From contig NZ_MSIF01000001.1 of NCBI RefSeq assembly GCF_001921215.1, positions 186,001 through 250,000 on the forward strand: DNA of 64,000 bases. The letters are read 5' to 3'. The translations under genes were made by a program, and so were the position numbers. This document shows, in pieces, positions 1 through 64,000 of this stretch (the stretch's first letter is position 1; every line of letters starts with the position of its first letter). The stretch comes from Actinophytocola xinjiangensis (GTDB taxonomy: Bacteria > Actinomycetota > Actinomycetes > Mycobacteriales > Pseudonocardiaceae). The notes below the pieces were generated by a model that saw only the letters and a list, made by a program, of their open reading frames with translations, did not search any database and had not been told where the DNA came from.

Positions 1-1
1 C

Positions 2-1078
2 CCCCCGGTCGACCAGCCCTACCAGGCGGGGCCGCCGCCAAGGGACCGCTACGACCGCCGTAACGAGGGGCCGCCGCCGGAGGACTTCGGCGCGCCACCG
101 CGTGCTCCCCGGCCGCCACGGCGGCGCCGCTTCGGCCGCAAGCTGCTGATCTTCTTCATCGTCCTGCTGCTCGGGATCGGCGGTGTCTGGCTGTGGCTGG
201 ACATGTCGCTCAACCGCATCGAGGCACTGGCCGACTACCCCGGCCGCCCGGCCGAGGGCGCGGGCACCAACTGGCTGATCGTCGGCTCGGACAGCCGCGA
301 GGAGCTGACCGAGGAGCAGCGCGCTGAGCTGTCGACCGGCGCGCCGACCAGCAAGCTCACCGACACCATGATGTTGCTGCACATCCCGGACAACGACACC
401 AAGCCGACGCTGATCAGCCTGATGCGCGACTCCTATGTGGAGATTCCCGGCAAGGGCATGAACAAGCTCAACGCCGCCTACGCCTCCGGTGGACCGAAGT
501 TGTTGGCGCAGACCGTCGAGCTGAACACGGGTCTGCGGCTCAACCACTACGTCGAGGTCGGACTCGGTGGCTTCGTCGACGTCGTGGACGCCGTCGGCGG
601 GGTGGAGATGTGCGTCAAGGAACCGATCGACGACCCGCTCGCCGGGCTGAAACTCCAGGCCGGCTGCCAGGAACTGGACGGGGCGCAGGCGCTGGGCTAC
701 GTGCGCACCCGCGCCACCCCGCGCGCCGACTTCGACCGGGTCGTGCACCAGCGGGAGTTCATCGGCGCGCTGACCGACAAGATCGCCAGCCCGGGGACGT
801 TCCTCAACCCCTTCAAGCTGATCCCCGTGCTGTCCAACGCACCGGACGCGGTGACCGTCGACGAGGGTGACCACCTGCACCACCTGCCGGGCCTGGCGTT
901 CGCCATCGGCGGCGCGAGCGACGGCAGCACGCTGTCGACCACCGTGCCCATCGGCGGCTCGCAACGCACCGACGTCGGTGCGGTCGTGCTGTGGGACGAG
1001 GACCGCGCCGGCCGGATGTTCGAGGCACTGCGCACCGACCAGCCGGTGCCCGAGGACACGATCGAGAAAGCTCCCTGA
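2..1078 (+). CDS. LCP-family (LytR-CpsA-Psr) cell-wall ligase, 5' truncated by the window edge
   Basis: The reading frame is open from base 2, so the true start lies outside the window. The visible N-terminus is a Pro/Arg-rich cytoplasmic tail ending in RRRRFGRK. A single transmembrane helix follows at about nt 140-200, and then an extracellular LCP domain. LCP hallmarks are visible: GSDSR, TDTMMLLHI, a conserved Arg in LMRDSYVEIPG, KLNAAYASGG, VDAVGGVEMC and the Arg-rich YVRTRAT...DFDRVVHQREF stretch. The family transfers undecaprenyl-phosphate-linked glycopolymers to peptidoglycan (in actinobacteria, arabinogalactan or teichoic-like polymers). An internal ATG at 203 would remove the membrane anchor and is not the start. 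The next gene converges from the other strand after a 4-base gap. Confidence 0.9.
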   Translation, partial: PPVDQPYQAGPPPRDRYDRRNEGPPPEDFGAPPRAPRPPRRRRFGRKLLIFFIVLLLGIGGVWLWLDMSLNRIEALADYPGRPAEGAGTNWLIVGSDSREELTEEQRAELSTGAPTSKLTDTMMLLHIPDNDTKPTLISLMRDSYVEIPGKGMNKLNAAYASGGPKLLAQTVELNTGLRLNHYVEVGLGGFVDVVDAVGGVEMCVKEPIDDPLAGLKLQAGCQELDGAQALGYVRTRATPRADFDRVVHQREFIGALTDKIASPGTFLNPFKLIPVLSNAPDAVTVDEGDHLHHLPGLAFAIGGASDGSTLSTTVPIGGSQRTDVGAVVLWDEDRAGRMFEALRTDQPVPEDTIEKAP

Positions 1079-1082
1079 CAGC

Positions 1083-1538
1083 TCAGGCCGGCCGGGCCCG
1101 CAGGACCTCCAGGGCCCGGTCGGCGTGCACCGCCATCCGCAGTTCGCTCTTGACCACCTCAAGGACCTTGCGGTCGGTGTCGATGACGAAGGTCTGCCGC
1201 CGGGTCAGCAGCGGCCCGAACGAGCGCCGCACCCCGAACTGGCTGGCGACCGTCCCGTCCGGATCGGACAGCAGCGGGAAGTCGAACGAGTGCTTGTCGC
1301 TGAACTCCTGCTGCTTGCCGACCGCGTCCGGGCTGATGCCCACCCGGCTCGCGCCAACGGCGGCGAACTCGGCGGCCAGGTCACGGAAGTGGCAGCTCTC
1401 GGCCGTGCAGCCCTTGGTCATCGCGGCGGGGTAGAAGAACAGCACCAGCGGACCGTCGGCGAGCAGGGCGGAGAGCCGGCGGGCCGTGCCGGTCTGGTCC
1501 GCCAGCTCGAAGTCGGGGGCGAGATCACCTGGCTTCAT
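1083..1538 (-). CDS. bcp: Peroxiredoxin, BCP/AhpC-TSA type
   Basis: A 151-residue thioredoxin-fold peroxidase that reduces hydroperoxides in the cytoplasm. It starts MKPGDLAPDFEL, typical of bacterioferritin comigratory proteins. The peroxidatic cysteine lies in FFYPAAMTKGCTAESCHFRD, and a second Cys five residues on could act as the resolving residue. I chose the ATG at 1538 because an AGGAG sits 7 nt upstream; a further ATG two codons earlier is too close to that site. The frame extends upstream without homology. The gene is divergent from the PAP2-like gene with only 34 bp between the starts, so the promoters must overlap. Confidence 0.88.
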   Translation of the reverse strand: MKPGDLAPDFELADQTGTARRLSALLADGPLVLFFYPAAMTKGCTAESCHFRDLAAEFAAVGASRVGISPDAVGKQQEFSDKHSFDFPLLSDPDGTVASQFGVRRSFGPLLTRRQTFVIDTDRKVLEVVKSELRMAVHADRALEVLRARPA

Positions 1539-1572
1539 CGGCATGCTCCTAGCCTTGGCATGATCGCGTTCC

Positions 1573-2157
1573 ATGGACCCTAGTCGCCTCGCGCGGATCG
1601 TGACCGAGGCCCTGTCCCCGGCGGTGGTCGTGATCCTGCTGCCGCTCGCGGTGGCCTGGCACGCCACCGGCGGGGCGCTGGGCGCCACCGTCGGCTGGAG
1701 TGTGCTGGTGGCGGTGTTCTACAGCGTCGTGCCGATGGCGTTCCTGGTCCACGGCGCCCGCCGGGGACGCTGGGACGGGCACTGGGTGCGCGACCGCGAG
1801 CAGCGCACGTTCCCGCTGCTGATGTGCCTGGTCTCCGCGTTGGTCGGGATGGGCGTGATGCTCCTGTTCGACGCGCCGGAGGCGGTCGTCGCCCTGGCCT
1901 GGGCGATGATCTGCACCTTGGTGGCCTGCCTGGTGATCACCCGCTGGTGGAAGATCTCGGTGCACGCGGCGGTCGCCGGGGGAGCGGCGGCGATGGTGGT
2001 CTTCCTCTACGGGCCGTGGTTGCTGCTGCTGGTCCCGTTGGTGGCCCTGGTCTGCTGGTCCAGGGTCGAGGTCACCGACCACACGGTCGGCCAGGTCCTG
2101 GCCGGCGCGCTGCTCGGTCCACTCGTCGGCGGCGCGATCTTCCTTGCCCTGTCCTGA
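1573..2157 (+). CDS. PAP2-like integral membrane phosphatase-family protein
   Basis: A 194-residue membrane protein with five or six predicted hydrophobic segments. Near the C-terminus, CWSRVEVTDHTVGQVLAGALLG matches the third motif of PAP2/phosphatidic-acid phosphatases (SR-x5-H), but the usual final Asp is replaced by Gln. The second motif is represented only by KISVHAAVAGG rather than PSGH, and a clean K-x6-RP first motif is missing. It belongs to the actinobacterial PAP2 superfamily, but catalysis is uncertain. Its last 151 bp overlap the convergent SEFIR gene. Confidence 0.65.
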   Translation: MDPSRLARIVTEALSPAVVVILLPLAVAWHATGGALGATVGWSVLVAVFYSVVPMAFLVHGARRGRWDGHWVRDREQRTFPLLMCLVSALVGMGVMLLFDAPEAVVALAWAMICTLVACLVITRWWKISVHAAVAGGAAAMVVFLYGPWLLLLVPLVALVCWSRVEVTDHTVGQVLAGALLGPLVGGAIFLALS

Positions 2158-2660
2158 GATCCGCCGCGTTCGGGCAGCGGAACACGGGCGACGCCGCGCA
2201 GCGCGGCCAGCAGGTGCTCGGCGGCGTCCACGGTGAGCGCCTCGACCCGGTAGTGCGTGGTCGTGTGCGGGCGCAGGAACGTGGGCAGTTCGGTGACCGA
2301 CCGGCCGGGCAGCACCACGGGCAGGATCCGCCGGGTCTGGGTGGCCAGGTCGCGGGTGAGCCGGTCGCGGATCAGCGCCGCCTCGTACTGGACGTTGCGG
2401 CCCTCGCCCCGGGGGGCGAGTCCCTCGGTGCGCAGCCGGAAGGCGGGCGAGGCGATCGCGAGGATGTAGTCGGCCTCGCGGATCTGGTCACCGGCCCACG
2501 CCGACCAGTCGCGCGGGCCGTCGTCGTACCACTGGTCGAGGTGCACGTCGACGCCGGCGTCGCGGCGCAGCAGGGTGGCGAACCGGAGCACGAGGTCGAC
2601 GTGCTCGGCGCAGTCGTGGGCGTAGGTGACGAAGACGCGGGGTTCGTGGTCCTCGGTCAT
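2007..2660 (-). CDS. Stand-alone SEFIR/TIR-like domain protein
   Basis: A 217-residue protein with no membrane segment. Residues 8 to about 150 read as a SEFIR domain: RVFVTYAHDCAEH at strand A, VDVHLDQWYDDGPRDWSAW, IREADYILAIASPAF, and GRNVQYEAALIRD in the distal helix. SEFIR and TIR domains are protein-interaction or NADase modules in immunity and signalling, and bacterial SEFIR proteins are reported among defence genes. Here the domain stands alone, with no sensor or effector fused and no recognised defence partner beside it. The ATG is preceded by AAGGA at good spacing. The last 50 or so residues are antisense to the PAP2-like gene and are probably only a read-through tail, because no stop occurs after the domain. 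Confidence 0.8.
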   Translation of the reverse strand: MTEDHEPRVFVTYAHDCAEHVDLVLRFATLLRRDAGVDVHLDQWYDDGPRDWSAWAGDQIREADYILAIASPAFRLRTEGLAPRGEGRNVQYEAALIRDRLTRDLATQTRRILPVVLPGRSVTELPTFLRPHTTTHYRVEALTVDAAEHLLAALRGVARVPLPERGGSQDRARKIAPPTSGPSSAPARTWPTVWSVTSTLDQQTRATNGTSSSNHGP

Positions 2661-2798
2661 GGGGCACCGTCCTTGGTGTCGGCTGGCGAACGTGATGACA
2701 CCGGGTAACTCGGTCGGCGTGACGGGAACGCTCGGGCTTGGCCGGGGACTGGCGAGGTTCTGGCGGGTTCCTGTCGTGTTTGCGTTCGGACCGGGCGC

Positions 2799-3188
2799 TC
2801 AGCGCAGGGTGCGGCTGCGGCCACGGAACTCCGCGACCACCTCGTCACCGCGAGTCACCGTGACGTCGTAGATGCCGCTACGGCCATAGGTCACCCGTTC
2901 GGTGGCCCTGGCGGTCAGTTCGTCACCCAGCCGGGCGGAGGTGACGAAGGTGATGTCGGCGCCGGCCGCCACGGTCACCGGTCCGTGGCTGTTGCAGGCG
3001 CACGCGAACGTGGTGTCGGCGAGCAGGAACAGGTAGCCGCCGTGGGCGATCCCGTGCCCGTTGACCATGGTCGCCGTGACGGTCATCGAGACCACGGCGG
3101 AGCCGGGTCCTGCCTCGACCAGCGACATGCCCAGTGACCTCGACGCGAGGTCGTCGTCCAGCATCCTGCGTACCGACTCGGGGATCAC
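2799..3188 (-). CDS. paaI: PaaI-type hotdog-fold acyl-CoA thioesterase
   Basis: A 129-residue single-domain hotdog thioesterase. The catalytic helix motif is clear: NGHGIAHGGYLFLLADTTFA, with the Asp acting in thioester hydrolysis, followed by the substrate-gating region VTVAAGADITFV. PaaI hydrolyses hydroxyphenylacetyl-CoA and related aryl or acyl thioesters to free CoA. No other phenylacetate genes are in the window. It is divergent from icmF, so a role in relieving acyl-CoA build-up is possible (inference). The start is a GTG with only a weak ribosome site; a downstream Met at residue 10 is an alternative. Confidence 0.82.
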   Translation of the reverse strand: MIPESVRRMLDDDLASRSLGMSLVEAGPGSAVVSMTVTATMVNGHGIAHGGYLFLLADTTFACACNSHGPVTVAAGADITFVTSARLGDELTARATERVTYGRSGIYDVTVTRGDEVVAEFRGRSRTLR

Positions 3189-3265
3189 GGCGACATCATC
3201 GCAGGTCCCTTACGTGAACGTGCTCGATCGGGCGAGACCTGGACCACAATGGTTGCACGTACGAA

Positions 3266-3281
3266 AGTAGGACATCAAACT
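3266..3281 (+). promoter_or_regulatory. Imperfect inverted repeat just upstream of icmF
   Basis: AGTAGGACATCAAACT lies in an A/T-rich stretch that contrasts with the surrounding GC-rich DNA, 6 nt before the chosen icmF start. Five of eight base pairs match across the centre. It contains the only ribosome-site-like AGGA in the leader. It could be an operator or simply the leader; the support is weak. Confidence 0.3.
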
Positions 3282-3287
3282 ATTCTT

Positions 3288-6200
3288 ATGAGCAACGCCG
3301 CCTTGTACCGCCCCGAGCACCCGGTCCGGTTCGTCACCGCCGCCAGCCTGTTCGACGGGCACGACGCGGCGATCAACATCATGCGCAGGATCCTGCAGTC
3401 GCAGGGCGCGGAGGTCGTGCACCTCGGGCACAACCGCTCCGTGCGCGAGGTCGTCCAGGCCGCCGTCCAGGAGGACGTCCAGGGCGTGGCGATCAGCGCC
3501 TACCAGGGCGGCCACGTCGAGTACTTCAGCTACCTGGTGGAGCTGCTGGAGGAGGTCGGCGCCGGGCACGTCAAGGTCTTCGGCGGTGGCGGCGGGGTGA
3601 TCGTCCGCGAGGAGATCGACCTGCTGCACTCCCGGGGCGTCGCCCGGATCTTCTCCCCGGAGGACGGCCAGCACCTCGGCCTCGCCCGCATGATCAACAC
3701 CATGGTCCAGGCCTGCGACACCGACCTCGCCGCCCGGCCGCAACCCCCGCTGGAGGCCCTGTTCAGCGGCCACCAGGACGCGCTGGCCAGGGTCCTCACC
3801 GCGATCGAGGCCGGCCGGCTGCCCGACGACACGCTCGCCGGGATCCGCGAGGCCGCCGCGCGCCGCCAGGTCCCGGTCCTGGGCATCACCGGCACCGGCG
3901 GCTCCGGCAAGTCCTCGCTCACCGACGAACTGGTCCGCCGGCTGCGCGTGGACCAGCAGGACAAGCTGCGGATCGCGGTCATCGCCGTCGACCCGACCCG
4001 CCGGCGCGGCGGCGGGGCACTGCTCGGCGACCGCATCCGGATGAACACCCTCGACGGCGACCAGGTGTTCTTCCGCTCGATGGCCACCCGGGGCGCCGGC
4101 AGCGAGGTGCCCGCCGGGCTCACCGACGCCATCGCAGCCGCCCGCGCGGCCGGCAACGACCTGGTGATCGTGGAGACCCCCGGCATCGGCCAGGGCGACG
4201 CGGCGATCGTGCCCTACGTGGACACCTCGCTGTACGTGATGACCCCGGAGTTCGGCGCGGCCTCCCAGCTGGAGAAGATCGACATGCTGGACTTCGCCGA
4301 CGTCGTGGCGATCAACAAGTTCGAGCGCCGGGGCGCCGAGGACGCCCGCCGCGACGTCGCCCGCCAGCTCGTACGCAACCGCGAGGCGTTCGGCTCCTCC
4401 TGGGAGGACATGCCGGTCTACGGCACCAGCGCGGCCACCTTCGACGACGACGGCGTCACCGCGCTCTACCACCACCTGCGCGACGTGCTCGCCGACCGGG
4501 GTCTGCCCGTCGGCGAGCCGGCGCTGGGCGCGGTCGAGGGCCGGGTCTCCACCCGCGCGGCGACCGTCGTGCCGCCCAAGCGGGTGCGCTACCTCGCCGA
4601 GATCGCCGAGACCGTCCGCGACTACCACCGGCACACCGACGAGCAGGTCGCCGCCGTGCGCGAGCGGGACGCGCTCACCACCGCCAGCCTCGCGCTCCAG
4701 CGCGCCGGCTCGGACACCGCCGGCATCGACGAGCTGGTCGCCCAGGCCCGCCACCGCGTCGAGCGCGACAGCGCCGAGCTGCTGGAGCGCCACCACGCGC
4801 TGGCCAAGGACTACGCCGGCGAGGAGCTCGTGGTCCGCGTGCGGGACAAGGAGCTGCACACCGCGCTGTGGCGGGAAACCCTGTCCGGCACCAGGGTGCC
4901 ACGCGTGGCGCTGCCCGCCGACGACGAGGACGGCGCGCTGCTGCGCTTCCTGCGCAAGGAGAACCTGCCGGGCTACTTCCCGTTCACCGCGGGCGTCTTC
5001 CCGTTCAAGCGGGAGGGCGAGGACCCGGCGCGGATGTTCGCCGGCGAGGGCGACGCGTTCCGCACCAACCGGCGTTTCCGTTACCTGTCGGAGGGTTCGG
5101 CCGCCACGAGGCTGTCCACCGCGTTCGACTCGGTGACCCTCTACGGGCACGACCCGGACACCCCGCCCGACATCTACGGCAAGATCGGCACCTCCGGCGT
5201 CTCCATCGCCACGCTGGCGGACATGAAGGCGCTCTACGACGGCTTCGACCTGACAGCGCCGTCCACCTCGGTGTCGATGACGATCAACGGCCCGGCGCCG
5301 ACGATCCTGGCGTTCTTCCTCAACACCGCGATCGACCAGACCGTCGACCGGTTCGTCCTCGACCAGGGCCGCGAGCCCTCGGCCGAGGAGCGCGCCGAGC
5401 TGACCGCGTGGACCCTGGCCAACGTGCGCGGCACCGTGCAGGCCGACATCCTCAAGGAGGACCAGGGCCAGAACACCTGCATCTTCTCCACCGAGTTCTC
5501 CCTGCGGATGATGTCCGACATCCAGGAATGGTTCATCGCCAACAAGATCCGCAACTTCTACTCGGTGTCGATCTCCGGCTACCACATCGCCGAGGCCGGG
5601 GCGAACCCGATCAGCCAGCTGGCCTTCACCCTGGCCAACGGGTTCACCTACGTCGAGGCCTACCTCGCGCGCGGCATGGACATCGACGACTTCGCGCCGA
5701 ACCTGTCGTTCTTCTTCTCCAACGGCCTGGACGCCGAGTACAGCGTGATCGGCCGGGTCGCGCGGCGGATCTGGGCGGTGGCCATGCGTGAGCGCTACGG
5801 CGCCAACGAGCGGTCGCAGAAGTTCAAGTACCACGTGCAGACCTCCGGGCGCTCGCTGCACGCCCAGGAGATGCACTTCAACGACATCCGCACCACGTTG
5901 CAGGCGCTGTGCGCGCTCTACGACAACTGCAACTCCCTGCACACCAACGCCTACGACGAGGCGGTCACCACCCCCACGGAGAGCTCGGTGCGCCGCGCGA
6001 TGGCCATCCAGCTGATCATCAACAAGGAGTGGGGCCTGTCGAAGAACGAGAACCCGTTGCAGGGTTCGTTCGTGATCGACGAGCTGACCGACCTGGTCGA
6101 GGAGGCGGTGCTGGCCGAGTTCGAGCGGATCTCCGAGCGCGGCGGCGTCCTGGGCGCCATGGAGACCGGCTACCAGCGCGGCCGCATCCAGGACGAGTCG

Positions 6201-6530
6201 ATGCTCTACGAGCAGCGCAAGCACGACGGGTCGCTGCCGCTGATCGGGGTGAACACCTTCCAGCCCAGCGCCGAGAACGCCGAGGAGGCGCCGGTGATCG
6301 AGCTGGCGCGGGCCACCGAGGACGAGAAGCGCTCCCAGGTCGAGCGCACCCGCGAGTTCCGCGCCGCGCACGCCGAGCCCGCCCAGGAGGCGCTGCGCCG
6401 GCTGCGGGAGGCGGTCGCGAGCGGCTCGAACGTTTTCGGCGAGCTGATGGACGCGGCTAGGGTGTGCTCGTTGGGCCAGATCACCGAGACCTTCTTCGAG
6501 GTCGGCGGGCAGTACCGGCGGAACGTGTGA
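3288..6530 (+). CDS. icmF: Fused isobutyryl-CoA mutase (cobalamin domain, G-protein chaperone, mutase)
   Basis: A 1080-residue adenosylcobalamin enzyme that interconverts isobutyryl-CoA and butyryl-CoA. Residues 15-150 are the B12-binding domain, with the cobalt-ligating His in SLFDGHDAAINIMRR. A MeaB-like GTPase chaperone follows, with its P-loop GTGGSGKSS at about residue 202, ETPGIGQGD as the switch region and NKFERRG as base recognition. The remaining half is the mutase barrel, with YFPFTAGVFPFKR and ISGYHIAEAGA. The domain order is that of IcmF, not of methylmalonyl-CoA mutase. I chose the ATG at 3288 because the product then begins just before the conserved HPVRFVTAASLF; an in-frame ATG 39 nt upstream is also possible. 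It is translationally coupled to the next gene. Confidence 0.95.
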   Translation: MSNAALYRPEHPVRFVTAASLFDGHDAAINIMRRILQSQGAEVVHLGHNRSVREVVQAAVQEDVQGVAISAYQGGHVEYFSYLVELLEEVGAGHVKVFGGGGGVIVREEIDLLHSRGVARIFSPEDGQHLGLARMINTMVQACDTDLAARPQPPLEALFSGHQDALARVLTAIEAGRLPDDTLAGIREAAARRQVPVLGITGTGGSGKSSLTDELVRRLRVDQQDKLRIAVIAVDPTRRRGGGALLGDRIRMNTLDGDQVFFRSMATRGAGSEVPAGLTDAIAAARAAGNDLVIVETPGIGQGDAAIVPYVDTSLYVMTPEFGAASQLEKIDMLDFADVVAINKFERRGAEDARRDVARQLVRNREAFGSSWEDMPVYGTSAATFDDDGVTALYHHLRDVLADRGLPVGEPALGAVEGRVSTRAATVVPPKRVRYLAEIAETVRDYHRHTDEQVAAVRERDALTTASLALQRAGSDTAGIDELVAQARHRVERDSAELLERHHALAKDYAGEELVVRVRDKELHTALWRETLSGTRVPRVALPADDEDGALLRFLRKENLPGYFPFTAGVFPFKREGEDPARMFAGEGDAFRTNRRFRYLSEGSAATRLSTAFDSVTLYGHDPDTPPDIYGKIGTSGVSIATLADMKALYDGFDLTAPSTSVSMTINGPAPTILAFFLNTAIDQTVDRFVLDQGREPSAEERAELTAWTLANVRGTVQADILKEDQGQNTCIFSTEFSLRMMSDIQEWFIANKIRNFYSVSISGYHIAEAGANPISQLAFTLANGFTYVEAYLARGMDIDDFAPNLSFFFSNGLDAEYSVIGRVARRIWAVAMRERYGANERSQKFKYHVQTSGRSLHAQEMHFNDIRTTLQALCALYDNCNSLHTNAYDEAVTTPTESSVRRAMAIQLIINKEWGLSKNENPLQGSFVIDELTDLVEEAVLAEFERISERGGVLGAMETGYQRGRIQDESMLYEQRKHDGSLPLIGVNTFQPSAENAEEAPVIELARATEDEKRSQVERTREFRAAHAEPAQEALRRLREAVASGSNVFGELMDAARVCSLGQITETFFEVGGQYRRNV

Positions 6531-7408
6531 TGGAGGAGTTGGGGTTGTCGGACATCGAGCGGGTTGGCGTCGTCGGCTGCGGCCTGATGGGTTCGGGTAT
6601 CGCCGAGGTCTGCGCGCGGGCCGGGCTGGACGTGGTGGTCAACGAGGTCGACGCGACCGCGCTGGCCGCCGGCCAGGCCAGGATCGAGAAGTCCCTCGCG
6701 CGGGCCGTGCGCAACGGCAAGCTCGACGAGGGTGAGCGGGACGCGGCGGTCGCCAGGATCCGGTTCAGCACCGACCTCGACGAGTTCGCCGACCGCCAGC
6801 TGGTGGTCGAGGCGGTCGCGGAGAACGAGCAGCTCAAGACCGACGTGTTCACAGGGCTGGACAAGGCGGTCACCGACCAGGACGCGATCTTCGCGTCGAA
6901 CACCTCGTCCATCCCGATCATGAAGCTGGGGATGGCGACCTCGCGCCCGCAGCAGGTCATCGGCATCCACTTCTTCAACCCGGTGCCGGTGCTCAAGCTG
7001 GTGGAGCTGGTGCCCTCGCTGCTGACCGGCGCGGAGACCGGCGAGCGGGCCAAGTCCTTCGTGGAGACGAAGCTGGGCAAGGAGGTCATCCGCTCCCAGG
7101 ACCGCGCCGGCTTCGTGGTCAACGCGCTGCTGGTGCCCTACCTGCTCTCGGCGATCCGCATGCTGGAGTCCGGGTTCGCCTCCCCGGAGGACATCGACAC
7201 CGGCATGGTCCAGGGCTGCGCGCACCCGATGGGTCCGCTCGCGCTGACCGACCTGATCGGCCTGGACACCACCAAGGCGATCGCCGAGTCGATGTACGCG
7301 GAGTTCAAGGAGCCGCTGTACTCCCCGCCGCCGCTGCTGCTGCGGATGGTCGACGCCGGCCTGCTGGGCAAGAAGAGCAACCGCGGCTTCTACGACTACG
7401 GCAGCTGA
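6530..7408 (+). CDS. fadB2: 3-hydroxybutyryl-CoA / 3-hydroxyacyl-CoA dehydrogenase
   Basis: A 292-residue NAD-dependent dehydrogenase that oxidises 3-hydroxyacyl-CoA to 3-oxoacyl-CoA. The Rossmann motif is VGVVGCGLMGSGIAEVCARAG. The active-site segments NTSSIPI and GIHFFNPVPVLKLVELV carry the catalytic His, and the C-terminal helical domain includes GCAHPMGPLALTDLIGLD. The ATG shares its A with the TGA of icmF, and a GTG one codon earlier is a near alternative. The coupling suggests that butyryl-CoA formed by IcmF is fed into beta-oxidation or crotonyl/acetoacetyl-CoA metabolism (inference). Confidence 0.92.
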   Translation: MEELGLSDIERVGVVGCGLMGSGIAEVCARAGLDVVVNEVDATALAAGQARIEKSLARAVRNGKLDEGERDAAVARIRFSTDLDEFADRQLVVEAVAENEQLKTDVFTGLDKAVTDQDAIFASNTSSIPIMKLGMATSRPQQVIGIHFFNPVPVLKLVELVPSLLTGAETGERAKSFVETKLGKEVIRSQDRAGFVVNALLVPYLLSAIRMLESGFASPEDIDTGMVQGCAHPMGPLALTDLIGLDTTKAIAESMYAEFKEPLYSPPPLLLRMVDAGLLGKKSNRGFYDYGS

Positions 7409-7425
7409 CACCAGGACGAAGAGTT

Positions 7426-7472
7426 GGCCGCCGTCACCACGCCGGGCGGGGAATGGCGTGGCGACGGCGGCC
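7426..7472. terminator. Strong stem-loop between convergent genes
   Basis: GGCCGCCGTC-a-CCACGCC pairs with GGCGTGG-c-GACGGCGGCC. This is an 18-position stem with a single A/C mismatch and an 11-nt loop. It lies between the stop of fadB2 and the stop of the convergent secreted protease and can act in both directions. There is no T-tract, which is usual for actinobacterial terminators. Confidence 0.85.
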
Positions 7473-7526
7473 AGGGTGGCGGTGCGGAGTCCCCCTGCTA
7501 CCCAGGTACTCCGCGACATCGCCGGA

Positions 7527-8993
7527 TCACGGGCTGGTCATACCCAGCGTGTACTGGCCGGAGCCGCTGTAGGCATGCACCTGGTACCGGTAGTACCCGG
7601 ACGTCCCGTTGTAGGTCAGCGTCTCGTCCGCGTTGGGCGTGGTCCCACTGGCCACGTTCGCCCACGTCGAGCCGTTCCACTTCTGCAGGTACAGGTCGAA
7701 GTCGGTCCCCGACGGCCCGTCCAGGCACCCGGTGTGCGTACCGGAGGCGTTGGACACGTAGTAGCTGCCGTTGGGCTGGTAGGCGCTGGCACCCGAGGTG
7801 AGGGTGCCGGACCCGGTCTGCTCGGCGTCGTCACAGTCGCCGCCGGGCGGGTCGGGGTCGCCGCCACCCTGGGTGACCAGCGTCAGGTTGTAGGCCTGCA
7901 GGATCTCGTTGACCGGCTGGAAGTACGTCGTGCCGCCGCTGGAGCAGTTGCCCGAGCCGCCGGAGGTCACGCCCTGGGCGTGGTTGCCGGCCAGCAGCGA
8001 GCCACCGGAGTCACCCGGTTCGGCGCACACGGTCGTGCGGATCAGGCCGGAGACGGTGCCCTGCGGGTAGGTCACCGACGAGTTGCGGGCCTGGATGGCG
8101 CCACACTTCCACCCGGTGGTCGACCCGGAGCGGCACACGGTCGCGCCGATCGCCGCGTCCTGCGACCCGTGGACCGCCACCCGGCCGCCGGCGTAGTTGT
8201 TCACCGCGCCGATCATCGTGTTGCCGGCCGCGACCCGTACCCACGCGTAGTCGTTGCCGGGGAAGCTCGACCCGGCGAACTGACCGGTGGGCTGCGAGGT
8301 CGTCGCCCCGGTCTGTCCACAGTGGCCGGCGGTGACGAACCCGCCGTTGACCGAGAAGCCGATCGAGCAGCGGGTACCGGCGCCGATGTAGTAGGGGTTG
8401 CCGCCGACCACGTCGATCAGCGGCCGGGGTGCCTCGGCGGAGCGCACGACCCGCACGGCGTCCCGTTCGACGCCGCTGGCCCGCACGAACGACCAGGCCG
8501 CCGCCGGCGAGCTGGCGTTGATCACCACCGAGTTCGTGGTGACGTCGACGTACCAGCTGGCCACGCCGGCCGGGACCGACGCCCGCTTCGAGTCCAAGAT
8601 GGACCGCACGGCGTCCAGGTCGGCCACCGAGTGTTCGACCATCCTGGCCGTCGCGCCGCTGCCGCGGACCTCCTTGGCCGCCGCCTCGTCGGTCACCGCC
8701 ACGACCAGCGTGTCGCCGTTGCCGGTCAGCCAGCCGCCGGCGTAGCGCTCGCCAAGGTCCTTGCGCAGTTGGAGATCGTTCTGGCTCGCCCGAGCCTCGT
8801 TCGCCAGCCGGGTGCGGGCCTGGTCCTCGGTGACGTCGAGGTACTCGGCGGCCGCGGCCAGCATGCCCGGGTTCGCCGCCGCGGTGGTGCTGTCCTGAGC
8901 TGGCGGGGCCGCTGCCGCCGGCACCGCCAGGGCGGTGGCCAGACCGGCGACCATGGCCGCGGCCAGGATTCCCGATTGGAGTCTTCGATCCAT
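7527..8993 (-). CDS. Secreted streptogrisin/alpha-lytic-type S1 serine protease with C-terminal PPC domain
   Basis: A 488-residue pre-pro-protease. A Sec signal peptide ends near AVPAAAA. An alpha-lytic-type propeptide fills about residues 40-190. The chymotrypsin-fold catalytic domain follows, with His224 (TAGHCG), Asp248 (GNDYAWV) and Ser329 (EPGDSGGS). After a GGGDPDPPGGD linker, a bacterial pre-peptidase C-terminal (PPC) domain of about 100 residues ends the protein; such domains are usually removed or help secretion and substrate binding. The ATG at 8993 has AAGGGAG 8 nt upstream; the frame also allows an upstream TTG. It is likely an exported general protease. Confidence 0.93.
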   Translation of the reverse strand: MDRRLQSGILAAAMVAGLATALAVPAAAAPPAQDSTTAAANPGMLAAAAEYLDVTEDQARTRLANEARASQNDLQLRKDLGERYAGGWLTGNGDTLVVAVTDEAAAKEVRGSGATARMVEHSVADLDAVRSILDSKRASVPAGVASWYVDVTTNSVVINASSPAAAWSFVRASGVERDAVRVVRSAEAPRPLIDVVGGNPYYIGAGTRCSIGFSVNGGFVTAGHCGQTGATTSQPTGQFAGSSFPGNDYAWVRVAAGNTMIGAVNNYAGGRVAVHGSQDAAIGATVCRSGSTTGWKCGAIQARNSSVTYPQGTVSGLIRTTVCAEPGDSGGSLLAGNHAQGVTSGGSGNCSSGGTTYFQPVNEILQAYNLTLVTQGGGDPDPPGGDCDDAEQTGSGTLTSGASAYQPNGSYYVSNASGTHTGCLDGPSGTDFDLYLQKWNGSTWANVASGTTPNADETLTYNGTSGYYRYQVHAYSGSGQYTLGMTSP

Positions 8994-9102
8994 GTTCCGT
9001 GTCTCCCTTGACAACCGGTGCAGGGTGGATCAACAAGGGAAACGCTAGAACGGAAGTTGACCATTGGGGACATATCAGCTGGGCCATACCACCGGGCTTA
9101 TG

Positions 9103-10074
9103 TCAGGCCGGTGAGTGTTCCTGGGCGCCGAACCGGGGGTGCGCGGCCAGCCAGCGGGCGTAGTTCGGGCTGTGGCGCAACGAGTCGGTGTAGGCGGCCA
9201 TCGCGTACTGGTGGACCTTGGCGGCCACCGCCTGTGCTGGCGCCTCGGGGTGCCAGCCGAGCAGGTGGCGCCAGCGCAGCGGCGCGCCGGCCAGCGGGTA
9301 GGCCCGCATGTCCGACAGCTCGCGGAACGTCGGCTGCGCCAGCGCGACCGCCTGACCGCCCTCCACCAGGTCGATGCACACCCGCAGATCGGTCTCGTAC
9401 ATGGGTTTCGGGGTGAACCCGACGCGGGCGCAGGCGGTGGCGAAGCACTCGCCGAAGCAGCCCTCGCCGGGGGCGGCGACCCAGCGCGAGTCGGCCAGGT
9501 CGGCCAGATCGACCTCGGCCCCGCCGGCCAGCGGGTGGTCGTCGCACAGCAGCACGCCGACCGCGTCGACGGCGATCAGCCGCCACTCCAGGCCGTGCTC
9601 GGCCGGCGGCTGCATGTCCCCGCAGATGCCGATGACCGCGAAGTCCAGCCGTCCCTCGGCGACCTTGTCGACCAGTTCCTGGGCCGACCACGAGGTGTGC
9701 GGGATGACGGTGGCCTCCGGCTGGTCCTCCGACAGCAGCCTGACCAGCCCGCTGACCATCGAGTTCCCGGTCGAGCCGATCCGGCAGCGCAGGGTCGCCG
9801 GGTCGATCCCGGACAGTCGCACGGCCTCGTCGCGCAGGTCCTCGACCGCCGGCAGCAGGACCTTGGCGCGGGCGAGGACCAGTTCGCCGAGCGGGGTCGG
9901 CCGGGTGCCGCGCCGGTCGCGCTGGAACAGCGGACCGCCCAGGGCGCGTTCGATGCGGCCGAGCTGTGTGGTGAGCGCGGGTTGGGCGAGCCCGAGTCGC
10001 GCGGCGGCCTTGGTGATGCTGCCGCTCTCGGCGACGGCACAGACCACCCGCAGGTGCCGTAGCTCAAGCTCCAT
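9103..10074 (-). CDS. LysR-family transcriptional regulator
   Basis: A 323-residue LysR-type regulator. The N-terminal winged helix-turn-helix is clear (LRHLRVVCAVAESGSITKAAARLGLAQPALTTQLGRIE), followed by FQRDRRGTRPT and a periplasmic-binding-like effector domain (residues about 95-300). The acceptor is unknown. It lies between the protease, encoded on the same strand downstream, and the divergent MpaB-type oxygenase gene. LysR proteins often act on divergent neighbours, so the oxygenase is one candidate target, although that operon also has its own TetR gene. Confidence 0.9.
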   Translation of the reverse strand: MELELRHLRVVCAVAESGSITKAAARLGLAQPALTTQLGRIERALGGPLFQRDRRGTRPTPLGELVLARAKVLLPAVEDLRDEAVRLSGIDPATLRCRIGSTGNSMVSGLVRLLSEDQPEATVIPHTSWSAQELVDKVAEGRLDFAVIGICGDMQPPAEHGLEWRLIAVDAVGVLLCDDHPLAGGAEVDLADLADSRWVAAPGEGCFGECFATACARVGFTPKPMYETDLRVCIDLVEGGQAVALAQPTFRELSDMRAYPLAGAPLRWRHLLGWHPEAPAQAVAAKVHQYAMAAYTDSLRHSPNYARWLAAHPRFGAQEHSPA

Positions 10075-10130
10075 GTGATGACGCTAGGCCGCGAACCGGT
10101 CACCGGGAAGAGCCCAAACCGGTCTTTCGC

Positions 10131-10157
10131 TGTACCACTTGATGATCATGTGATACA
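10131..10157. promoter_or_regulatory. 27-bp near-perfect palindromic operator upstream of the mpaB-like/tetR operon
   Basis: The arms TGTACCACTTGAT and ATCATGTGATACA are complementary at 11 of 13 positions about a central G. The length and symmetry fit a TetR-type operator. It lies 53 bp before the oxygenase start and 56 bp before the LysR start, in an A/T-richer stretch of the divergent intergenic region. The TetR encoded at 11065 is the most economical candidate binder; the LysR is the alternative. Confidence 0.65.
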
Positions 10158-10210
10158 AAGATTCAAGAATGTCTCATTGACTCGGTGATCGATGTGGCGG
10201 GGGAGTGGAC

Positions 10211-11068
10211 GTGACCACCAGCGAGCACGCGCGGGTCGAGGTCGAGATCCCGGGACCGGGATCGCTGCACTGGCGGTGGGCGGGGGAGACCCGGGGCTAC
10301 CTGATGCTGGTCAAGGCCGGGTTGCTGCAGCTCATGCACCCCGGCCTCGGCGCGGGCGTCGAGCAGCACTCGGACTTCTTCAACGAACCGTGGGAGCGGG
10401 TGCTGCGGTCGGTCCCACAGATCCAGGGCGTCACCTTCGACTGGCCCGACGGCGCCGCCACCGCGCGCCAGATCCGCGAGTACCACCACCACATCAAGGG
10501 AGTCGACGGTCAGGGCCGCCGCTACCACGCGCTGGACCCCGACGTCTTCTTCTGGGCCCACGCCACCATCTTCGACGCGCTGCTGCGGATGATCGACCTG
10601 TTCGACCACCCGATGAGCGACGCCGAGAAGGAGAGCCTCTACGCCGAGACGCGCCAGGTGTTCCGCGCCTACGGCGTCAGTGACCGGATCGTGCCGCCGG
10701 ACTGGGCCGCCTTCGAGGACTACTTCGACCGGATGTGCCGCGAGGAACTGGTGATCACCCCGGCGGCCCGGGGGCTGATCGAGTTCGCCAAGGAACCGCC
10801 GGCCACCTTCCCGCTGCTGCCGGCGCCGCTGTACAGGCTGGTGCGCAAGCCCTCGGCCAAGCCGCTGTGGTGGATCGCGGTCGGCACGCTGCCGCCGCCG
10901 GTCCGCGACCTGATCGGCGAGCGGTGGACCGAACGCGACGAGCGCTGGCACCGCCACTTCCGCCGCGCGGTCGCCACGGCCTGGCGGGTCGTGCCGCCGA
11001 GGCTGCGCTACACCGAACGTGCTCGGGCGGGCTACCGGCGGGCCGGGGTGGGACCATCGGGCCGGTGA
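10211..11068 (+). CDS. Oxygenase MpaB family protein (DUF2236)
   Basis: A 285-residue protein of the MpaB/rubber-oxygenase-like family (DUF2236), whose characterised members are heme-containing oxidative enzymes. Characteristic elements are GETRGYLMLVKAGLLQLMHPGLGAGVEQHS, a central RYHALDPDVFFWAHATIFDALL with the conserved histidines, and FEDYFDRM. The GTG at 10211 has GGGGGAG 5 nt upstream; the GTG two codons earlier overlaps that site. The substrate cannot be inferred. It overlaps the next tetR gene by four bases. Confidence 0.82.
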   Translation: MTTSEHARVEVEIPGPGSLHWRWAGETRGYLMLVKAGLLQLMHPGLGAGVEQHSDFFNEPWERVLRSVPQIQGVTFDWPDGAATARQIREYHHHIKGVDGQGRRYHALDPDVFFWAHATIFDALLRMIDLFDHPMSDAEKESLYAETRQVFRAYGVSDRIVPPDWAAFEDYFDRMCREELVITPAARGLIEFAKEPPATFPLLPAPLYRLVRKPSAKPLWWIAVGTLPPPVRDLIGERWTERDERWHRHFRRAVATAWRVVPPRLRYTERARAGYRRAGVGPSGR

Positions 11069-11670
11069 ACCTCCTGGACCTGGTGCTCAACGGCCCGGAG
11101 ACCGACACGGTCGGCGAGTCGATCATCGACGCGGCGCTGGAGGAGTTCCTGACCTACGGCCTGCGGCGGACCAACGTCGACGTCGTGGCCCGCCGGGCCG
11201 GAGTCTCCCGGGCCACGCTCTACCGGCGTTTCGTCGGCAAGGACGCGCTCGTTCAGGCCGTGCTGGTCCGGGAGTCGCGGCGGTTCTTCGCCGCCATCGC
11301 CGACGCCGTCGAGGGTGTCGAGGGCGCGCGGGAGCGGCTGGTGGAGGGTTTCGTCGTCGGCGTGCGCCACGCCAGGGCCGACCGGCTGCTCAACCGGCTG
11401 CTCGCCTCCGACCCCGAGGCGCTGCTGCCCTACCTGACGACCAACGGTCACCTCGTGGTCGCCGGGGCGCGGGACTTCCTGGTCCAGCAGGCGCCCGACG
11501 CGCCCCGCCCGGCCGCCGGGCGCACCCCGGAGGGCGTCGCGGAGGTGTTCGTCCGGCTGGCGATCTCGTTCACGCTCATGCCGGAGGGCGCCATCCCGCT
11601 GGACTCCGACGCGGCCGTGCGGGCCTTCGCCCTGGGCTACCTGGCGCCGCTGATGGGCGCCGAGGACTGA
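11065..11670 (+). CDS. TetR-family regulator coupled to the MpaB-like oxygenase
   Basis: A 201-residue TetR regulator. The helix-turn-helix is ESIIDAALEEFLTYGLRRTNVDVVARRAGVSRATLYRRFVGKDAL, and the rest is an all-helical ligand domain. The GTG start overlaps the upstream stop (GTGA), so it is translated together with the oxygenase and probably controls that operon through the 27-bp palindrome at 10131. Its 3' end overlaps the convergent tetR by 34 bp. Confidence 0.88.
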   Translation: MNLLDLVLNGPETDTVGESIIDAALEEFLTYGLRRTNVDVVARRAGVSRATLYRRFVGKDALVQAVLVRESRRFFAAIADAVEGVEGARERLVEGFVVGVRHARADRLLNRLLASDPEALLPYLTTNGHLVVAGARDFLVQQAPDAPRPAAGRTPEGVAEVFVRLAISFTLMPEGAIPLDSDAAVRAFALGYLAPLMGAED

Positions 11671-12302
11671 GCGAGCACGGCGTCGAGCATCAGCCGCAGG
11701 TCGGCCTTCGCGTGCCGCCAGCGCTCCCGCAGCGCGGCGGTGTCCGAGACCGGGATCTCGGACAACAGCACCCCGCGCACCGCGTACATCGCGGTGTTGA
11801 CCACCCGCCGGAACCGCTCCCGGTCGGCATCGGTGCCGGTGTCGGTCCCGCACACGACCGTCAGCACGAACTCGGCCACCGCCTCGCGGGCCGCCGGTTC
11901 GACCTCGGCGGCGACCGCCGTGAGGTCGGGGTCGGTGCGCGCCGCCATCCACAGTTCGAGGGTGGCGAACCGGACCGGCTGGTGGTGCACCTCCCAGAGC
12001 AGGTCCAGCGCGGCGTCGAGCGGGTCGGCCGCCTCGCGGACGGCGTCGAGCCGTTCGGCCGCCAGCTCCGTGCGCATCGCCATCAGGTGCCGCACGGTGG
12101 CGGCGATGAGGTCGGCGCGGGTGGCGAAGTGGTGGACCTGCGCGCCCCGGGTCACGCCGGCCAGTTCGGTGACCCGGGTGGTCGTGGTCGCCGCGTACCC
12201 GAACCGGTCGAGGCACTCGACGGTCGCGTCGAGCAGGCGCCCGCGCATGGCGGCGCTGCGCTCCTGCTGGGTGAGTCCGGTCTTGGACCTTCGCGGGGAC
12301 AT
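11637..12302 (-). CDS. TetR-family regulator
   Basis: A 221-residue TetR protein. The DNA-binding part is RGRLLDATVECLDRFGYAATTTTRVTELAGVTRGAQVHHFATRADLI, where GVTRGAQVHHF is the recognition-helix signature of the subgroup that senses small hydrophobic ligands. The start is the ATG giving MSPRRSKTGLTQQ. No dedicated target gene is adjacent: downstream it converges on the other tetR, and upstream, after a 47-bp gap, lies the CGNR regulator on the same strand. Confidence 0.87.
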   Translation of the reverse strand: MSPRRSKTGLTQQERSAAMRGRLLDATVECLDRFGYAATTTTRVTELAGVTRGAQVHHFATRADLIAATVRHLMAMRTELAAERLDAVREAADPLDAALDLLWEVHHQPVRFATLELWMAARTDPDLTAVAAEVEPAAREAVAEFVLTVVCGTDTGTDADRERFRRVVNTAMYAVRGVLLSEIPVSDTAALRERWRHAKADLRLMLDAVLAQSSAPISGAR

Positions 12303-12349
12303 CGGGTGGATTCTATTTCGCCTGGGCGGCCGGCCGGGGTGGATCCGGG

Positions 12350-12871
12350 TCAGCCGGCGGCCCGCGCGCGGTGGCGGCGTACGGCGTCGCGGTTGGCGCA
12401 CGCCGGTGAGCAGTAGCGTTGGCGCCCGCCCCGGGTGAAGTCGGCGTAGGGCCGGGCGCAGTCGGCCAGCGCGCAGCGGCCGAGCCGGTCCATGCCCCGG
12501 CTGGTCAGGTGCAGGGCGGTGCCGACGCTGATCAGCGCGCGCAGCACCGCGCCCAGGGGCAGGTCGTCGCCGCGGAAGTGCAGGTGCCAGCCGGTGCCGG
12601 CGTGGTCGGTGAGCCGGGGGGAGGAGGACGACTCGGCGAGCAGGTCGTTGAGCAGCGCGGCCCGTCGGGCGGGGTCGGTGGCGTCGACGACCGCCAGCCA
12701 GCGCACCAGGAACGCGCGCACGGCGGCGAGGTCGTGCTCGGTGCCGGCGCGGTCGGCGACCACGCCGGCGGCGCGGCAGCGGTCGGTCAGTTCCCCGGCG
12801 GTGGCCGGCGGCGTCCACGTGAGGTCGGTCGCCAATCGGACGGGATCCTCGCCGTAAGGGTTCAAATGCAC
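12350..12871 (-). CDS. CGNR zinc-finger / ABATE-domain transcriptional regulator
   Basis: A 173-residue protein. The N-terminal ABATE-type region (MHLNPYGEDPVRLATDL) is followed by a C-terminal CGNR zinc finger (GRCALADCARPYADFTRGGRQRYCSPACANRDAVRRHRAR) with four cysteines and a basic tail. Such proteins are presumed DNA-binding regulators, often encoded near hydrolases or transporters. I chose the GTG at 12871 because it places the family-typical motif at the N-terminus; the frame extends upstream without similarity. It is divergent from the small Cys protein. Confidence 0.83.
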   Translation of the reverse strand: MHLNPYGEDPVRLATDLTWTPPATAGELTDRCRAAGVVADRAGTEHDLAAVRAFLVRWLAVVDATDPARRAALLNDLLAESSSSPRLTDHAGTGWHLHFRGDDLPLGAVLRALISVGTALHLTSRGMDRLGRCALADCARPYADFTRGGRQRYCSPACANRDAVRRHRARAAG

Positions 12872-12896
12872 AAGGCCATTACAGCAGACTGCCGGC

Positions 12897-13085
12897 ATGC
12901 CCGCATCACACCGCTGGACCACCACGTCCAGCCACATCACCAGCGATGGCTGGGTCCACTACCAACACTGCGGCTGCGGCGCCACCAGGCTCGTGCTCAA
13001 CAGTGAGCCGGTCGGCCGTGCGTGGGAACCGCCCGCGAGGAATGATCCAGAACCGGTCGCGGTTGTCGAGAAGCAGAAACGCTAG
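12897..13085 (+). CDS. Small Cys/His-containing conserved-type hypothetical protein
   Basis: A 62-residue protein beginning MPASHRWTTTSSHITSDGWV, with HYQHCGCGATRLVL as a compact HxxHCxC element resembling half of a zinc knuckle. It has the shape of short actinobacterial proteins of unknown function (W-x-x-x-x-x-H...YxxCxCG). It lies 40 bp upstream of fbiC on the same strand and might be read with it. I cannot assign a function. The compositional bias and the motif argue for a real gene. Confidence 0.55.
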   Translation: MPASHRWTTTSSHITSDGWVHYQHCGCGATRLVLNSEPVGRAWEPPARNDPEPVAVVEKQKR

Positions 13086-13124
13086 CTTGGGGACATACCG
13101 ATCCGCGCGCCAGGAGGATTGCCC

Positions 13125-15713
13125 GTGACCGAGGGTTTCGTGCCTACCGAGTCGGCACTTCGTCGGGCGTTGCGCCGGGCACGGGACGGGGTGGTGCTGG
13201 ACCGCACCGAGGCCGAGACCCTGCTGCACGCACGCGGCGACCACCTCGACGACCTGCTGGCCTCCGCCTCCCGGGTGCGCGACGCCGGACTGGAGCAGGC
13301 CGGACGCCCTGGGGTGATCACCTACTCCCGCAGCGTCTTCGTGCCGCTCACCAAGCTGTGCCGGGACCGTTGTCACTACTGCACCTTCGCCACGGTCCCC
13401 GGCCGCGTGCCGGCGGCCTTCCTCAGCGAGGACGAGATCCTCGACCTCGTCCGCCAGGGCGCCGAACTGGGCTGCAAGGAGGTCCTGTTCACCCTCGGCG
13501 ACCGCCCCGAGGACCGGTGGAGCGCCGCGCGGGAGTGGCTCGACGAGGCCGGCTACCCCGACACGCTGTCCTACGTCCGGGCGATGTCGATCAAGGTCCT
13601 GGAGGAGACCGGGGTCCTGCCGCACCTCAACCCCGGCGTGCTGACCTGGACCGACTTCCAGCGGCTCAAGCCGGTGTCGGCGTCGATGGGCATGATGCTG
13701 GAGACCACCGCGACCCGGCTCTGGTCGGACAAGGGCGGCCCGCACTACGGCTCGCCCGACAAGGAGCCGGCGGTGCGGCTGCGCGTGCTGGAGGACGCCG
13801 GCCGCAGCGCGGTGCCGTTCACCACCGGCATCCTCATCGGCATCGGCGAGACCCTGGCCGAACGGGTCGACTCGCTGTTCGCGATCCGGGGCGTGGCCCG
13901 GCAGTACGGCTCGATCCAGGAAGTCATCGTGCAGAACTTCCGCGCCAAGCCGGACACCGCGATGGCCGGCATGGCCGACGCGACCCTGGAGGAACTCGCC
14001 GCCACCGTCGCCGTCGCCCGGCTGGTACTCGGCCCCAAGATGCGCCTCCAGGCACCGCCCAACCTCATCGGCGGCGAGTTCGACCTGCTGCTGCGGGCCG
14101 GCATCGACGACTGGGGCGGGGTGTCGCCGCTGACCCCCGACCACGTCAACCCCGAGCGGCCCTGGCCCCAGGAGGAGACCCTGGCCCGGCACGCCGCCGC
14201 CGCCGGCTTCACACTGGCCGAGCGGCTGCCGATCTACCCCGAGTACGTGCTGCGCGGCGAGCCGTGGCTCGACCCGCGGGTCGCCGGGCACGTCGCCGCG
14301 CTGGCCGACCCGGCCACCGGCCTGGCCGCGCCCGGCGCCGTCCTGGCCGGCCGGCCGTGGCAGGAGCCGGAGGTCGCGCTGGTCGCCACCGGGCGCACCG
14401 ACCTGAACACCGCCATCGACACCGAGGGCCGCACCACCGACCGCCGCGACGACTTCGACTCCGTCTACGGTGACTGGGAGTCCCTGCGTGCCCAGGTCGC
14501 CGCCATGCCGACGGTCGCCGCGCCCGGGCCGGCCGGCGCGCTGCGCCACGAGTTCTCCGCCGCACTGCTGCGCGCGGAGGCCGACCCCGCCGGCCTGTCC
14601 GACGACGACGCCCTGACGCTGCTCTCGGCCGGTGAAGGCGCGGAGATCACCGCGCTGGCCGCGCTCGCCGACGACATCCGCCGGGACACGGTCGGCGACG
14701 AGGTCACCTACGTCGTCACCCGCAACATCAACTTCACCAACGTCTGCTACACCGGCTGCCGGTTCTGCGCGTTCGCCCAGCGGCGCACCGACAGCGACGC
14801 GTACACGCTCTCCCTCGACCAGGTCGGCCAGCGCGCCGCCCAGGCCTGGGGTGTTGGCGCCACCGAGGTCTGCATGCAGGGCGGGATCCACCCCGACCTG
14901 CCCGGCTCGGCGTACTTCGACATCGCGGCGCGGGTCAAGCGCGAGGCGCCCGACCTGCACGTGCACGCGTTCTCGCCGATGGAGGTGGTGAACGGTGCGA
15001 CCCGGACGAACCTGTCGATCCGCGACTGGCTGACCGCGGCCAGGGAGGCCGGCGTCGACTCGCTGCCCGGCACCGCCGCCGAGATCCTCGACGACGACGT
15101 GCGCTGGATCCTGACCAAGGGCAAACTGCCGACCGCGCAGTGGATCGAGGTCGTCACCACCGCCCACGAGGTCGGCCTGCCGACCACCTCGACGATGATG
15201 TACGGCCACGTCGACAACCCTGGCCACTGGGTCGCGCACCTCAAGCTGATCCGCGACCTCCAGGCGCGGTCGGGGGGTTTCACCGAGTTCGTCCTGCTGC
15301 CGTTCGTGCACACCAACGCGCCGCTGTACCTGGCCGGCATCGCCCGCCCCGGCCCGACCCATCTGGAGAACCGCGCGGTGCACGCGCTGGCGCGGCTGCT
15401 GCTGCACGGCCGGATCGACAACATCCAGACCAGTTGGGTCAAGCTGGGCGAGCGTGGCGTCGTGGACGTGCTGCGCGGCGGTGTGAACGACCTGGGCGGC
15501 ACGCTGATGGAGGAGACCATCAGCCGGATGGCCGGCTCGGAGAACGGCAGCTACAAGACGATCGCCGATCTGGAGGCGCTGGCGGCCTCGGCCGGTCGCC
15601 CGGCCCGCCAGCGCACCACGACCTACGGCCAGGTCCCCGAGGAGCGCCTGACCGCCGGCCGCGCCCACGACGGGGTGTGGCGGCCGAACCTGCTGCCGCT
15701 CGTCAGCGGCTGA
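13125..15713 (+). CDS. fbiC: FbiC: fused 7,8-didemethyl-8-hydroxy-5-deazariboflavin (FO) synthase
   Basis: An 862-residue double radical-SAM enzyme that makes the deazaflavin FO, precursor of cofactor F420, from a pyrimidine intermediate and tyrosine. The N-terminal CofG half carries CRDRCHYC (Cys79, 83, 86). The C-terminal CofH half carries CYTGCRFC (Cys541, 545, 548). Both are CxxxCxxC cluster-binding motifs. The GTG at 13125 has AGGAGG 7 nt upstream; an in-frame TTG two codons earlier is too close to it. The length is normal for the actinobacterial fusion. A stem-loop follows the stop. The luciferase-like monooxygenase at 30299 is a possible, unproven F420 user. Confidence 0.97.
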
Positions 15714-15716
15714 GCC

Positions 15717-15752
15717 CCACGGGCACGACGATCACTCACGCGTGCCGCGTGG
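15717..15752 (+). terminator. Stem-loop terminator after fbiC
   Basis: CCACG-GGCACG pairs with CGTGCC-CGTGG, an 11-bp stem with one bulged G and a 13-nt loop. It begins 4 nt after the fbiC stop and lies 47 bp before mscR, so mscR probably has its own promoter. Confidence 0.7.
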
Positions 15753-15799
15753 CTGGTAGAAGTACACCAAGCAACGGCGCACGGAAGGTGGGTGGCTCA

Positions 15800-16885
15800 A
15801 TGGCTCAGCAGGTTCTCGGTGTCATCGCCAGGTCGAAGGGCGCGCCGGTCGAGGTCGAGACGATCGTCGTCCCCGATCCCGGTCCCGGCGAGGCGGTGGT
15901 CGCGGTGCACGCCTGCGGCGTGTGCCACACCGACCTGCACTACCGCGAGGGCGGTATCAACGACGAGTTCCCCTTCCTGTTGGGACATGAGGCGGCCGGG
16001 GTGGTCGAGGAGGTCGGTGAGGGCGTCACCGACCTGGAGCCGGGCGACTACGTGATCCTCAACTGGCGCGCGGTCTGCGGCACCTGCCGTGCCTGTCTGC
16101 GGGGTCGCCCCTGGTACTGCTTCTCGACGTTCAACGCCTCCCAGCCGATGACCCTCACCGACGGCACCGCGCTCACCCCGGCGCTGGGCATCGGCGCGTT
16201 CGCCGAGAAGACGCTCGTCCACAGCGGACAGTGCACGAAGGTCGACCCGAACGCCTCGCCGGCCGCCGCCGGCCTGCTGGGCTGCGGGATCATGGCCGGC
16301 ATCGGCGCGGCGGTGAACACCGGCGCGGTCACCCGGGGCGACAGCGTCGCGGTGATCGGCTGCGGCGGGGTCGGCAGCGCGGCCGTCGCCGGCGCCCGGC
16401 TCGCCGGCGCGACGAAGATCATCGCCATCGACCTGGACCAGCGCAAGCTCGACTGGGCGACCGGGCTGGGCGCCACCCACACGATCAACGCCACCGACGC
16501 CGACGTCGTCGAGGCGGTCCAGGAACTGACCGGCGGGTTCGGCGCGGACGTGGTGATCGACGCCGTCGGCCGCCCGGAGACCTGGAAGCAGGGCTTCTAC
16601 GCCCGCGACCTCGCCGGCACCCTGGTGCTGGTCGGCGTGCCCACCCCGGACATGCGCCTGGAGATGCCGCTGATCGACTTCTTCTCCCGGGGCGGCTCGC
16701 TCAAGTCCAGCTGGTACGGCGACTGCCTGCCCTCACGCGACTTCCCGTACCTGATCGACCTGTACCTGCAGGGCCGGCTCGACCTGGACGCGTTCGTCAC
16801 CGAGAAGATCACGCCCACCCAGGTGGAGGAGGCGTTCACCAAGATGCACCACGGCGACGTACTCCGTTCGGTGGTCGTCTTCTGA
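15800..16885 (+). CDS. mscR: S-(hydroxymethyl)mycothiol dehydrogenase (zinc alcohol dehydrogenase)
   Basis: A 361-residue zinc-dependent medium-chain dehydrogenase, the length of MscR/AdhE2. Catalytic zinc ligands are in [14 protein letters not shown] and [12 protein letters not shown]. The structural zinc loop is [15 protein letters not shown], and the Rossmann motif is [12 protein letters not shown]. The distinctive loop [25 protein letters not shown] is typical of the mycothiol-dependent formaldehyde dehydrogenase. It oxidises the mycothiol adduct of formaldehyde in the cytoplasm. Many actinobacteria pair it with a metallo-beta-lactamase hydrolase; here the next gene is gabT instead. Confidence 0.9.
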
Positions 16886-16920
16886 CGGGGCCACTGGCCA
16901 CATCCCGCAACCAGTCGTAG

Positions 16921-16934
16921 GATTGTCGACAATC
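16921..16934. promoter_or_regulatory. Perfect 14-bp palindrome upstream of gabT (GntR/FadR-type operator)
   Basis: GATTGTCGACAATC is fully self-complementary and contains TTGTCGACAA, which matches the TNGTN(2-3)ACNA core typical of FCD/FadR-subfamily GntR operators. A -10-like TAGGAT overlaps its left edge (16918-16923), so a bound protein would block initiation. The gabT start is 18 nt downstream. No matching GntR-FCD regulator is encoded in the window. Confidence 0.7.
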
Positions 16935-16952
16935 TACGGGAGGGTTGTGCTG

Positions 16953-18200
16953 ATGTCTGGGTTGTCCCCGATTCTGAAGCAGGCGACACCGGTGCTCGCC
17001 GAACGCGGCGAGGGCGTCTACCTCTACGCCGAGGACGGGCGCCGGTACCTGGACTTCACCGCCGGTATCGGCGTGACCAGCACCGGTCACTGCCACCCGA
17101 GGGTGGTCGCCGCCGTTCAGGAGCAGGCCGCCAAGCTGATCCACGGCCAGTACACGACGGTCATGCACCGTCCGCTGCTGACGCTGTCCGAACGGCTCGG
17201 CACGGTCCTGCCCGAGGGCCTCGACTCGCTGTTCTTCGTCAACTCCGGCAGTGAGGCGGTCGAGGCCGCGCTGCGGCTGGCCCGGCAGGCCACCGCCCGG
17301 CCCAACGTGATCGTCTTCCACGGCTCGTTCCACGGCCGGACCATCGGCGCGGCCTCCATGACCACCTCGGCCACCAAGTTCAGTGCCGGGTTCGCCCCGC
17401 TGATGGGCGGGGTGGTCGTCTCGCCGTTCCCCACGGCCTACCGCTACGGCTGGAGCGAGCAGGAGGCGACCCGGTTCGCGCTGCGCGAGCTGGACTACGT
17501 GCTGCAGACGCTGACCACCCCGGGCGAGGCGGCCGCGTTCTTCGTCGAGCCGGTGCTCGGCGAGGGCGGCTACGTGCCGGCCAACACCGAGTTCATGCGC
17601 GGACTGCGTGAGCGCGCCGACCGGCACGGCATCCTGCTGGTGCTCGACGAGGTGCAGACCGGGTTCGGCCGGACCGGCAGGTTCTGGGGCCACGACCACT
17701 TCGGTGTCCGCCCCGACGTCGTGATCACCGCCAAGGGCCTGGCCAGCGGTTTCCCGCTGTCGGCCATCGCCGCGCCGGCCGAGCTGATGGCCAAGGCGTG
17801 GCCCGGTTCGCAGGGCGGCACCTACGGCGGCAACGCGGTCGCCTGCGCCGCCGCGCTGGCCACCCTGGAGGTCGTCCAGTCGGAGAACCTGGTGGCCAAC
17901 TCGGCCGAGATGGGCGCCCGGCTGAGGGAAGGGCTGGCCAAGGTGGCCGCCGACACGCCGGCCATCGGCGACGTGCGCGGCCTGGGCCTCATGCTGGCCA
18001 GCGAGTTCGTCGACCAGGACGGCAACCCCGACGCGGCCGCCGCCGCCCGGGTCCAGCAGGCGGCCTCGGCGGCCGGGCTGCTGCTGCTCACCTGCGGCGC
18101 GGCCGGCAACGTCGTGCGGATGATCCCGCCGCTGATCGTGACCGCCGAGCAGATCGACGAGGGCCTGGCGCTGTGGCGGGAGGCGGTCGCCTCGGCCTGA
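16953..18200 (+). CDS. gabT: Class III PLP aminotransferase, 4-aminobutyrate type
   Basis: A 415-residue class III omega-aminotransferase. Seen in order: the substrate-end motif DFTAGIGVTSTGHCHP, the phosphate-binding FFVNSGSEAVEAALRLAR, HGSFHGRTIGA, the PLP-contacting LVLDEVQTGFGRTG, and the Schiff-base lysine in ITAKGLASGFPLSA. Closest in feel to 4-aminobutyrate:2-oxoglutarate transaminases, though ornithine or other omega-amino substrates are possible. A GGGAGGG ribosome site lies 8 nt before the ATG. No succinate-semialdehyde dehydrogenase gene is adjacent. The perfect palindrome upstream suggests induction by its substrate through a GntR regulator elsewhere. Confidence 0.88.
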   Translation: MSGLSPILKQATPVLAERGEGVYLYAEDGRRYLDFTAGIGVTSTGHCHPRVVAAVQEQAAKLIHGQYTTVMHRPLLTLSERLGTVLPEGLDSLFFVNSGSEAVEAALRLARQATARPNVIVFHGSFHGRTIGAASMTTSATKFSAGFAPLMGGVVVSPFPTAYRYGWSEQEATRFALRELDYVLQTLTTPGEAAAFFVEPVLGEGGYVPANTEFMRGLRERADRHGILLVLDEVQTGFGRTGRFWGHDHFGVRPDVVITAKGLASGFPLSAIAAPAELMAKAWPGSQGGTYGGNAVACAAALATLEVVQSENLVANSAEMGARLREGLAKVAADTPAIGDVRGLGLMLASEFVDQDGNPDAAAAARVQQAASAAGLLLLTCGAAGNVVRMIPPLIVTAEQIDEGLALWREAVASA

Positions 18201-18237
18201 CCCGGAACCGCGGGCGCGGCCGGCGCGTCCCTGGTCA

Positions 18238-19584
18238 ATGATGATCAGGGTTGTGCTCGTGGTGGGACTGCTGGTGCTGGCCGGGGCGTGTTCCAGACCG
18301 GGTGTCCCGTCCACGCTCGAGTCGAGCACGTCCCCGGCCACGTCCCCGGCGCCGGCCCCGACGGCCTCGACAACCTCGACAACCTCGACCGTGACCCCAC
18401 CGCCGGCGCCCGCGGTCCTCGACGAGCGGCCGCTGTGGAGCGGCGCGGTGACCTCGCGCCCCGGCGAACTCGGCGCGACCTTCGTCGGTGACGCCCTGGT
18501 CCAGGTCGGGCTGGAGGGCGGCGAGGACTACCGGCGGACGCTGTCGGTGGTGGACGCCGCCACCGGGAAGGTCCGCTGGTCGCTGCGAGAGGAGGCCGCG
18601 CTCGGCGGCGACGGCGCGCGCCTGGGCTTCGTGACCTACCACACGACGGTGCTCGACGCCGACGGCGACTGGTCGGTCGTGGTGCAGTACGAGAAGGCCG
18701 TCACGATGCCCAGCGGGAAACCCGGCCGGGAGGAGGGCCTGGCGGCACTGTCCGGGGCCGACGGCTCGGTGCGCTGGCGTTTCCCGGTGCTCACCGACCG
18801 CCGGCTCGGCCCGGCGACCGGCGAGCCGTGGTCGAACCTGACCAGCTTCCGGGCGAACGAGCGGTACGCGGTCGCGCTGGTCACCCGGAACGGCGCGCGC
18901 AACGAACGCACTGCCGACACCTGGATCGGGTTCGACCTGGCGTCGCGCCAGAAACTCTGGGAGGTCCCGTGGGCCGCCGCCGACGGCCGGTTCGACCTCG
19001 CCGGTGACATGGTGGTCGGGGACGTCACCCCGGTCGGCAAGCCCGTTCCGGAACTCACCGGCGCCGGGGTGAAGATCGTCGCCGGCGTCGACGCGGCGAC
19101 CGGCCGGACCCGCTGGACGACCGCCGAGACCCCGCCGTCCGGGACCAGCGGCCTCACCGGGACCGGCGTCCTGATCACCACCGGCGAGCGGGGCGCCCAG
19201 CGGGTGACTCTGGTCGACCCCGTGACCGGTGACCAGCTCTGGGACCCCGAACTCACCCTCACCGCCACCGACGTGCGGTGCCGCGCCGGGACACGGCTGC
19301 TGGCCTGCCACGACGACGACGGCGGCATCGTGGTCCTCGACCCGGCGACCAGGAAGTCGACCCGGTTCGAACCGGAGTCGGGCTACGAGCTCTCCCGGAT
19401 CTGGGAGGACCGCCTCGTCCTGGTCGCGCGGGAGGAGTCGGCCCTGATCACCGACCGGGACGGCAACCCGCTGGTCACGCCCCTCCCGGGAGTGATCCGT
19501 GACCTCGACGCGGACCACGTCGCCGTGGTCGTCCAGGAGGACCCTGAGCGGGGGAGGCTGGCGGTCCACCGGCTGCCGCTGTGA
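18238..19584 (+). CDS. PQQ-like beta-propeller lipoprotein
   Basis: A 448-residue exported lipoprotein. The signal peptide ends in a lipobox, LAGAC with Cys18, followed by a Ser/Thr/Pro-rich linker (residues about 20-60). The rest is repeating blades of the PQQ/WD-like type: TLSVVDAATGKVRWSL, GLAALSGADGSVRWRF, WIGFDLASRQKLWEV and VTLVDPVTGDQLW, each ending in a Trp-containing strand. No PQQ-dehydrogenase residues are evident, so it is probably a structural or binding propeller on the outer face of the membrane. Function unknown. Two ATG codons in tandem lie at the start with no clear ribosome site. Confidence 0.8.
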   Translation: MMIRVVLVVGLLVLAGACSRPGVPSTLESSTSPATSPAPAPTASTTSTTSTVTPPPAPAVLDERPLWSGAVTSRPGELGATFVGDALVQVGLEGGEDYRRTLSVVDAATGKVRWSLREEAALGGDGARLGFVTYHTTVLDADGDWSVVVQYEKAVTMPSGKPGREEGLAALSGADGSVRWRFPVLTDRRLGPATGEPWSNLTSFRANERYAVALVTRNGARNERTADTWIGFDLASRQKLWEVPWAAADGRFDLAGDMVVGDVTPVGKPVPELTGAGVKIVAGVDAATGRTRWTTAETPPSGTSGLTGTGVLITTGERGAQRVTLVDPVTGDQLWDPELTLTATDVRCRAGTRLLACHDDDGGIVVLDPATRKSTRFEPESGYELSRIWEDRLVLVAREESALITDRDGNPLVTPLPGVIRDLDADHVAVVVQEDPERGRLAVHRLPL

Positions 19585-19602
19585 GCCGGGCGGCGGCCAC
19601 GG

Positions 19603-20430
19603 TCAGGTCAGGACGCCCAGCACCCGGGTGACCTCGGCGGCGACCGCGTCCCGGCCGGCACCCAGGTACTTCCTGGTGTCCACGACCAGCGGGTCGTCCG
19701 CCAGATGGGCACGCACGGCCGCGGTGAACGCCTTGTTCAGCTGGGTGGCGATGTTGATCTTCGTCATGCCGGCGACCACCGCGCGGCGCAGGTCGTCGTC
19801 CGGGACACCGGACGAGCCGTGCAGCACCAGCGGCACCGGGACCTCGGCCCGCAGCCGGGCGATCAGGTCCAGGTCGAGCGCCGCGTCCTTGGTCAGCATC
19901 GCGTGCGAGGTGCCGACGGCCACCGCCAGCGCGTCGACCCCGGTCGCCGCCACGAACGACCGCGCCTGGCCGGGATCGGTCCGCGCACCCGGCGCGTGCA
20001 CCCCGTCCTTGCCGCCCACCTCACCCAGCTCGGCCTCCACCCAGACGTCGTGCGCGTGGCAGTGCTCGACCACCGCCGCCGTCGTCGCCACGTTGTCCAC
20101 ATAGGACATCGTGGAGGCGTCGTACATCACCGAGCCAAGGCCGAGCGCGACCGCCTCGCGCACGAGCCCGGCGTCGGTGGCGTGGTCCAGATGCACGGCC
20201 ACCGGCGTCGAGGACGCGTGCGCGATCGCCAACGTGGCCCGCGCCAACGGTTCCAGCGCCCCGTGGTAGCGCACCGCGTTCTCGCTGAGCTGGAGCACCA
20301 CCGGCGCCCCGGCCGCCTCCGCGCCGGCGACCACGGCCTGCGCGTGTTCGAGCTGGATGACGTTGAACGCCCCGACCCCCCGGCCGGCCGCCGCCGCGGG
20401 CCCGACGATCTCAGCGGTCGGTGTCAGCAT
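19603..20430 (-). CDS. Class II (GatY/KbaY/FbaA-type) ketose-bisphosphate aldolase
   Basis: A 275-residue zinc aldolase. Motifs: GVGAFNVIQLEHAQAVV near the start, the zinc-binding VAVHLDHATD, the Glu in VEAELGEVGGKDG, VAVGTSHAM, the zinc His in LVLHGSSGV, and the phosphate loop MTKINIATQLN. The family cleaves tagatose- or fructose-bisphosphate to dihydroxyacetone phosphate and glyceraldehyde-3-phosphate. It is the last gene of the ROK-PfkB-aldolase operon, and its start lies 20 bp inside the kinase gene. The sugar cannot be told from sequence alone. Confidence 0.85.
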   Translation of the reverse strand: MLTPTAEIVGPAAAAGRGVGAFNVIQLEHAQAVVAGAEAAGAPVVLQLSENAVRYHGALEPLARATLAIAHASSTPVAVHLDHATDAGLVREAVALGLGSVMYDASTMSYVDNVATTAAVVEHCHAHDVWVEAELGEVGGKDGVHAPGARTDPGQARSFVAATGVDALAVAVGTSHAMLTKDAALDLDLIARLRAEVPVPLVLHGSSGVPDDDLRRAVVAGMTKINIATQLNKAFTAAVRAHLADDPLVVDTRKYLGAGRDAVAAEVTRVLGVLT

Positions 20431-21319
20431 GGGGTCCCTCCACCTCGATGAGCGGCGCGAGTCGCCGGTAGACGTCCAGATCCACGTCGCCGGCCAGCGG
20501 GCAGGCGACGGCGGCGGCCGAGAGCGCGACCGCGTCGGCCAGCACCACCGGCCAGTCCGCCCCGGCGGCCAGCCCCGCCGCCAGCGCGGCGACGCACGCG
20601 TCACCCGCGCCGGTCGGGTTACCGGTCCGGGGCCGCGACCGCGCCCGCCACACACCCTCGCCGGTGACCGCGACCAGCCCGTCGGGCCCGAGCGAGGCGA
20701 CCACCGCGCCCGCGCCGTGCGCCCGCAGTCTCGCCGCCCCGGCCAGCGGGTCACCGGTGCCGGTGGCCTCGGCCAGCTCCTCGGCGTTCGGCTTGACCAG
20801 CCTCGGCCCGGCGGGCACCCCGCCGAGCAGCGCCGGCCCCGAGGCGTCCAGGACGACCGGTGTCGTGGTGGCGCCGATCAGCCGGGCGTAGGCGTCGGCC
20901 GGCAGCCCCGGCGGCAGGCTGCCCGACAGCACGACCACCTCGGCCCGGTCGGCCAGCGTCGGGAACACGGCGGCCAGCCGCTCCCAGTCCCGCGCGGCGA
21001 CCGGCGGGCCCTGCTCGTTGAACGCGGTCGCCGCGCCGTCGCCCGACACGACCGTCACCGTGCGGCGGGCCGGGGTGGTGACCGACACCAGCCGCTCGGC
21101 GATACCGGCGGCGGCGAGGTCGTCCTGGATCTCCCGGCCGCCGGCCAGCCCGGTGACCAGCGTCTCGTGGCCCAGCGCGTGCAACACCCTCGCCACGTTG
21201 ACACCCTTGCCGCCGGCTCGCACGGCGACGTCGGTGACCCGGTGCGCCGCGCCCGGCCGCAGCGTCGGCACGTGGTAGGTGACGTCCAGCGCCGCGTTCG
21301 GCGTGACGGTCAGGATCAC
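20411..21319 (-). CDS. PfkB-family sugar-phosphate kinase (1-phosphofructokinase / tagatose-6-phosphate kinase type)
   Basis: A 302-residue ribokinase-fold kinase. The N-terminus (MILTVTPNAALDVTY) and GGKGVNVARVLHALG are typical of the FruK/LacC branch. The ATP and anion-hole motif is RTGNPTGAGDACVAAL, with the catalytic Asp. It presumably forms the bisphosphate that the downstream aldolase cleaves. The GTG start overlaps the ROK stop by four bases, and its own end overlaps the aldolase start, so the three genes are tightly coupled. Confidence 0.87.
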   Translation of the reverse strand: MILTVTPNAALDVTYHVPTLRPGAAHRVTDVAVRAGGKGVNVARVLHALGHETLVTGLAGGREIQDDLAAAGIAERLVSVTTPARRTVTVVSGDGAATAFNEQGPPVAARDWERLAAVFPTLADRAEVVVLSGSLPPGLPADAYARLIGATTTPVVLDASGPALLGGVPAGPRLVKPNAEELAEATGTGDPLAGAARLRAHGAGAVVASLGPDGLVAVTGEGVWRARSRPRTGNPTGAGDACVAALAAGLAAGADWPVVLADAVALSAAAVACPLAGDVDLDVYRRLAPLIEVEGPHADTDR

Positions 21320-22221
21320 CCGGCGGCCGCCCGCCACGCGAGGATGCCGGCGCCGATACAGCCGGCGTTGTCCCCGAGGGCGGCCCGCACGAGCGTCGGC
21401 ATCCGCTGGAAGCTCATCCGCCCGCTCAACGACTCCTTGAGCGGCACCAGCAGCGTGTCCCCGGACTCGGCCAGGCCGCCGCCGATCGCCACCACCTCCG
21501 GCGCGACGAACGTGATGGCCGTGGTGAGCGCGGCGGCCAGCCCGTCGACCGCCCGCGACCACACGGCCTGCGCGTCCGGGTCGCCGGCCTCGACGGCGGC
21601 GGCCACCTCGGCGGCCCTGGTCACCGGCCGGCCCGAGCGCGCCGCGTAGTGGCGGGCGATGAACGCCGCCGACGCCACGGTCTCCAGACAGCCCCGGATG
21701 CCGCACCCGCAGACCGCGCCCTGGGGGTCGACGACGATGTGGCCGAGTTCGCCGGCGTACCCGTCGGCGTCCAGCCGGTGCCCGTCGACCAGGACGGCGG
21801 CGGCGATCCCGGTACCGATGGGCACGAACATCGCGTTGCGCACCCCGGTCGCCGCGCCGACGGTGAACTCGGCCAGCCCGCCGCTGCGCACGTCGTGGCC
21901 CAGCGCGACCGGCAGTCCGCAGGCGTCGGCGAGCCGGTCACGCAGCGGCAGGTCCCGCCACCCGAGGTTCACCGCCGCGCGGGCGATACCGGCCCGCTCG
22001 TCGATGATCCCCGGTGCCGCGAGCCCGACACCGACGACCTCGTGGTCACCGGCGGCCGCGCGTAACTCGTCGATCAGTTCGATGATCTGCTCGACGTCGA
22101 CACTGCCCTCGACCCGGCGGGTCGCGGTCCGGTGCGTGTGGCGGACCCGCAGGTCCTCGGCCACGAGCGCCGACTTGATCGAGGTGCCGCCGACGTCGAT
22201 GGCCGCGACGAGCCGGTCCAT
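21316..22221 (-). CDS. ROK-family sugar kinase
   Basis: A 301-residue ROK protein without an N-terminal DNA-binding domain, so a kinase rather than a repressor. Motifs: the phosphate loop AAIDVGGTSIKSALV, the catalytic region GHDVRSGGLAEF, IGTGIAAAVLVDGH, the ELGH motif, and the structural zinc signature CGCGIRGCLETVAS. ROK kinases phosphorylate glucose, N-acetyl-sugars or allose-like hexoses at C6. It is first in the leftward sugar operon, with GGAGGA close before the ATG, and divergent from the DeoR regulator by 31 bp. Confidence 0.88.
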   Translation of the reverse strand: MDRLVAAIDVGGTSIKSALVAEDLRVRHTHRTATRRVEGSVDVEQIIELIDELRAAAGDHEVVGVGLAAPGIIDERAGIARAAVNLGWRDLPLRDRLADACGLPVALGHDVRSGGLAEFTVGAATGVRNAMFVPIGTGIAAAVLVDGHRLDADGYAGELGHIVVDPQGAVCGCGIRGCLETVASAAFIARHYAARSGRPVTRAAEVAAAVEAGDPDAQAVWSRAVDGLAAALTTAITFVAPEVVAIGGGLAESGDTLLVPLKESLSGRMSFQRMPTLVRAALGDNAGCIGAGILAWRAAAG

Positions 22222-22252
22222 GTGCCGTCCTCCGCAGGTCAGGGGGAATACA

Positions 22253-23047
22253 TTGCACCACGTGGACCGCTACGAACGGCTGAGCACCCTGCTCGATCTG
22301 CTCGGCCGGCAGGGTCGGGTCGACGTCGAGCGGCTGGCCGGCCAACTGGACGTGTCGGCCGCGACCATCCGCCGTGACCTCGACCACCTCGCCGACCAGC
22401 AGCTGCTCACCCGCACGCGGGGCGGCGCGGTGGCCACCAACGTCGCCTACGACCTGCCGTTGCGCTACCGCAGCGCCCGGCGGGCGTCGGAGAAGGAGCG
22501 GATCGCCCGCGCGGCGGCCGCGTCGGTCACCCGGGGCAGTGTCGTGGCCCTCAACGGCGGCACCACCACGACCGAGATCGCCCGAGCCCTGGCGACCCGC
22601 CCGGACCTGGCCGCCCCCGCCGACGAGCCGGCGCTGACCCTGGTGACCAACGCCCTCAACATCGCCGGCGAGCTGGCCGTGCGCCCCCAGGTGAAGCTGG
22701 TGCTCACCGGTGGTGTGGCCCGCCCCCAGTCCTTCGAACTGTCCGGTCCGCTGGCGACCCACGTCCTGGCCGAGATCACGGTGGACGTGGTGTTCCTCGG
22801 CGTCGACGCGGTCGACCCGGCCCAGGGCGCCTACGCCCACCACGAGGGCGAGGCCAGCGTCAACCGGCTGATGGCCGAACGCGCCCGGCGCACCGTCGTG
22901 GCCGCCGACAGCTCCAAGCTCGGCCGGCACGCCTTCGCCCGCATCTGCGCCACCACCGCCATCGACACGTTGATCACCGACAGCGCGGTGGCACCGGAGC
23001 TGGTCGCCGCGTTCGAGGTGGAGGGCGTGCGCGTCGAGGTGGTCTGA
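22253..23047 (+). CDS. DeoR/GlpR-family sugar-operon regulator
   Basis: A 264-residue DeoR-type regulator. The HTH is RYERLSTLLDLLGRQGRVDVERLAGQLDVSAATIRRDLDHL, and TRTRGGAV is a family hallmark. The effector domain contains LNGGTTTTEIA, the sugar-phosphate-binding loop, and VFLGVDAVDP. It sits divergent from the ROK-PfkB-aldolase operon and most likely represses it until a sugar phosphate binds. I favour the TTG at 22253, six nt after AGGGGG; the GTG three codons later is the alternative. Confidence 0.88.
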   Translation: MHHVDRYERLSTLLDLLGRQGRVDVERLAGQLDVSAATIRRDLDHLADQQLLTRTRGGAVATNVAYDLPLRYRSARRASEKERIARAAAASVTRGSVVALNGGTTTTEIARALATRPDLAAPADEPALTLVTNALNIAGELAVRPQVKLVLTGGVARPQSFELSGPLATHVLAEITVDVVFLGVDAVDPAQGAYAHHEGEASVNRLMAERARRTVVAADSSKLGRHAFARICATTAIDTLITDSAVAPELVAAFEVEGVRVEVV

Positions 23048-23051
23048 GCGC

Positions 23052-23663
23052 TCACCGGTGGCCGAGCATCTTCAGCACCAGGTCGGCGTACTGGCGCCCC
23101 AGCTCGTCGGGAGCCGGTTTGCTCGACGGCGTGTACCAGCGGGACACGTCGATCCCCAGGCCGAGCACGGCCCGGGCGGCGGTGCGGACGTCGGGCACCT
23201 CGAACGCCCCGGCCTCGACCCCGGCGGTGATCACGTCCCGCACCAGCTGCTCGGTCCGCCGCCGCAGGTCGGCCACCACCGCGTAGTCCTCGGGCGGCAG
23301 CGCATTGAGCTCGTGCTGGACGACCCGCGCCACGACGTGCCGGTTGGCGTGCCAGGCCACGAACTTCTCCACCAGCGCCCGCATCGCGACCGGCGGGTCG
23401 TCCGGCGCCCCGGCGACGACCCGCTCGACGGTCGTCAGCATGCGTTGGTGCCCGCTGCGGCTGATGGCGAACAGCACCGCTGACTTGGCCGGGAAGTGCA
23501 CGTACAGCGCCGCCGGGCTCATGCCGGCGGCGGTGGCGATGTCCCTGGTCGTCGTGGCGTGGTAGCCGCGTTCGGCGAACGACTGCACCGCCGCCGCCAT
23601 GAGACGGCGGGCCGTCTCCGGCCGGACGTCCGGCCAGAGGTCCTCGGACAGCGGCAGGGTCAC
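23052..23663 (-). CDS. TetR-family regulator of the acyl-CoA operon
   Basis: A 203-residue TetR regulator, with the HTH ARRLMAAAVQSFAERGYHATTTRDIATAAGMSPAALYVHFPAKSAVLF. It is the last gene of a leftward operon (SDR, MaoC, two acyl-CoA dehydrogenases) and starts with a GTG that overlaps the preceding stop. Co-expression with these genes and the palindrome upstream of the first gene suggest autorepression relieved by an acyl-CoA (inference). Confidence 0.87.
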   Translation of the reverse strand: MTLPLSEDLWPDVRPETARRLMAAAVQSFAERGYHATTTRDIATAAGMSPAALYVHFPAKSAVLFAISRSGHQRMLTTVERVVAGAPDDPPVAMRALVEKFVAWHANRHVVARVVQHELNALPPEDYAVVADLRRRTEQLVRDVITAGVEAGAFEVPDVRTAARAVLGLGIDVSRWYTPSSKPAPDELGRQYADLVLKMLGHR

Positions 23664-24757
23664 CGCGGGCCTGGGAGATCGACCAGCGGCGCGAGCAGCT
23701 GGCGCAGTTGCCCCGGCGTGCCGAACGCGATCTGGTCGGCCTTGGCGCGCTTGAGGTACAGGTGCGCCGGGTGCTCCCAGGTCATGCCGATCCCGCCGTG
23801 CAGCTGGACGCACTCCTGGGCGGCGTGCACCGCGACGTCCGAGCACAGCGAGTTCGCCAGCAGCGCCGAGAGCTTCGCCTCGTCGCCGCCAGGATCGGCG
23901 GCGGCGGTGTCGGCGGCGTTGCGGGCGGCGGCGCGGGCCAGCGCCAGGTCGCCGAACAGGTCGGCCAGCCGGTGCTTGAGCGCCTGGAACGAGCCGACCG
24001 GACGGCCGAACTGGTGGCGGTCCTTGAGGTAGGCCACCGTCGTGGTCAGGCACCACTGCGTGACACCGATCTGTTCGGAAGCCAGCAGCGCCGTGGCCGT
24101 CCACAGCGCGCTGTCCACCGCGGCGTCGGGGCCCAGCGGGGTACCGGTCGCGCCGTCGAGGCGGACGTCGGCGACCGGGCGGGTGAGGTCGAGCGAGACC
24201 ACGGGGGTGACGGCCACCGCCGGCTGGTCGGTCCGCACCGCGTACAGCGTGCCGCCCGCCGGGACCAGCAGCACGTCGGCCGGTCCGGCGTCGGCGACCG
24301 AGCGGACCGCGCCGCGCAGCTGTCTGTCCACGACCTCCACGGTCGGGGGCGGGGGAGCGCCCGGTGCGGTGGCCAGCGACACCACCAGCGCGCCGACCGA
24401 CCGGCCGGTGCCCAGGGCGGCCAGCAGGTCGCGGACCTCGGTGGTCGGCTCGCAGGCCAGCAGCGCGCTGGTCGCCAGTACGGCGCTGCCCAGGAAGGGC
24501 ACCGGCGCGACGTGGCGGCCGAGTTCCTCCAGCACCACCGCGACCTCCCGGACCGAGGCGCCCTGGCCGCCCAGCTCCTCGGGCACGTGCAGCGAGCCGG
24601 CGCCGAGGTCGGCGGTCAGCGTGCGCCACAGGTCGAGGTCGTGGGGCGTGTCGGTCTCGCAGCGGGCCAGTACCGCCGAGGGCTGGGCCCGGTCGCCGAG
24701 CAGGTCGCGGACGCTGGCCCGCAGCTGCTCCTCGACATCGGTGTACAGGAGGTTCAT
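23660..24757 (-). CDS. Acyl-CoA dehydrogenase, second (divergent) subunit type
   Basis: A 365-residue acyl-CoA dehydrogenase-fold protein. Seen: LGAGSLHVPEELGGQGASVREVAVVLEELGRHVAPVPF, DRHQFGRPVGSFQALKHRLAD, and HGGIGMTWEHPAHLYLKRAKAD near the C-terminus. The middle beta domain is divergent, as in partner subunits of heteromeric FadE pairs. It is encoded directly after, and overlapping by four bases with, a canonical dehydrogenase, so an alpha2beta2 enzyme is likely. FAD-dependent desaturation of an acyl-CoA is the expected reaction. Confidence 0.85.
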   Translation of the reverse strand: MNLLYTDVEEQLRASVRDLLGDRAQPSAVLARCETDTPHDLDLWRTLTADLGAGSLHVPEELGGQGASVREVAVVLEELGRHVAPVPFLGSAVLATSALLACEPTTEVRDLLAALGTGRSVGALVVSLATAPGAPPPPTVEVVDRQLRGAVRSVADAGPADVLLVPAGGTLYAVRTDQPAVAVTPVVSLDLTRPVADVRLDGATGTPLGPDAAVDSALWTATALLASEQIGVTQWCLTTTVAYLKDRHQFGRPVGSFQALKHRLADLFGDLALARAAARNAADTAAADPGGDEAKLSALLANSLCSDVAVHAAQECVQLHGGIGMTWEHPAHLYLKRAKADQIAFGTPGQLRQLLAPLVDLPGPR

Positions 24758-25932
24758 CGGGGCAGGTCCTTCCACGGAACCTTGGTGTCCACCCGGGGTT
24801 CGGCCGGCAGGCCGAGCACCCGCTCGGCGATGATGTTGCGCAGCACCTCGGAGGTGCCGCCCTCGATCGAGTTGCCCTTCGCCCGCAGGTAGCGGTAGCC
24901 GGCCTCGCGGCCGAGGAAGTCGACCTGGTCGGGGCGGCGCATCGTCCAGTCGTCGTAGCGCAGGCCGTCCTCGCCGAGCATCTCCAGCTCCAGGCCGGTC
25001 AGCTCGTGGTTGAGGGTGGCGAACGCCAGCTTCATCGCCGAGCCCTCCGGGCCGGGGTTGCCGGCCGCGAGCTGCTGGCGCAGCCGCGCGCCGGCCAGCC
25101 GCAGCGCCTCGGACCGCACCCACAGCGCGACCAGCCGGTCGTGGCGCTCGGCCGTGCGGACCTCCGGGCGGTCCCGCCAGGTCGCGGCGACCGGGCCGAT
25201 CATGCCGCCCTCACGCGGCACCGGCCGCCCGCCGATGGCCACCCGCTCGTTCATCAGCGTGGTCTGCGCGACCCGCCAGCCGTCGCCGACCTCACCGAGG
25301 CGGTTGCTGTCGGGGATCCACGCCTCGGTCATGAAGACCTCGTTGAACTCCGCCTCGCCGGTGATCTGGCGCAGCGGGCGGACCTCGACGCCCGGGTCGG
25401 TCATGTCGAGCAGGAAGTAGGACAGGCCGGCGTGCTTGGGCACGTCCGGGTCGGTGCGGGCCAGCAGGATCGCCCAGCGCGCGGTGTGCGCGCTGGAGGT
25501 CCACACCTTCTGGCCGGTGAGCCGCCAGCCGTCGCCGTCGCGCACCGCGCGGGTGCCGACCGCCGCCAGGTCCGAGCCGGCACCCGGCTCGGAGAACAGC
25601 TGGCACCACACCTCCTCACCGGTCCACAGTGGACGAAGGAAGCGCTTCTTCTGGTCCTCGGTGCCGAAGGCGAGGATGGTCGGCGCCGCCATCCCCAGGC
25701 CGATGCCGATGCGGCGCGGGTCGTTGTCCGGCGCGCCGGCCCCGGCCAGCTCGGCGTCCACGACGCCCTGCAGGTCGCGTTCGGCGCCAAGCCCGCCCAG
25801 GCCCTCCGGGAAGTGCACCCAGGCCAGGCCCGCGTCGAACCTGGCGCGCAGGAAGTCCAGCCGGTCGGTGGTCGCCGGGTCGTTGGCGGCCAGCAGCTCG
25901 CGTGTGCGCTCGCGCAGCGTGTCGGCGTTCAC
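24754..25932 (-). CDS. Acyl-CoA dehydrogenase
   Basis: A 392-residue FAD-dependent acyl-CoA dehydrogenase. Motifs: WCQLFSEPGAGSDLAAVGTRA and GWRLTGQKVWTSSAHTARW in the flavin-binding middle domain, LMNERVAIGG, and KGNSIEGGTSEVLRNIIAERVLGLP at the C-terminus. It pairs with the next gene, probably as a heterotetramer. The substrate may be a branched, cyclic or steroid-side-chain acyl-CoA, as for paired mycobacterial FadE proteins (inference). The GTG start overlaps the MaoC stop. Confidence 0.9.
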   Translation of the reverse strand: MNADTLRERTRELLAANDPATTDRLDFLRARFDAGLAWVHFPEGLGGLGAERDLQGVVDAELAGAGAPDNDPRRIGIGLGMAAPTILAFGTEDQKKRFLRPLWTGEEVWCQLFSEPGAGSDLAAVGTRAVRDGDGWRLTGQKVWTSSAHTARWAILLARTDPDVPKHAGLSYFLLDMTDPGVEVRPLRQITGEAEFNEVFMTEAWIPDSNRLGEVGDGWRVAQTTLMNERVAIGGRPVPREGGMIGPVAATWRDRPEVRTAERHDRLVALWVRSEALRLAGARLRQQLAAGNPGPEGSAMKLAFATLNHELTGLELEMLGEDGLRYDDWTMRRPDQVDFLGREAGYRYLRAKGNSIEGGTSEVLRNIIAERVLGLPAEPRVDTKVPWKDLPR

Positions 25933-26381
25933 GCGACGTAGAGCACGATCGTCTCGGCGACACAGACCGGCTTGTCGCCACCCTCCAGCTCGAACGTCCA
26001 GCGCAGCGTGGCCTGCCGGCCCTGCTGCCGGTCGACCACGTCGACCAGTTCGGCCCCGACCCGGATCCGCCCGCCGACCGGGAGCACCGTCGGGAACCGG
26101 ACCTTGCCCAGGCCGTAGTTGATCCCCATCGCGACCTTGTCGACGGTGTAGATCTCCTTGCCCAGCGTGGGAATCAGCGAGAGCGTGAGATAGCCGTGGG
26201 CGATCGTGTGGCCGAACGGGCCGTCCTTGGCGCGTTCGGTGTCGACGTGGATCCACTGGTGGTCCCCGGTGGCGTCGGCGAACGCGTCGACCCGTTCCTG
26301 GGTGACGGTGAACCAGTCGCTGTGGCCGAGGTGCTCGCCCTTGGCCGAGGCGAACTCGTCGAGATCGGCGAATGTGCGCAT
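25929..26381 (-). CDS. MaoC-like (R)-specific enoyl-CoA hydratase
   Basis: A 150-residue hotdog-fold hydratase. The hydratase-2 motif is complete: FADATGDHQWIHVDTERAKDGPFGHTIAHGYLTLSL, with catalytic Asp and His. It adds water to the 2-enoyl-CoA made by the neighbouring dehydrogenases, giving an (R)-3-hydroxyacyl-CoA, which fits the FabG-type reductase encoded just upstream. It starts 7 nt after the SDR stop. Confidence 0.9.
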   Translation of the reverse strand: MRTFADLDEFASAKGEHLGHSDWFTVTQERVDAFADATGDHQWIHVDTERAKDGPFGHTIAHGYLTLSLIPTLGKEIYTVDKVAMGINYGLGKVRFPTVLPVGGRIRVGAELVDVVDRQQGRQATLRWTFELEGGDKPVCVAETIVLYVA

Positions 26382-26388
26382 GGCGCCC

Positions 26389-27144
26389 TCAGTCCTGTGG
26401 CCCGCCGGCCACGTAGATGACCTGACCGGACACGAAACCCGACTCCTCGCCCACCAGGAACGAGGTGAGCGCGGCGATGTCCTCCGGCTGACCGACCCGG
26501 CGTACCGGGATCGCCGCCGCCGCGCCGTTCTTGAAGTCCTCGAAGCTGATGCCCATCCGCTCGGCGGTGGCCGCTGTCATGTCGGTCTCGATGAACCCGG
26601 GGGCGATCGCGTTGACCGTGACGCCGAACTTGCCCAGCTCGATGGCCAGGGTCTTGGTGAAGCCCTGCATGCCGGCCTTGGCCGCGGAGTAGTTGGCCTG
26701 GCCCCGGTTGCCCAGCGCCGAGGTGCTGGACAGGTTGACGATGCGCCCGTGGCCCTGCTCGGTCTGGTGCTTCTGCACCTCGCGGCTCATCAGGAACGCG
26801 CCGCGCAGGTGCACGCCGAGCACGGCGTCCCAGTCGTCCTCGGTCATCTTGAACAGCAGGTTGTCCCGGGTGATGCCGGCGTTGTTCACCAGGACCGTCG
26901 GCGGGCCGAGCTCGTCGGCGACCCGGGCCACCGCGGCGGCGACCTGGGCCGCGTCGGTGACGTTCGCGCCGACGCCGATCGCCTTGCCGCCCTCGGCGGT
27001 GATCGCCTCGACGGTGGCGGTGCAGGAGTCCTGCGCGAGGTCGATCACCCCGACGGCGAAGCCGTCCTTCGCCAGTCGCTTGGCGATCGCCGCACCGATG
27101 CCACGGGCGGCACCGGTGACGATCGCGACACGGGAGTTGGCCAC
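26389..27144 (-). CDS. SDR-family 3-oxoacyl reductase / 3-hydroxyacyl-CoA dehydrogenase (FabG-like)
   Basis: A 251-residue classical short-chain dehydrogenase. Cofactor motif TGAARGIGAAIAKRL, NNAGITRDNLLFKM, and the catalytic set with Ser in NLSSTSALGN and YSAAK (Tyr and Lys). The context with a MaoC hydratase suggests oxidation of (R)-3-hydroxyacyl-CoA in a degradative pathway rather than fatty-acid synthesis. The GTG at 27144 follows a GGAGGA. It is first in the operon, behind the palindrome at 27184. Confidence 0.9.
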   Translation of the reverse strand: MANSRVAIVTGAARGIGAAIAKRLAKDGFAVGVIDLAQDSCTATVEAITAEGGKAIGVGANVTDAAQVAAAVARVADELGPPTVLVNNAGITRDNLLFKMTEDDWDAVLGVHLRGAFLMSREVQKHQTEQGHGRIVNLSSTSALGNRGQANYSAAKAGMQGFTKTLAIELGKFGVTVNAIAPGFIETDMTAATAERMGISFEDFKNGAAAAIPVRRVGQPEDIAALTSFLVGEESGFVSGQVIYVAGGPQD

Positions 27145-27183
27145 TTGTTCTGTCCTCCACGCTGAGATCGCTGCTGTGTCCAC

Positions 27184-27205
27184 TTGCTAAGCAAGCGCTT
27201 AGTAA
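27184..27205. promoter_or_regulatory. TetR-type operator upstream of the acyl-CoA operon
   Basis: TTgCTAAGC-aagc-GCTTAGtAA is an inverted repeat with perfect six-base inner arms (27187-27192 and 27197-27202) and two further matching pairs outside one mismatch. It is A/T-richer than its surroundings and lies 40 bp before the SDR start. The TetR encoded last in this operon is the obvious candidate binder. Motifs of this form are typical of TetR repressors of acyl-CoA catabolism. Confidence 0.7.
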
Positions 27206-27229
27206 CGTAGCTCGCGTGGCGGCGGCTGT

Positions 27230-27727
27230 CTAGGTGAGGTCGAAGACGAACCCGCCCGGCTTGCCGTTGCGGTCGGCCACCAGCCCGGCCAGCGTGGCGA
27301 TGGCGATCTCGGCCGGCGTGCGGGAGCCGATGTTGAGCCCGATCGGGCGGTGCACCCTGGCGATGTCGTCCTCGCCGACGCCCAGCGCGCGCAGCGCCTC
27401 GACGTGCGGACCGGGATGGCGCGGGTTTCCCATGATGCCGACCCACCGGACCTCCCGCGCCAGCGCGTCGCGCAGCAGCGGGCCGAGTTCGGCGCGGTGG
27501 TGGTCGGTGACCACGACGTCGGTGCCGGCGTCCAGGTCCTCGGGCAGCTCGGGAAGCGCCCCGCTGCCGGGCTCCGGGTCGACCAGCGCGGTGCGGTAAC
27601 CCAGGTCGCCCGCGTAGCGCAGCAGGTGCTCGGCCACCGGCGTGGCGAACACGGCCACCAGGGCACGTGCCGTCACCGGGGCCGGTCGCGCGCCGTGGGC
27701 GACGGCGCAGCTGGCGTCGGTGTCCAT
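27230..27727 (-). CDS. Orphan XdhC C-terminal-type Rossmann domain protein
   Basis: A 165-residue protein equivalent to the C-terminal half of XdhC/CoxI maturation factors: RALVAVFATPVAEHLLRYAGDLGYRTALVDP as the nucleotide-binding start, VVVTDHH, VRWVGIMGNPRH and RVHRPIGLNIGSRTPAEIAIA as the family signature. XdhC inserts the sulfurated molybdenum cofactor into xanthine-dehydrogenase-type enzymes. No N-terminal XdhC half and no molybdoenzyme gene is nearby, so its partner is unknown. It is divergent from the NudC-like gene with 18 bp between starts. Confidence 0.8.
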   Translation of the reverse strand: MDTDASCAVAHGARPAPVTARALVAVFATPVAEHLLRYAGDLGYRTALVDPEPGSGALPELPEDLDAGTDVVVTDHHRAELGPLLRDALAREVRWVGIMGNPRHPGPHVEALRALGVGEDDIARVHRPIGLNIGSRTPAEIAIATLAGLVADRNGKPGGFVFDLT

Positions 27728-27745
27728 GAGCCTAGGGTGGCACGC

Positions 27746-28636
27746 GTGCTGACACTTCCGTACAACGGACTGCTGCTGGACCGGGCGGGGGCGCGGCGCC
27801 CGGACGCCGCCTGGGTGGAGACCGTGCGGGCCGCGCCCGGCTCGCGGGTCCTCGCCTTCTGGCGCGACGGTTGCCTGGTCGCCGGTGGTGTCCCGGTGTC
27901 GGCGGTCGTCGACGACCGGGACGCGGTGTTCCTCGGGCTCGACGGCTCCGCCGGGTCCGACGCCGGGGTGTTCGCCGTCGACCTGTCCGACCTGGACGAG
28001 GCGGCGGCCGTGCCGCGGGCCGGGGCGGACGCGGTGGTGGACGTGCGGCGGCTGTTCCCCACACTCGGCGAGGCGGAGGCCGCGGTGCTGGCCTACGCGC
28101 GCGGAATGCTGCACTGGCACCGCAACCAGCGCTACTGCGGGGCGTGCGGCGCGCGGACCTCGGTGCGCCACGCCGGCCACCAGCTGGTCTGCACCGGGTG
28201 CGGGAAGCTGCTGTTCCCCAGGATCGAGCCGGCGGTGATCATGCTGGTGGTCTCGCCCGACGGTCATCGCGCTCTGCTGGGCCGCCACCGGGGCGCCGCC
28301 GCCGACGCGTACTCCACGCTGGCGGGGTTCGTGGAGATCGGCGAGAGCCTGGAGGGCGCGGTGCGCCGCGAACTGGCCGAGGAGGCCGGGGTGGCGGTGA
28401 GTTCGGTGAGCTACCAGGCGTCCCAGGCCTGGCCGTTCCCGTCCGGGCTGATGGTCGGCTTCCGCGCGGTCGCGGTGTCCGAGGAGGTCGCGGTGGACCA
28501 GGACGAGCTGCTGGAGGCGCGCTGGTTCACCCGCGAGGAGCTGGCGGAGCTGATCGACCGGCACCGCGCGGCGGGCACCGACCGCCGCGACTCCATCGAG
28601 ACCCACCTCGTCCAGACCTGGCTCGCCGAGCGGTAA
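27746..28636 (+). CDS. nudC: NudC-type NAD(H) pyrophosphatase (Nudix hydrolase)
   Basis: A 296-residue Nudix hydrolase with the NudC layout: an N-terminal domain, a zinc ribbon (YCGACGARTSVRH...VCTGCG), the Nudix box GFVEIGESLEGAVRRELAEEAGV, and the NADH-specificity motif SQAWPFPSG in place of the canonical SQPWPFPQS. It cleaves NADH to NMNH and AMP and may remove NAD caps from RNA. The GTG at 27746 lies 5 nt after AGGGTGG; a GTG three codons earlier is possible. Confidence 0.9.
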   Translation: MLTLPYNGLLLDRAGARRPDAAWVETVRAAPGSRVLAFWRDGCLVAGGVPVSAVVDDRDAVFLGLDGSAGSDAGVFAVDLSDLDEAAAVPRAGADAVVDVRRLFPTLGEAEAAVLAYARGMLHWHRNQRYCGACGARTSVRHAGHQLVCTGCGKLLFPRIEPAVIMLVVSPDGHRALLGRHRGAAADAYSTLAGFVEIGESLEGAVRRELAEEAGVAVSSVSYQASQAWPFPSGLMVGFRAVAVSEEVAVDQDELLEARWFTREELAELIDRHRAAGTDRRDSIETHLVQTWLAER

Positions 28637-28676
28637 ACCGGCTGCCGCCGGCCGGATGGATCGGCAGGATGGCCGG

Positions 28677-29432
28677 ATGGACTTCGACGCGTTGCTCGCC
28701 CAGGCGCAGGCGGCGCCCGTCGACGGCTGGGACTTCTCCTGGTTGGCCGGGCGGGCCACCGAGCAGCGGCCGTCCTGGGGCTATGCCCGGCTGATGGCGC
28801 AACGGATGGCCCGCTCGCGGGTCGCCCTGGACGTGCAGACCGGTGGCGGCGAGGTGCTGGCGACCGCGCCCCGGCTGGCGCCGCTGACCGTGGCGACCGA
28901 GGGCTGGCCACCCAACCTCGCGCGGGCGGCGCGGCTGCTGGGGCCGCGCGGGGTGGCGGTGCTCGCCCACGGTGAGGACCGCTTCCCGTTCCGGGACAGC
29001 GTGTTCGACCTGGTCGTGAGCCGGCATCCGGTGCGCACGCAGTGGCCGGAGATCGCCAGGGTGCTCGCGCCCGGCGGCACGTACCTGTCCCAGGAGGTCG
29101 GGCCGGCGAGCGTGTTCGAGCTGGTGGAGTTCTTCCTCGGGCCGCAGCCGGAGCACGTGCGCGACGGCCGGCACTCCCGGTGGACCCGGCGTGGCGCGCA
29201 CGACGCCGGCCTGGAGGTCCTCGACCTGCGCACCGAGCGCCTGCGGACCGAGTTCCACGACATCGGCGCGGTGGTCTTCTTCCTGCGCAAGGTGATCTGG
29301 ATGGTGCCGGACTTCACCGTCGACGGGTACCGGGACACGCTGCGCCGGCTGCACGACCGCATCCAGGCCGACGGGCCGTTCCTGGCGCACACCACCAGAA
29401 CGCTGGTGGAGGCGCGCAAACCGGCCGGCTAA
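28677..29432 (+). CDS. Class I SAM-dependent methyltransferase
   Basis: A 251-residue methyltransferase of unknown substrate. The SAM-binding motif is degenerate but placed correctly (VALDVQTGGGEVL), followed by VLAHGEDRFPFRDSVFDLVVSRHPV and the ARVLAPGGTYLSQEVG strand. It begins MDFDALLAQAQAAPVDGWDFSWLAGR, a start shared with many actinobacterial methyltransferases; an ATG seven codons upstream is in frame. It sits 40 bp after nudC. Confidence 0.82.
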   Translation: MDFDALLAQAQAAPVDGWDFSWLAGRATEQRPSWGYARLMAQRMARSRVALDVQTGGGEVLATAPRLAPLTVATEGWPPNLARAARLLGPRGVAVLAHGEDRFPFRDSVFDLVVSRHPVRTQWPEIARVLAPGGTYLSQEVGPASVFELVEFFLGPQPEHVRDGRHSRWTRRGAHDAGLEVLDLRTERLRTEFHDIGAVVFFLRKVIWMVPDFTVDGYRDTLRRLHDRIQADGPFLAHTTRTLVEARKPAG

Positions 29433-29587
29433 CGCGGGCTCATGGACCTCGTCCGGCTGACCGGGGTCAGATTGGCCTCGCGGGAGTACGGATCCTCGGG
29501 TGGTGCCTCGGTGTGGTCGATGGGGTTTTCGATGGTGTCTCCCGTCGGGGAACGGCCGCAGCCTGGGCACGAGCAGGTTTCGCTCAT
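29429..29587 (-). CDS. Small Cys-rich hypothetical protein, probably leaderless
   Basis: A 52-residue protein starting MSETCSCPGCGRSPTGDTIE, with a CxCxGC cluster that could bind a metal, and an acidic then basic tail. No ribosome site precedes the ATG, but a good sigma-A-like promoter does (29595-29623), placed so that transcription would begin at or next to the A of the ATG. That arrangement is common for leaderless actinobacterial genes and is the main reason to call this real. It overlaps the convergent methyltransferase gene by four bases. Function unknown. Confidence 0.5.
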   Translation of the reverse strand: MSETCSCPGCGRSPTGDTIENPIDHTEAPPEDPYSREANLTPVSRTRSMSPR

Positions 29588-29594
29588 GTGTTCG

Positions 29595-29623
29595 ATTGTA
29601 CGGGGGTTTGACCGGAGCGGCAA
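29595..29623 (-). promoter_or_regulatory. Promoter for the leaderless small Cys protein
   Basis: Reading leftward: TTGCCG (29623-29618), a 17-bp spacer, then TACAAT (29600-29595), then 7 nt to the ATG at 29587. Box sequences, spacing and position all fit a leaderless transcript. Confidence 0.65.
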
Positions 29624-29654
29624 CCGGGGGACACTGGGGGGAGGAGGTGACGGC

Positions 29655-30302
29655 ATGCGCATGCGTGATCGCGCTTCCGCCGGCCGGAAACTGGCAGGCG
29701 AACTGACCGAGTTGCGCGCCGAGAACCCGATCGTCGTGGGGTTGCCGCGTGGGGGAGTCCCGGTGGCCGCCGAGATCGCCGCCGCGCTGCACGCCCCGCT
29801 GGACATCGTGCTCGTCCGCAAGATCGGTGCGCCGCACCGACCCGAACTCGCGGTCGGCGCCGTCGGCGAGGACGACGTGACCGTCCGCAACGACGCTGTG
29901 CTCGCCGAACTCGGCCTGACCTGGTCCGACCTGACCGCCCAGATCGAACACGAACGCGTGGAGATCGACCGCCGCGCCAGGGCACTGCGCCCCGGCGGCC
30001 CCCGGCCGAGCCTGCGCGACCGGACCGTGGTGCTCGTCGACGACGGGATCGCCACCGGGGCCACGGCCGTCGCCGCGATCCGGGTGCTGCGCCGGCTCGG
30101 GGCCGCGCGGATCGTGCTCGCCGTCCCGGTCGCCCCGGCGCAGGCGTTACCCGGGCTGCGCGAGATCGCCGACGACGTGGTGTGCGCCATGGCCCCACGC
30201 CGGTTCGTCGCGGTGGGGCAGTGGTACGAGGACTTCGCCCAGGTTCCCGACCAGCGGGTGCGTGACCTGCTGGCCAGCGCGGCCGTGGAGCACCACCGGT
30301 GA
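29655..30302 (+). CDS. Phosphoribosyltransferase-fold protein
   Basis: A 215-residue type I PRT-fold protein. The PRPP-binding motif is VVLVDDGIATGATAVAAIRVL. Other typical parts are VGLPRGGVPVAAEIAAAL, LDIVLVRKIGAPHRPELAVGAV and the C-terminal VGQWYEDFAQV. This branch is common in actinobacteria and often lies among stress genes; the base it accepts is not known. GAGGAGG lies 7 nt before the ATG. The downstream monooxygenase start overlaps its stop. Confidence 0.85.
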   Translation: MRMRDRASAGRKLAGELTELRAENPIVVGLPRGGVPVAAEIAAALHAPLDIVLVRKIGAPHRPELAVGAVGEDDVTVRNDAVLAELGLTWSDLTAQIEHERVEIDRRARALRPGGPRPSLRDRTVVLVDDGIATGATAVAAIRVLRRLGAARIVLAVPVAPAQALPGLREIADDVVCAMAPRRFVAVGQWYEDFAQVPDQRVRDLLASAAVEHHR

Positions 30303-31474
30303 AGGTCGACGTCTTCAACGAGATCCAGGACCCCAAGCCATGGCCGGCCGACCACGAACACCGGCGCATCACCCAGACCATCGAACAGGCCGAACTCGCC
30401 GACGAACTCGGCTACGGCTGCTGGTGGCAGGTCGAACACCACGGCGCCGCCGAGTTCAGCCTCTCCTCAGCGCCCGAGGTGCTGCTGGCCGCGATCTCCC
30501 AGCGCACCAGCCGGATGCGCCTGGGGCACTCGGCCGTGCTGGCCCCAGGGCGGATCAACCACCCGATCCGGATCGCCGAGCGCGCCGCCATGCTCGACCA
30601 CCTCAGCGACGGCCGCCTCGAACTGGGGCTGACCCGCTCCACCCACCCCGAGTGGCGGCTGTTCGGCATCGACCCCGACCAGGTGCGGGCCCAGACCGCG
30701 CAGGCGTTCGAGCTCGTCCCTCGCCTGTGGACCGAGGAACGCCTCACCCACGACGCCGAGCCCTACCGGATCACCGACGCCGCGATCGCGCCGAAGCCTT
30801 ACCAGAAGCCACATCCACCGCTGTGGCAGGCGGCGACCAGCCCGTCCTCGTTCGAGGAGGCCGGCCGCCGGGGCGTCGGCGTGCTCGGCACGACGCTGTG
30901 GGAGCCGCTGCCCCGGGTGGCGGCGCTGGTCGAGCTGTACCGGGCGGCCGTGCGCGAGTGCGCCCAACCGGTCGGCTCGTTCGTCAACGACCAGGTCGCG
31001 TTCTTCACCTTCGTGCACTGCGCCGACACCGACGCCGAGGCGATCCGCGACGGCGCGGCAGCGGCCGCCGCCTGGTACACCGTGGCCGCGCTGACCTTCT
31101 TCGAGGCGCGCACGGCGTTCATCGAGATGGCCGCCCGCCAGCGCGCCATGCTCGACTCGCCCGACGGCGGCGGGCTCACCGGCGAGTTCCTCCGCGCCGA
31201 CGCGGCCGTGCCGCCCAACCACGCGCAGATCTGCATCGGCCGGATCCTGGAGGGCGAGCAGGTCTCCGACGAGGAGATCTTCGAGGCGCTGCGCGACCAG
31301 GACTCGCTGATCGTGGGCAGCAAGGCCACCTGCCGGGAGAAGCTGCGCCGCTACGCCGACCTGGGCATCGACCGGCTGATGTGCTTCCACCAGGTCGGCC
31401 GGCTGCCGCACGAGTCCGTGCTGCGCAGCATCCGGCTGATCGGCGAGCTGATCCCCGAGTTCGACCGGCCCTGA
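30299..31474 (+). CDS. Luciferase-like (LLM) flavin- or F420-dependent monooxygenase
   Basis: A 391-residue TIM-barrel LLM-class oxidoreductase. Seen: an N-terminal beta-strand with EIQDPKPW, WWQVEHHGAAEFS, RMRLGHSAVLAPGRINHPIRIAERAAMLDHLSDGRLELGLTRS, and WQAATSPSSFEEAGRRGVGVLG. The class uses reduced FMN or F420. The coupling to a phosphoribosyltransferase gives no clear pathway. An fbiC gene in the same window makes F420 available in this organism, but the cofactor cannot be decided from sequence. Confidence 0.87.
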   Translation: MKVDVFNEIQDPKPWPADHEHRRITQTIEQAELADELGYGCWWQVEHHGAAEFSLSSAPEVLLAAISQRTSRMRLGHSAVLAPGRINHPIRIAERAAMLDHLSDGRLELGLTRSTHPEWRLFGIDPDQVRAQTAQAFELVPRLWTEERLTHDAEPYRITDAAIAPKPYQKPHPPLWQAATSPSSFEEAGRRGVGVLGTTLWEPLPRVAALVELYRAAVRECAQPVGSFVNDQVAFFTFVHCADTDAEAIRDGAAAAAAWYTVAALTFFEARTAFIEMAARQRAMLDSPDGGGLTGEFLRADAAVPPNHAQICIGRILEGEQVSDEEIFEALRDQDSLIVGSKATCREKLRRYADLGIDRLMCFHQVGRLPHESVLRSIRLIGELIPEFDRP

Positions 31475-31496
31475 GCGCCCGAGTCCCCGGGTGGCC

Positions 31497-34010
31497 TCAG
31501 AGCTGCCCGGCGGCGGTGATGGTCACCGCCGCCGCGCCGATCTCGTCGGAGGCGTCGAGGTCGATGTCGGCGGTGAAACCCCAGTCGCGGTCGCCGGCCG
31601 GATCGTCGAAGACCTGCCGGACCTCCCAGTGGTCGGTGTGCTGCTCGATCATCAGGAACTTCGGGCCGCGCGCGTCCGGCCCGGTGCCGATCTCGCCGTG
31701 CAGCTCGAAGTAGGGCACCAGCGCCGCCGCCCACTCCTGGGCGTCCCACCCCGACTCGGCGTCCAACGCGCCCAGCCCCGCGTAGTCCCGGCGGGCGGCC
31801 AGCTGCACCCGGTGGAACAGCGCGTTGCGCACCAGCACCCGGAACGCGCGGGTGTTCGTGGTGACCGCCGGGGTCCGGTCGATCGACTCGTCCAGCGGTT
31901 CGTCGGTCGGGTTGGTCAGCTGCTCCCACTCGTCGAGCAGGCTGGAGTCGACCTGGCGGACCAGCTCGCCCAGCCACTCGATCAGGTCCGACAGCTCCTC
32001 GGTCTTGGCCTCGTCGGGCACCGTCTGGCGCAGCGCCTTGTACGTGTCGGCCAGGTAGCGCAGCACCATGCCCTCGCTGCGCGCCAACTGGTAGAACCCG
32101 ACGTACTCGACGAAGGTCATCGCCCGCTCGTACATGTCCCTGGCCACCGACTTGGGGGACAGGTGGTAGTCGGCGACCCACGGGTGCCCGCGCCGGTAGG
32201 TCTCGTAGGCGGCGTGCAGCAGCTCGGCCAGCGGCTTGGGGTGGGTGATGTTCTCCAGCAGCGCCATCCGGTCGTCGTACTCGATGCCCTCGGCCTTCAT
32301 CGCCGACACGGCCTCGCCGCGCGCCTTGTGCTGCTGGGCCGAGAGCACCTGCCGGGGATCCTCCAACGTGGACTCGATGACCGACAGCACGTCCAGCGGG
32401 TAGCTCGGGTCGGACCGGTCGAGCAGCTCGATCGTGGCCAGCGCCAGCGGCGAGAGCGGCTGGTTGAGCGCGAAGTCCAGCTGCAGGTCGACCGTCAGCC
32501 GGATCCGCCGGCCCTGCTCGTCGGGCTCGTCGAGCCGCTCGACCACCCCGGCGGCCAGCAGCGCCCGGTAGATGGCGATCGCCCGGCGGATCAGCCGCCG
32601 CTGCGCCGGGCGCTCCTCGTGGTTGTCCTCCAGGAGCTTGCGCATCGCGGTGAACGCGTCGCCCGGCCGCCCGATCACGTTCAGCAGCATCGCGTGGCTG
32701 ACCTGGAAGCTGGAGATCAGCGGCTCCGGCTCGGCCTCGACCAACCGCTGGAAGGTCGGCTCGCCCCACCCGATCGAGCCCTCCGGCGGCTTCTTGCGGA
32801 CCACCTTGCGGCGCTTCTTCGGGTCGTCGCCGGCCTTGGCCAGCGCCTTCTCGTTCTCGATGACGTGCTCGGGGGCCTGGACGACGACGTTGCCGACGGT
32901 GTCGAAGCCGGCCCGCCCGGCGCGGCCGGCGATCTGGTGGAACTCGCGCGCCTTGAGCAGCCGCACCCGCTGGCCGTCGTACTTGGACAGCGCGGTGAAC
33001 ACGACCGTCCTGATCGGCACGTTGATGCCGACGCCGAGGGTGTCCGTGCCGCAGACGATCTTCATCAGCCCGGCCTGCGCCAGCCGCTCGACCAGCCGGC
33101 GGTACTTGGGCAGCATGCCGGCGTGGTGCACCCCGATCCCGTGGCGCACCAGGCGCGAGAGCGTCTTGCCGAAACCGGCGGTGAACCGGAAGTTGCCGAT
33201 CAGCGCGGCGATCCGGTCCTTCTCCTCCCGGGTGCACACGTTGATGCTCATCAGCGACTGCGCGCGTTCCAGCGCCGCCGCCTGGGTGAAGTGCACGACG
33301 TAGATCGGCGCCTGGTTGGTGGCGAGCAGTTCCTCGATCGTCTCGTGCAGCGGCGTGAGCCGGAAGGAGTAGAACAGCGGCACCGGGCGTTGCGCGGAGG
33401 TCACCACCGCCGTGGACCGGCCGGTGCGCCGGGACAGGTCCTCCTCGAACCGGGTCACCTCGCCCAGCGTCGCCGACATCAGCAGGAACTGGGCCCGGGG
33501 CAGTTCCAGCAGCGGCACCTGCCAGGCCCAGCCCCGGTCCGGCTCGGCGTAGAAGTGGAACTCGTCCATCACGACCTGGCCGACGTCGGCGCCCGCACCC
33601 TCGCGCAGCGCGATGTTGGCCAGGATCTCGGCCGTGCAGCAGATGATCGGCGCCGCCGGGTTGACCGCCGAGTCGCCGGTCAGCATGCCGACGTTGACCG
33701 CGCCGAACACCTCGCACAGCGCGAAGAACTTCTCCGACACCAGCGCCTTGATCGGCGCGGTGTAGAAGCTCCGCTGACCGTTGGCCATGGCCACGAAGTG
33801 CGCCCCCATGGCGACCATGCTCTTGCCGGACCCGGTCGGGGTGGACAGGATCACGTTCGACCCGGAGACGATCTCGATCATCGCCTCCTGCTGGGCCGGG
33901 TAGAGCGTCAGGCCCTGGGACTCCGCCCACGTCGTGAACGCGTCGAACAGGGCGTCCGGGTCGGGGTCGGCGGGCAGCGCGTCGGTGAGTGTCGCCTCGG
34001 TGCGTGTCAT
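31497..34010 (-). CDS. Ski2-like DExH-box RNA helicase with C-terminal DUF3516
   Basis: An 837-residue superfamily-2 helicase. Motif I TPTGSGKSMVA, Ia PIKALVSEK, II DEFHFY (DExH class), III MSATLGEV, a linker with IYVVHFTQAAALERAQ, motif V GTDTLGVGINVPIRTVVF and motif VI HQIAGRAGRAGFD. After about residue 430 a long helical region matches the DUF3516 extension of actinobacterial helicases. Expected role: ATP-driven RNA unwinding in turnover or ribosome maturation. It starts 41 bp after the FHA gene on the same strand and could be read through from the kinase operon. It converges on the monooxygenase. Confidence 0.9.
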   Translation of the reverse strand: MTRTEATLTDALPADPDPDALFDAFTTWAESQGLTLYPAQQEAMIEIVSGSNVILSTPTGSGKSMVAMGAHFVAMANGQRSFYTAPIKALVSEKFFALCEVFGAVNVGMLTGDSAVNPAAPIICCTAEILANIALREGAGADVGQVVMDEFHFYAEPDRGWAWQVPLLELPRAQFLLMSATLGEVTRFEEDLSRRTGRSTAVVTSAQRPVPLFYSFRLTPLHETIEELLATNQAPIYVVHFTQAAALERAQSLMSINVCTREEKDRIAALIGNFRFTAGFGKTLSRLVRHGIGVHHAGMLPKYRRLVERLAQAGLMKIVCGTDTLGVGINVPIRTVVFTALSKYDGQRVRLLKAREFHQIAGRAGRAGFDTVGNVVVQAPEHVIENEKALAKAGDDPKKRRKVVRKKPPEGSIGWGEPTFQRLVEAEPEPLISSFQVSHAMLLNVIGRPGDAFTAMRKLLEDNHEERPAQRRLIRRAIAIYRALLAAGVVERLDEPDEQGRRIRLTVDLQLDFALNQPLSPLALATIELLDRSDPSYPLDVLSVIESTLEDPRQVLSAQQHKARGEAVSAMKAEGIEYDDRMALLENITHPKPLAELLHAAYETYRRGHPWVADYHLSPKSVARDMYERAMTFVEYVGFYQLARSEGMVLRYLADTYKALRQTVPDEAKTEELSDLIEWLGELVRQVDSSLLDEWEQLTNPTDEPLDESIDRTPAVTTNTRAFRVLVRNALFHRVQLAARRDYAGLGALDAESGWDAQEWAAALVPYFELHGEIGTGPDARGPKFLMIEQHTDHWEVRQVFDDPAGDRDWGFTADIDLDASDEIGAAAVTITAAGQL

Positions 34011-34051
34011 GGTGCTACCGATCGTGCCTGATCGGGGCCGGGCCGCCCACG

Positions 34052-34810
34052 TCAGGTCGCGCGCAGCGTGAGGCGGGTCCACGCCCCGAGGTAGACGCGG
34101 TCACCGTCGGCCAGCGGGCGGGGCGTGTTCGGGCGCAGCGGCGCCACCTCGTCGTTGACCGAGACACCGTTGGACGAGTCGAGGTCGACGACCGCCCAGG
34201 TGCCGTCGTCCTGGGCGACCAGCAGCGCGTGCAGGTGCGACACACCCGGGTCCTCCGGCGGACCGGTGAGGTCGATGTCCGGGTCGATGCCCCGCCGGCG
34301 GCTCTGCCGGCCGATGCTGATCTGCGTGCCGCGCAACGGGAAGTTCCGTTCCGGGCAGAACGGCGGGAAGGTGATCCCGCCGGCGTCCGGGCCCTCCGCG
34401 CCGATCACCGTGTCGAAGTACGCCCGGTCGGCGGCCACCGTCACCGTCCACGCCGTCGCGACCGCCGGTTCCGGGGTCGGCTCCGGGGCCGGGGTCGTGT
34501 CCGCCGTCGGCCAGGCCGGCTCCGGGGTCGCGACCGGCGGCGGGCTCACCGGCTTGGGCGGAGGTGCGGCCAGCGAGTCGTGGCCGCACTGCTCGCAGAA
34601 ACGCCCGTAGAGCGGGGCGCCGCAGGCCGCGCAGGGCGTGTCGGGCGCGGGGACGTCCTCCGGTTCCGGCAGCGGGGGAGCGGCCGTCCCCGACGGACCC
34701 GTCCCCGACGGCACGGCCGCCGGCGCGGGACCGTCCATGGCACGGCCGCAGACGTCGCAGTACTCGGGGTCGGCCGAGGCGTGGCCGCTGGGGCACGTCG
34801 ACGTCGCCAT
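34052..34810 (-). CDS. Zinc-ribbon plus FHA-domain protein (phosphothreonine reader)
   Basis: A 252-residue soluble protein. Two Cys4 ribbons open it (CPSGHASADPEYCDVCGRAM and CAACGAPLYGRFCEQCGHD). A Pro/Glu-rich linker follows (about 75-118), and a C-terminal FHA domain ends it: ISIGRQSRRRGIDPDIDL, VSHLHALL and LDSSNGVSVNDEV, which include the Arg, Ser-x-x-His and Asn-Gly residues that contact phosphothreonine. It is the last gene of the kinase operon, one base after the VWA gene. It may read or be a substrate of the PknG-like kinase, but it lacks the N-terminal ETT phosphosite of GarA/OdhI. Confidence 0.88.
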   Translation of the reverse strand: MATSTCPSGHASADPEYCDVCGRAMDGPAPAAVPSGTGPSGTAAPPLPEPEDVPAPDTPCAACGAPLYGRFCEQCGHDSLAAPPPKPVSPPPVATPEPAWPTADTTPAPEPTPEPAVATAWTVTVAADRAYFDTVIGAEGPDAGGITFPPFCPERNFPLRGTQISIGRQSRRRGIDPDIDLTGPPEDPGVSHLHALLVAQDDGTWAVVDLDSSNGVSVNDEVAPLRPNTPRPLADGDRVYLGAWTRLTLRAT

Positions 34811-34811
34811 G

Positions 34812-36110
34812 TCAGCTCTCCGGGGACTTCCGGCGCACCCGCATCGTCTTGCTGGACCGGGTGTCCAGGGTCATCTCGTCGACCGCGGCGACCTTGCGCT
34901 TGAGCCGCACCGTGCCGGTCCGCGCGTCCTCGATGTCGACGACCTTGGACAGCAGCTTCGCGGTGTCGGTGTGGCCGGTCTCGGTCGCCAGCTTCACCGC
35001 GCGGCCCAGCTTGGCCGTCGCGGTCTCCACGTCGCCGGCCTTGCGCGCCTCCAGGCCCTCCTGGATCGCGTCCGCCAGCTCGGCCTGCCCGGTGTAGTGC
35101 GCGACCTCGCGGTTGATCCTGGTCGACAGCGCCGTGTCGTCGGTCCACTGGGCCAGGATGTTGCCCTTGCCGACGACCTGGCCGTCCGGTAACACCAGGC
35201 TGATCCGGCCGGCGAGCATCTTCTCCCCGGTCGAGGCCGCCGGCACCTGCACGCACACGTGGTAGTCGCGGGTCTCCGAACCCCACGAGCCGGTCGGGTA
35301 GTCACCGCTGCGCGGCGGGAACTCGGTACGCCGGCCGGTCAGGTCCGCCAGGGTCGGCTCGACCTGCTTGACGAACTTCACCGCCGCGCCCTGCGGGGTC
35401 CACAGCCGCAGCGACACGTCGGCCACCGCCTTGCTCATCGCCCCGGCCGCCATCGCGCGGAAGTCGGCCTCCAGCTCCTCCGGTTCGGCGACGATGTCGA
35501 CCGTGCCGAGCAGCGCGTCGGCGATCGTGCGCAGCTCCTTGACCTCCCAGTCGGTGCCGATGCCCCGGCAGTCGCAGACGAAGTGGCCGGTGACCGCCTC
35601 GATCGCCTTGGCGAGCTGACGCGGCGTCTCGTGCATGTTCTGGCCGTCGGTCAGCAGGATGGCGTGGCGCATGGAACTCGGGCGGGTGCCGAACAGCTCG
35701 TCGGCCAGCCGCAGCCAGGAGCCGATCGCGGTGCCGCCGTTGGCGGCGAGCCGGTCGACGGCGTTCTTGGCCTCCTCTCGGGTGCGCGGGCCGGCGGGCA
35801 CCAGGTCGTGGCTGCGCGGGTAGACGACGTTGGCCTCGTCGGTGCCGGCGACCACGGCGAACAGCACGCCGTCGCGCAGCGTGTCGATCGCCGCCTTCGT
35901 GGCCTGCTTGGCCGCCAGCAGCTTGCTGCGCGGCACGTGCATCGACCCCGAGCAGTCGACGATGATCACCTCGGCGGCGGTCTCGGACGGCGAGGTCATC
36001 ATCGGCGTACCGGTCGCGGTCACCGTGACGATCGCGTTGACCTCGGTCGCGCCCTGCGACAGGTACTCGTTCTGGTAGACGTCGACCGTGAAGTCCGGTG
36101 CGGCGTTCAT
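34812..36110 (-). CDS. VWA-domain protein of the kinase operon
   Basis: A 432-residue soluble protein. The N-terminal beta region is followed by a von Willebrand A domain (about residues 45-220) with a complete MIDAS site: DCSGSMHVPRSK, NGGTAIGSWL for the conserved Thr, and LLTDGQN for the Asp. The C-terminal part combines an all-beta stretch with a helical region (EGLEARKAGDVETATAKLGRAVKLATETGH) and a basic tail RRKSPES. VWA proteins act as metal-dependent adaptors. It is translationally coupled to the phosphatase upstream. Confidence 0.87.
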   Translation of the reverse strand: MNAAPDFTVDVYQNEYLSQGATEVNAIVTVTATGTPMMTSPSETAAEVIIVDCSGSMHVPRSKLLAAKQATKAAIDTLRDGVLFAVVAGTDEANVVYPRSHDLVPAGPRTREEAKNAVDRLAANGGTAIGSWLRLADELFGTRPSSMRHAILLTDGQNMHETPRQLAKAIEAVTGHFVCDCRGIGTDWEVKELRTIADALLGTVDIVAEPEELEADFRAMAAGAMSKAVADVSLRLWTPQGAAVKFVKQVEPTLADLTGRRTEFPPRSGDYPTGSWGSETRDYHVCVQVPAASTGEKMLAGRISLVLPDGQVVGKGNILAQWTDDTALSTRINREVAHYTGQAELADAIQEGLEARKAGDVETATAKLGRAVKLATETGHTDTAKLLSKVVDIEDARTGTVRLKRKVAAVDEMTLDTRSSKTMRVRRKSPES

Positions 36111-37105
36111 CCTTCGCTCCTGGTCCTCTCGGGGTTCGGGGGGAACGGGACGAGCACGGTGGTGATGTTGTCGTGCCCGCCCAGCTCCAGGGCGACCCTG
36201 GTCAGCTCGTCGGCCGCGCGCGTCGGGTCGACGTCGACCGGTGAGCCGGGCAGCGCCTCGACCAGTGCCGAGGGCTCCGGCAGGTAGTTCCACAGCCCGT
36301 CGCTGCACAGCAGCACCAGCCCGGGGCCCTCGGGCTGGATGGTCAGTGTCCGTGGCTCGATCTGGCCGGCGTCAGCGCCGATCCACTTGGACAGCGCGTG
36401 CGCCTGGTGCACGGCCATCGCCTGCTCCTCGCTCATGCCCTCGGCGACGAGTTCGGTGGCGACCGTGTCGTCGATGGTCAGCACCCGCGCGCCATCGGGC
36501 GCGAGCCAGTACGCGCGGCTGTCGCCGACCCAGCCGACGGTGACGTCGGTCGCGGTGACCACCGCCGAGACGTAGGTGCACGACGGCGCGGTGCCGGGGA
36601 CCGACGGGTCGGCCAGCGCGGTGACCACCTCGATCGCCCTGGCGACGGCCGAGCGGGTGGCCGCGTCGGCGTCCTTGCCCTCCACCGCCGCCTCGAGCAT
36701 CACCGCGAGCGCCTCGTCCACGGCGCGCTGGGAGGCGTTCTCGGCGCGGTCGGAGGTCGCGACGCCGTCGCACACCACCGCGACCACCGTGGGGTTCTCG
36801 CCGGCGGTGGTGCCGAAGGCCATCGAGTCCTCGTTGCGCGCCCGGCGGCGGCCCTTGTCGCTGATGCCGGTGACCACGCCCAGGTCGGACTCCATCCGGT
36901 CGCGGCCGCCGGGCTGGGCCCGTCCGCAGTCCTCGCAGAAGCCGTCCGCGCTCAGGTTCGTCCCGCCGCACGCGACACACGTCCCGGTGGTCGCGGTCCC
37001 CAGCGGGCCGCCCTCCGGGGTGCGGGTGACCAGCAGGTTCGATCCGCAACCTTCACAGAAGCGGTCGTTGGTACCGGCGGACTCGCCGCAGTTGGGACAT
37101 TTCAT
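36107..37105 (-). CDS. PP2C-type Ser/Thr protein phosphatase with N-terminal zinc ribbons
   Basis: A 332-residue phosphatase. Two Cys4 ribbons open the protein (CPNCGESAGTNDRFCEGCGS and CVACGGTNLSADGFCEDCGR). The PP2C domain then shows the metal-binding motifs RARNEDSMAFG, VVAVVCDGVATSD, VGDSRAYWL, LLCSDGLWNYL and GGHDNITTVLV. It is expected to remove phosphate from substrates of the adjacent PknG-like kinase. Both ends overlap neighbours by four bases (pknG before, VWA after). Confidence 0.92.
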   Translation of the reverse strand: MKCPNCGESAGTNDRFCEGCGSNLLVTRTPEGGPLGTATTGTCVACGGTNLSADGFCEDCGRAQPGGRDRMESDLGVVTGISDKGRRRARNEDSMAFGTTAGENPTVVAVVCDGVATSDRAENASQRAVDEALAVMLEAAVEGKDADAATRSAVARAIEVVTALADPSVPGTAPSCTYVSAVVTATDVTVGWVGDSRAYWLAPDGARVLTIDDTVATELVAEGMSEEQAMAVHQAHALSKWIGADAGQIEPRTLTIQPEGPGLVLLCSDGLWNYLPEPSALVEALPGSPVDVDPTRAADELTRVALELGGHDNITTVLVPFPPNPERTRSEG

Positions 37106-39423
37106 ACCCAGGTCCTCGGCCGGATCCGGTTGGCGGTGTCCACCAATGCGATGCGCTCCTTCGTGTTGTCGGCGTGCCTGGCCAGCGTCCGGTAACACCT
37201 TTCCAGACCCGTCCGCAGCCCGTGCTCGGTGAGCGCGTAACCGAGCACCGTGGTGCTGGCGGTGGTGCCGCCGGTGGGGTTGTGTCCGGCCCGGAGCCGG
37301 TCGAACGCGGCCGTGAGGACGTCGGTCGTGGCCCGGACCCGCCGCTGCGCATCGACCTCCAGGTCGGTGAGCAGCGTGCCGGCCGCGGTCAGGTCCTCGT
37401 CGGTGAGCTGGGTGATCGACCCGACCGTGGTACGCGCGCCGACGGCGGCCAGCCGCGCGGCGACGTAGTGGTTGGAGGTCTCGGGCACCGAGCAGAGCAC
37501 CTCGAACGCCTCGTGCCGCTCGCCCCTGGCCAGCAGCGAGCGCGCCAGCCCGAACGCGGCGCTGACGTAGGCGCGGTCGGTGCGCCAGACCACCCGGTAG
37601 TAGCGGTCGGCGGCCAGCCAGTCCTGCATGGCCTCCGCACACGCGGCGATCGCCAGCTTGGGCGCCGCCTCGCCGGGCACGGCCGAGTACACCCGGTCGA
37701 ACCGGTCCCGGGCGGCGGCCGGGTTGTTCTCCGCCAGGTGGGCCAGGCCCCGGTGCCAGTCGACCAGCCACAGCCGGTCGTGGTCCACGGCGTCACGGGC
37801 GACGTCGTCGAGCCGGCGCAGCGCCGAGACCAGGTCACCCAGCTCGATGTAGGCGCGGGCGATGCGCAGCCGCACCTCGATGCTCGACTGCGGCGCGGTG
37901 TGCAGTTCCTCGATCAGCGCGGCCGGGTCGGTCGAGGTGACCGAGGCGAGGAAGGCCGCCGCCGGGTCGGCGCCGTCGATCCTGGGCGCCGGCAGCGAGG
38001 TCACCAGCTCGCCGAGGTCGGGGCCCGACCGCACGCCGTTGCGCACGCCGAAGGCGCGCCGCTCGGGGGTGAACTCGGTCGAGGCGCCCGGCCGGGGCAG
38101 GCCGTCCTCGGTGGCCAGCACCTCACGCAGCACGCCGGTGAGCTGCTCGCGCATCTCCTCGGCCGACCCGAACCGGGCGGTCGGCTCGGCGGCGGCGGCC
38201 CGGCGCAGGAACCGGTCGTAGGACTCGAAGGTGGCCAGCAGCGGCTCGTCGACCGGGTTGGGCAGCGTCTCCCGGTTGCCGTGCTGGAAGTCGAACGGGA
38301 AGGTCATCACCGCGAGCGTGCGGCCGATCGTGTACAGGTCCGACGAGCGCGACGGGCCGACCGAGGCGATCTCCGGCGCCTGGTAGCCGATGGTGCCGTA
38401 GACCGGGCTGTCCTCGTCGTCAACGTGCCGCACGGCGCCGAGGTCGATCAGCTTGAGCTGCTCCTCGGTCTGGATCACGTTGTCCGGCTTGAAGTCGCAG
38501 AACAGCAGGTTCAGCGAGTGCAGGTAGCCGATCGGGGGCAGCATCTCCAGCACGTAGGCGATCGCCTGGGGCAGCGGCAGTACCGCCTCGGCGCCCTGGC
38601 CCTTGCGCAGATTCTTGATCATGTCCTTGAGGGACTGACCGCCGACGTACTCCATCACGATGTAGCCGACCATCGCGCCGGACTCGGCGTCCCGGTGCTG
38701 GACGAAGTTGTGGATCTTGACGATGTTCGGGTGCTCGACCTCGGCCAGGAAGCGCCGCTCGGCCACCGCGGCGGCCATCGCGTCCGCGTCGCCGGTGTCC
38801 AGCAGGCCCTTGAGCACGACCCAGCGGTCGGCCACGGCCCGGTCCAGCGCGAGGTAGATCCAGCCGAGGCCACCGTGGGCCAGACAGCCCAGCACCTCGT
38901 ACTGGTCGTGCAGCACCTCGCCGGGGGACAGCTTCGGGCTGAAGGAGAACCGGTGCCCGCACTTGGTGCAGAAGCCCTCGGTGCGGCCCGGCGTGCCCTC
39001 GCTGCCCCGGCCGACCTTCGTCCCGCAGCTGCTGCAGAAGCGCTTGGACTCGGGCACCTTCGGGTCGGCCAGCACCGCCGACCTCGGGTCGCGGTAGGGC
39101 ACCCGGGGGATCTCCACCAGCCCGGCGCCCAGCAGCCCGCGCGAGGACGACCGGGTGGAGCCGCGCCGCGACCTGGTGGTCACCGCGCCGGACGCCGCCG
39201 TCGGGCTCGTCCAGTTGGTGGCCGTGCTGCCGGTGCGGGTACTGCGGGTGCTGACGGTCGGCCCGTCCAGTTCGGCGGGTGCCGGCGCACCGGTCGCGGG
39301 GGCGGCCGACGCACCGACCGTGGCCGGCGCCGGCGCGGTGACCGGTGCCTCCAGGCCGCAGGTGTCGCAGTAGCCGTCCTCGTCGATGGTGCCCGAGCAG
39401 TCCGGCCGGGAGCACGCGGTCAT
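37102..39423 (-). CDS. pknG: PknG-like Ser/Thr protein kinase with zinc ribbon, rubredoxin-like, kinase and TPR domains
   Basis: A 773-residue soluble kinase. Order: N-terminal Cys4 ribbon (CSRPDCSGTIDEDGYCDTCG), a disordered Ser/Thr/Ala linker, a rubredoxin-like metal site (FCSSCGTKV...GFCTKCGHRF), the kinase domain with GCLAHGGLGWIYLALD, the ATP lysine in WVVLKGLLD, the catalytic loop LLFCDFKPDNV and LIDLGAVRH in place of DFG, then a C-terminal TPR solenoid. This is the PknG architecture plus one extra N-terminal ribbon. In mycobacteria and corynebacteria PknG controls 2-oxoglutarate dehydrogenase through GarA/OdhI in response to amino acids sensed by GlnH-GlnX, and here both partners are in the same operon. 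Confidence 0.95.
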   Translation of the reverse strand: MTACSRPDCSGTIDEDGYCDTCGLEAPVTAPAPATVGASAAPATGAPAPAELDGPTVSTRSTRTGSTATNWTSPTAASGAVTTRSRRGSTRSSSRGLLGAGLVEIPRVPYRDPRSAVLADPKVPESKRFCSSCGTKVGRGSEGTPGRTEGFCTKCGHRFSFSPKLSPGEVLHDQYEVLGCLAHGGLGWIYLALDRAVADRWVVLKGLLDTGDADAMAAAVAERRFLAEVEHPNIVKIHNFVQHRDAESGAMVGYIVMEYVGGQSLKDMIKNLRKGQGAEAVLPLPQAIAYVLEMLPPIGYLHSLNLLFCDFKPDNVIQTEEQLKLIDLGAVRHVDDEDSPVYGTIGYQAPEIASVGPSRSSDLYTIGRTLAVMTFPFDFQHGNRETLPNPVDEPLLATFESYDRFLRRAAAAEPTARFGSAEEMREQLTGVLREVLATEDGLPRPGASTEFTPERRAFGVRNGVRSGPDLGELVTSLPAPRIDGADPAAAFLASVTSTDPAALIEELHTAPQSSIEVRLRIARAYIELGDLVSALRRLDDVARDAVDHDRLWLVDWHRGLAHLAENNPAAARDRFDRVYSAVPGEAAPKLAIAACAEAMQDWLAADRYYRVVWRTDRAYVSAAFGLARSLLARGERHEAFEVLCSVPETSNHYVAARLAAVGARTTVGSITQLTDEDLTAAGTLLTDLEVDAQRRVRATTDVLTAAFDRLRAGHNPTGGTTASTTVLGYALTEHGLRTGLERCYRTLARHADNTKERIALVDTANRIRPRTWV

Positions 39424-40646
39424 CTGGTCGCCTCCTCGGGTGGCCGCTCCCTGTCCTGGAGAGCCTGCTGGTATCGGTTGAGCGCGCGGGTCGCCGCCGG
39501 CAGGTCGCACGGTGCGGTGAACAGCAGCTTATGCGCGGTGGTGTGCAGTTCCTGCAGCGCGAGGTCCTCGGCGTGGCCGAGGCGGGCGGCCTTCACCTGG
39601 AAGGCCTCCAGCCGGCCCCGCAGTTCGGCGCGCCGGTCGAGCAGCCCGCCGATGGTCCGCACCGACCGGCGGACCGCGTCGAGCGTGGCGGCGGCCAGCC
39701 GGTCCAGCCGGTCGGCGGTGGCCGCCAGCTCGGCCCAGCGGCCGGTGTCGCGGCGGGCGGCCAGCGCCCTGAGCTCGGCGTGCAGCCGGGTCGACCCCTC
39801 GCTCGTCGGTTCGGCCAGCCCGGGGTTGGCGATCTTGTCCACGACCGCGGTCCAGGTCTGGCGGGCGGTCGCCTCCGCCGCCTCGATGTCGGCGCACACC
39901 TGGTCGAGGGCGCCGAGCCGGGCGTCGAAGGTGTCCCGCACGGTGGCGGTCTCGGCCAACCGCTCGCGCAGCGCCGCCAGCTCACTCTCGATCCCGGCCA
40001 GCGGATCGGTGGCGGCCACCGACAGCGGATCGGTCACCACCCGTTCGCGGGCGTCGTCGAGTCCGGCGCGGATCCGGTCGAGCTGACCGGTCGTGGCCCC
40101 GTCGCCGGCGGCGACCGACTCGACCAGGATCGACACCGAGCGCAGCTGGTCGGTCAGCGGGTCGAGCCGGCCGATCGTCGCCGACCAGGTCGACTCGGCG
40201 GTGGAGAGCACCTCGATCACCTTCGCGAAGGACTGCTTCATCCGCGCCAGCAGCTCGTCCATGGTGATCCGCTCGACGATCACCGCCGGGCCGGTCAGCC
40301 CGCGCTGTTCCAGGGGGATGTGCTCGGGCTTGAGGCTCACCACCGACCCGGTGAGCAGGGTGTGGAGTTCGGCGAGGTCGTCGTCGTTGGGTCGGGAGCG
40401 CCGGCCACGGATCTCCCGCGCCTTGTCGATCAGCCCCTTGTAGGTGCCGAACTGGTCCCACAGCGCGGCCATCGCCGCCGCGGTCTCCGCCCAGCGGCGC
40501 TCGGTCAGCCCGGTCAGCGCGGCGCCACGCAGCAGCTGGTGCCCGGGGTGTCCGTCCATCTCGACCAGCGACTGGCCGATGGTGTCGCTGTCGGCGACCA
40601 GGCGCTCCAGCTCGTGGTCGGCCTGCTCGCGGGTCAACGCACTCAC
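39420..40646 (-). CDS. Coiled-coil hypothetical protein inserted between glnH and pknG
   Basis: A 408-residue, almost wholly helical protein without signal peptide or membrane segments. Long heptad-rich stretches are visible (LAGIESELAALRERLAETATVRDTFDARLGALDQVCADIEAAEATARQTW, here read in pieces across residues 215-265, and RRAELRGRLEAFQVKAARLG). I do not recognise a family. It overlaps both glnH and pknG by four bases, so stoichiometric co-production with them is likely. A scaffold between the membrane sensor and the kinase is a reasonable guess, no more. Confidence 0.8.
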   Translation of the reverse strand: MSALTREQADHELERLVADSDTIGQSLVEMDGHPGHQLLRGAALTGLTERRWAETAAAMAALWDQFGTYKGLIDKAREIRGRRSRPNDDDLAELHTLLTGSVVSLKPEHIPLEQRGLTGPAVIVERITMDELLARMKQSFAKVIEVLSTAESTWSATIGRLDPLTDQLRSVSILVESVAAGDGATTGQLDRIRAGLDDARERVVTDPLSVAATDPLAGIESELAALRERLAETATVRDTFDARLGALDQVCADIEAAEATARQTWTAVVDKIANPGLAEPTSEGSTRLHAELRALAARRDTGRWAELAATADRLDRLAAATLDAVRRSVRTIGGLLDRRAELRGRLEAFQVKAARLGHAEDLALQELHTTAHKLLFTAPCDLPAATRALNRYQQALQDRERPPEEATR

Positions 40647-41656
40647 GAGCGGTACCTGGCCACCGGCGGCTGGGCCGGGACGTCGAGCAGCGGCTTCATC
40701 CAGTGGTCGTAGCTGCGGACCCAGGCACCGCTGGTGCGGGTCTGCTCGATCACGCCGTTGACGAACCGGACGAAGTCCGACTCGCCCTTGGGGATCGCCA
40801 TGCCGTACGGCTCGGTGTAGATCGGGTCGCCGACGACCATGGTCGTCGGGTCCTGGGCGACCAGCCCGGCCAGGATCGTGTCGTCGGTGGACACCGCGTC
40901 GACCTGGTGCTGCTGGAGCAGCACCAGGCAGTCGGTCCAGTTCTGGACCTGTACGGGCACCGGCTTGGACGGCGCGGCGGCGATGTTGCGCAGCGACGTG
41001 GACCCCTCGGCCGCGCAGACCCTCTTGTCGCCGAGGGACTCCATGCCGGTGTGGCCGGAGTGCTTCTTGACCAGCACCCGCTGGCCGGCCTCGTAGTACA
41101 CCGAGGAGAAGTCGACCTTCTCCAGCCGCTCGCAGGTGATCGACATCGTGCGGATGACGATGTCCACGTCACCGTTCTCCAGCACCGGGATGCGCTGGGA
41201 GGAGGTGATCGCGCGCAGCCGCACCTTGTTCGGATCACCGAAGATCGCGTTGGCGATGGCGCGCGCCATGTCGATGTCGAAGCCGACGATCTCGCCGGTG
41301 TCCGGCTCGCGGTAGCCGAAGTTGAAGGTGTTCTGGTCGACGCCGACGGTCAGCATCCCCTTGGCCCTGATCCGCGCCATCGTCGAGCCGGACGGCATGT
41401 CGCCGGGCGCCGGCAGCGCGCCGGCGGGCGGCAGGCTCTGCGCGGTCGGGTCCTCGCAGTTCTGCTCGGCCGGGGTGTCCAGCGGCTCGGTCACCACGCG
41501 TGCGCCCGCCGGCCAGGGCGGCTTCACCTCGATCGCCGGCGACCCGACCGTCTCGCCGGTGCCGCAGGCGGTGACGGTGGCGGTGGCGACGGTGAGGGCC
41601 AGCGCGGCCAGCGCGCGACGGTGGCGGGTCGGTCGATGGGTCGGTCGGCGGGTCAT
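40643..41656 (-). CDS. glnH: GlnH-like amino-acid-binding lipoprotein
   Basis: A 337-residue lipoprotein: signal peptide with lipobox VTAC (Cys31), a Pro-rich linker, then a type II periplasmic-binding fold (ARIRAKGMLTVGVDQNTFNFGYREPDTGEIVGFDIDMARAIANAIFG, here spanning about residues 95-140, and later VDIVIRTMSITCERLEKVDFS). In the PknG pathway GlnH binds aspartate or glutamate outside the membrane and signals through GlnX rather than feeding a transporter. No ABC permease or ATPase adjoins it, which fits a sensor role. Confidence 0.92.
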   Translation of the reverse strand: MTRRPTHRPTRHRRALAALALTVATATVTACGTGETVGSPAIEVKPPWPAGARVVTEPLDTPAEQNCEDPTAQSLPPAGALPAPGDMPSGSTMARIRAKGMLTVGVDQNTFNFGYREPDTGEIVGFDIDMARAIANAIFGDPNKVRLRAITSSQRIPVLENGDVDIVIRTMSITCERLEKVDFSSVYYEAGQRVLVKKHSGHTGMESLGDKRVCAAEGSTSLRNIAAAPSKPVPVQVQNWTDCLVLLQQHQVDAVSTDDTILAGLVAQDPTTMVVGDPIYTEPYGMAIPKGESDFVRFVNGVIEQTRTSGAWVRSYDHWMKPLLDVPAQPPVARYRS

Positions 41657-42942
41657 CGGTACTCCTTGAGCCGCTGCCAGATTCCGGTGGCCGAGCCGAC
41701 GGCCATCAGCACGGCGAGCACGATCACTCCGATCACGGTGCCGGTGACCGCGTTGCTCGCCTGGGAGATCTCGTCGGTGAACACGGTGTTGGACTCCCCG
41801 AGCGCGGTCCCCAGGTCCTCGTCGACGGCGTCGAAGTGTGTCCGGGCGCCGTTGGCGTCCTCGCCGACGGCCAGGTCGACGGCGCGGCCGTAGTCGCCGC
41901 CGTCGTCGGCCTCGCGGAGTTCGTCGTGGACCTGCTTCCACTTCGCCCAGGCCGTCTCGGCGTCGGGCAGGCCCGCCTCGCCCAGACGGGACTCCAGGCC
42001 GGGGAAGATCTCGTCGAACTCGTCGTTGAACGCGCCGCCGCTGCCCCGGGCGACGAGGGTGAGGGTCTCGTTGGCGCGGGCGGTGAGCGCGGCGATCCGG
42101 GTCTCGGTCAGCTCGCCGATCCGCTCGGAGCCGGCGCGGCTCTGGTCGACGTTGTGCGAGACGCCGAGCACGGCGATGAGCACCCACAGCACCGAGACCA
42201 GCGCGGCGCCGGTGGCCACCAGCAGGCCGACGTTGAACACGCGCCGGGTGGTCCGCCGCAGGTAGACCTGGGTGATGATCAGGATGGCCAGGGCGATGAT
42301 CCCGAGGACCACCTCGACGACGGGGAAGCCGTCGGCGCGGTCCTGGTCGGCGGCCAGGCGCGCGGACTCGGCCGCGAACAGCTCCTCGGCGGCCGGCAGC
42401 AGCTCGGTCCGCATGAGGTTGGAGGCCATCTGCTGGTCGGACGCGCCGACCGGGAAGCCCTGGAGGTTGTTGGCGCGGGCGCGCTCGATGATGCCGGTGT
42501 AGACCGACAGCCGGGTCGACAGGACGTCCAGCGGCCCGTCGCCGACCGACATCTCGGCCGGCTCCCTGGCGGCGACCGCGACCGCGATGGCGGACTCGGC
42601 CTGGGCGATGTCGGTGAGATATCGGTTGCGTAACTCGGCCGACTCGGCGCCGCTGGACAGGAAGGCACTGGTCGCGGTGACGTCCGCGTCCGACAGTGCC
42701 CGGTAGATGTCCTGGGCGGCGACGCTGAGCGGTCCACTGCGCTGCGCCAGGTCCTCGAGAGCGGCACTGCGTCCGCGCACTCCGACGGCTGTCAACACCC
42801 CGACGAGGATGCTCACCAGCACCAATGCGCCCGTGAGCACGGTGAGTACCCCTGGCGTGGTCCTGGCGAGGCTGTTCAGTTCGGCGACGCGCTCGGCCCG
42901 CGTCGGCCGTGCTGGCCGGTCCGTCTCGACGATCGCGGTCAC
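41653..42942 (-). CDS. glnX: GlnX-like four-helix transmembrane sensor
   Basis: A 429-residue membrane protein with four hydrophobic segments: about residues 33-55, 205-228, 238-262 and 398-420. Between the first two is an extracytoplasmic helical sensor region (ALSDADVTATSAFLSSG) resembling four-helix-bundle sensors, and a second such loop lies between helices three and four. It ends in a short basic cytoplasmic tail (GIWQRLKEYR). It matches GlnX, which relays GlnH ligand binding to PknG. It is first in the operon; the GTG start follows a G-rich ribosome site (AAAGGGGGG) with a 10-nt spacer. Confidence 0.9.
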   Translation of the reverse strand: MTAIVETDRPARPTRAERVAELNSLARTTPGVLTVLTGALVLVSILVGVLTAVGVRGRSAALEDLAQRSGPLSVAAQDIYRALSDADVTATSAFLSSGAESAELRNRYLTDIAQAESAIAVAVAAREPAEMSVGDGPLDVLSTRLSVYTGIIERARANNLQGFPVGASDQQMASNLMRTELLPAAEELFAAESARLAADQDRADGFPVVEVVLGIIALAILIITQVYLRRTTRRVFNVGLLVATGAALVSVLWVLIAVLGVSHNVDQSRAGSERIGELTETRIAALTARANETLTLVARGSGGAFNDEFDEIFPGLESRLGEAGLPDAETAWAKWKQVHDELREADDGGDYGRAVDLAVGEDANGARTHFDAVDEDLGTALGESNTVFTDEISQASNAVTGTVIGVIVLAVLMAVGSATGIWQRLKEYR

Positions 42943-43080
42943 GGCAGTGCAACCCCCCTTTCGAGCTTCTCAACCCCAGATCTGACCGCAGCGTAGTCGG
43001 CGCCGACCACGCGCAGTTGCGGAACTCTCCGGTTCGCTCCGCCTCGGCTTGACAGCGACCCCGACCACCCTCCACCATTC

Positions 43081-43096
43081 CACTACTTCATTAGTG
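43081..43096. promoter_or_regulatory. Inverted-repeat operator before the YtrA-type regulator
   Basis: CACTACTTCATTAGTG has five perfect outer base pairs and lies 14 bp before the GTG of the GntR gene. A second, overlapping repeat (CTTCA-ttag-TGAA) covers its right half. The position between promoter and start fits autoregulation by the YtrA-type regulator. Confidence 0.6.
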
Positions 43097-43110
43097 AAAG
43101 GGTTGTTTGG

Positions 43111-43503
43111 GTGATCGACTTCAGACTCGACAAGGGCTCGGGTGTCGCTACCTACCTGCAGCTGGTCCACCAAGTGAAACAGGCACTGCGCCTGGGGGTA
43201 CTGCACGCCGGCGACCGATTGCCAACCGCGAAGGATGTGGTCGCCAAGCTGGCGATCAATCCCAACACCGTGCTGAAGGCCTACCGCGAACTGGAACGTG
43301 AGGGTCTGGTCACCGCGCGTCCCGGGCTGGGCACCTTCGTCGAACGCTCACTGGGCACCGCGTCGCTGGTCGACCACGCCCGGCTGCGCCGGGAACTGGG
43401 CCGGGTGGTGCGCGAGGGCCGCGCCGCCGGCCTCGACGACGAGGACCTGCGGGCGCTGTTCACCTCGGTACTGACCGACTCGTTCCGGGAGGAAACGGCA
43501 TGA
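43111..43503 (+). CDS. GntR-family regulator, YtrA subfamily
   Basis: A 130-residue regulator: winged HTH (TYLQLVHQVKQALRLGVLHAGDRLPTAKDVVAKLAINPNTVLKAYRELEREGLVTARPGLGTFV, residues about 14-78) plus only a short C-terminal helix region, the hallmark of the YtrA subfamily. These regulators control the ABC transporter genes in their own operon, often in cell-envelope stress. It overlaps the ATPase gene by four bases, and the palindrome at 43081 is its likely site. Confidence 0.92.
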   Translation: MIDFRLDKGSGVATYLQLVHQVKQALRLGVLHAGDRLPTAKDVVAKLAINPNTVLKAYRELEREGLVTARPGLGTFVERSLGTASLVDHARLRRELGRVVREGRAAGLDDEDLRALFTSVLTDSFREETA

Positions 43504-44417
43504 CCGAAACGGTCCTCGAGGCCACCGGCCTCGGCAAGCGCTACCGCCGCCGGTGGGCACTGCGCGACTGCTCACTGGCGGTGCCGGCCGGGCGGGTGGT
43601 CGCCCTGGTCGGTCCGAACGGCGCCGGCAAGACCACGCTGCTGCACCTGGCCGCCGGTCTGCTCGCACCGACCGCCGGCACCGTGCGGGTGCTCGGCTCC
43701 CCGGCCGGCCACGAACGCGGCCGGGTCGCGTTCCTCGCCCAGGACAAACCCCTCTACGAGACCTTCACCGTCGCCGACATGCTCCGCTTCGGCCGGCGGA
43801 TGAACCCCGTCTGGGACGACGGGTTCGCCCGGGCACGACTGGCCGGGCTCGACATCCCGCTCGACCACCGCACCGGCCGGCTCTCCGGCGGGCAGCAGGC
43901 CCAGGTCGCGCTGACCGTCGCCCTGGCCAAACGACCCGACCTGCTCCTGCTCGACGAACCGATGGCCAACCTCGACCCGCTGGCCCGCCACGAGGTCATG
44001 CGCGACCTGATGGCCGTCGTCGCCGACACCGGGCTGACCGTGCTGCTGTCCTCACACGTGGTCTCCGACCTGGAGAACACCTGCGACTGGCTGGTCGTGG
44101 TCAACCGGGGCCGCGTCCAGGTCAGCGGCGACATCGAGGACCTGCTCGGCGCCCACCACCTGCTGTCCGGGCCGGCCGAACTGGCCGGGGCGGTGGCCTC
44201 CCGGCTGGCGGTGGTCGAGGACGACCGCACCGACCGCCAGGCCACCCTGCTGGTCCGCGCCACCGACGGCCTGCCGGCCCTGGACCCGCGCTGGCACGTC
44301 CGCCCGGTCGCCCTGGAGGAACTGGTCCTGTCCTACCTGCGCCAACCGGAGTCGGCGGCGCTGCCCCGGCTGGTCATGGCCGGGGCAGCCCCGACCGATC
44401 CCGTTCCGTTCCCCTGA
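43500..44417 (+). CDS. ABC transporter ATP-binding protein (YtrA-linked)
   Basis: A 305-residue ABC ATPase. Walker A GPNGAGKTT, Q-loop FLAQDKPLY, signature LSGGQQAQVAL, Walker B LLLLDEPMANLD, and the switch His in LLSSHVVSD. The C-terminal 80 residues are an accessory domain as in drug or bacteriocin exporters. It works with the permease that follows. Confidence 0.92.
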   Translation: MTETVLEATGLGKRYRRRWALRDCSLAVPAGRVVALVGPNGAGKTTLLHLAAGLLAPTAGTVRVLGSPAGHERGRVAFLAQDKPLYETFTVADMLRFGRRMNPVWDDGFARARLAGLDIPLDHRTGRLSGGQQAQVALTVALAKRPDLLLLDEPMANLDPLARHEVMRDLMAVVADTGLTVLLSSHVVSDLENTCDWLVVVNRGRVQVSGDIEDLLGAHHLLSGPAELAGAVASRLAVVEDDRTDRQATLLVRATDGLPALDPRWHVRPVALEELVLSYLRQPESAALPRLVMAGAAPTDPVPFP

Positions 44418-44438
44418 CCTACCCAAGGAGTTCCTGTC

Positions 44439-45392
44439 GTGTTGTGGCTCGTCTGGCGCCAGCACCGGTTACCGGTACTGGTCACGTCGGTCCTGTTGCT
44501 CGCCTTCGGCACGGTGTTGCTCGTGCACGGCCTGCGCACCGTCGACCTCACCGCCGGCCTCGCGGCCGGCAGCGAGGAACTCGACGCGCTGCTGGACCGG
44601 CGCTTCCACGACCTGTACCTGTTCTTCAACTGGCTGCCGCTGGTCCCGGCGCTGGCCGGCCTGTTCCTCGGCGCGCCCGTGCTGGCCAGGGAACACGAGA
44701 CCGGCACCGCCGCCCTCGCCTGGACCCAGTCGGTCTCACCGCGCCGGTGGGTCGTGACCAAGCTGCTCGTGCTCGGCACGGTGGTCACCCTCTGCGGACT
44801 CGCGCTGGGCGCCATGCTCAACGCCTGGCTGGGCACCCTCGACGAACTGGGCCAGGGCAACCGGTTCGCGCTGGTACCGCTGTTCGGCGGTTCCGGGGTG
44901 GTCTCCGGGGCGTGGTGGCTGTTCTCGTTCGTCATGGGCGTCGCGGCCGGCACCGTGCTGCGCCGCACGGTCCCGGCCATGGCCGTGGCCCTCGCCGCCT
45001 ACGTGGTGGCGTTCGTGGTGATCGTCTCGCCGATCGTCGACTTCCGGGACATGTACGCCGAACCGACACGTGTCGTCCAGGACAGCCCCGCCGACGCCCG
45101 GCCCGCCGGATCCGTGTCGGCCGGGTCCGACTGGCTGGACCCCGACGGCCGCACGGTCGACTCGGACATGTACCCGGTCGCCAGCGCCGCCGGCTGCCCC
45201 GACGAGGGCCCGCAGTTCGACTACAGCCCCTGCCTGTTCACCAAGGGCTACCGGATGGCCGTCGAGTTCTACCCGCCGACCATGTACTGGCGGTTCCAGT
45301 GGACCGAGACGGCGATCCTGACCGGCGTCGCGCTCGCGGTCGGCGGCCTGGTGGTCTGGTCGGCGCGCCGCCCTACCGGGGGCCGGCGCTGA
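44439..45392 (+). CDS. ABC transporter permease (YtrA-linked)
   Basis: A 317-residue membrane protein with about six helices: residues 12-32, 62-80, 108-128, 152-175, 180-200 and 285-308. REHETGTAALAWTQSVSPRRWVVTK after the second helix is typical of ABC-2-type permeases. A large extracytoplasmic loop (about 205-280) contains two Cys that could form a disulfide. GTG start after AAGGAG. The end overlaps the convergent response regulator by 20 bp. The substrate is unknown. Confidence 0.86.
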   Translation: MLWLVWRQHRLPVLVTSVLLLAFGTVLLVHGLRTVDLTAGLAAGSEELDALLDRRFHDLYLFFNWLPLVPALAGLFLGAPVLAREHETGTAALAWTQSVSPRRWVVTKLLVLGTVVTLCGLALGAMLNAWLGTLDELGQGNRFALVPLFGGSGVVSGAWWLFSFVMGVAAGTVLRRTVPAMAVALAAYVVAFVVIVSPIVDFRDMYAEPTRVVQDSPADARPAGSVSAGSDWLDPDGRTVDSDMYPVASAAGCPDEGPQFDYSPCLFTKGYRMAVEFYPPTMYWRFQWTETAILTGVALAVGGLVVWSARRPTGGRR

Positions 45393-46032
45393 CCAGCCCG
45401 GTGCGGAACGCGATGATCACCAGCTGGGCGCGGTCACGGGCGTGCAGCTTGCTCAGCAGCCGGCCGATGTGCGTCTTGACCGTCGCCAGACCCAGGTGCA
45501 GCTGCTCGGCGATCTCGGTGTTGGACAGCCCCGTGGCGATCAACGTCAACACCTCCCGCTCCCGGTCGGTGACCCCGCCAAGGCCACTGGCCGGCACCAG
45601 CGGCTCCTGCAGGCTGAACTCGGCGATCAGCCGGCGGGTGACGCTCGGGGCCAGCAGGGCGTCCCCCCGCGCCACGACCGCGATCGCCGCCAGCAGCTCG
45701 GCCGGCGGGGTGTCCTTGAGCAGGAACCCGCTGGCCCCGGCCCGCAGCGCCGCGTAGACGTAGGTGTCCAGGTCGAACGTGGTGAGGATGAGCACCTTCG
45801 TCGCGGCGGTGTCCGGCGAGGAACAGATCCGGCGGGTCGCCTCGATGCCGTCCATCTCCGGCATCCGCACATCCATCAGCACCACGTCGGCCCGGGTCAG
45901 GGCGGCCAGCTCCACCGCCTCGACACCGGTCGCCGCCTCGCCGACGGCCACCAGACCGGGCGCGGTCTCCACCAGCAGCCGGAAGCTGCCGCGCACCAGC
46001 GCCTGGTCGTCGGCCACCAGTACCCGGGTCAT
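45373..46032 (-). CDS. NarL/LuxR-type response regulator
   Basis: A 219-residue two-component regulator. Receiver with acidic pair Asp8/Asp9, phospho-acceptor Asp54 in VVLMDVRMPEMDG and Lys in GFLLKDTPP. The C-terminal LuxR HTH is LTLIATGLSNTEIAEQLHLGLATVKTHIGRLLSKLHARDRAQLV. It overlaps the histidine kinase gene by four bases. It probably controls the divergent MacB-like exporter (palindrome at 47190). Confidence 0.93.
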   Translation of the reverse strand: MTRVLVADDQALVRGSFRLLVETAPGLVAVGEAATGVEAVELAALTRADVVLMDVRMPEMDGIEATRRICSSPDTAATKVLILTTFDLDTYVYAALRAGASGFLLKDTPPAELLAAIAVVARGDALLAPSVTRRLIAEFSLQEPLVPASGLGGVTDREREVLTLIATGLSNTEIAEQLHLGLATVKTHIGRLLSKLHARDRAQLVIIAFRTGLVSAGPR

Positions 46033-47156
46033 GCCACGCCGTGGGGGATCGTCGCGGCCACCCGAAAACCGCCCTCGGGTCGCGGGCCGGCCTCGAACGT
46101 GCCGCCGTACACGGCGACCCGCTCGCGCATGCCGATCAGACCGTGGCCGGTGTGCTGGCGCGGGCGCACGACCGGGCCGTCGTTGGTGATCTCCACCCGG
46201 ACATCCTCACCCGTCGGCTCGACCCGCACCCGGCAGCGGGCCGGCGCGGCGTGTCTGACCACATTGGTCACCGACTCCTGCACGATCCGGTACACCGACA
46301 GGCCGACCGCCTCCGGCACCTCGCCGTCGCCGACCTCGACACTGACCGTGACCCCGGCGTCGGCCGCCCTGGCCGCGAGACCGGGCAGGGCGGCGATCCC
46401 GGGCGCCGGCGCCAGCACCGGCCCGTCCACCTCGGACCGCAGCACGCCCAGCAGATGGCGCATCTCGGCCAACGACCCCCGGCTGGTCGACTCGATCACC
46501 GCCAGCGCCTCGCGCGCCTGCTCGGGATGCGAGGTCGCCACATGGTTGCCGATGCCGGCCTTGACCGCGATCAGGCTCATGCTGTGCGCGACGATGTCGT
46601 GCAGCTCCCGCGCGATCCGCAGCCGCTCCTCGGCCACCGCTTGCCGCGCGGCCTGCGCGCTCGCCCGGTCGGCAAAGGCCTGCCGGACCCGGGCGGTCAG
46701 GCCCAGCGTCCACCCGGCGGCCAGCAGCACCACCCCGAACCCGATGCCGTAGACGGTGTCGGGCCAGCTCTCGGCCGAGGGCTCCACCAGCCGCCGCACC
46801 ACCACCGCCCCGGCGATCACCCCCGCCGAGACGGCCAGCGCGACCGCCGACCGGCGGCGCGGCAGCACCCGGCCGACCTGGTAAAGGGGCACCGCGACCG
46901 CCGCGAGCGGGGCGCCGATCGCCACCGGCGGCATCACCCCGGCCAGCAAGCTCACCGCCGTCGCGCCGACCGCCACCCCGAGCGCCGGCAGCGGCCAGCG
47001 TCTCCCGGCGGCCACCGGCCCGGCGATCGCCACGGCCACCAACAAGGACAGCCACACCGGTTCACCGGCGGCGTCCGGCTGGCCGGCGTCCAGCACGGCG
47101 AAGCCGACCACCCCGGTCAGCACCAGCGCGAGCGCCGCGTCGAACAACCTGAGCAC
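46029..47156 (-). CDS. Sensor histidine kinase (HisKA_3 type)
   Basis: A 375-residue membrane kinase. About five hydrophobic N-terminal segments (residues 5-165) form the input domain with almost no extracellular loop. The dimerisation and phospho-acceptor helix is RIARELHDIVAHSMSLIAVKAG, and a C-terminal HATPase domain ends with HTGHGLIGMRERVAVYGG. This intramembrane-sensing layout is typical of kinases paired with ABC exporters. I chose the GTG giving MLRLFDAALALVL; the frame is open much further upstream, but that is only antisense shadow of the exporter genes. Confidence 0.88.
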   Translation of the reverse strand: MLRLFDAALALVLTGVVGFAVLDAGQPDAAGEPVWLSLLVAVAIAGPVAAGRRWPLPALGVAVGATAVSLLAGVMPPVAIGAPLAAVAVPLYQVGRVLPRRRSAVALAVSAGVIAGAVVVRRLVEPSAESWPDTVYGIGFGVVLLAAGWTLGLTARVRQAFADRASAQAARQAVAEERLRIARELHDIVAHSMSLIAVKAGIGNHVATSHPEQAREALAVIESTSRGSLAEMRHLLGVLRSEVDGPVLAPAPGIAALPGLAARAADAGVTVSVEVGDGEVPEAVGLSVYRIVQESVTNVVRHAAPARCRVRVEPTGEDVRVEITNDGPVVRPRQHTGHGLIGMRERVAVYGGTFEAGPRPEGGFRVAATIPHGVA

Positions 47157-47189
47157 GGACTCGACGGTAACCGGCGCGGCGCGCCGGCG

Positions 47190-47209
47190 GGTCCACCCAC
47201 GGGTGGACC
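47190..47209. promoter_or_regulatory. Perfect 20-bp palindrome in the divergent promoter of the two-component system and ABC exporter
   Basis: GGTCCACCC-AC-GGGTGGACC has nine perfect base pairs about a two-base centre. It lies 33 bp from the kinase start and 59 bp from the exporter ATPase start. Symmetric sites of this size suit NarL/LuxR-type response regulator dimers. A hairpin role in RNA is less likely because it lies upstream of both genes. Confidence 0.65.
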
Positions 47210-47268
47210 GCCACGACCCGACCCCGGTCCGATGTGCCGACCGCGCCCGAGGGCCACCGTTGTGCCCC

Positions 47269-48006
47269 GTGACCACAACGACAGCGGCCGGCGCGGACGG
47301 CCTGACCAAGGTGTACGGCGAGGGCGAGGCCCGTGTCGTCGCGCTCGACGACGTGACCGTGGACTTCCACAGTGGACAGTTCACGGCGATCATGGGCCCG
47401 TCCGGCTCCGGCAAGTCGACGCTCATGCACTGCGTCGCCGGGCTCGACACCCCCAGCTCCGGGCGGGTCCGCCTGGGCGAGGTCGACCTGTCCGGCCTGT
47501 CCGACGACCAGCTGACAGCGGTCCGGCGCGACCGGGTCGGGTTCGTCTTCCAGGCGTTCAACCTGCTGCCGACGCTCACCGCGCTGGAGAACATCACCCT
47601 CCCGCTCGACCTCGCCGGCCGGCGGCCCGACCCGGCGCTGGTCGACGCGATCGTCGCCGCCGTCGGCCTCGGCGACCGGCTCGGCCACCGCCCGGCCCAG
47701 CTCTCCGGCGGCCAGCAGCAGCGCGTGGCGTGCGCCCGCGCACTGGTGACCTCGCCGGACGTGGTGTTCGCCGACGAACCGACCGGCGCCCTGGACTCGC
47801 GGTCCTCCGCAGCGCTGCTGGCGCTGCTGCGCCGGGGAGTCGACGAGTTCGGCCGGACCGTGGTGCTGGTGACCCACGACCCGGCCGCCGCCGCGTACGC
47901 CGACCGCGTGCTGTTCCTCGCCGACGGCCGCCTCGCCGGCGAGCTGACCGAACCGACCGCCAACCGGGTGCTGGACCGGATGAAGACCCTTGAGCGGGTC
48001 GCCTGA
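47269..48006 (+). CDS. MacB/LolD-type ABC exporter ATP-binding protein
   Basis: A 245-residue ABC ATPase of the MacB/LolD type. Walker A GPSGSGKST, Q-loop FVFQAFNLLPTLTALENI (the family-specific sequence), signature LSGGQQQRVACARAL, Walker B VVFADEPTGALD and LVTHDPAAAAYAD. It is paired with the FtsX-type permease that follows directly (TGATG junction). Start GTG at 47269. Confidence 0.93.
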   Translation: MTTTTAAGADGLTKVYGEGEARVVALDDVTVDFHSGQFTAIMGPSGSGKSTLMHCVAGLDTPSSGRVRLGEVDLSGLSDDQLTAVRRDRVGFVFQAFNLLPTLTALENITLPLDLAGRRPDPALVDAIVAAVGLGDRLGHRPAQLSGGQQQRVACARALVTSPDVVFADEPTGALDSRSSAALLALLRRGVDEFGRTVVLVTHDPAAAAYADRVLFLADGRLAGELTEPTANRVLDRMKTLERVA

Positions 48007-50408
48007 TGTGGCGCGCGATGGTGCGGGACCTGCGTGCCCACCGCGGCCGGCTGGCGATGACCCTGGCCTCGATCGTGCTCGGCGTGGCGTTCGTGGTGTC
48101 CAGCTGGGTGCTGGCCGACTCCACCGCCGCCAGCGTCCGGGCCACCGACCTGAGATCCGACGTGGACGTCGTGGTCAGCGGCCACGACCTCACCGACGCC
48201 GACCTGGCCGACCTGGCCGCGTTGCCCGGGGTGAGCGCCGCGCGGGGGGTGCTCGCCGGCCGCGCGGCGCTCGTCGGCGCCGACGGCAAACTCGTCGCCG
48301 GCCCGCACGACACCGCCGGCACCGGCTGGGACCGCACCGACCGCTTCGTGCTCACCGCCGGCCGCGAGCCGCGCGGGCCGGGCGAGGTCGCCGCCGCCGA
48401 CGGCACCGAACTGTCCACAGGGGACACCGCGCGGGTGTTCCTGGCCGACGGCCGGCAGGTGCGGGCCACCGTCGTCGGCACCTTCGGCTACCGGACCGTC
48501 GGGTCCGAACCGGCGCCCCGGCTGGCCTACGACCAGGACAGCGCGCGGTCGATGTTCGGTTCCTACCACTGGATCGAGCTGACCGGCGAGCACATCGCCG
48601 TGCCCCCGGCGCCCGGCCGGCAGGTCGACACCGCGCGGGCACTGGGCGAGCAAGCCACCGCCGACGCCGAGGCCGCCGCCGGGTCGACCAGGGAAACGCT
48701 GCTGGCCTTCGCCGCGGTCGCCCTGCTGGTCGGCGGGTTCGTCATCGCCAACACCTTCGCCATGCTGGTCACCCAGCGGGTGCGCCAGTACGCGCTGCTG
48801 CGCGCGGTCGGCGCCACCCGCCGGCAGGTCCGCCGCGCGGTCCTCGGCGAGGCGGCGGCCCTCGGCGCGGCCGGCGCGACCGGCGGCGTCCTGCTCGGCC
48901 TCGCGCTCGCGTTCACCGCCCTCGTCCTCGCCCAGGACGACACGGAGTTCGTCGTGTCCCCGCTGGGGATCCTCGTCGGCTACGCGGTCGGCGTCGGCGT
49001 GACCGTCGTCGCCGCGCACGCCTGCGCCCGGCGCGCCGCCACCGTCGCCCCGGTCGCCGCGCTGCGCACCGACGCCCTCACCCCGCCCCACCGCACCCGC
49101 CGGGTCCGGGTCGCCGCCGGCCTGCTGCTGGTGGCGGCCGGCGTCGCGACCGTCGCGGCCACCTCGGGCGTCGACGACCTGGGCACCACCGAGCGGATCG
49201 TCGGCCTCGTCGGCGGGATCGTCGCCTGGCTGGGCGTGCTGGTGCTCGCGCCGGAACTGTCCGCGGCACTGCGGCCGGTGGCCGCGCTGCTCACCCGCCT
49301 CGGCGGGCCGGCCACCCGCCTCGGCGCCCGCAACGCGCTGCGCGACCCGCGCCGCACCGCCGCCACGTCCTCGGCACTGCTGGTCGGTCTCGCACTGGTC
49401 TGCGCGTTCGCCACCCTCGGGGAGACCATGGTGTCGATGTTCGGCGACACGGTCCGCGCCACCGTCCCCGCCACGACCACCGTCCTGCGCCCGGCGGCCG
49501 GCGACGAACCACTGGGCACCGACGTCCTGGACCGCGTCCGCGACACCCCGGGCGTCACCGGAGCCGCGGCGCAACGGTACGGCTCCGCCACCGTCGCGAC
49601 CGGCGGCCGGACCACCGTGTCGGCCATCGAACCGGACGCGTTCGGCACGCTGCTGACACCGCCGCTCGTCGCCGGCACCGCCGACCTGCGCACCGGGTTC
49701 GTCGTCGGCACCAACGAGGCCGCGATGCTCGGCGTCGGCCTCGGCGACCAGGTCACCCTCGACTTCGACGGCGAACGCGTCACCCGCCCGGTCGTCGGCC
49801 TGCACACCACGACCGAGGCACAACCGCTGTTCTACCTCGACGTCGCCGCCGCACCGGCCTGGTTGCGCGACCGCACCACCACCGTCTACGCCACCGGCAC
49901 CGACCCGGCCGCCGTGCGCACCGCCCTGGACCGGGCCTTCGCCGGCCGACCGGACGTGCGGGTCACCGACCGCGAAGGCGTGATCGACGAGGACATGGGC
50001 GAGTTCGCGGCCGTGCTCGCGGTGATGTACGCGATGTTCGGCGCGGCCGTCGTGATCGCGATCTTCGGCGTGGTCAACACGCTGGCGCTGTCGGTGCTCG
50101 AACGCCGCCGCGAGATCGGTGTGCTGCGCGCCGTCGGGGCCCGCCGCCGGCTCGTGCGCCGCGCGGTCCGCGTCGAGAGCCTGGTGATCTGCGGCTACGG
50201 CGGGATCACCGGGATCGTGGTCGGCGTCGGGTTCGGCGCGGTCATGCAGCACGTGATGCTCGGCCGCGAGCTGTTCGCGATCTCCGTGCCGTACCTGGTG
50301 ATCGGCGTGTCGCTGGCCGGCATGGTCGCCGTCGGCGTGCTCGCCGCGCTGTGGCCGGCGCGGCGCGCGGCCCGCACCGACGTGCTCGTCGCCATAGCGA
50401 CCCGGTAG
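48006..50408 (+). CDS. FtsX/MacB-type ABC permease with two FtsX domains
   Basis: An 800-residue permease. After the first helix (about 18-38) comes a large extracytoplasmic domain. An FtsX domain follows (three helices, with TFAMLVTQRVRQYALLRAVGATRRQVRRAV as the coupling helix region). Then come a central helix pair, a second extracytoplasmic domain and a C-terminal FtsX domain (VVNTLALSVLERRREIGVLRAVGARRRLVRRAV). The duplicated layout is typical of actinobacterial exporters of lipids or peptides, working by mechanotransmission. Probably controlled by the divergent two-component system. Confidence 0.92.
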   Translation: MWRAMVRDLRAHRGRLAMTLASIVLGVAFVVSSWVLADSTAASVRATDLRSDVDVVVSGHDLTDADLADLAALPGVSAARGVLAGRAALVGADGKLVAGPHDTAGTGWDRTDRFVLTAGREPRGPGEVAAADGTELSTGDTARVFLADGRQVRATVVGTFGYRTVGSEPAPRLAYDQDSARSMFGSYHWIELTGEHIAVPPAPGRQVDTARALGEQATADAEAAAGSTRETLLAFAAVALLVGGFVIANTFAMLVTQRVRQYALLRAVGATRRQVRRAVLGEAAALGAAGATGGVLLGLALAFTALVLAQDDTEFVVSPLGILVGYAVGVGVTVVAAHACARRAATVAPVAALRTDALTPPHRTRRVRVAAGLLLVAAGVATVAATSGVDDLGTTERIVGLVGGIVAWLGVLVLAPELSAALRPVAALLTRLGGPATRLGARNALRDPRRTAATSSALLVGLALVCAFATLGETMVSMFGDTVRATVPATTTVLRPAAGDEPLGTDVLDRVRDTPGVTGAAAQRYGSATVATGGRTTVSAIEPDAFGTLLTPPLVAGTADLRTGFVVGTNEAAMLGVGLGDQVTLDFDGERVTRPVVGLHTTTEAQPLFYLDVAAAPAWLRDRTTTVYATGTDPAAVRTALDRAFAGRPDVRVTDREGVIDEDMGEFAAVLAVMYAMFGAAVVIAIFGVVNTLALSVLERRREIGVLRAVGARRRLVRRAVRVESLVICGYGGITGIVVGVGFGAVMQHVMLGRELFAISVPYLVIGVSLAGMVAVGVLAALWPARRAARTDVLVAIATR

Positions 50409-50433
50409 CCCTCCCCGGGTGAGAATGCGGGAC

Positions 50434-51633
50434 ATGAGACGAGCCGCCATCGTGACCCCGCTGCGTACCCCCGTCGGCGCGTTCGGCGCGACCCTGCGAC
50501 CGGTACCCGTCGAGGACCTCGCCGCCACCGTGGTGAAGGCCGTCGTCGCACGCTCCGGCGTCGACCCGGCCCAGGTCGACGACGTGGTGTTCGCCCAGTC
50601 CTACGCCAACGCCGAGACCCCGTGCGTTGGCCGGTGGGCCGCGCTGCACGCCGGCCTGCCGGTCGAGGTGCCCGGCATGCAACTCGACCGGCGCTGCGCC
50701 GGCGGCCTCCAGGCCGTGGCGACCGCGGCGATGATGGTGCAGACCGGCGTCGCCGACGTGGTGCTCGCCGGCGGCGTGGAGAGCATGAGCAACGCCGAGC
50801 ACTACACCACCGGTGTGCGGTGGGGGAGCAGGTCCGGCGGCGTGCAGCTGTGGGACCGGCTCGACCGCGGCCGCGAACGCTCCCAGCCGGAATGGCGGTT
50901 CGGCAAGATCTCCGGGATGGTCGAGACCGCCGAGAACGTCGCCCGGCGCCACGGGATCACCCGCGAACAGGCCGACGCCTACGCCGCCCGCAGCCACCAG
51001 CGCGCCGCCGCCGCGTGGGACGCTGGCCGGTTCTCCGCCGAGGTCGTGCCGGTCGAGGTGCCCCAGCGGCGCGGCGACCCGGTGGTGTTCGACCGGGACG
51101 AGGGAGTGCGGCCGGACTCCACCCCCGAGGCACTGGCCCGGCTGCGCACGATCTTCCCCGACGGCACCGTCACCGCCGGCAACGCCAGCCAGCAGAACGA
51201 CGCCGCCGCCGCGTGCCTGGTCGTCGCCGAGGACCGGCTCGACGCCCTCGGGCTCACCCCGCTCGGGTTCCTCGTCGGCTGGGCCGCCGCCGGCTGCGAC
51301 CCAGCCGAGATGGGCATCGGCCCGGTACCCGCCGTGGCGAAGCTGTTCGCCCGCACCGGGTTGTCCTTCGACGACCTCGGCCTCGTCGAGCTGAACGAGG
51401 CGTTCGCCGCCCAGGTGCTCGGCGTGCTCCAGGGCTGGGGCTGGGACGACCCCGACCGGCTCAACGTCAACGGCGGCGGCGTGTCGCTCGGGCACCCGAT
51501 CGCCGCCACCGGCGTGCGGATCCTGACCTCGCTGCTGCACGAGATGGACCGCCGGGGTGTGCGCTACGGCCTGGAGACCATGTGCGTGGGCGGCGGCCAG
51601 GGGATGGCGGCGGTGTTCGAGTCAGCCCGCTGA
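50434..51633 (+). CDS. Acetyl-CoA C-acyltransferase (thiolase)
   Basis: A 399-residue thiolase. The nucleophile Cys88 is in MQLDRRCAGGLQAV. The other catalytic residues lie in NVNGGGVSLGHPIAATG (His) and ETMCVGGGQGMA (Cys), with VELNEAFAAQ before them. It cleaves 3-oxoacyl-CoA in beta-oxidation or condenses acetyl-CoA. I took the ATG giving MRRAAIVTPLRTPVG, the family-standard N-terminus; an ATG and a GTG lie within five codons upstream. No beta-oxidation partner gene is adjacent. The end overlaps the metallophosphoesterase by 12 bp. Confidence 0.93.
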   Translation: MRRAAIVTPLRTPVGAFGATLRPVPVEDLAATVVKAVVARSGVDPAQVDDVVFAQSYANAETPCVGRWAALHAGLPVEVPGMQLDRRCAGGLQAVATAAMMVQTGVADVVLAGGVESMSNAEHYTTGVRWGSRSGGVQLWDRLDRGRERSQPEWRFGKISGMVETAENVARRHGITREQADAYAARSHQRAAAAWDAGRFSAEVVPVEVPQRRGDPVVFDRDEGVRPDSTPEALARLRTIFPDGTVTAGNASQQNDAAAACLVVAEDRLDALGLTPLGFLVGWAAAGCDPAEMGIGPVPAVAKLFARTGLSFDDLGLVELNEAFAAQVLGVLQGWGWDDPDRLNVNGGGVSLGHPIAATGVRILTSLLHEMDRRGVRYGLETMCVGGGQGMAAVFESAR

Positions 51634-52464
51634 CCGGCCGGGCAGGATCTGGCGGGGGAGGCCGTGCGGCCGGTTGCGCGGCTTCCACTCCCTCGGATAG
51701 CCCAGCGAGACCTCCTCGAAGCGGACGCCGTCGTAGTGCGTGGTGCGCGGGATGTGCAGGTGCCCGTAGACCATGACCTGCGCGCGGTAGCGGGTGTGCC
51801 AGTCGGCGGTCGCCTCGGTGCCGCACCACTGGGCGAACTCCGGGAAGCGCAGCACGTCGGTCGGGGTGCGGACCAGCGGGTAGTGGCCGACCAGGACCGT
51901 GGGCAGGGCCGGGTCCAGCGCGTCGAGGCGGCCGGCGGTCAGCTCGATCCGCGCGCGGCACCAGTCGTCGCGGGTCGGGTAGGGGTCCGGGTGGAGCAGG
52001 TACTCGTCGGTGCACACCACACCGGTCTGGTGCGCGTAGGCCAGGCCCTCCTCCTTGGTCGCGCAGCCCGGCGGGCGGAAGGTGTAGTCGTAGAGGGTCA
52101 TCAGCGGTGCGATGACCACCGGGCCGTCGGGGCCCTCCCAGGTCGGGTAGGGGTCCTCGGGGGTCAGCACGTCCAGCCGACGGCACAGCTCCACCAGCGC
52201 CTCGTACCGGTCGACGCCGCGCAGTTGCACCGGGTCGTCCGGCGGGGTCCACAGCTCGTGGTTGCCCGGCGCCCAGATGACCTTCGCCCATCGCTCCCGC
52301 AGCACCCCCAGCGCCCACTCGATGCTGGAGAACCGCTCGGCGACGTCCCCGGCGACCAGCAGCCAGTCGGCGTCCGAGGACGGTCTGAGGTCGTTGACGA
52401 CGTCGCGGTTCTCGGTGTAGGAGACATGCAGGTCACTGACCGCGGAGAGAATGCCGGTGCTCAC
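51622..52464 (-). CDS. Calcineurin-like metallophosphoesterase
   Basis: A 280-residue metallophosphoesterase. All five motifs are seen: SDLHVSY, VAGDVAE, APGNHELW, LVGHYPLV and YGHLHIPR. The branch is the actinobacterial one often found beside phosphopantetheinyl transferases, but none is here. GTG start. The upstream NlpC/P60 gene is divergent. Confidence 0.9.
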   Translation of the reverse strand: MSTGILSAVSDLHVSYTENRDVVNDLRPSSDADWLLVAGDVAERFSSIEWALGVLRERWAKVIWAPGNHELWTPPDDPVQLRGVDRYEALVELCRRLDVLTPEDPYPTWEGPDGPVVIAPLMTLYDYTFRPPGCATKEEGLAYAHQTGVVCTDEYLLHPDPYPTRDDWCRARIELTAGRLDALDPALPTVLVGHYPLVRTPTDVLRFPEFAQWCGTEATADWHTRYRAQVMVYGHLHIPRTTHYDGVRFEEVSLGYPREWKPRNRPHGLPRQILPGRSAG

Positions 52465-52620
52465 CCGGCTGACCCTAACGGTCCTGTTATCCCTCCTCGC
52501 CTACCGTCCGTTGGTGCAGACGTGTGCGTCCGGTGGGGAGGTATCCGCTCCGGGGCGCGGGTCGGTGTCGCAGAATGAGCGCAGAACGAGCGTGGATCAA
52601 TGCTCACGAGGGGGACAGCG

Positions 52621-53637
52621 GTGCGCGGAGTTCGGGTCTCGTTGGGTGGTGCCGTGTTACTGGCGGCGACCACCCTGGTCGCGCCGGCCCCTGCCGCCGG
52701 CCAGCCGACCACGGTCGCCGGACTGCTCGCGCACTACTACGACCTGAGCAAGGAAGCCGAGCGGGTCAACGAGGAACTGTTGATCTTCCAGGAGACGCTG
52801 GCCGGCCAACAGCGCACGTCGGAGGCGGCGAAGGTGGCCGCCGACGAGGCCAAGGAGACCGCCGGCCGGGCCCGCCGCCGGGCTGCCACCGTGCCGAACC
52901 TGGACCGGATGGCCGAGGTGCTGGCCCGGCGCCGGGGCATGGACGCGCTGTCGGCGTTCGCCGCCAGCGAGAGCCCGGGCGACCTGCTGGCCCGCCTCGA
53001 GGGCGCCGCGCTGGCCACCCAGCTGACCGGCTCCGGCGGCGAGGACGACGTGGCGCTGGCCGAGGCGGAGCAGGCGGCGCGGGCGGCCGAGACCGCCGAG
53101 CGGGCGGCCGAGCAGGCCGAGAAGAAGGTCGCGAAGGGTGCCGAGGAGGTGCGCCGTCGTCAGGGCGACCTCGACCGGCAGATCAGCGAGGTTCGAGGCG
53201 CGCTGGACAACCTGACCCCCGAGCAGCGTTCGCTGCTGGCCACCATGGACGACTTCGGCGGCGAGGTCGTCATCCCCGGTGGCGGGGTCGGGGGGATGCT
53301 GGAGTTCGCGGTGGCGCAGATGGGCAAGCCGTACCTGTGGGGTGCGGTCGGCCCGGACTCCTACGACTGCTCGGGTCTGGTGCAGACGGCGTTCGCGTCG
53401 GCCGGGGTCCGGATGCCGAGGGTCTCGCGCCAGCAGGCCCAGGTCGGACAGCGGGTCGCCCGCGCGAATGTCCGCGCGGGCGACCTGATCTTCTACTACG
53501 AGCCCGTTCACCACGTGGCGATCGCGGTCGACGGTCAGCGGGCCGTGCACGCCCCCAGCTTCGGGGAGTCGGTGAAGCTGTCCGGCATCGACGCCATCGG
53601 CCCGATCACCGTGATCCGTCGGGTGATCGCCTCCTAG
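52621..53637 (+). CDS. Secreted NlpC/P60 peptidoglycan endopeptidase with coiled-coil N-terminus
   Basis: A 338-residue exported protein: signal peptide (GGAVLLAATTLVAPAPAAG), a long Ala/Glu-rich coiled coil (about residues 30-205) as in RipA/RipC proteins, and a C-terminal NlpC/P60 domain with catalytic Cys in DSYDCSGLVQTAF and His in HHVAIAVDG. It cuts the peptide stem of peptidoglycan. The GTG at 52621 has GAGGGGGA upstream; an in-frame ATG seven codons earlier is possible. Its stop overlaps the convergent BCCT gene. Confidence 0.92.
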   Translation: MRGVRVSLGGAVLLAATTLVAPAPAAGQPTTVAGLLAHYYDLSKEAERVNEELLIFQETLAGQQRTSEAAKVAADEAKETAGRARRRAATVPNLDRMAEVLARRRGMDALSAFAASESPGDLLARLEGAALATQLTGSGGEDDVALAEAEQAARAAETAERAAEQAEKKVAKGAEEVRRRQGDLDRQISEVRGALDNLTPEQRSLLATMDDFGGEVVIPGGGVGGMLEFAVAQMGKPYLWGAVGPDSYDCSGLVQTAFASAGVRMPRVSRQQAQVGQRVARANVRAGDLIFYYEPVHHVAIAVDGQRAVHAPSFGESVKLSGIDAIGPITVIRRVIAS

Positions 53638-55436
53638 TTGGTTGGATCGTCGGTTCGCTGGTCCTTCCTGCGGCGGCCGAGGCGGCGGGCGCCGGCCCGG
53701 GCGGCGGACTCCTTGCGGAGGCTGGCGATCATCTCGTCCTCCTGCAGCACCAGCGGGTCCTTGCGCAGGTCGCGCCACAGCGACCAGCACAACCCGATCA
53801 TCACCACGGCGAACGGTGCCGCCACGATGATCGTCAGGTTCTGTAGACCTGTCAGTGCGTTGGTTCCGCCTTCGCCGGCGAGCAGCATCACGATGGCGAC
53901 GCCACCCATGAGCATGCCCCAGAAGATCACCACATTGCGTTTCGGATGGACCGATCCGCCCTGCGACAACGTACCCATGACGACCGACGCGGCGTCCGCA
54001 CCGGAGACGAAGAAGATCGACACCAGGATGATCACCAGGATCGCGGCCAGGGTCGCGAGCGGTAGGTGTTCGAGGAACGAGAACGTCATCGCCTGGGACG
54101 TGCCGTCGGGGTTGTAGACCCAGGTGTTCGGGTCGTAGACCTCCGACATCGTGCCGTTGGCGTTGTGCTCGGCCAGTTGCCCCGGGGTGAGGTGTTGGGC
54201 CTCGACCGCGTCGCGTTGCTGCTGGATCGCCGCACCGCCGAAGATGGCGAACCAGAACAGGCTCACGACGCTGGGCACGAGGATCACGCCGGCGATGAAC
54301 TGGCGGATCGAGCGCCCCCGGCTGATCCGGGCGATGAACATGCCGACGAACGGCGTCCAGGAGATCCACCAGGCCCAGTAGAAGATCGTCCAGCCGCCGA
54401 GCCAGCTCTGCATGGCCTCGCCGCCGGTGGCGCCGGTGCGCCCGGACAGTTCGGCGAACTCGCGGACGTAGTCGCCGATCGCGCCGGGGACCAGGTTGAG
54501 GATCAGCACGGTCGGGCCGACCACGAACACGAACGCCGCCAGGATGAAGGCCAGCACCATGTTGATGTTCGACAGCCACTGGATGCCCTTGGCCACGCCG
54601 GAGACCGCCGAGGCGACGAACGCGATGGTCAGCACCGCGATGATGGCGACCATCAGCGCGGTGCCCGGCTCGCCGACCCAGCCGACGAACGCCATGCCCT
54701 CGCCGACCTGCAGCGCGCCGAGCCCGAGCGAGGCGGCCGACCCGAACAGCGTGGCGAAGATGGCCATCACGTTGATGGCCTTGCCGATCGGTCCTTCCGC
54801 GCGCCGCTCACCGAGCAGCGGGGCGAACACCGAGCTGAACAGCTGGCGCCGCCCACGGCGGAAGGTGCTGTAGGCGATGGCGAGCCCGACCACGGCGTAG
54901 ATCGCCCACGGGTGGACGGTCCAGTGGAACAGGGTGGTGGCCATGGCGGTGTGCACGGCCGCGTCGGAGGCAGGCAGATCGGTGCCCGGCGCCGGTCCCA
55001 TGAGGTGCTGGACCGGCTCGGCGACACCGAAGAACATCAGTCCGATGCCCATGCCGGCGCTGAACATCATCGCGATCCAGGAGACCGTGCGGAACTCCGG
55101 CTTTTCTTCGTCGGTGCCGAGTGGGATTCGTCCGTACCGGCTGATCGAGAGTCCGATCGCGAACAGAACGAAGCCACTGGCGACAAGGACGAAAGCCCAG
55201 CCGCCGTAGGGGATGATGCCCTCGTTGAGAATGGTGTTGGCCACGCTGACCATCGAGTCGGTGCCAAAGACACCCCACGCGAGGAATACCACGGTCAACG
55301 CGGCGGCGACGCCGAAAACGACCTTGTCAGTGACCGGAGGCCGCTCGGCGGCCAGCTCCGGGGTGTCGGAGCTGGCATCGGTACTCGGCATTCCCGGTCC
55401 GGTGGCTTCGGGTGCCTTCGTCAGTTCATCGTCCAT
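53634..55436 (-). CDS. BCCT-family betaine/choline/carnitine transporter
   Basis: A 600-residue symporter with about twelve membrane helices. Family signatures: SAGMGIGLMFFGVAEP with the Gly-rich stretch, HWTVHPWAIYAVVGLAIAY, and the Trp-rich substrate segment FYWAWWISWTPFVGMFIARISRGRSIR. Cytoplasmic tails are long: about 35 residues at the N-terminus, and a basic C-terminus (RRLGRRRKDQRTDD) of the kind linked to osmosensing in BetP. It probably imports glycine betaine or choline with Na+ or H+. The ribosome site is weak, and an internal ATG at codon 16 is possible. Confidence 0.93.
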   Translation of the reverse strand: MDDELTKAPEATGPGMPSTDASSDTPELAAERPPVTDKVVFGVAAALTVVFLAWGVFGTDSMVSVANTILNEGIIPYGGWAFVLVASGFVLFAIGLSISRYGRIPLGTDEEKPEFRTVSWIAMMFSAGMGIGLMFFGVAEPVQHLMGPAPGTDLPASDAAVHTAMATTLFHWTVHPWAIYAVVGLAIAYSTFRRGRRQLFSSVFAPLLGERRAEGPIGKAINVMAIFATLFGSAASLGLGALQVGEGMAFVGWVGEPGTALMVAIIAVLTIAFVASAVSGVAKGIQWLSNINMVLAFILAAFVFVVGPTVLILNLVPGAIGDYVREFAELSGRTGATGGEAMQSWLGGWTIFYWAWWISWTPFVGMFIARISRGRSIRQFIAGVILVPSVVSLFWFAIFGGAAIQQQRDAVEAQHLTPGQLAEHNANGTMSEVYDPNTWVYNPDGTSQAMTFSFLEHLPLATLAAILVIILVSIFFVSGADAASVVMGTLSQGGSVHPKRNVVIFWGMLMGGVAIVMLLAGEGGTNALTGLQNLTIIVAAPFAVVMIGLCWSLWRDLRKDPLVLQEDEMIASLRKESAARAGARRLGRRRKDQRTDDPTN

Positions 55437-55448
55437 ACTGGTGAGTCC

Positions 55449-55468
55449 GCGCCGAACCCAACCGGCGC
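55449..55468 (-). promoter_or_regulatory. Small hairpin in the BCCT leader
   Basis: GCGCCG and CGGCGC pair around an 8-nt loop, 12 nt upstream of the BCCT start codon. The only good ribosome-site-like sequence (AAGGGAGG, 55480-55473) lies just on the far side of the hairpin, so folding would bring it nearer to the start. Significance unproven. Confidence 0.35.
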
Positions 55469-55932
55469 GATGCCTCCCTTCCGATTGGTTCGGCTGTATA
55501 CGACTCGCGGCAGCCTAGACCGTACGGCAACGGTGGGAGGCCGGCCTGTTGCGCAATGTGCACCAAGGCGCGCCGGGACGATAATTCGTTACGCAAAAGA
55601 GTTCTCCATGATCCGTTCGCGCGCCGGGGCGATCGCCGGTACGGTGACCAGCCCAGGAGGGCGATCGGCACCCGCTCCCGCCGCCATCAGAGGACCGTCG
55701 ACAGTCCATCCGGGAGTGTCGATCCACACTCCACAGTGGAATGAACAGGAGATCGATCGCGGCGGTGCCGGCGGCGTCCTACCCAATCGAACAAATGCGA
55801 CAAATCAGACATTTCTCCAACAGTCTCATGGTGGCCTCCGTCGCGTGGCCGATCCCGGTGGAACGTCTGTCCACAATGGCCATTCGGTCCACCAGGTCGA
55901 CGGTCTTCGGATGTTGTTGCCAGAGCGGACTT

Positions 55933-56091
55933 TCAGGCGTTCATGGTGAACGAAAGTCTTTGCCTGTCGGGAATGTGGCAGTGAGGGCAACGCGGCACGT
56001 GGTCGGTTCGAGAGGTGACGTTCTCGCATGGGTCGACTCCTTGAGGTGTCAGGTGCGGCAGAAAGGTGTCGGTCCGGAATGTGATGGGCAT
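55933..56091 (-). CDS. Possible 52-residue Cys/His small protein
   Basis: An ATG-started frame with the product MPITFRTDTFLPHLTPQG... ending in a VPRCPHCHIPDRQ element that looks like a metal knuckle. Against it: only about 70 percent GC at third positions, no clear ribosome site and no recognised family. It might be a short gene of unusual composition or chance. Listed for completeness. Confidence 0.25.
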   Translation of the reverse strand: MPITFRTDTFLPHLTPQGVDPCENVTSRTDHVPRCPHCHIPDRQRLSFTMNA

Positions 56092-56467
56092 GGGTATTGG
56101 CGTGCCGTGCTCGCGGCGGTGCCGAGTAGTGCGTGATTCGACCGGCGGGTCCGTCGTGATCGGGCCGACGTCCCCGCCGCGACATCGTGCCCGCGTTCGT
56201 CGCTGACGAGGAAACAACGGCGAACGAGGAGCCCGCGGCCGCGTTGCGACGCCTGGTGAACCAACTCGTTCCTCGCTCGGAGGGAGCTCGCCGCGACATC
56301 GACCTGGTTGTGACCGCACGCGCCGAGGTCTTCCCGGCGGTCGCGCGAGCCTCGGGGGCTGATGCGGCGCCGTCGGCCGCTCGCGCCTCTGGTGTGCGCC
56401 GGTCTTGCCGGCAATGCCGAGGCAACGTCGTCTCGCTCATTACGGAGGCGAGCGCGGAGACAGGCCC

Positions 56468-56529
56468 CGCCGGTGCCGTGCTGTGGTGTCGCCGGTGGGC
56501 GTGCCGGGCCTCGCCGGTGCCGTGCTGTG
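56468..56529. repeat. 18-bp direct repeat, two copies
   Basis: CGCCGGTGCCGTGCTGTG occurs at 56468-56485 and again at 56512-56529, exactly 44 bp apart start to start, about 85 bp before the CsoR operator. A partial copy (CGCCGGTGGGCGTGCC) lies between. Purpose unknown. Confidence 0.6.
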
Positions 56530-56612
56530 AAGGTTCGGGCGGATTCGGTGACCGGTCGTCCGCCGGGTGTTCGTGGGACCGGTATCGTGCTGTTTCGGCC
56601 TGGTGCGCCTAT

Positions 56613-56627
56613 TACCCCCCTCGGGTA
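56613..56627. promoter_or_regulatory. CsoR operator upstream of csoR
   Basis: TACCC-ccccT-like core: arms TACCC (56613-56617) and GGGTA (56623-56627) flank a five-base centre. This is the G/C-tract inverted repeat bound by CsoR-family copper sensors. A -10-like TATGCT overlaps its right edge (56626-56631), so apo-CsoR would block transcription of its own gene. Confidence 0.75.
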
Positions 56628-56672
56628 TGCTGGGTTGGTGGGATTGTTCGATTCGGCGGAAAGGGACCCGGG

Positions 56673-56954
56673 ATGCGGGGCTACACGAGCGACAAGGACG
56701 GCTTTCTGAAGCGTCTGCGCCGCGTCGAGGGACAGGTCCGCGGACTGCAGCGGATGGTGGAGAACGACGAGTACTGCATCGACGTGCTGACGCAGATCTC
56801 GGCGGCGACCAAGGCGCTGCAGGCGGTGTCACTCGGCCTCATGGACGAGCACCTTCGCCACTGCGTGGCCCAGGCCCTCGTCGACGGCGGCAAGGACGCC
56901 GACGAGAAGGTCCGCGAGGCCAGCGAGGCCATCGCCCGCCTGGTTCGTTCCTGA
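56673..56954 (+). CDS. csoR: CsoR-family copper-sensing repressor
   Basis: A 93-residue all-helical repressor. The copper ligands align with Mycobacterium tuberculosis CsoR: Cys35 (NDEYCIDVL), His60 and Cys64 (DEHLRHCV). The N-terminal FLKRLRRVEGQVRGLQRMVE is the DNA-contacting helix. It derepresses on Cu(I) binding. The ATG has AAAGGGA 7 nt upstream. No copper ATPase or chaperone gene is adjacent, so its regulon must lie elsewhere apart from itself. Confidence 0.92.
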   Translation: MRGYTSDKDGFLKRLRRVEGQVRGLQRMVENDEYCIDVLTQISAATKALQAVSLGLMDEHLRHCVAQALVDGGKDADEKVREASEAIARLVRS

Positions 56955-57049
56955 CCCTGGCCCGGCAACCCTCGCGGAGTCACCGGCACGCCGACTCGCC
57001 AGTGGGGCCATCACCCAGGTCGCCTCGGTGGCCGGTCGTGGGTGTGGGG

Positions 57050-57676
57050 TCAGCGGACGTTGCGGGGGCGGAACTGGATGCTGATCCTCGGGCCCACCGG
57101 TCGTGCCGTCTTGGGGACGGCGTGCTCCCAGGTGCGCTGGCACGACCCACCCATCACGATGAGGTCGCCCAGGCCCTGGGCGTAGCGGAGGGTTTCACCG
57201 CCTCCGCGCGGCCGGAGTAACAGGTCCCTCGGCGCACCCACCGACAGGATCGCGACCATGGTGTCCTCGGTGTCGCCCCGGCCGATCCGGTCACCGTGCC
57301 AGGCGACGCTGTCGCGGCCGGTGCGGTAGTAGCAGAGGCCGGCGGTGCGGAACGGTTCGCCGAGTTCCGGGGCGTAGTGCTCGGTCAGCGCCTCGCGGGC
57401 GGCGGTCAGGACCTCGTGGGGGAGTGGGTCGGCCTCGTCGTAGAAACACAGCAGCCGGGGCACGTCGACCACGCGGTCGTACATCCGGCGGCGTTCTGCC
57501 TGCCACGGCACCTCGCGGGAGAGGCGGTCGAACAGTGTGCCGGCGCCCTTGAGCCAGCCGGGTCTGGTGTCGATCCACGCGCCCGCGCCCAGCTCCGTCC
57601 GTTGGACGGGAGCCAGCGAGCGCAGGCCGATGTCGTCGAGGTCGTCGAGCAGGGAGCCCTGCAGTCCGTGGTTCAT
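57050..57676 (-). CDS. alkB: AlkB-like 2-oxoglutarate/Fe(II)-dependent DNA-repair dioxygenase
   Basis: A 208-residue dioxygenase. Iron ligands are the HxD in VAWHGDRIG and the distal His in RTWEHAVPK. The oxoglutarate-binding Arg is in GPRISIQFRPR, and the nucleotide-lid substrate region is YRTGRDSVAW. It removes methyl lesions from DNA or RNA bases. The ATG at 57676 was chosen (MNHGLQGSLLDDL). It follows the DUF1080 lipoprotein gene by 17 bp on the same strand. Confidence 0.92.
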   Translation of the reverse strand: MNHGLQGSLLDDLDDIGLRSLAPVQRTELGAGAWIDTRPGWLKGAGTLFDRLSREVPWQAERRRMYDRVVDVPRLLCFYDEADPLPHEVLTAAREALTEHYAPELGEPFRTAGLCYYRTGRDSVAWHGDRIGRGDTEDTMVAILSVGAPRDLLLRPRGGGETLRYAQGLGDLIVMGGSCQRTWEHAVPKTARPVGPRISIQFRPRNVR

Positions 57677-57693
57677 GGCGGTCACGCTACACG

Positions 57694-58308
57694 TCAATTC
57701 GAACACGTGAGCGAGATTGTTCGGAACTCCACGACACTGTCGGGGTCATGGTTCTGTAACCCGATGTAACCATCGGTGGCGCTGCGTTGAGGGTCGGAGC
57801 TGGTCAGATCGTTGACCAGGGTGTCGTTCAGCCAGACCTGAAATCGCTGGTCGGTGACGGTGATGCGGTAGGTGTTCCACTCGCCGGGCGGCCTGGACGC
57901 GGACTCGGTGGGGGGTTGGACGTTGTAGATCGCGCCCGTCTTCTGGGGGTCGCCCTGGGGGTTGTCGTTGATCTGGATTTCGTAGCCGTTCGTGACGGCG
58001 ACCCCGGGGTCGTCACCTGGATCGGGGAATCTCAGAAAGATTCCGGAGTTGTCGGTCTCCCGCGTGACCCGCCAGTCGAGCCGCAGGTCGAGGTCGCCGA
58101 ACGACCGGGCCGAGTACCACAGCAGACCCATCCCGCCCCGGGTGCGGAGCACGCCGTCCTCGGCGTCGACACCGCCGGGACCGGCGTGGGACCAACCTGA
58201 CAGCGAGTCACCGTCGAACAGCTCGATCGGGTCGTCGTCACATGCCGGGGTGGTTGTTGGTGAGGAGCAGGCGGCAAGCAGCAGGAGCAGGGGAAGCCAG
58301 CGTCGCAC
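57694..58308 (-). CDS. DUF1080 (3-keto-disaccharide hydrolase-like) lipoprotein
   Basis: A 204-residue lipoprotein: signal peptide LPLLLLLAAC with lipid Cys14, then a LamG-like beta-sandwich of the DUF1080 family (IELFDGDSLSGWSH, LDLRLDWRVTRETDNSGIFLRFP, NGYEIQINDN, TGAIYNVQPP, YIGLQNHD). Some relatives hydrolyse 3-keto-disaccharides, others are carbohydrate-binding. It is anchored outside the membrane. A short 11-bp palindrome (58310-58320) abuts the GTG start. It is divergent from the NDH-2-like gene and probably co-transcribed with alkB. Confidence 0.87.
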   Translation of the reverse strand: MRRWLPLLLLLAACSSPTTTPACDDDPIELFDGDSLSGWSHAGPGGVDAEDGVLRTRGGMGLLWYSARSFGDLDLRLDWRVTRETDNSGIFLRFPDPGDDPGVAVTNGYEIQINDNPQGDPQKTGAIYNVQPPTESASRPPGEWNTYRITVTDQRFQVWLNDTLVNDLTSSDPQRSATDGYIGLQNHDPDSVVEFRTISLTCSN

Positions 58309-58396
58309 CCACACAGTGTGACACCGGGAGCCCCGACGGTTGGCCCGCCGACGGCCCGGGTACGCCGACGCCCACGTGCCGACGAAGGGTGACACC

Positions 58397-59737
58397 ATGA
58401 CCAGCCAGCTCGCGCGGCGCCCCAGGATCGTCGTGATCGGTACGGGGTTCGCCGGATTCCACTGCCTGCGCACGCTGGAACGCCGGCTGACCCCGGGCGC
58501 GGCCGAACTGCTCGCGGTGAACCCGACCGACTACATGCTCTACGTCCCGCTGCTGCCGGAGGTCGCCGGCGGCGCGCTCGACCCCCGGCAGGTCGCCGTG
58601 CCGCTGCGGACCAAGCTCCGGCGCACCAGGGCGGTCCTCGGTCACGTCACCGGGATCGACCTGGCGGCACGAACCGTGACGGTCACCAACGTCGAGGGCG
58701 AGACCACCGAGCTGGCCTGGGACCGCCTGGTCATCGCCTCCGGCAGCGTGACCCGGCTGCTCTCGATCCCCGGCGTCGCCCGGTACGCCAAGGGGTTCAA
58801 GTCGGTGGCCGAGAGCGTCTACCTGCGCGACCACGTGCTGCGCCAGCTGGAACTCGCCGAGCAGAGCGACGACCCGGTCGAGCGCCGGGAGCGCGCCACG
58901 TTCGTGGTGGTCGGCGCCGGCTACACCGGCACCGAACTGGTCGCGCAGGGCCAGGAGCTGGCGCACCAGTCGCTGCGCCGCTACCGGGGCCTGCACGAGG
59001 AGGACGTCCGGTGGATCCTGGTCGACATGGCCGACCGGGTGCTGCCCAACCTGGCCGAACGGCTCTCCGGCCCGGCCCGCGAGGTGCTCGAACGGCGCGG
59101 TGTGGAGGTCCGGCTGCGGACCAGTGTCAGCGAGGTCACCGAGAACCGCGTCCGGCTGACCGACGGCACCGAGATCCCGACCCGCACGGTCGCCTGGTGC
59201 GTCGGCGTGCGGCCGGACCCGTTGGTCGAGCCGCTGAACCTGTCCACCACGAAGGGTCGGCTGGACGTGGACACCCACCTCCGGGTGCCGGGTCACCCGA
59301 ACGTGTTCGCCGCCGGTGACGTCGCCGCGGTGCCCGACCTGGTGCGGCCGGGGGAGATCACGCCGATGACCGCCCAGCACGCGCAGCGGCAGGGCCGGAT
59401 CGCCGCGATCAACGTCGCGGCTTCGCTCGGGTTCGGCCAGGAACGCGAGTACCGCCACCGGGACCTGGGTTTCGTCGTCGACCTCGCCGGCACCCAGGCG
59501 GTGGCCGACCCGCTGCACATCCCGTTGCGGGGACTCGCCGCCAAGATCGTGACCCGCGGGTACCACCTGATGGCGTTGCCGTCGAACCGGCTGCGGGTGG
59601 CCTTCGACTGGGCCGCCGACCTGGTGACCCGCCGCCAGATCGTCCACTTCGGAATGGTGCCGGAGGAGGGCGTCAGCCTCGCCGACAGTGACGACGCGCC
59701 GCGGCCGGAGGAGTTTGCCACCGACCGGTCCGGGTAG
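58397..59737 (+). CDS. NDH-2-like NADH:quinone oxidoreductase (NAD/FAD-dependent)
   Basis: A 446-residue two-dinucleotide-binding flavoprotein. FAD motif RIVVIGTGFAGFHCLRTLE, NADH motif VVVGAGYTGTELVAQ, and the second FAD motif HPNVFAAGDVAAVP followed by MTAQHAQRQG. The C-terminal amphipathic part fits a monotopic membrane enzyme passing electrons to menaquinone. GAAGGG lies upstream of the ATG. The single-step gap to the PfpI gene (39 bp) suggests co-transcription. Confidence 0.88.
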   Translation: MTSQLARRPRIVVIGTGFAGFHCLRTLERRLTPGAAELLAVNPTDYMLYVPLLPEVAGGALDPRQVAVPLRTKLRRTRAVLGHVTGIDLAARTVTVTNVEGETTELAWDRLVIASGSVTRLLSIPGVARYAKGFKSVAESVYLRDHVLRQLELAEQSDDPVERRERATFVVVGAGYTGTELVAQGQELAHQSLRRYRGLHEEDVRWILVDMADRVLPNLAERLSGPAREVLERRGVEVRLRTSVSEVTENRVRLTDGTEIPTRTVAWCVGVRPDPLVEPLNLSTTKGRLDVDTHLRVPGHPNVFAAGDVAAVPDLVRPGEITPMTAQHAQRQGRIAAINVAASLGFGQEREYRHRDLGFVVDLAGTQAVADPLHIPLRGLAAKIVTRGYHLMALPSNRLRVAFDWAADLVTRRQIVHFGMVPEEGVSLADSDDAPRPEEFATDRSG

Positions 59738-59776
59738 TACGGCAGAACAGGCCAACCCACAGAGGAGTGAACGTCA

Positions 59777-60316
59777 ATGCCCACGATCGAGGGAAAGCGA
59801 GTGGCCTTCATCGCGACGGACGGTGTCGAGCAGGTGGAGCTCGACCGGCCCTGGCAAGCGGTGGCCGACGCCGGTGGACGTCCCGAGCTGATCTCCCTCC
59901 AGGCCGGGGAGATCCAGGGGTTCAACCACCTCGACAAGGGTGACCGGCGGCCTGTCGACCGGGTGATCGACGATGCCCGACCGGAGGACTACGACGCGCT
60001 GGTCCTGCCGGGCGGAGTGGCCAACGGGGACTTCGTGCGGGCCGACGACCGGGCCGTGCGGTTCGTCAGGGACTTCGTGCTCGCCGACAAGCCCGTCGCG
60101 GTCATCTGCCACGGCGGCTGGGTGCTCGCCGAGGCCGACGTGGTGCGCGGTCGCACGATGACGTCCTGGCCGAGCCTGCGCACCGACCTGCGCAACGCCG
60201 GCGCGACCTGGGTCGATCAGGAGGTCGTCGTCGACGACGACCTGGTCTCCAGTCGCCGCCCGGACGACCTGGACGCCTTCTGCGCCCGCACGGTCGAAGC
60301 GATCGCACCGGCCTGA
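59777..60316 (+). CDS. DJ-1/PfpI-family protein (YhbO type)
   Basis: A 179-residue class I glutamine-amidotransferase-like protein. The nucleophile-elbow Cys111 is in VAVICHGGW, followed by the adjacent His, and Glu19 is in GVEQVELDRPW. RGRTMTSWPSLRTDLRNAGA is typical of PfpI/YhbO proteins that act on glyoxal-damaged proteins or as stress hydrolases. AGAGGAG lies before the ATG. Confidence 0.9.
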   Translation: MPTIEGKRVAFIATDGVEQVELDRPWQAVADAGGRPELISLQAGEIQGFNHLDKGDRRPVDRVIDDARPEDYDALVLPGGVANGDFVRADDRAVRFVRDFVLADKPVAVICHGGWVLAEADVVRGRTMTSWPSLRTDLRNAGATWVDQEVVVDDDLVSSRRPDDLDAFCARTVEAIAPA

Positions 60317-60342
60317 TCGCTGGCCTGATCGCTGGCCTGATC
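60310..60342. repeat. 12-bp tandem repeat across two convergent gene ends
   Basis: GGCCTGATCGCT is repeated 2.75 times (60310-60321, 60322-60333, 60334-60342). The first copy supplies the TGA of the PfpI gene, and the last touches the stop of the SgcJ-like gene. Likely slippage duplication. Confidence 0.7.
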
Positions 60343-60796
60343 ACCGTCCGTCGGCGGCGCGCTGTCGGCGGCGGGTGTCCCAGGTGTTGACGGCGATCAT
60401 CATCCGGTTCTTCTTCGTGTTCTGGAACGCGGCGCAGCGCCAGACGTCGCCCTCGCGGACGAGGGTGAAGGTCTGGACCTTGGTGAGCCGCGCTGGCCCG
60501 CGCCTGCTCAGGCCGCCCTCGGTCAGGACGACGACCACGTCGTCGGACAGCGCGGTCGTGGACAGCACCTTCATGGTCATCCTGCTGCCGCGCTGGTAGG
60601 TCTCGAAGACGGTGACGTGGGAGCGTTCGATCTCCTCGCGGCCCTGGTAGGCGATGCCGGCGTAGATCACGTACGACGCGTCCTCGGTGAACTCGGCGGC
60701 GTAGGCGTGCGCGTCGCCGGCGTCCCAGGCCGCGACCATGCGGTCGAGAACGGCGGTGATCGCCTGGGCGGTGTCGTCGGTGAGCTGAGTGGTCAT
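60341..60796 (-). CDS. SgcJ/EcaC-type NTF2-like protein
   Basis: A 151-residue NTF2-fold protein (LDRMVAAWDAGDAHAYAAEFTEDASYVIYAGIAYQGREEIE, about residues 17-57; later VWRCAAFQNTKKN). The family is named from antibiotic-cluster members but is mostly of unknown function. The whole gene is divergent from padR, with three operator-like repeats in the shared 102-bp promoter region, so it is probably the PadR target. GGGAG lies before the ATG. Confidence 0.85.
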   Translation of the reverse strand: MTTQLTDDTAQAITAVLDRMVAAWDAGDAHAYAAEFTEDASYVIYAGIAYQGREEIERSHVTVFETYQRGSRMTMKVLSTTALSDDVVVVLTEGGLSRRGPARLTKVQTFTLVREGDVWRCAAFQNTKKNRMMIAVNTWDTRRRQRAADGR

Positions 60797-60806
60797 GTCG
60801 ATCTCC

Positions 60807-60825
60807 CTAGTGCAAAGCGCTTTAG
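60807..60825. promoter_or_regulatory. PadR operator copy 1 (degenerate)
   Basis: CTAGTGC-AAAGC-GCTTTAG, matching the TTAGTGC-N5-GCACTAA site at most positions. It overlaps copy 2 by four bases and lies next to the ribosome site of the SgcJ-like gene. Confidence 0.5.
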
Positions 60826-60840
60826 TGCGATGTGCACTAA
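60822..60840. promoter_or_regulatory. PadR operator copy 2 (perfect)
   Basis: TTAGTGC-GATGT-GCACTAA, a perfect 7-bp inverted repeat about a 5-bp centre in the divergent promoter of padR and the SgcJ-like gene. Confidence 0.75.
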
Positions 60841-60858
60841 TCTAGGTCACGGATCGAG

Positions 60859-60877
60859 TTAGTGCAAGGTGCATTAG
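60859..60877. promoter_or_regulatory. PadR operator copy 3
   Basis: TTAGTGC-AAGGT-GCATTAG, with two mismatches from the perfect copy, ten bases before the padR ribosome site (GGGAGGAGG). Confidence 0.65.
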
Positions 60878-60898
60878 CGTTGGCCGGGAGGAGGCGTG

Positions 60899-61489
60899 AT
60901 GACACTGAGGCGTGAGGACCGGGATCTCGTCGGGTTGACTGTGCTCGCGATGTTGACGCTGGGGCCGCGGCACACCTACGAGATGCAGCGGTTCGTGGTC
61001 AAGACGCGCAAGGACTACCTGACCGGGCTACCTCGGTCGATGTACCACTCGGTCGATCGGCTGGAGCGGGACGGGCTGATCGCGGTCGACCACGTCGACC
61101 GGGCGGAGGGTCGGCCGGAACGCACCCTGTACCGGCTCACCGAGGCCGGGCGGGACGCGCTCGGCGACCGGCTTTCCCGGCTGCTGGCCACCCCGGACCG
61201 GGACGCGACGCTGTTCGTCGCCGCGTTGTCGCTGGCGGCGGCGCTGCCTCAGGCTCGCGTGGAGACCGCGCTGCGTGAGCGGGTCGCCGCTCTGGCGGGG
61301 GAGCGGGAGGCGCTCTTGGGTGACCTGCGCTCGGCCGTGGGGGTGGAGCGGATCCTGTTGGTGGAGGCCGAGTTCGAGGCGGCCCGGCTGGGTGGCGAGC
61401 ATGACTGGGTGACCGGGTTCCTGGTCGAGTTGGGGGACGGGCGGTTGCGGTGGCCGAGTGCGGCCGTCGCCACGACCTTCCCGGTCTAG
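60899..61489 (+). CDS. PadR-family transcriptional regulator
   Basis: A 196-residue PadR regulator: winged HTH (LTVLAMLTLGPRHTYEMQRFVVKTRKDYLTGLPRSMYHSVDRLERDGLI, residues about 13-60, then RTLYRLTEAGRDAL) and a C-terminal helical dimerisation domain with the VGVERILLVEAEFEAARL helix. The divergent SgcJ-like gene and three operator repeats point to local, auto-regulated control. ATG after GGGAGGAGG. Confidence 0.9.
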   Translation: MTLRREDRDLVGLTVLAMLTLGPRHTYEMQRFVVKTRKDYLTGLPRSMYHSVDRLERDGLIAVDHVDRAEGRPERTLYRLTEAGRDALGDRLSRLLATPDRDATLFVAALSLAAALPQARVETALRERVAALAGEREALLGDLRSAVGVERILLVEAEFEAARLGGEHDWVTGFLVELGDGRLRWPSAAVATTFPV

Positions 61490-61493
61490 AACT

Positions 61494-61535
61494 TGTACAG
61501 ATGTACATGTACAGATGTACATGTACTGATGTACA
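61494..61535. repeat. Three tandem 14-bp palindromic repeats covering the SMR promoter
   Basis: TGTACAGATGTACA at 61494-61507 and 61508-61521, and TGTACTGATGTACA at 61522-61535, perfectly head to tail. Each TGTACA is itself a palindrome. A promoter can be placed inside them: TGTACA (61508-61513), 18 bp, TACAGT (61532-61537), then 6 nt to the ATG, so the transcript is probably leaderless. Likely binding array for the TetR encoded after the SMR gene. Confidence 0.8.
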
Positions 61536-61543
61536 GTTTCGTC

Positions 61544-61867
61544 ATGCCTTACCTCTTCCTGGCGTGCGCGATCCTGTTCGAGGTCGTGGCGACCAGCCTG
61601 CTGAAGACGACCGACGGGTTCTCCCGGCTGTGGCCCACCGTGCTGGTCCTCGCCCTCTACGCCGGCTCGTTCGCCTGGCTCTCGCTGGCCGTGCGCCAGG
61701 TCCCGGTCGGCGTGGCCTACGCGATGTGGGCCGGCCTCGGCACCGCGCTGATCGTCGCGATCGGGGTCGTGTTCCTTGGCGAGTCGATCGACCTGGCCAA
61801 GGTGCTCGGCGTCCTGCTCATCATCGGCGGCGTGGTGACCCTCAACCTCGGAGGTGCGGCACAGTGA
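61544..61867 (+). CDS. Small multidrug resistance (SMR) efflux protein
   Basis: A 107-residue, four-helix membrane protein, exactly SMR size. The essential membrane Glu13 is in LACAILFEVVATSLLK, and PVGVAYAMWAGLGTALIVAIGVVFLGE is the classic EmrE/QacC signature. It exports lipophilic cations by proton antiport. The ATG at 61544 was chosen for the family start MPYLFLACAI; upstream in-frame codons lie within the operator array. No ribosome site, which fits a leaderless message. It overlaps the TetR gene by four bases. Confidence 0.93.
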   Translation: MPYLFLACAILFEVVATSLLKTTDGFSRLWPTVLVLALYAGSFAWLSLAVRQVPVGVAYAMWAGLGTALIVAIGVVFLGESIDLAKVLGVLLIIGGVVTLNLGGAAQ

Positions 61868-62424
61868 CCAGGCGCGATCCGCAGGGCCGGCGGCGGGCCA
61901 TCGTCCACGCCGCGATCGGGGTGATCGCCGAGGTGGGGATCGCCAGGGCCACCCACCGCCTGATCGCCGAGCGGGCCGGCGTGCCGTTGGGGTCGACGAC
62001 CTACTACTACCCGACACTGGACGACCTGGTCGCCGAGGCGCTGCGCGAGGTCACCGAGGCCGCGCGCGCCGGGCTGGAGCAGTGGGCCGACCAGCTGACC
62101 GGCGGCGACGACCAGGTCGGCACGCTGATCGCCCTGGTCCGCGACTGCCTCGACGACCGCGAGGTGACCCTGGTCTGCTACGAACTGACCCTCGCCGCGG
62201 CCCGGGTGCCGGAACTGCGGCCGGCGGCGGTGCTGTGGATCGACGGTCTGCGCGGGATCTGCGCGCGGATCGCCGGCGGGCCGGAGCGGGGGTTCGCACT
62301 GGCCGCACTGATCGACGGCACGGTGCTGCGGTCGCTGGCCAGCGGGCAGCCACCGGACGAGGAGGGGCTGCGGGCCGGTCTGGACGCCCTGGTCAACCCC
62401 CGAACAACGGCAGGATCGACTTGA
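61864..62424 (+). CDS. TetR-family repressor of the SMR gene
   Basis: A 186-residue TetR regulator: RRAIVHAAIGVIAEVGIARATHRLIAERAGVPLGSTTYYYPTLDDL is the DNA-binding part. GTG start inside the SMR stop (GTGA). The coupling and the TGTACA array at the operon promoter make it the likely drug-responsive repressor. Its end overlaps the convergent MFS small-subunit gene by 32 bp. Confidence 0.9.
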   Translation: MTRRDPQGRRRAIVHAAIGVIAEVGIARATHRLIAERAGVPLGSTTYYYPTLDDLVAEALREVTEAARAGLEQWADQLTGGDDQVGTLIALVRDCLDDREVTLVCYELTLAAARVPELRPAAVLWIDGLRGICARIAGGPERGFALAALIDGTVLRSLASGQPPDEEGLRAGLDALVNPRTTAGST

Positions 62425-62530
62425 TCGTCTGGTACAGGGCGTAGACCAGCGGGATGCCGACGATCAGCCACGAGACCACCAGACGCACGGACTGGTTCGG
62501 CCGGCCGGCGGGTGCGGACGGTTCGGTCAC
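62393..62530 (-). CDS. MFS transporter small subunit (single-helix peptide)
   Basis: A 45-residue peptide with one membrane helix (VRLVVSWLIVGIPLVYALYQTI) and a short polar N-terminus (MTEPSAPAGRPNQS). Peptides of this kind are encoded directly after OFA-type MFS carriers in actinobacteria. GTG start, two bases after the stop of the carrier gene. Role unproven; stabilisation of the carrier is plausible. Confidence 0.75.
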   Translation of the reverse strand: MTEPSAPAGRPNQSVRLVVSWLIVGIPLVYALYQTIKSILPLFGG

Positions 62531-62532
62531 GG

Positions 62533-63936
62533 CTACTTCCTCCCTGCCTCGGCGAACGCGTCGGTGGTGTCGGCCGACTCGTGGAACCGGGTGGCGACCG
62601 GGCGGACCAGCAGGTTCGCCACGAAACCGACGGCGAGCACCCCGATCATGGTGAACAGTGCCGGCCGGTAGTCGGCCGCGACGAGCTCGCCCGGTTCGCC
62701 CCGGGCGTCCAGGAAACCGTTGATGATCAGCGGTCCGGCGATGCCGGCCGCCGACCAGGCCGTCAGCAGGCGGCCGTGGATCGCGCCGACCTGGTAGGTG
62801 CCGAACAGGTCGCGCAGGTAGGCGGGAACGGTGGCGAAACCGCCGCCGTAGAAGGAGATGATCACGGCGGCGAGCAGGACGAAGACGGCGGTCGAGGTGT
62901 GTCCGGCGACCGCCAGCAGGAAGTAGAGCACCATCCCGACGCCCAGGTACATGACGTAGGTCGGCTTGCGGCCGAGGAAGTCCGAGGTGGACGACCAGGC
63001 GAACCTGCCGGCCATGTTGAAGATCGAGAGCAGACCGACGAACGCGGTGGCGGCCGTGGTCGCGACGCTGGACGTGCCGCCCTCGCGGAAGAAGTCCTGG
63101 ATCATCGGGCTGGCCTGTTCCAGGATGCCGATGCCGGCAGTCACGTTGCAGAACAACGCCGTCCACAGCAACCAGAACTGCGGGGTCCTGATGGCATTGG
63201 CCGCCGACACGTTCGCCGTGGTGACCAGCGGTTTCGCCTTCAGTTTGGTCGGGTCGAAGCCGGCGGGGCGCCAGCCTGGCGGCGGCACCTTGACGTTGAA
63301 CACGCCGAGCATCATCACCAGGAAGTAGCCGATGCCCAGGGTGAGGAACAGCTTCGCGACGGCGTCGCCGGAGGCGACCGAGGACGCGACCGAGGAGTCG
63401 TAGGCTGGGTCGTAGAACGACATCAGCTGGCGTGAGAGCGGCGAGGCGACCAGGGCGCCGCCGCCGAACCCCATGATCGCCATGCCGGTGGCCAGGCCCG
63501 GCCGGTCGGGGAACCACTTGATCAGCGTGGACACCGGCGAGATGTAGCCGATGCCCAGGCCGATACCGCCGATGAACCCGTACCCCAGGTACACCAGCCA
63601 GAGTTGGCCGGTCGCGATGCCCAGGGCGCCGATCAGGAAGCCCGCCGCCCAGAAGCACGCTGCGGTGAACATGGCCGCGCGCGGGCCGACCCGCTCGACC
63701 CAGGTGCCCATGATCGCGGCCGAGACACCGAGCATGACGATCGCGATGGAGAAGACGATGCCGACGGCGGTCAGGCTGGTGTCGAAGTGTTCGACCAGCG
63801 CGTTCTTGTACACGCTGGTCGCGTAGGCCTGACCGATGCACAGGTGGATCGCCAGCGCGGCGGGCGGGATGAGCCACCTGCTGTAGCCCGGACTGGCGAC
63901 TGTGTGCTCGCGATCGAGGAACGACAGGGCGGCCAC
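62533..63936 (-). CDS. OFA-family MFS carrier (oxalate/formate antiporter-like)
   Basis: A 467-residue major-facilitator protein with twelve predicted helices. OFA features: an N-terminal RWLIPPAALAIHLCIGQAYATSVYKNAL, GIGLGIGYISPVSTLIKWFPDRPGLATGMAIMGFGGGAL (about residues 124-163), a central loop (VKVPPPGWRPAGFDPTK) and SFYGGGFATVPAYLRDLFG. The substrate may be a small carboxylate. GTG start with GGAGGTGT upstream. Upstream DNA (63959-63971) has two direct GTATGC copies seven bases apart. Confidence 0.88.
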   Translation of the reverse strand: MAALSFLDREHTVASPGYSRWLIPPAALAIHLCIGQAYATSVYKNALVEHFDTSLTAVGIVFSIAIVMLGVSAAIMGTWVERVGPRAAMFTAACFWAAGFLIGALGIATGQLWLVYLGYGFIGGIGLGIGYISPVSTLIKWFPDRPGLATGMAIMGFGGGALVASPLSRQLMSFYDPAYDSSVASSVASGDAVAKLFLTLGIGYFLVMMLGVFNVKVPPPGWRPAGFDPTKLKAKPLVTTANVSAANAIRTPQFWLLWTALFCNVTAGIGILEQASPMIQDFFREGGTSSVATTAATAFVGLLSIFNMAGRFAWSSTSDFLGRKPTYVMYLGVGMVLYFLLAVAGHTSTAVFVLLAAVIISFYGGGFATVPAYLRDLFGTYQVGAIHGRLLTAWSAAGIAGPLIINGFLDARGEPGELVAADYRPALFTMIGVLAVGFVANLLVRPVATRFHESADTTDAFAEAGRK

Positions 63937-64000
63937 GACACACCTCCGTACGGGGAGCGTATGCGGTATGCAGGGAACCTAGTTCACAACCTACAACGGC

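Follow-up and report, generated by a model that had tools for sequence, protein, structure and literature searches.

An extended PknG signalling operon in Actinophytocola xinjiangensis that groups the kinase with a PP2C phosphatase, a VWA protein and an FHA protein

Among bacterial Ser/Thr kinases, PknG is well studied; the TerY-phosphorylation triad is a set of VWA, PP2C and kinase genes. In the accessible text of the papers that describe it, PknG is encoded in a three-gene operon, glnX-glnH-pknG (PMC8546545, PMC9769921, PMC6069109), and has so far been treated there as part of this operon with a distant FHA target, as in the GlnX-GlnH-PknG-GarA/OdhI pathway of mycobacteria and corynebacteria. 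The threonine phosphorylation pathway of T6SS relies on PpkA, for which the accessible part of PMC1262709 gives a vWA domain; in this PpkA-PppA-Fha set, kinase, PP2C phosphatase, FHA reader and VWA domain act or are encoded together. Here we describe a seven-gene operon in the window, the 64,000-nucleotide stretch of A. xinjiangensis DNA that we analysed. We found no description in the PknG literature of such an operon with VWA, FHA and PP2C genes in a search that left most subscription journals outside its scope, so that a mention elsewhere is possible.

An earlier note, made from the sequence alone, had reported seven leftward genes joined by five four-base overlaps and a single one-base gap, and the coordinates confirmed this exactly (overlaps of 4, 4, 4, 4 and 4 bases, then the 1-base gap). 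Searching the operon and three neighbouring genes against Pfam and NCBIfam also bore out its GlnX-like, GlnH-like, PknG-like, PP2C, VWA and FHA assignments.

34052-42942, minus strand: the whole operon of seven genes, glnX-glnH-CC-pknG-PP2C-VWA-FHA
41653..42942, minus strand: GlnX-family membrane signal transducer, 429 aa, GTG start
40643..41656, minus strand: GlnH-like solute-binding lipoprotein, 337 aa
39420..40646, minus strand: helical protein CC, 408 aa, GTG start
37102..39423, minus strand: PknG with N-terminal zinc knuckle, Ser/Thr-rich linker, rubredoxin, kinase and TPR parts, 773 aa
36107..37105, minus strand: PP2C phosphatase with a double zinc ribbon, 332 aa
34812..36110, minus strand: VWA protein with MIDAS and a conserved Ser/Thr C-terminal tail, 432 aa
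34052..34810, minus strand: FHA protein with two N-terminal zinc ribbons, not GarA/OdhI, 252 aa

The operon shares with the mycobacterial and corynebacterial pathway its gene order, the rubredoxin-kinase-TPR architecture of PknG and a nearly identical GlnH pocket, but it adds the CC, PP2C, VWA and zinc-ribbon FHA genes, has GarA encoded elsewhere and, in the rows inspected, carries a further zinc knuckle near the PknG N terminus. It resembles the T6SS set in its components, except that VWA is a separate protein, the kinase is a PknG with GlnX/GlnH input, and the FHA protein reaches only 31.6 of the 120.25 bits required by the Fha/TagH model TIGR03354. The TerY triad likewise keeps VWA, PP2C and kinase genes together, whereas here amino-acid sensor genes lie within the operon.

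The input half of the operon closely follows the known proteins. GlnX scored 408.6 bits against NF058618 (NCBIfam cut-off 250), which places it in the family, and 190.5 bits against the narrower equivalog NF041460, under the 780 cut-off of that model. It ends in RLKEYR, and R-[LIVR]-x-E-[YF]-x forms the C-terminal end of 73 of the 85 GlnX ORFs, with R-I-N-D-[YF]-R in 7 more. GlnH matched the family-3 solute-binding proteins (SBP_bac_3, 2.4e-30, Pfam) and the M. tuberculosis GlnH structure 6h1u (2.4e-72); judged by the contact list in the accessible part of PMC6069109, it retains the ligand side chains R147, T162, S164, R169, W232 and D250 and has Arg for K161, so that six of seven contacts are identical to those of M. 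tuberculosis GlnH and the predicted pocket is one for acidic amino acids. In Streptomyces GlnH, the position of W232 holds Gln. PknG showed the rubredoxin (PF16919, PknG_rubred, 101.6 bits), kinase (PF00069, Pkinase, 91.9 bits) and TPR (PF16918, PknG_TPR, 288.3 bits) domains and matched structure 2pzi at 2.6e-169. Its catalytic K205, D310, K312, N315 and D327 are kept in 49 of 50 aligned rows, the remaining row having a gap. A strict motif search had suggested a pseudokinase or pseudophosphatase in the Streptomyces-type rows; this was misleading, and the alignment keeps the catalytic residues there (CDFKVDN, IDMGAV, RHHRNED).

For the added genes, the third protein of the operon gave no significant match in a Pfam search. 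Its AlphaFold model is almost entirely helical (mean pLDDT 92.9), so that the protein, earlier labelled coiled-coil, is better read as a helical bundle, and it is probably a scaffold. The phosphatase scored above the Pfam cut-offs for both DZR (31.4 bits) and PP2C_2 (43.4 bits), its metal-site Asp columns are conserved in all 48 aligned rows, and its sole PADLOC match was PDC-M21C at 27 bits. The VWA protein matched VWA_3 (58.9 bits) and VWA_3_C (81.2 bits) in Pfam, and PDB 4fx5, a structure titled von Willebrand factor type A, at E 3.7e-178 over 424 positions, which puts the two in the same VWA family. Its MIDAS residues are intact; D52, S54, S56, T127 and D155 and the tail residues L415, S419 and T422 are invariant in 13 rows, and the Ser/Thr tail pattern occurs in 46 of 49 VWA proteins of four-gene loci (defined below) versus 0 of 11 other VWA proteins. 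It drew no PADLOC match, whatever coverage of TerY the PADLOC models have. The FHA protein scored 48.2 bits for FHA and 16.9 bits for DZR, the latter under its 27.3 cut-off (Pfam). Among 11 rows, the zinc residues C6, H10, C18, C21, C60, C72 and C75 are invariant and C63 nearly so, as are the FHA-domain residues G167, R168, S191, N214 and G215, with H194 nearly invariant. We considered whether this protein is GarA/OdhI itself and rejected that identity: it reaches 17.8 of the 200 bits of the OdhI model, and the GarA/OdhI gene of the genome lies on a separate contig (G000:C67:102491), scoring 223.8 bits against the cut-off of 200. The earlier separation of the operon FHA from GarA is thus upheld.

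The earlier note had also proposed comparing gene order across actinobacterial genomes. In a survey of 246 genomes of the class, PknG_TPR occurred in 90, 88 of them above the family cut-off. Above this cut-off there were 118 PknG places including the window; 100 of the other 117 were scored, each over at most 20 kb, and the 17 left out comprised 11 from the Mycobacteriaceae-like family f2 and 6 from elsewhere, with L225 and L226 among the latter being added later. We take f2 to be Mycobacteriaceae and f18 to be Streptomycetaceae. Loci were scored as six-frame, stop-to-stop ORFs against profiles grown from the window proteins, and gene order was read from domain midpoints. The FHA profile also matched proline-rich ORFs (L076, L092, L113), and the recount used an FHA core-domain profile at a threshold of 30 bits; 60 bits lost seven loci (four in f24 and one each in f12, f38 and f17).

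PknG, PP2C, VWA and FHA genes occur together in 49 of 101 PknG loci, the window included, from 49 genomes in 8 families, and they hold together rather than scattering: every one of these 49 loci has its recognised members on a single strand, ordered PknG>PP2C>VWA>FHA. GlnX and GlnH accompany this core in 48, the forty-ninth being cut by a contig end and devoid of both; the GlnX>GlnH pair stands in front of the core in 38 and behind it in 10, and in 38 loci CC, too, is recognised at more than 60 bits. The VWA family is found in 59 of the 246 genomes, and 65 of its 78 matches have a PknG match no more than 10 kb away (Fisher p 1e-32, a value that ignores phylogeny); these distances omit below-cut-off PknG except a 25.7-bit fragment (G245:C102), which makes one VWA match near. 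The other 13 matches comprise 4 that are close to the end of a contig or on one shorter than 7 kb (G221, G160:C259, G229:C358, G237), 8 copies in f17 distant from any PknG, and 1 on a 6-kb contig of a genome without PknG (G133). Across 197 genomes of the phylum, 9 had VWA matches, including a single genome from beyond the class.

A set of named loci, the best 80 of at least 582 that the VWA gene retrieved, includes Actinophytocola, Kibdelosporangium, Saccharothrix, Kutzneria, Actinoallomurus, Actinomadura, Streptacidiphilus and Streptomyces. Among these best 80, all loci lie on one strand, the core order is never broken, 67 hold the four core genes and 64 all seven; several of the 13 without the core four are on short contigs. 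Within the window's family, all 18 VWA matches at E<=1e-150 adjoin PknG when compared by eye. We also asked whether mere chromosomal synteny could account for the grouping. In the 197 loci scored, the downstream helicase (DUF3516) occurs only in the window and an Actinophytocola relative (L133), the second flanking ABC gene in no other locus, and the first flanking ABC gene has 55 other matches, which are weak (102-111 bits among the matches listed versus 661 for self). The three flanking genes tested are therefore not conserved save the helicase in L133, so the operon is a grouping beyond synteny.

Reduced, split and patchy forms are also frequent. One or more of the core four are missing from 52 of the 101 PknG loci, and 23 are plain three-gene GlnX, GlnH and PknG loci, 10 of these in f17. 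The Mycobacteriaceae-like loci consist of GlnX-GlnH-PknG only (10 of 12) or PknG only (2 of 12), and the VWA family occurs in 0 of the 21 f2 genomes having PknG. VWA is absent from three f16 loci that keep PP2C and FHA, PP2C is absent from three f17 loci that keep VWA and FHA, and in f18 a single copy (L226) is fragmented. A number of f17 genomes have a PP2C-VWA-FHA triad that lacks a nearby PknG match, in one case (L213) between SpoU methylase and cysteinyl-tRNA synthetase genes. In the window's own family, the VWA gene (E<=1e-150) is present in 17 of 80 genomes and PknG in 58 of 80; both of the two sampled congeners lack this VWA gene at that threshold. Such patchiness within one family counts against a separate output.

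Zinc ribbons on PknG, PP2C and FHA are a feature that the earlier note did not record. In the four-gene loci, a two-knuckle zinc pattern is present in 48 of 49 PP2C and 47 of 49 FHA proteins and in none of the VWA (0/49), CC (0/38) or GlnX (0/48) proteins; just 19 of 49 PknG proteins show it. At least one CxxC/TG knuckle precedes the kinase in all 49 extended-locus PknG proteins and also in 11 of 12 Mycobacteriaceae-like ones, so knuckles are no mark of an extended PknG.

We favour, with modest confidence, the reading that the operon is a PknG module equipped with its own eraser, reader and scaffold. Its basis is gene identity, fixed order, co-occurrence and intact catalytic, FHA and MIDAS residues; the ligand, phosphorylation, binding or docking and output steps are predictions from sequence. 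By homology, GlnH would bind an extracytoplasmic amino acid (probably Asp or Glu in this species), GlnX would relay its state across the membrane, and the PknG TPR would dock on the C-terminal peptide of GlnX, switching the kinase on. PknG may then phosphorylate itself and local substrates, most likely Ser/Thr of the conserved VWA tail. The FHA protein could read the phospho-site and thereby build or break a PknG-VWA-FHA complex, PP2C would erase the phosphorylation, and the helical CC protein may serve as scaffold. The similar zinc ribbons of PknG, PP2C and FHA might help to bring eraser and reader to the kinase, and GarA could be a further target or one addressed separately. The PknG linker of Streptomyces-type rows is rich in Ser, not Thr, which makes it a poorer fit to FHA docking on PknG.

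The proposal of a self-contained circuit is supported in part, by the linkage, the fixed core order and an FHA protein distinct from GarA; the plain three-gene loci and the f17 triads without PknG weigh against it, as does the Streptomyces-type operon. All 21 typical f18 PknG loci examined are of the extended type, and the Streptomyces-type genomes sampled contain no second typical PknG but retain a GarA-like gene, so there the operon may also serve GarA. It is accordingly possible, if less probable than a local circuit, that the output is the mycobacterial one: PknG would phosphorylate the distant GarA, PP2C would reset it, and VWA and FHA would only tune the kinase. The known architecture kept in GlnX, GlnH and PknG agrees with this, and the GarA/OdhI model is matched in 242 of 246 class genomes at E<=1e-25 (28 above the curated cut-off); yet GarA is nearly universal even without PknG. 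Moreover, the window genome has three PknG-type loci, this operon, L093 and L094, and the three-gene GlnX-GlnH-PknG locus L093 could serve GarA; of the 17 family genomes with VWA, 12 contain another PknG_TPR match, with its gene surroundings seen in the window genome only. We consider it improbable that PP2C-VWA-FHA is an independent module, akin to TerY-P or to T6SS PpkA/PppA/Fha, co-transcribed with PknG by chance. Stand-alone triads do exist in f17, and kinase-phosphatase-FHA sets are known from the accessible accounts of T6SS regulation, but PknG is present in 58 of the 59 genomes with VWA and the core order is invariant. In the VWA tree, which like all our trees came from a quick search, the triads that stand alone branch within f17 next to a row from an extended operon (L068) and so look like derived duplicates.

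The extended operon is thus a variant of the known three-gene PknG set, larger and conserved in many actinobacteria, and points to a more self-contained circuit than the form examined to date. If it is a working unit, it offers a candidate phosphatase, reader and substrate within one operon, testable in harmless Streptomyces, places the VWA family of structure 4fx5 in a genomic setting, and alters the view of PknG evolution; shared zinc ribbons, if they tie writer, eraser and reader together, would be an unusual means of doing so.

Rows of the VWA tree mostly cluster with their own families, and there, as in a PknG tree with named relatives, the window falls with Actinophytocola and then other Pseudonocardiaceae. 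A first tree set the genome's own three-gene PknG next to the window PknG, a placement that denser sampling did not keep; with more Pseudonocardiaceae rows, the Mycobacteriaceae-like and own-family three-gene PknG share one side of a branch whose support is 24. On the question of a derived three-gene form, the parsimony root set is ambiguous. The third type, L094, encodes a GlnX-like protein, a kinase with the PknG TPR, a VWA protein whose C terminus is ribbon-like and, in the CC position, a trypsin-like-plus-helical protein; it branches outside (midpoint root, long branches), and its VWA-kinase link suggests that the pair is old. A bolder and rather doubtful proposal is that the three-gene operon is a stripped remnant of an ancestral seven-part, zinc-ribbon-tagged machine whose main output would be reversible PknG-VWA-FHA assembly, not 2-oxoglutarate dehydrogenase control, with an interchangeable GlnH amino-acid specificity. 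One locus (L138), on a contig labelled Acidobacteriaceae, branched among the Pseudonocardiaceae; the contig is probably a metagenomic one with a wrong assignment.

In GlnH (window gene 40643-41656), the position of Trp232, which contacts Asp/Glu, is occupied by Gln in 20 of the 21 rows of f18, a putatively Streptomyces-type family (loci L033-L053), by Tyr in all 15 rows of family f16, and by variable residues among the f17 and f24 rows. The replacements suggest that differing GlnH ligands feed one and the same kinase core.

The genes lying divergently upstream of the window operon fall outside the conserved operon:

43111-45392, + strand, short ORF followed by ABC-transporter genes

Judged by eye, the short ORF reads like a putative GntR-type regulator.

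Six f17 loci (L213, L216, L217, L218, L219 and L227) carry a PP2C-VWA-FHA triad with no PknG match, flanked at L213, where the neighbours were identified, by SpoU methylase and cysteinyl-tRNA synthetase genes. At L214 and L215, also f17, the triad is accompanied by the helical protein CC and a divergent kinase.

A third PknG-type system was observed in the window's own genome (L094, G000:C56:326000-345990) and likewise at L096 and L090. It comprises a protein joining a trypsin-like peptidase (called by Pfam on L094 and L096) to a helical part, a PknG-TPR kinase and a VWA protein with a ribbon-like C-terminal end, together with a GlnX-like gene in L094 and L096; PP2C and FHA are absent from all three loci.

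Second PknG copies occur in genomes of f2, which appears Mycobacteriaceae-like (L092 and L113), with no GlnX or GlnH nearby; their FHA-profile matches gave no match to the second profile, FHA-core, and are probably proline-rich artefacts. One f18 copy (L226, G134:C25) is fragmented into pieces of GlnX, PknG and VWA. A Pseudonocardiaceae-like operon (L138) lies on a contig labelled Acidobacteriaceae, which is probably misbinned.
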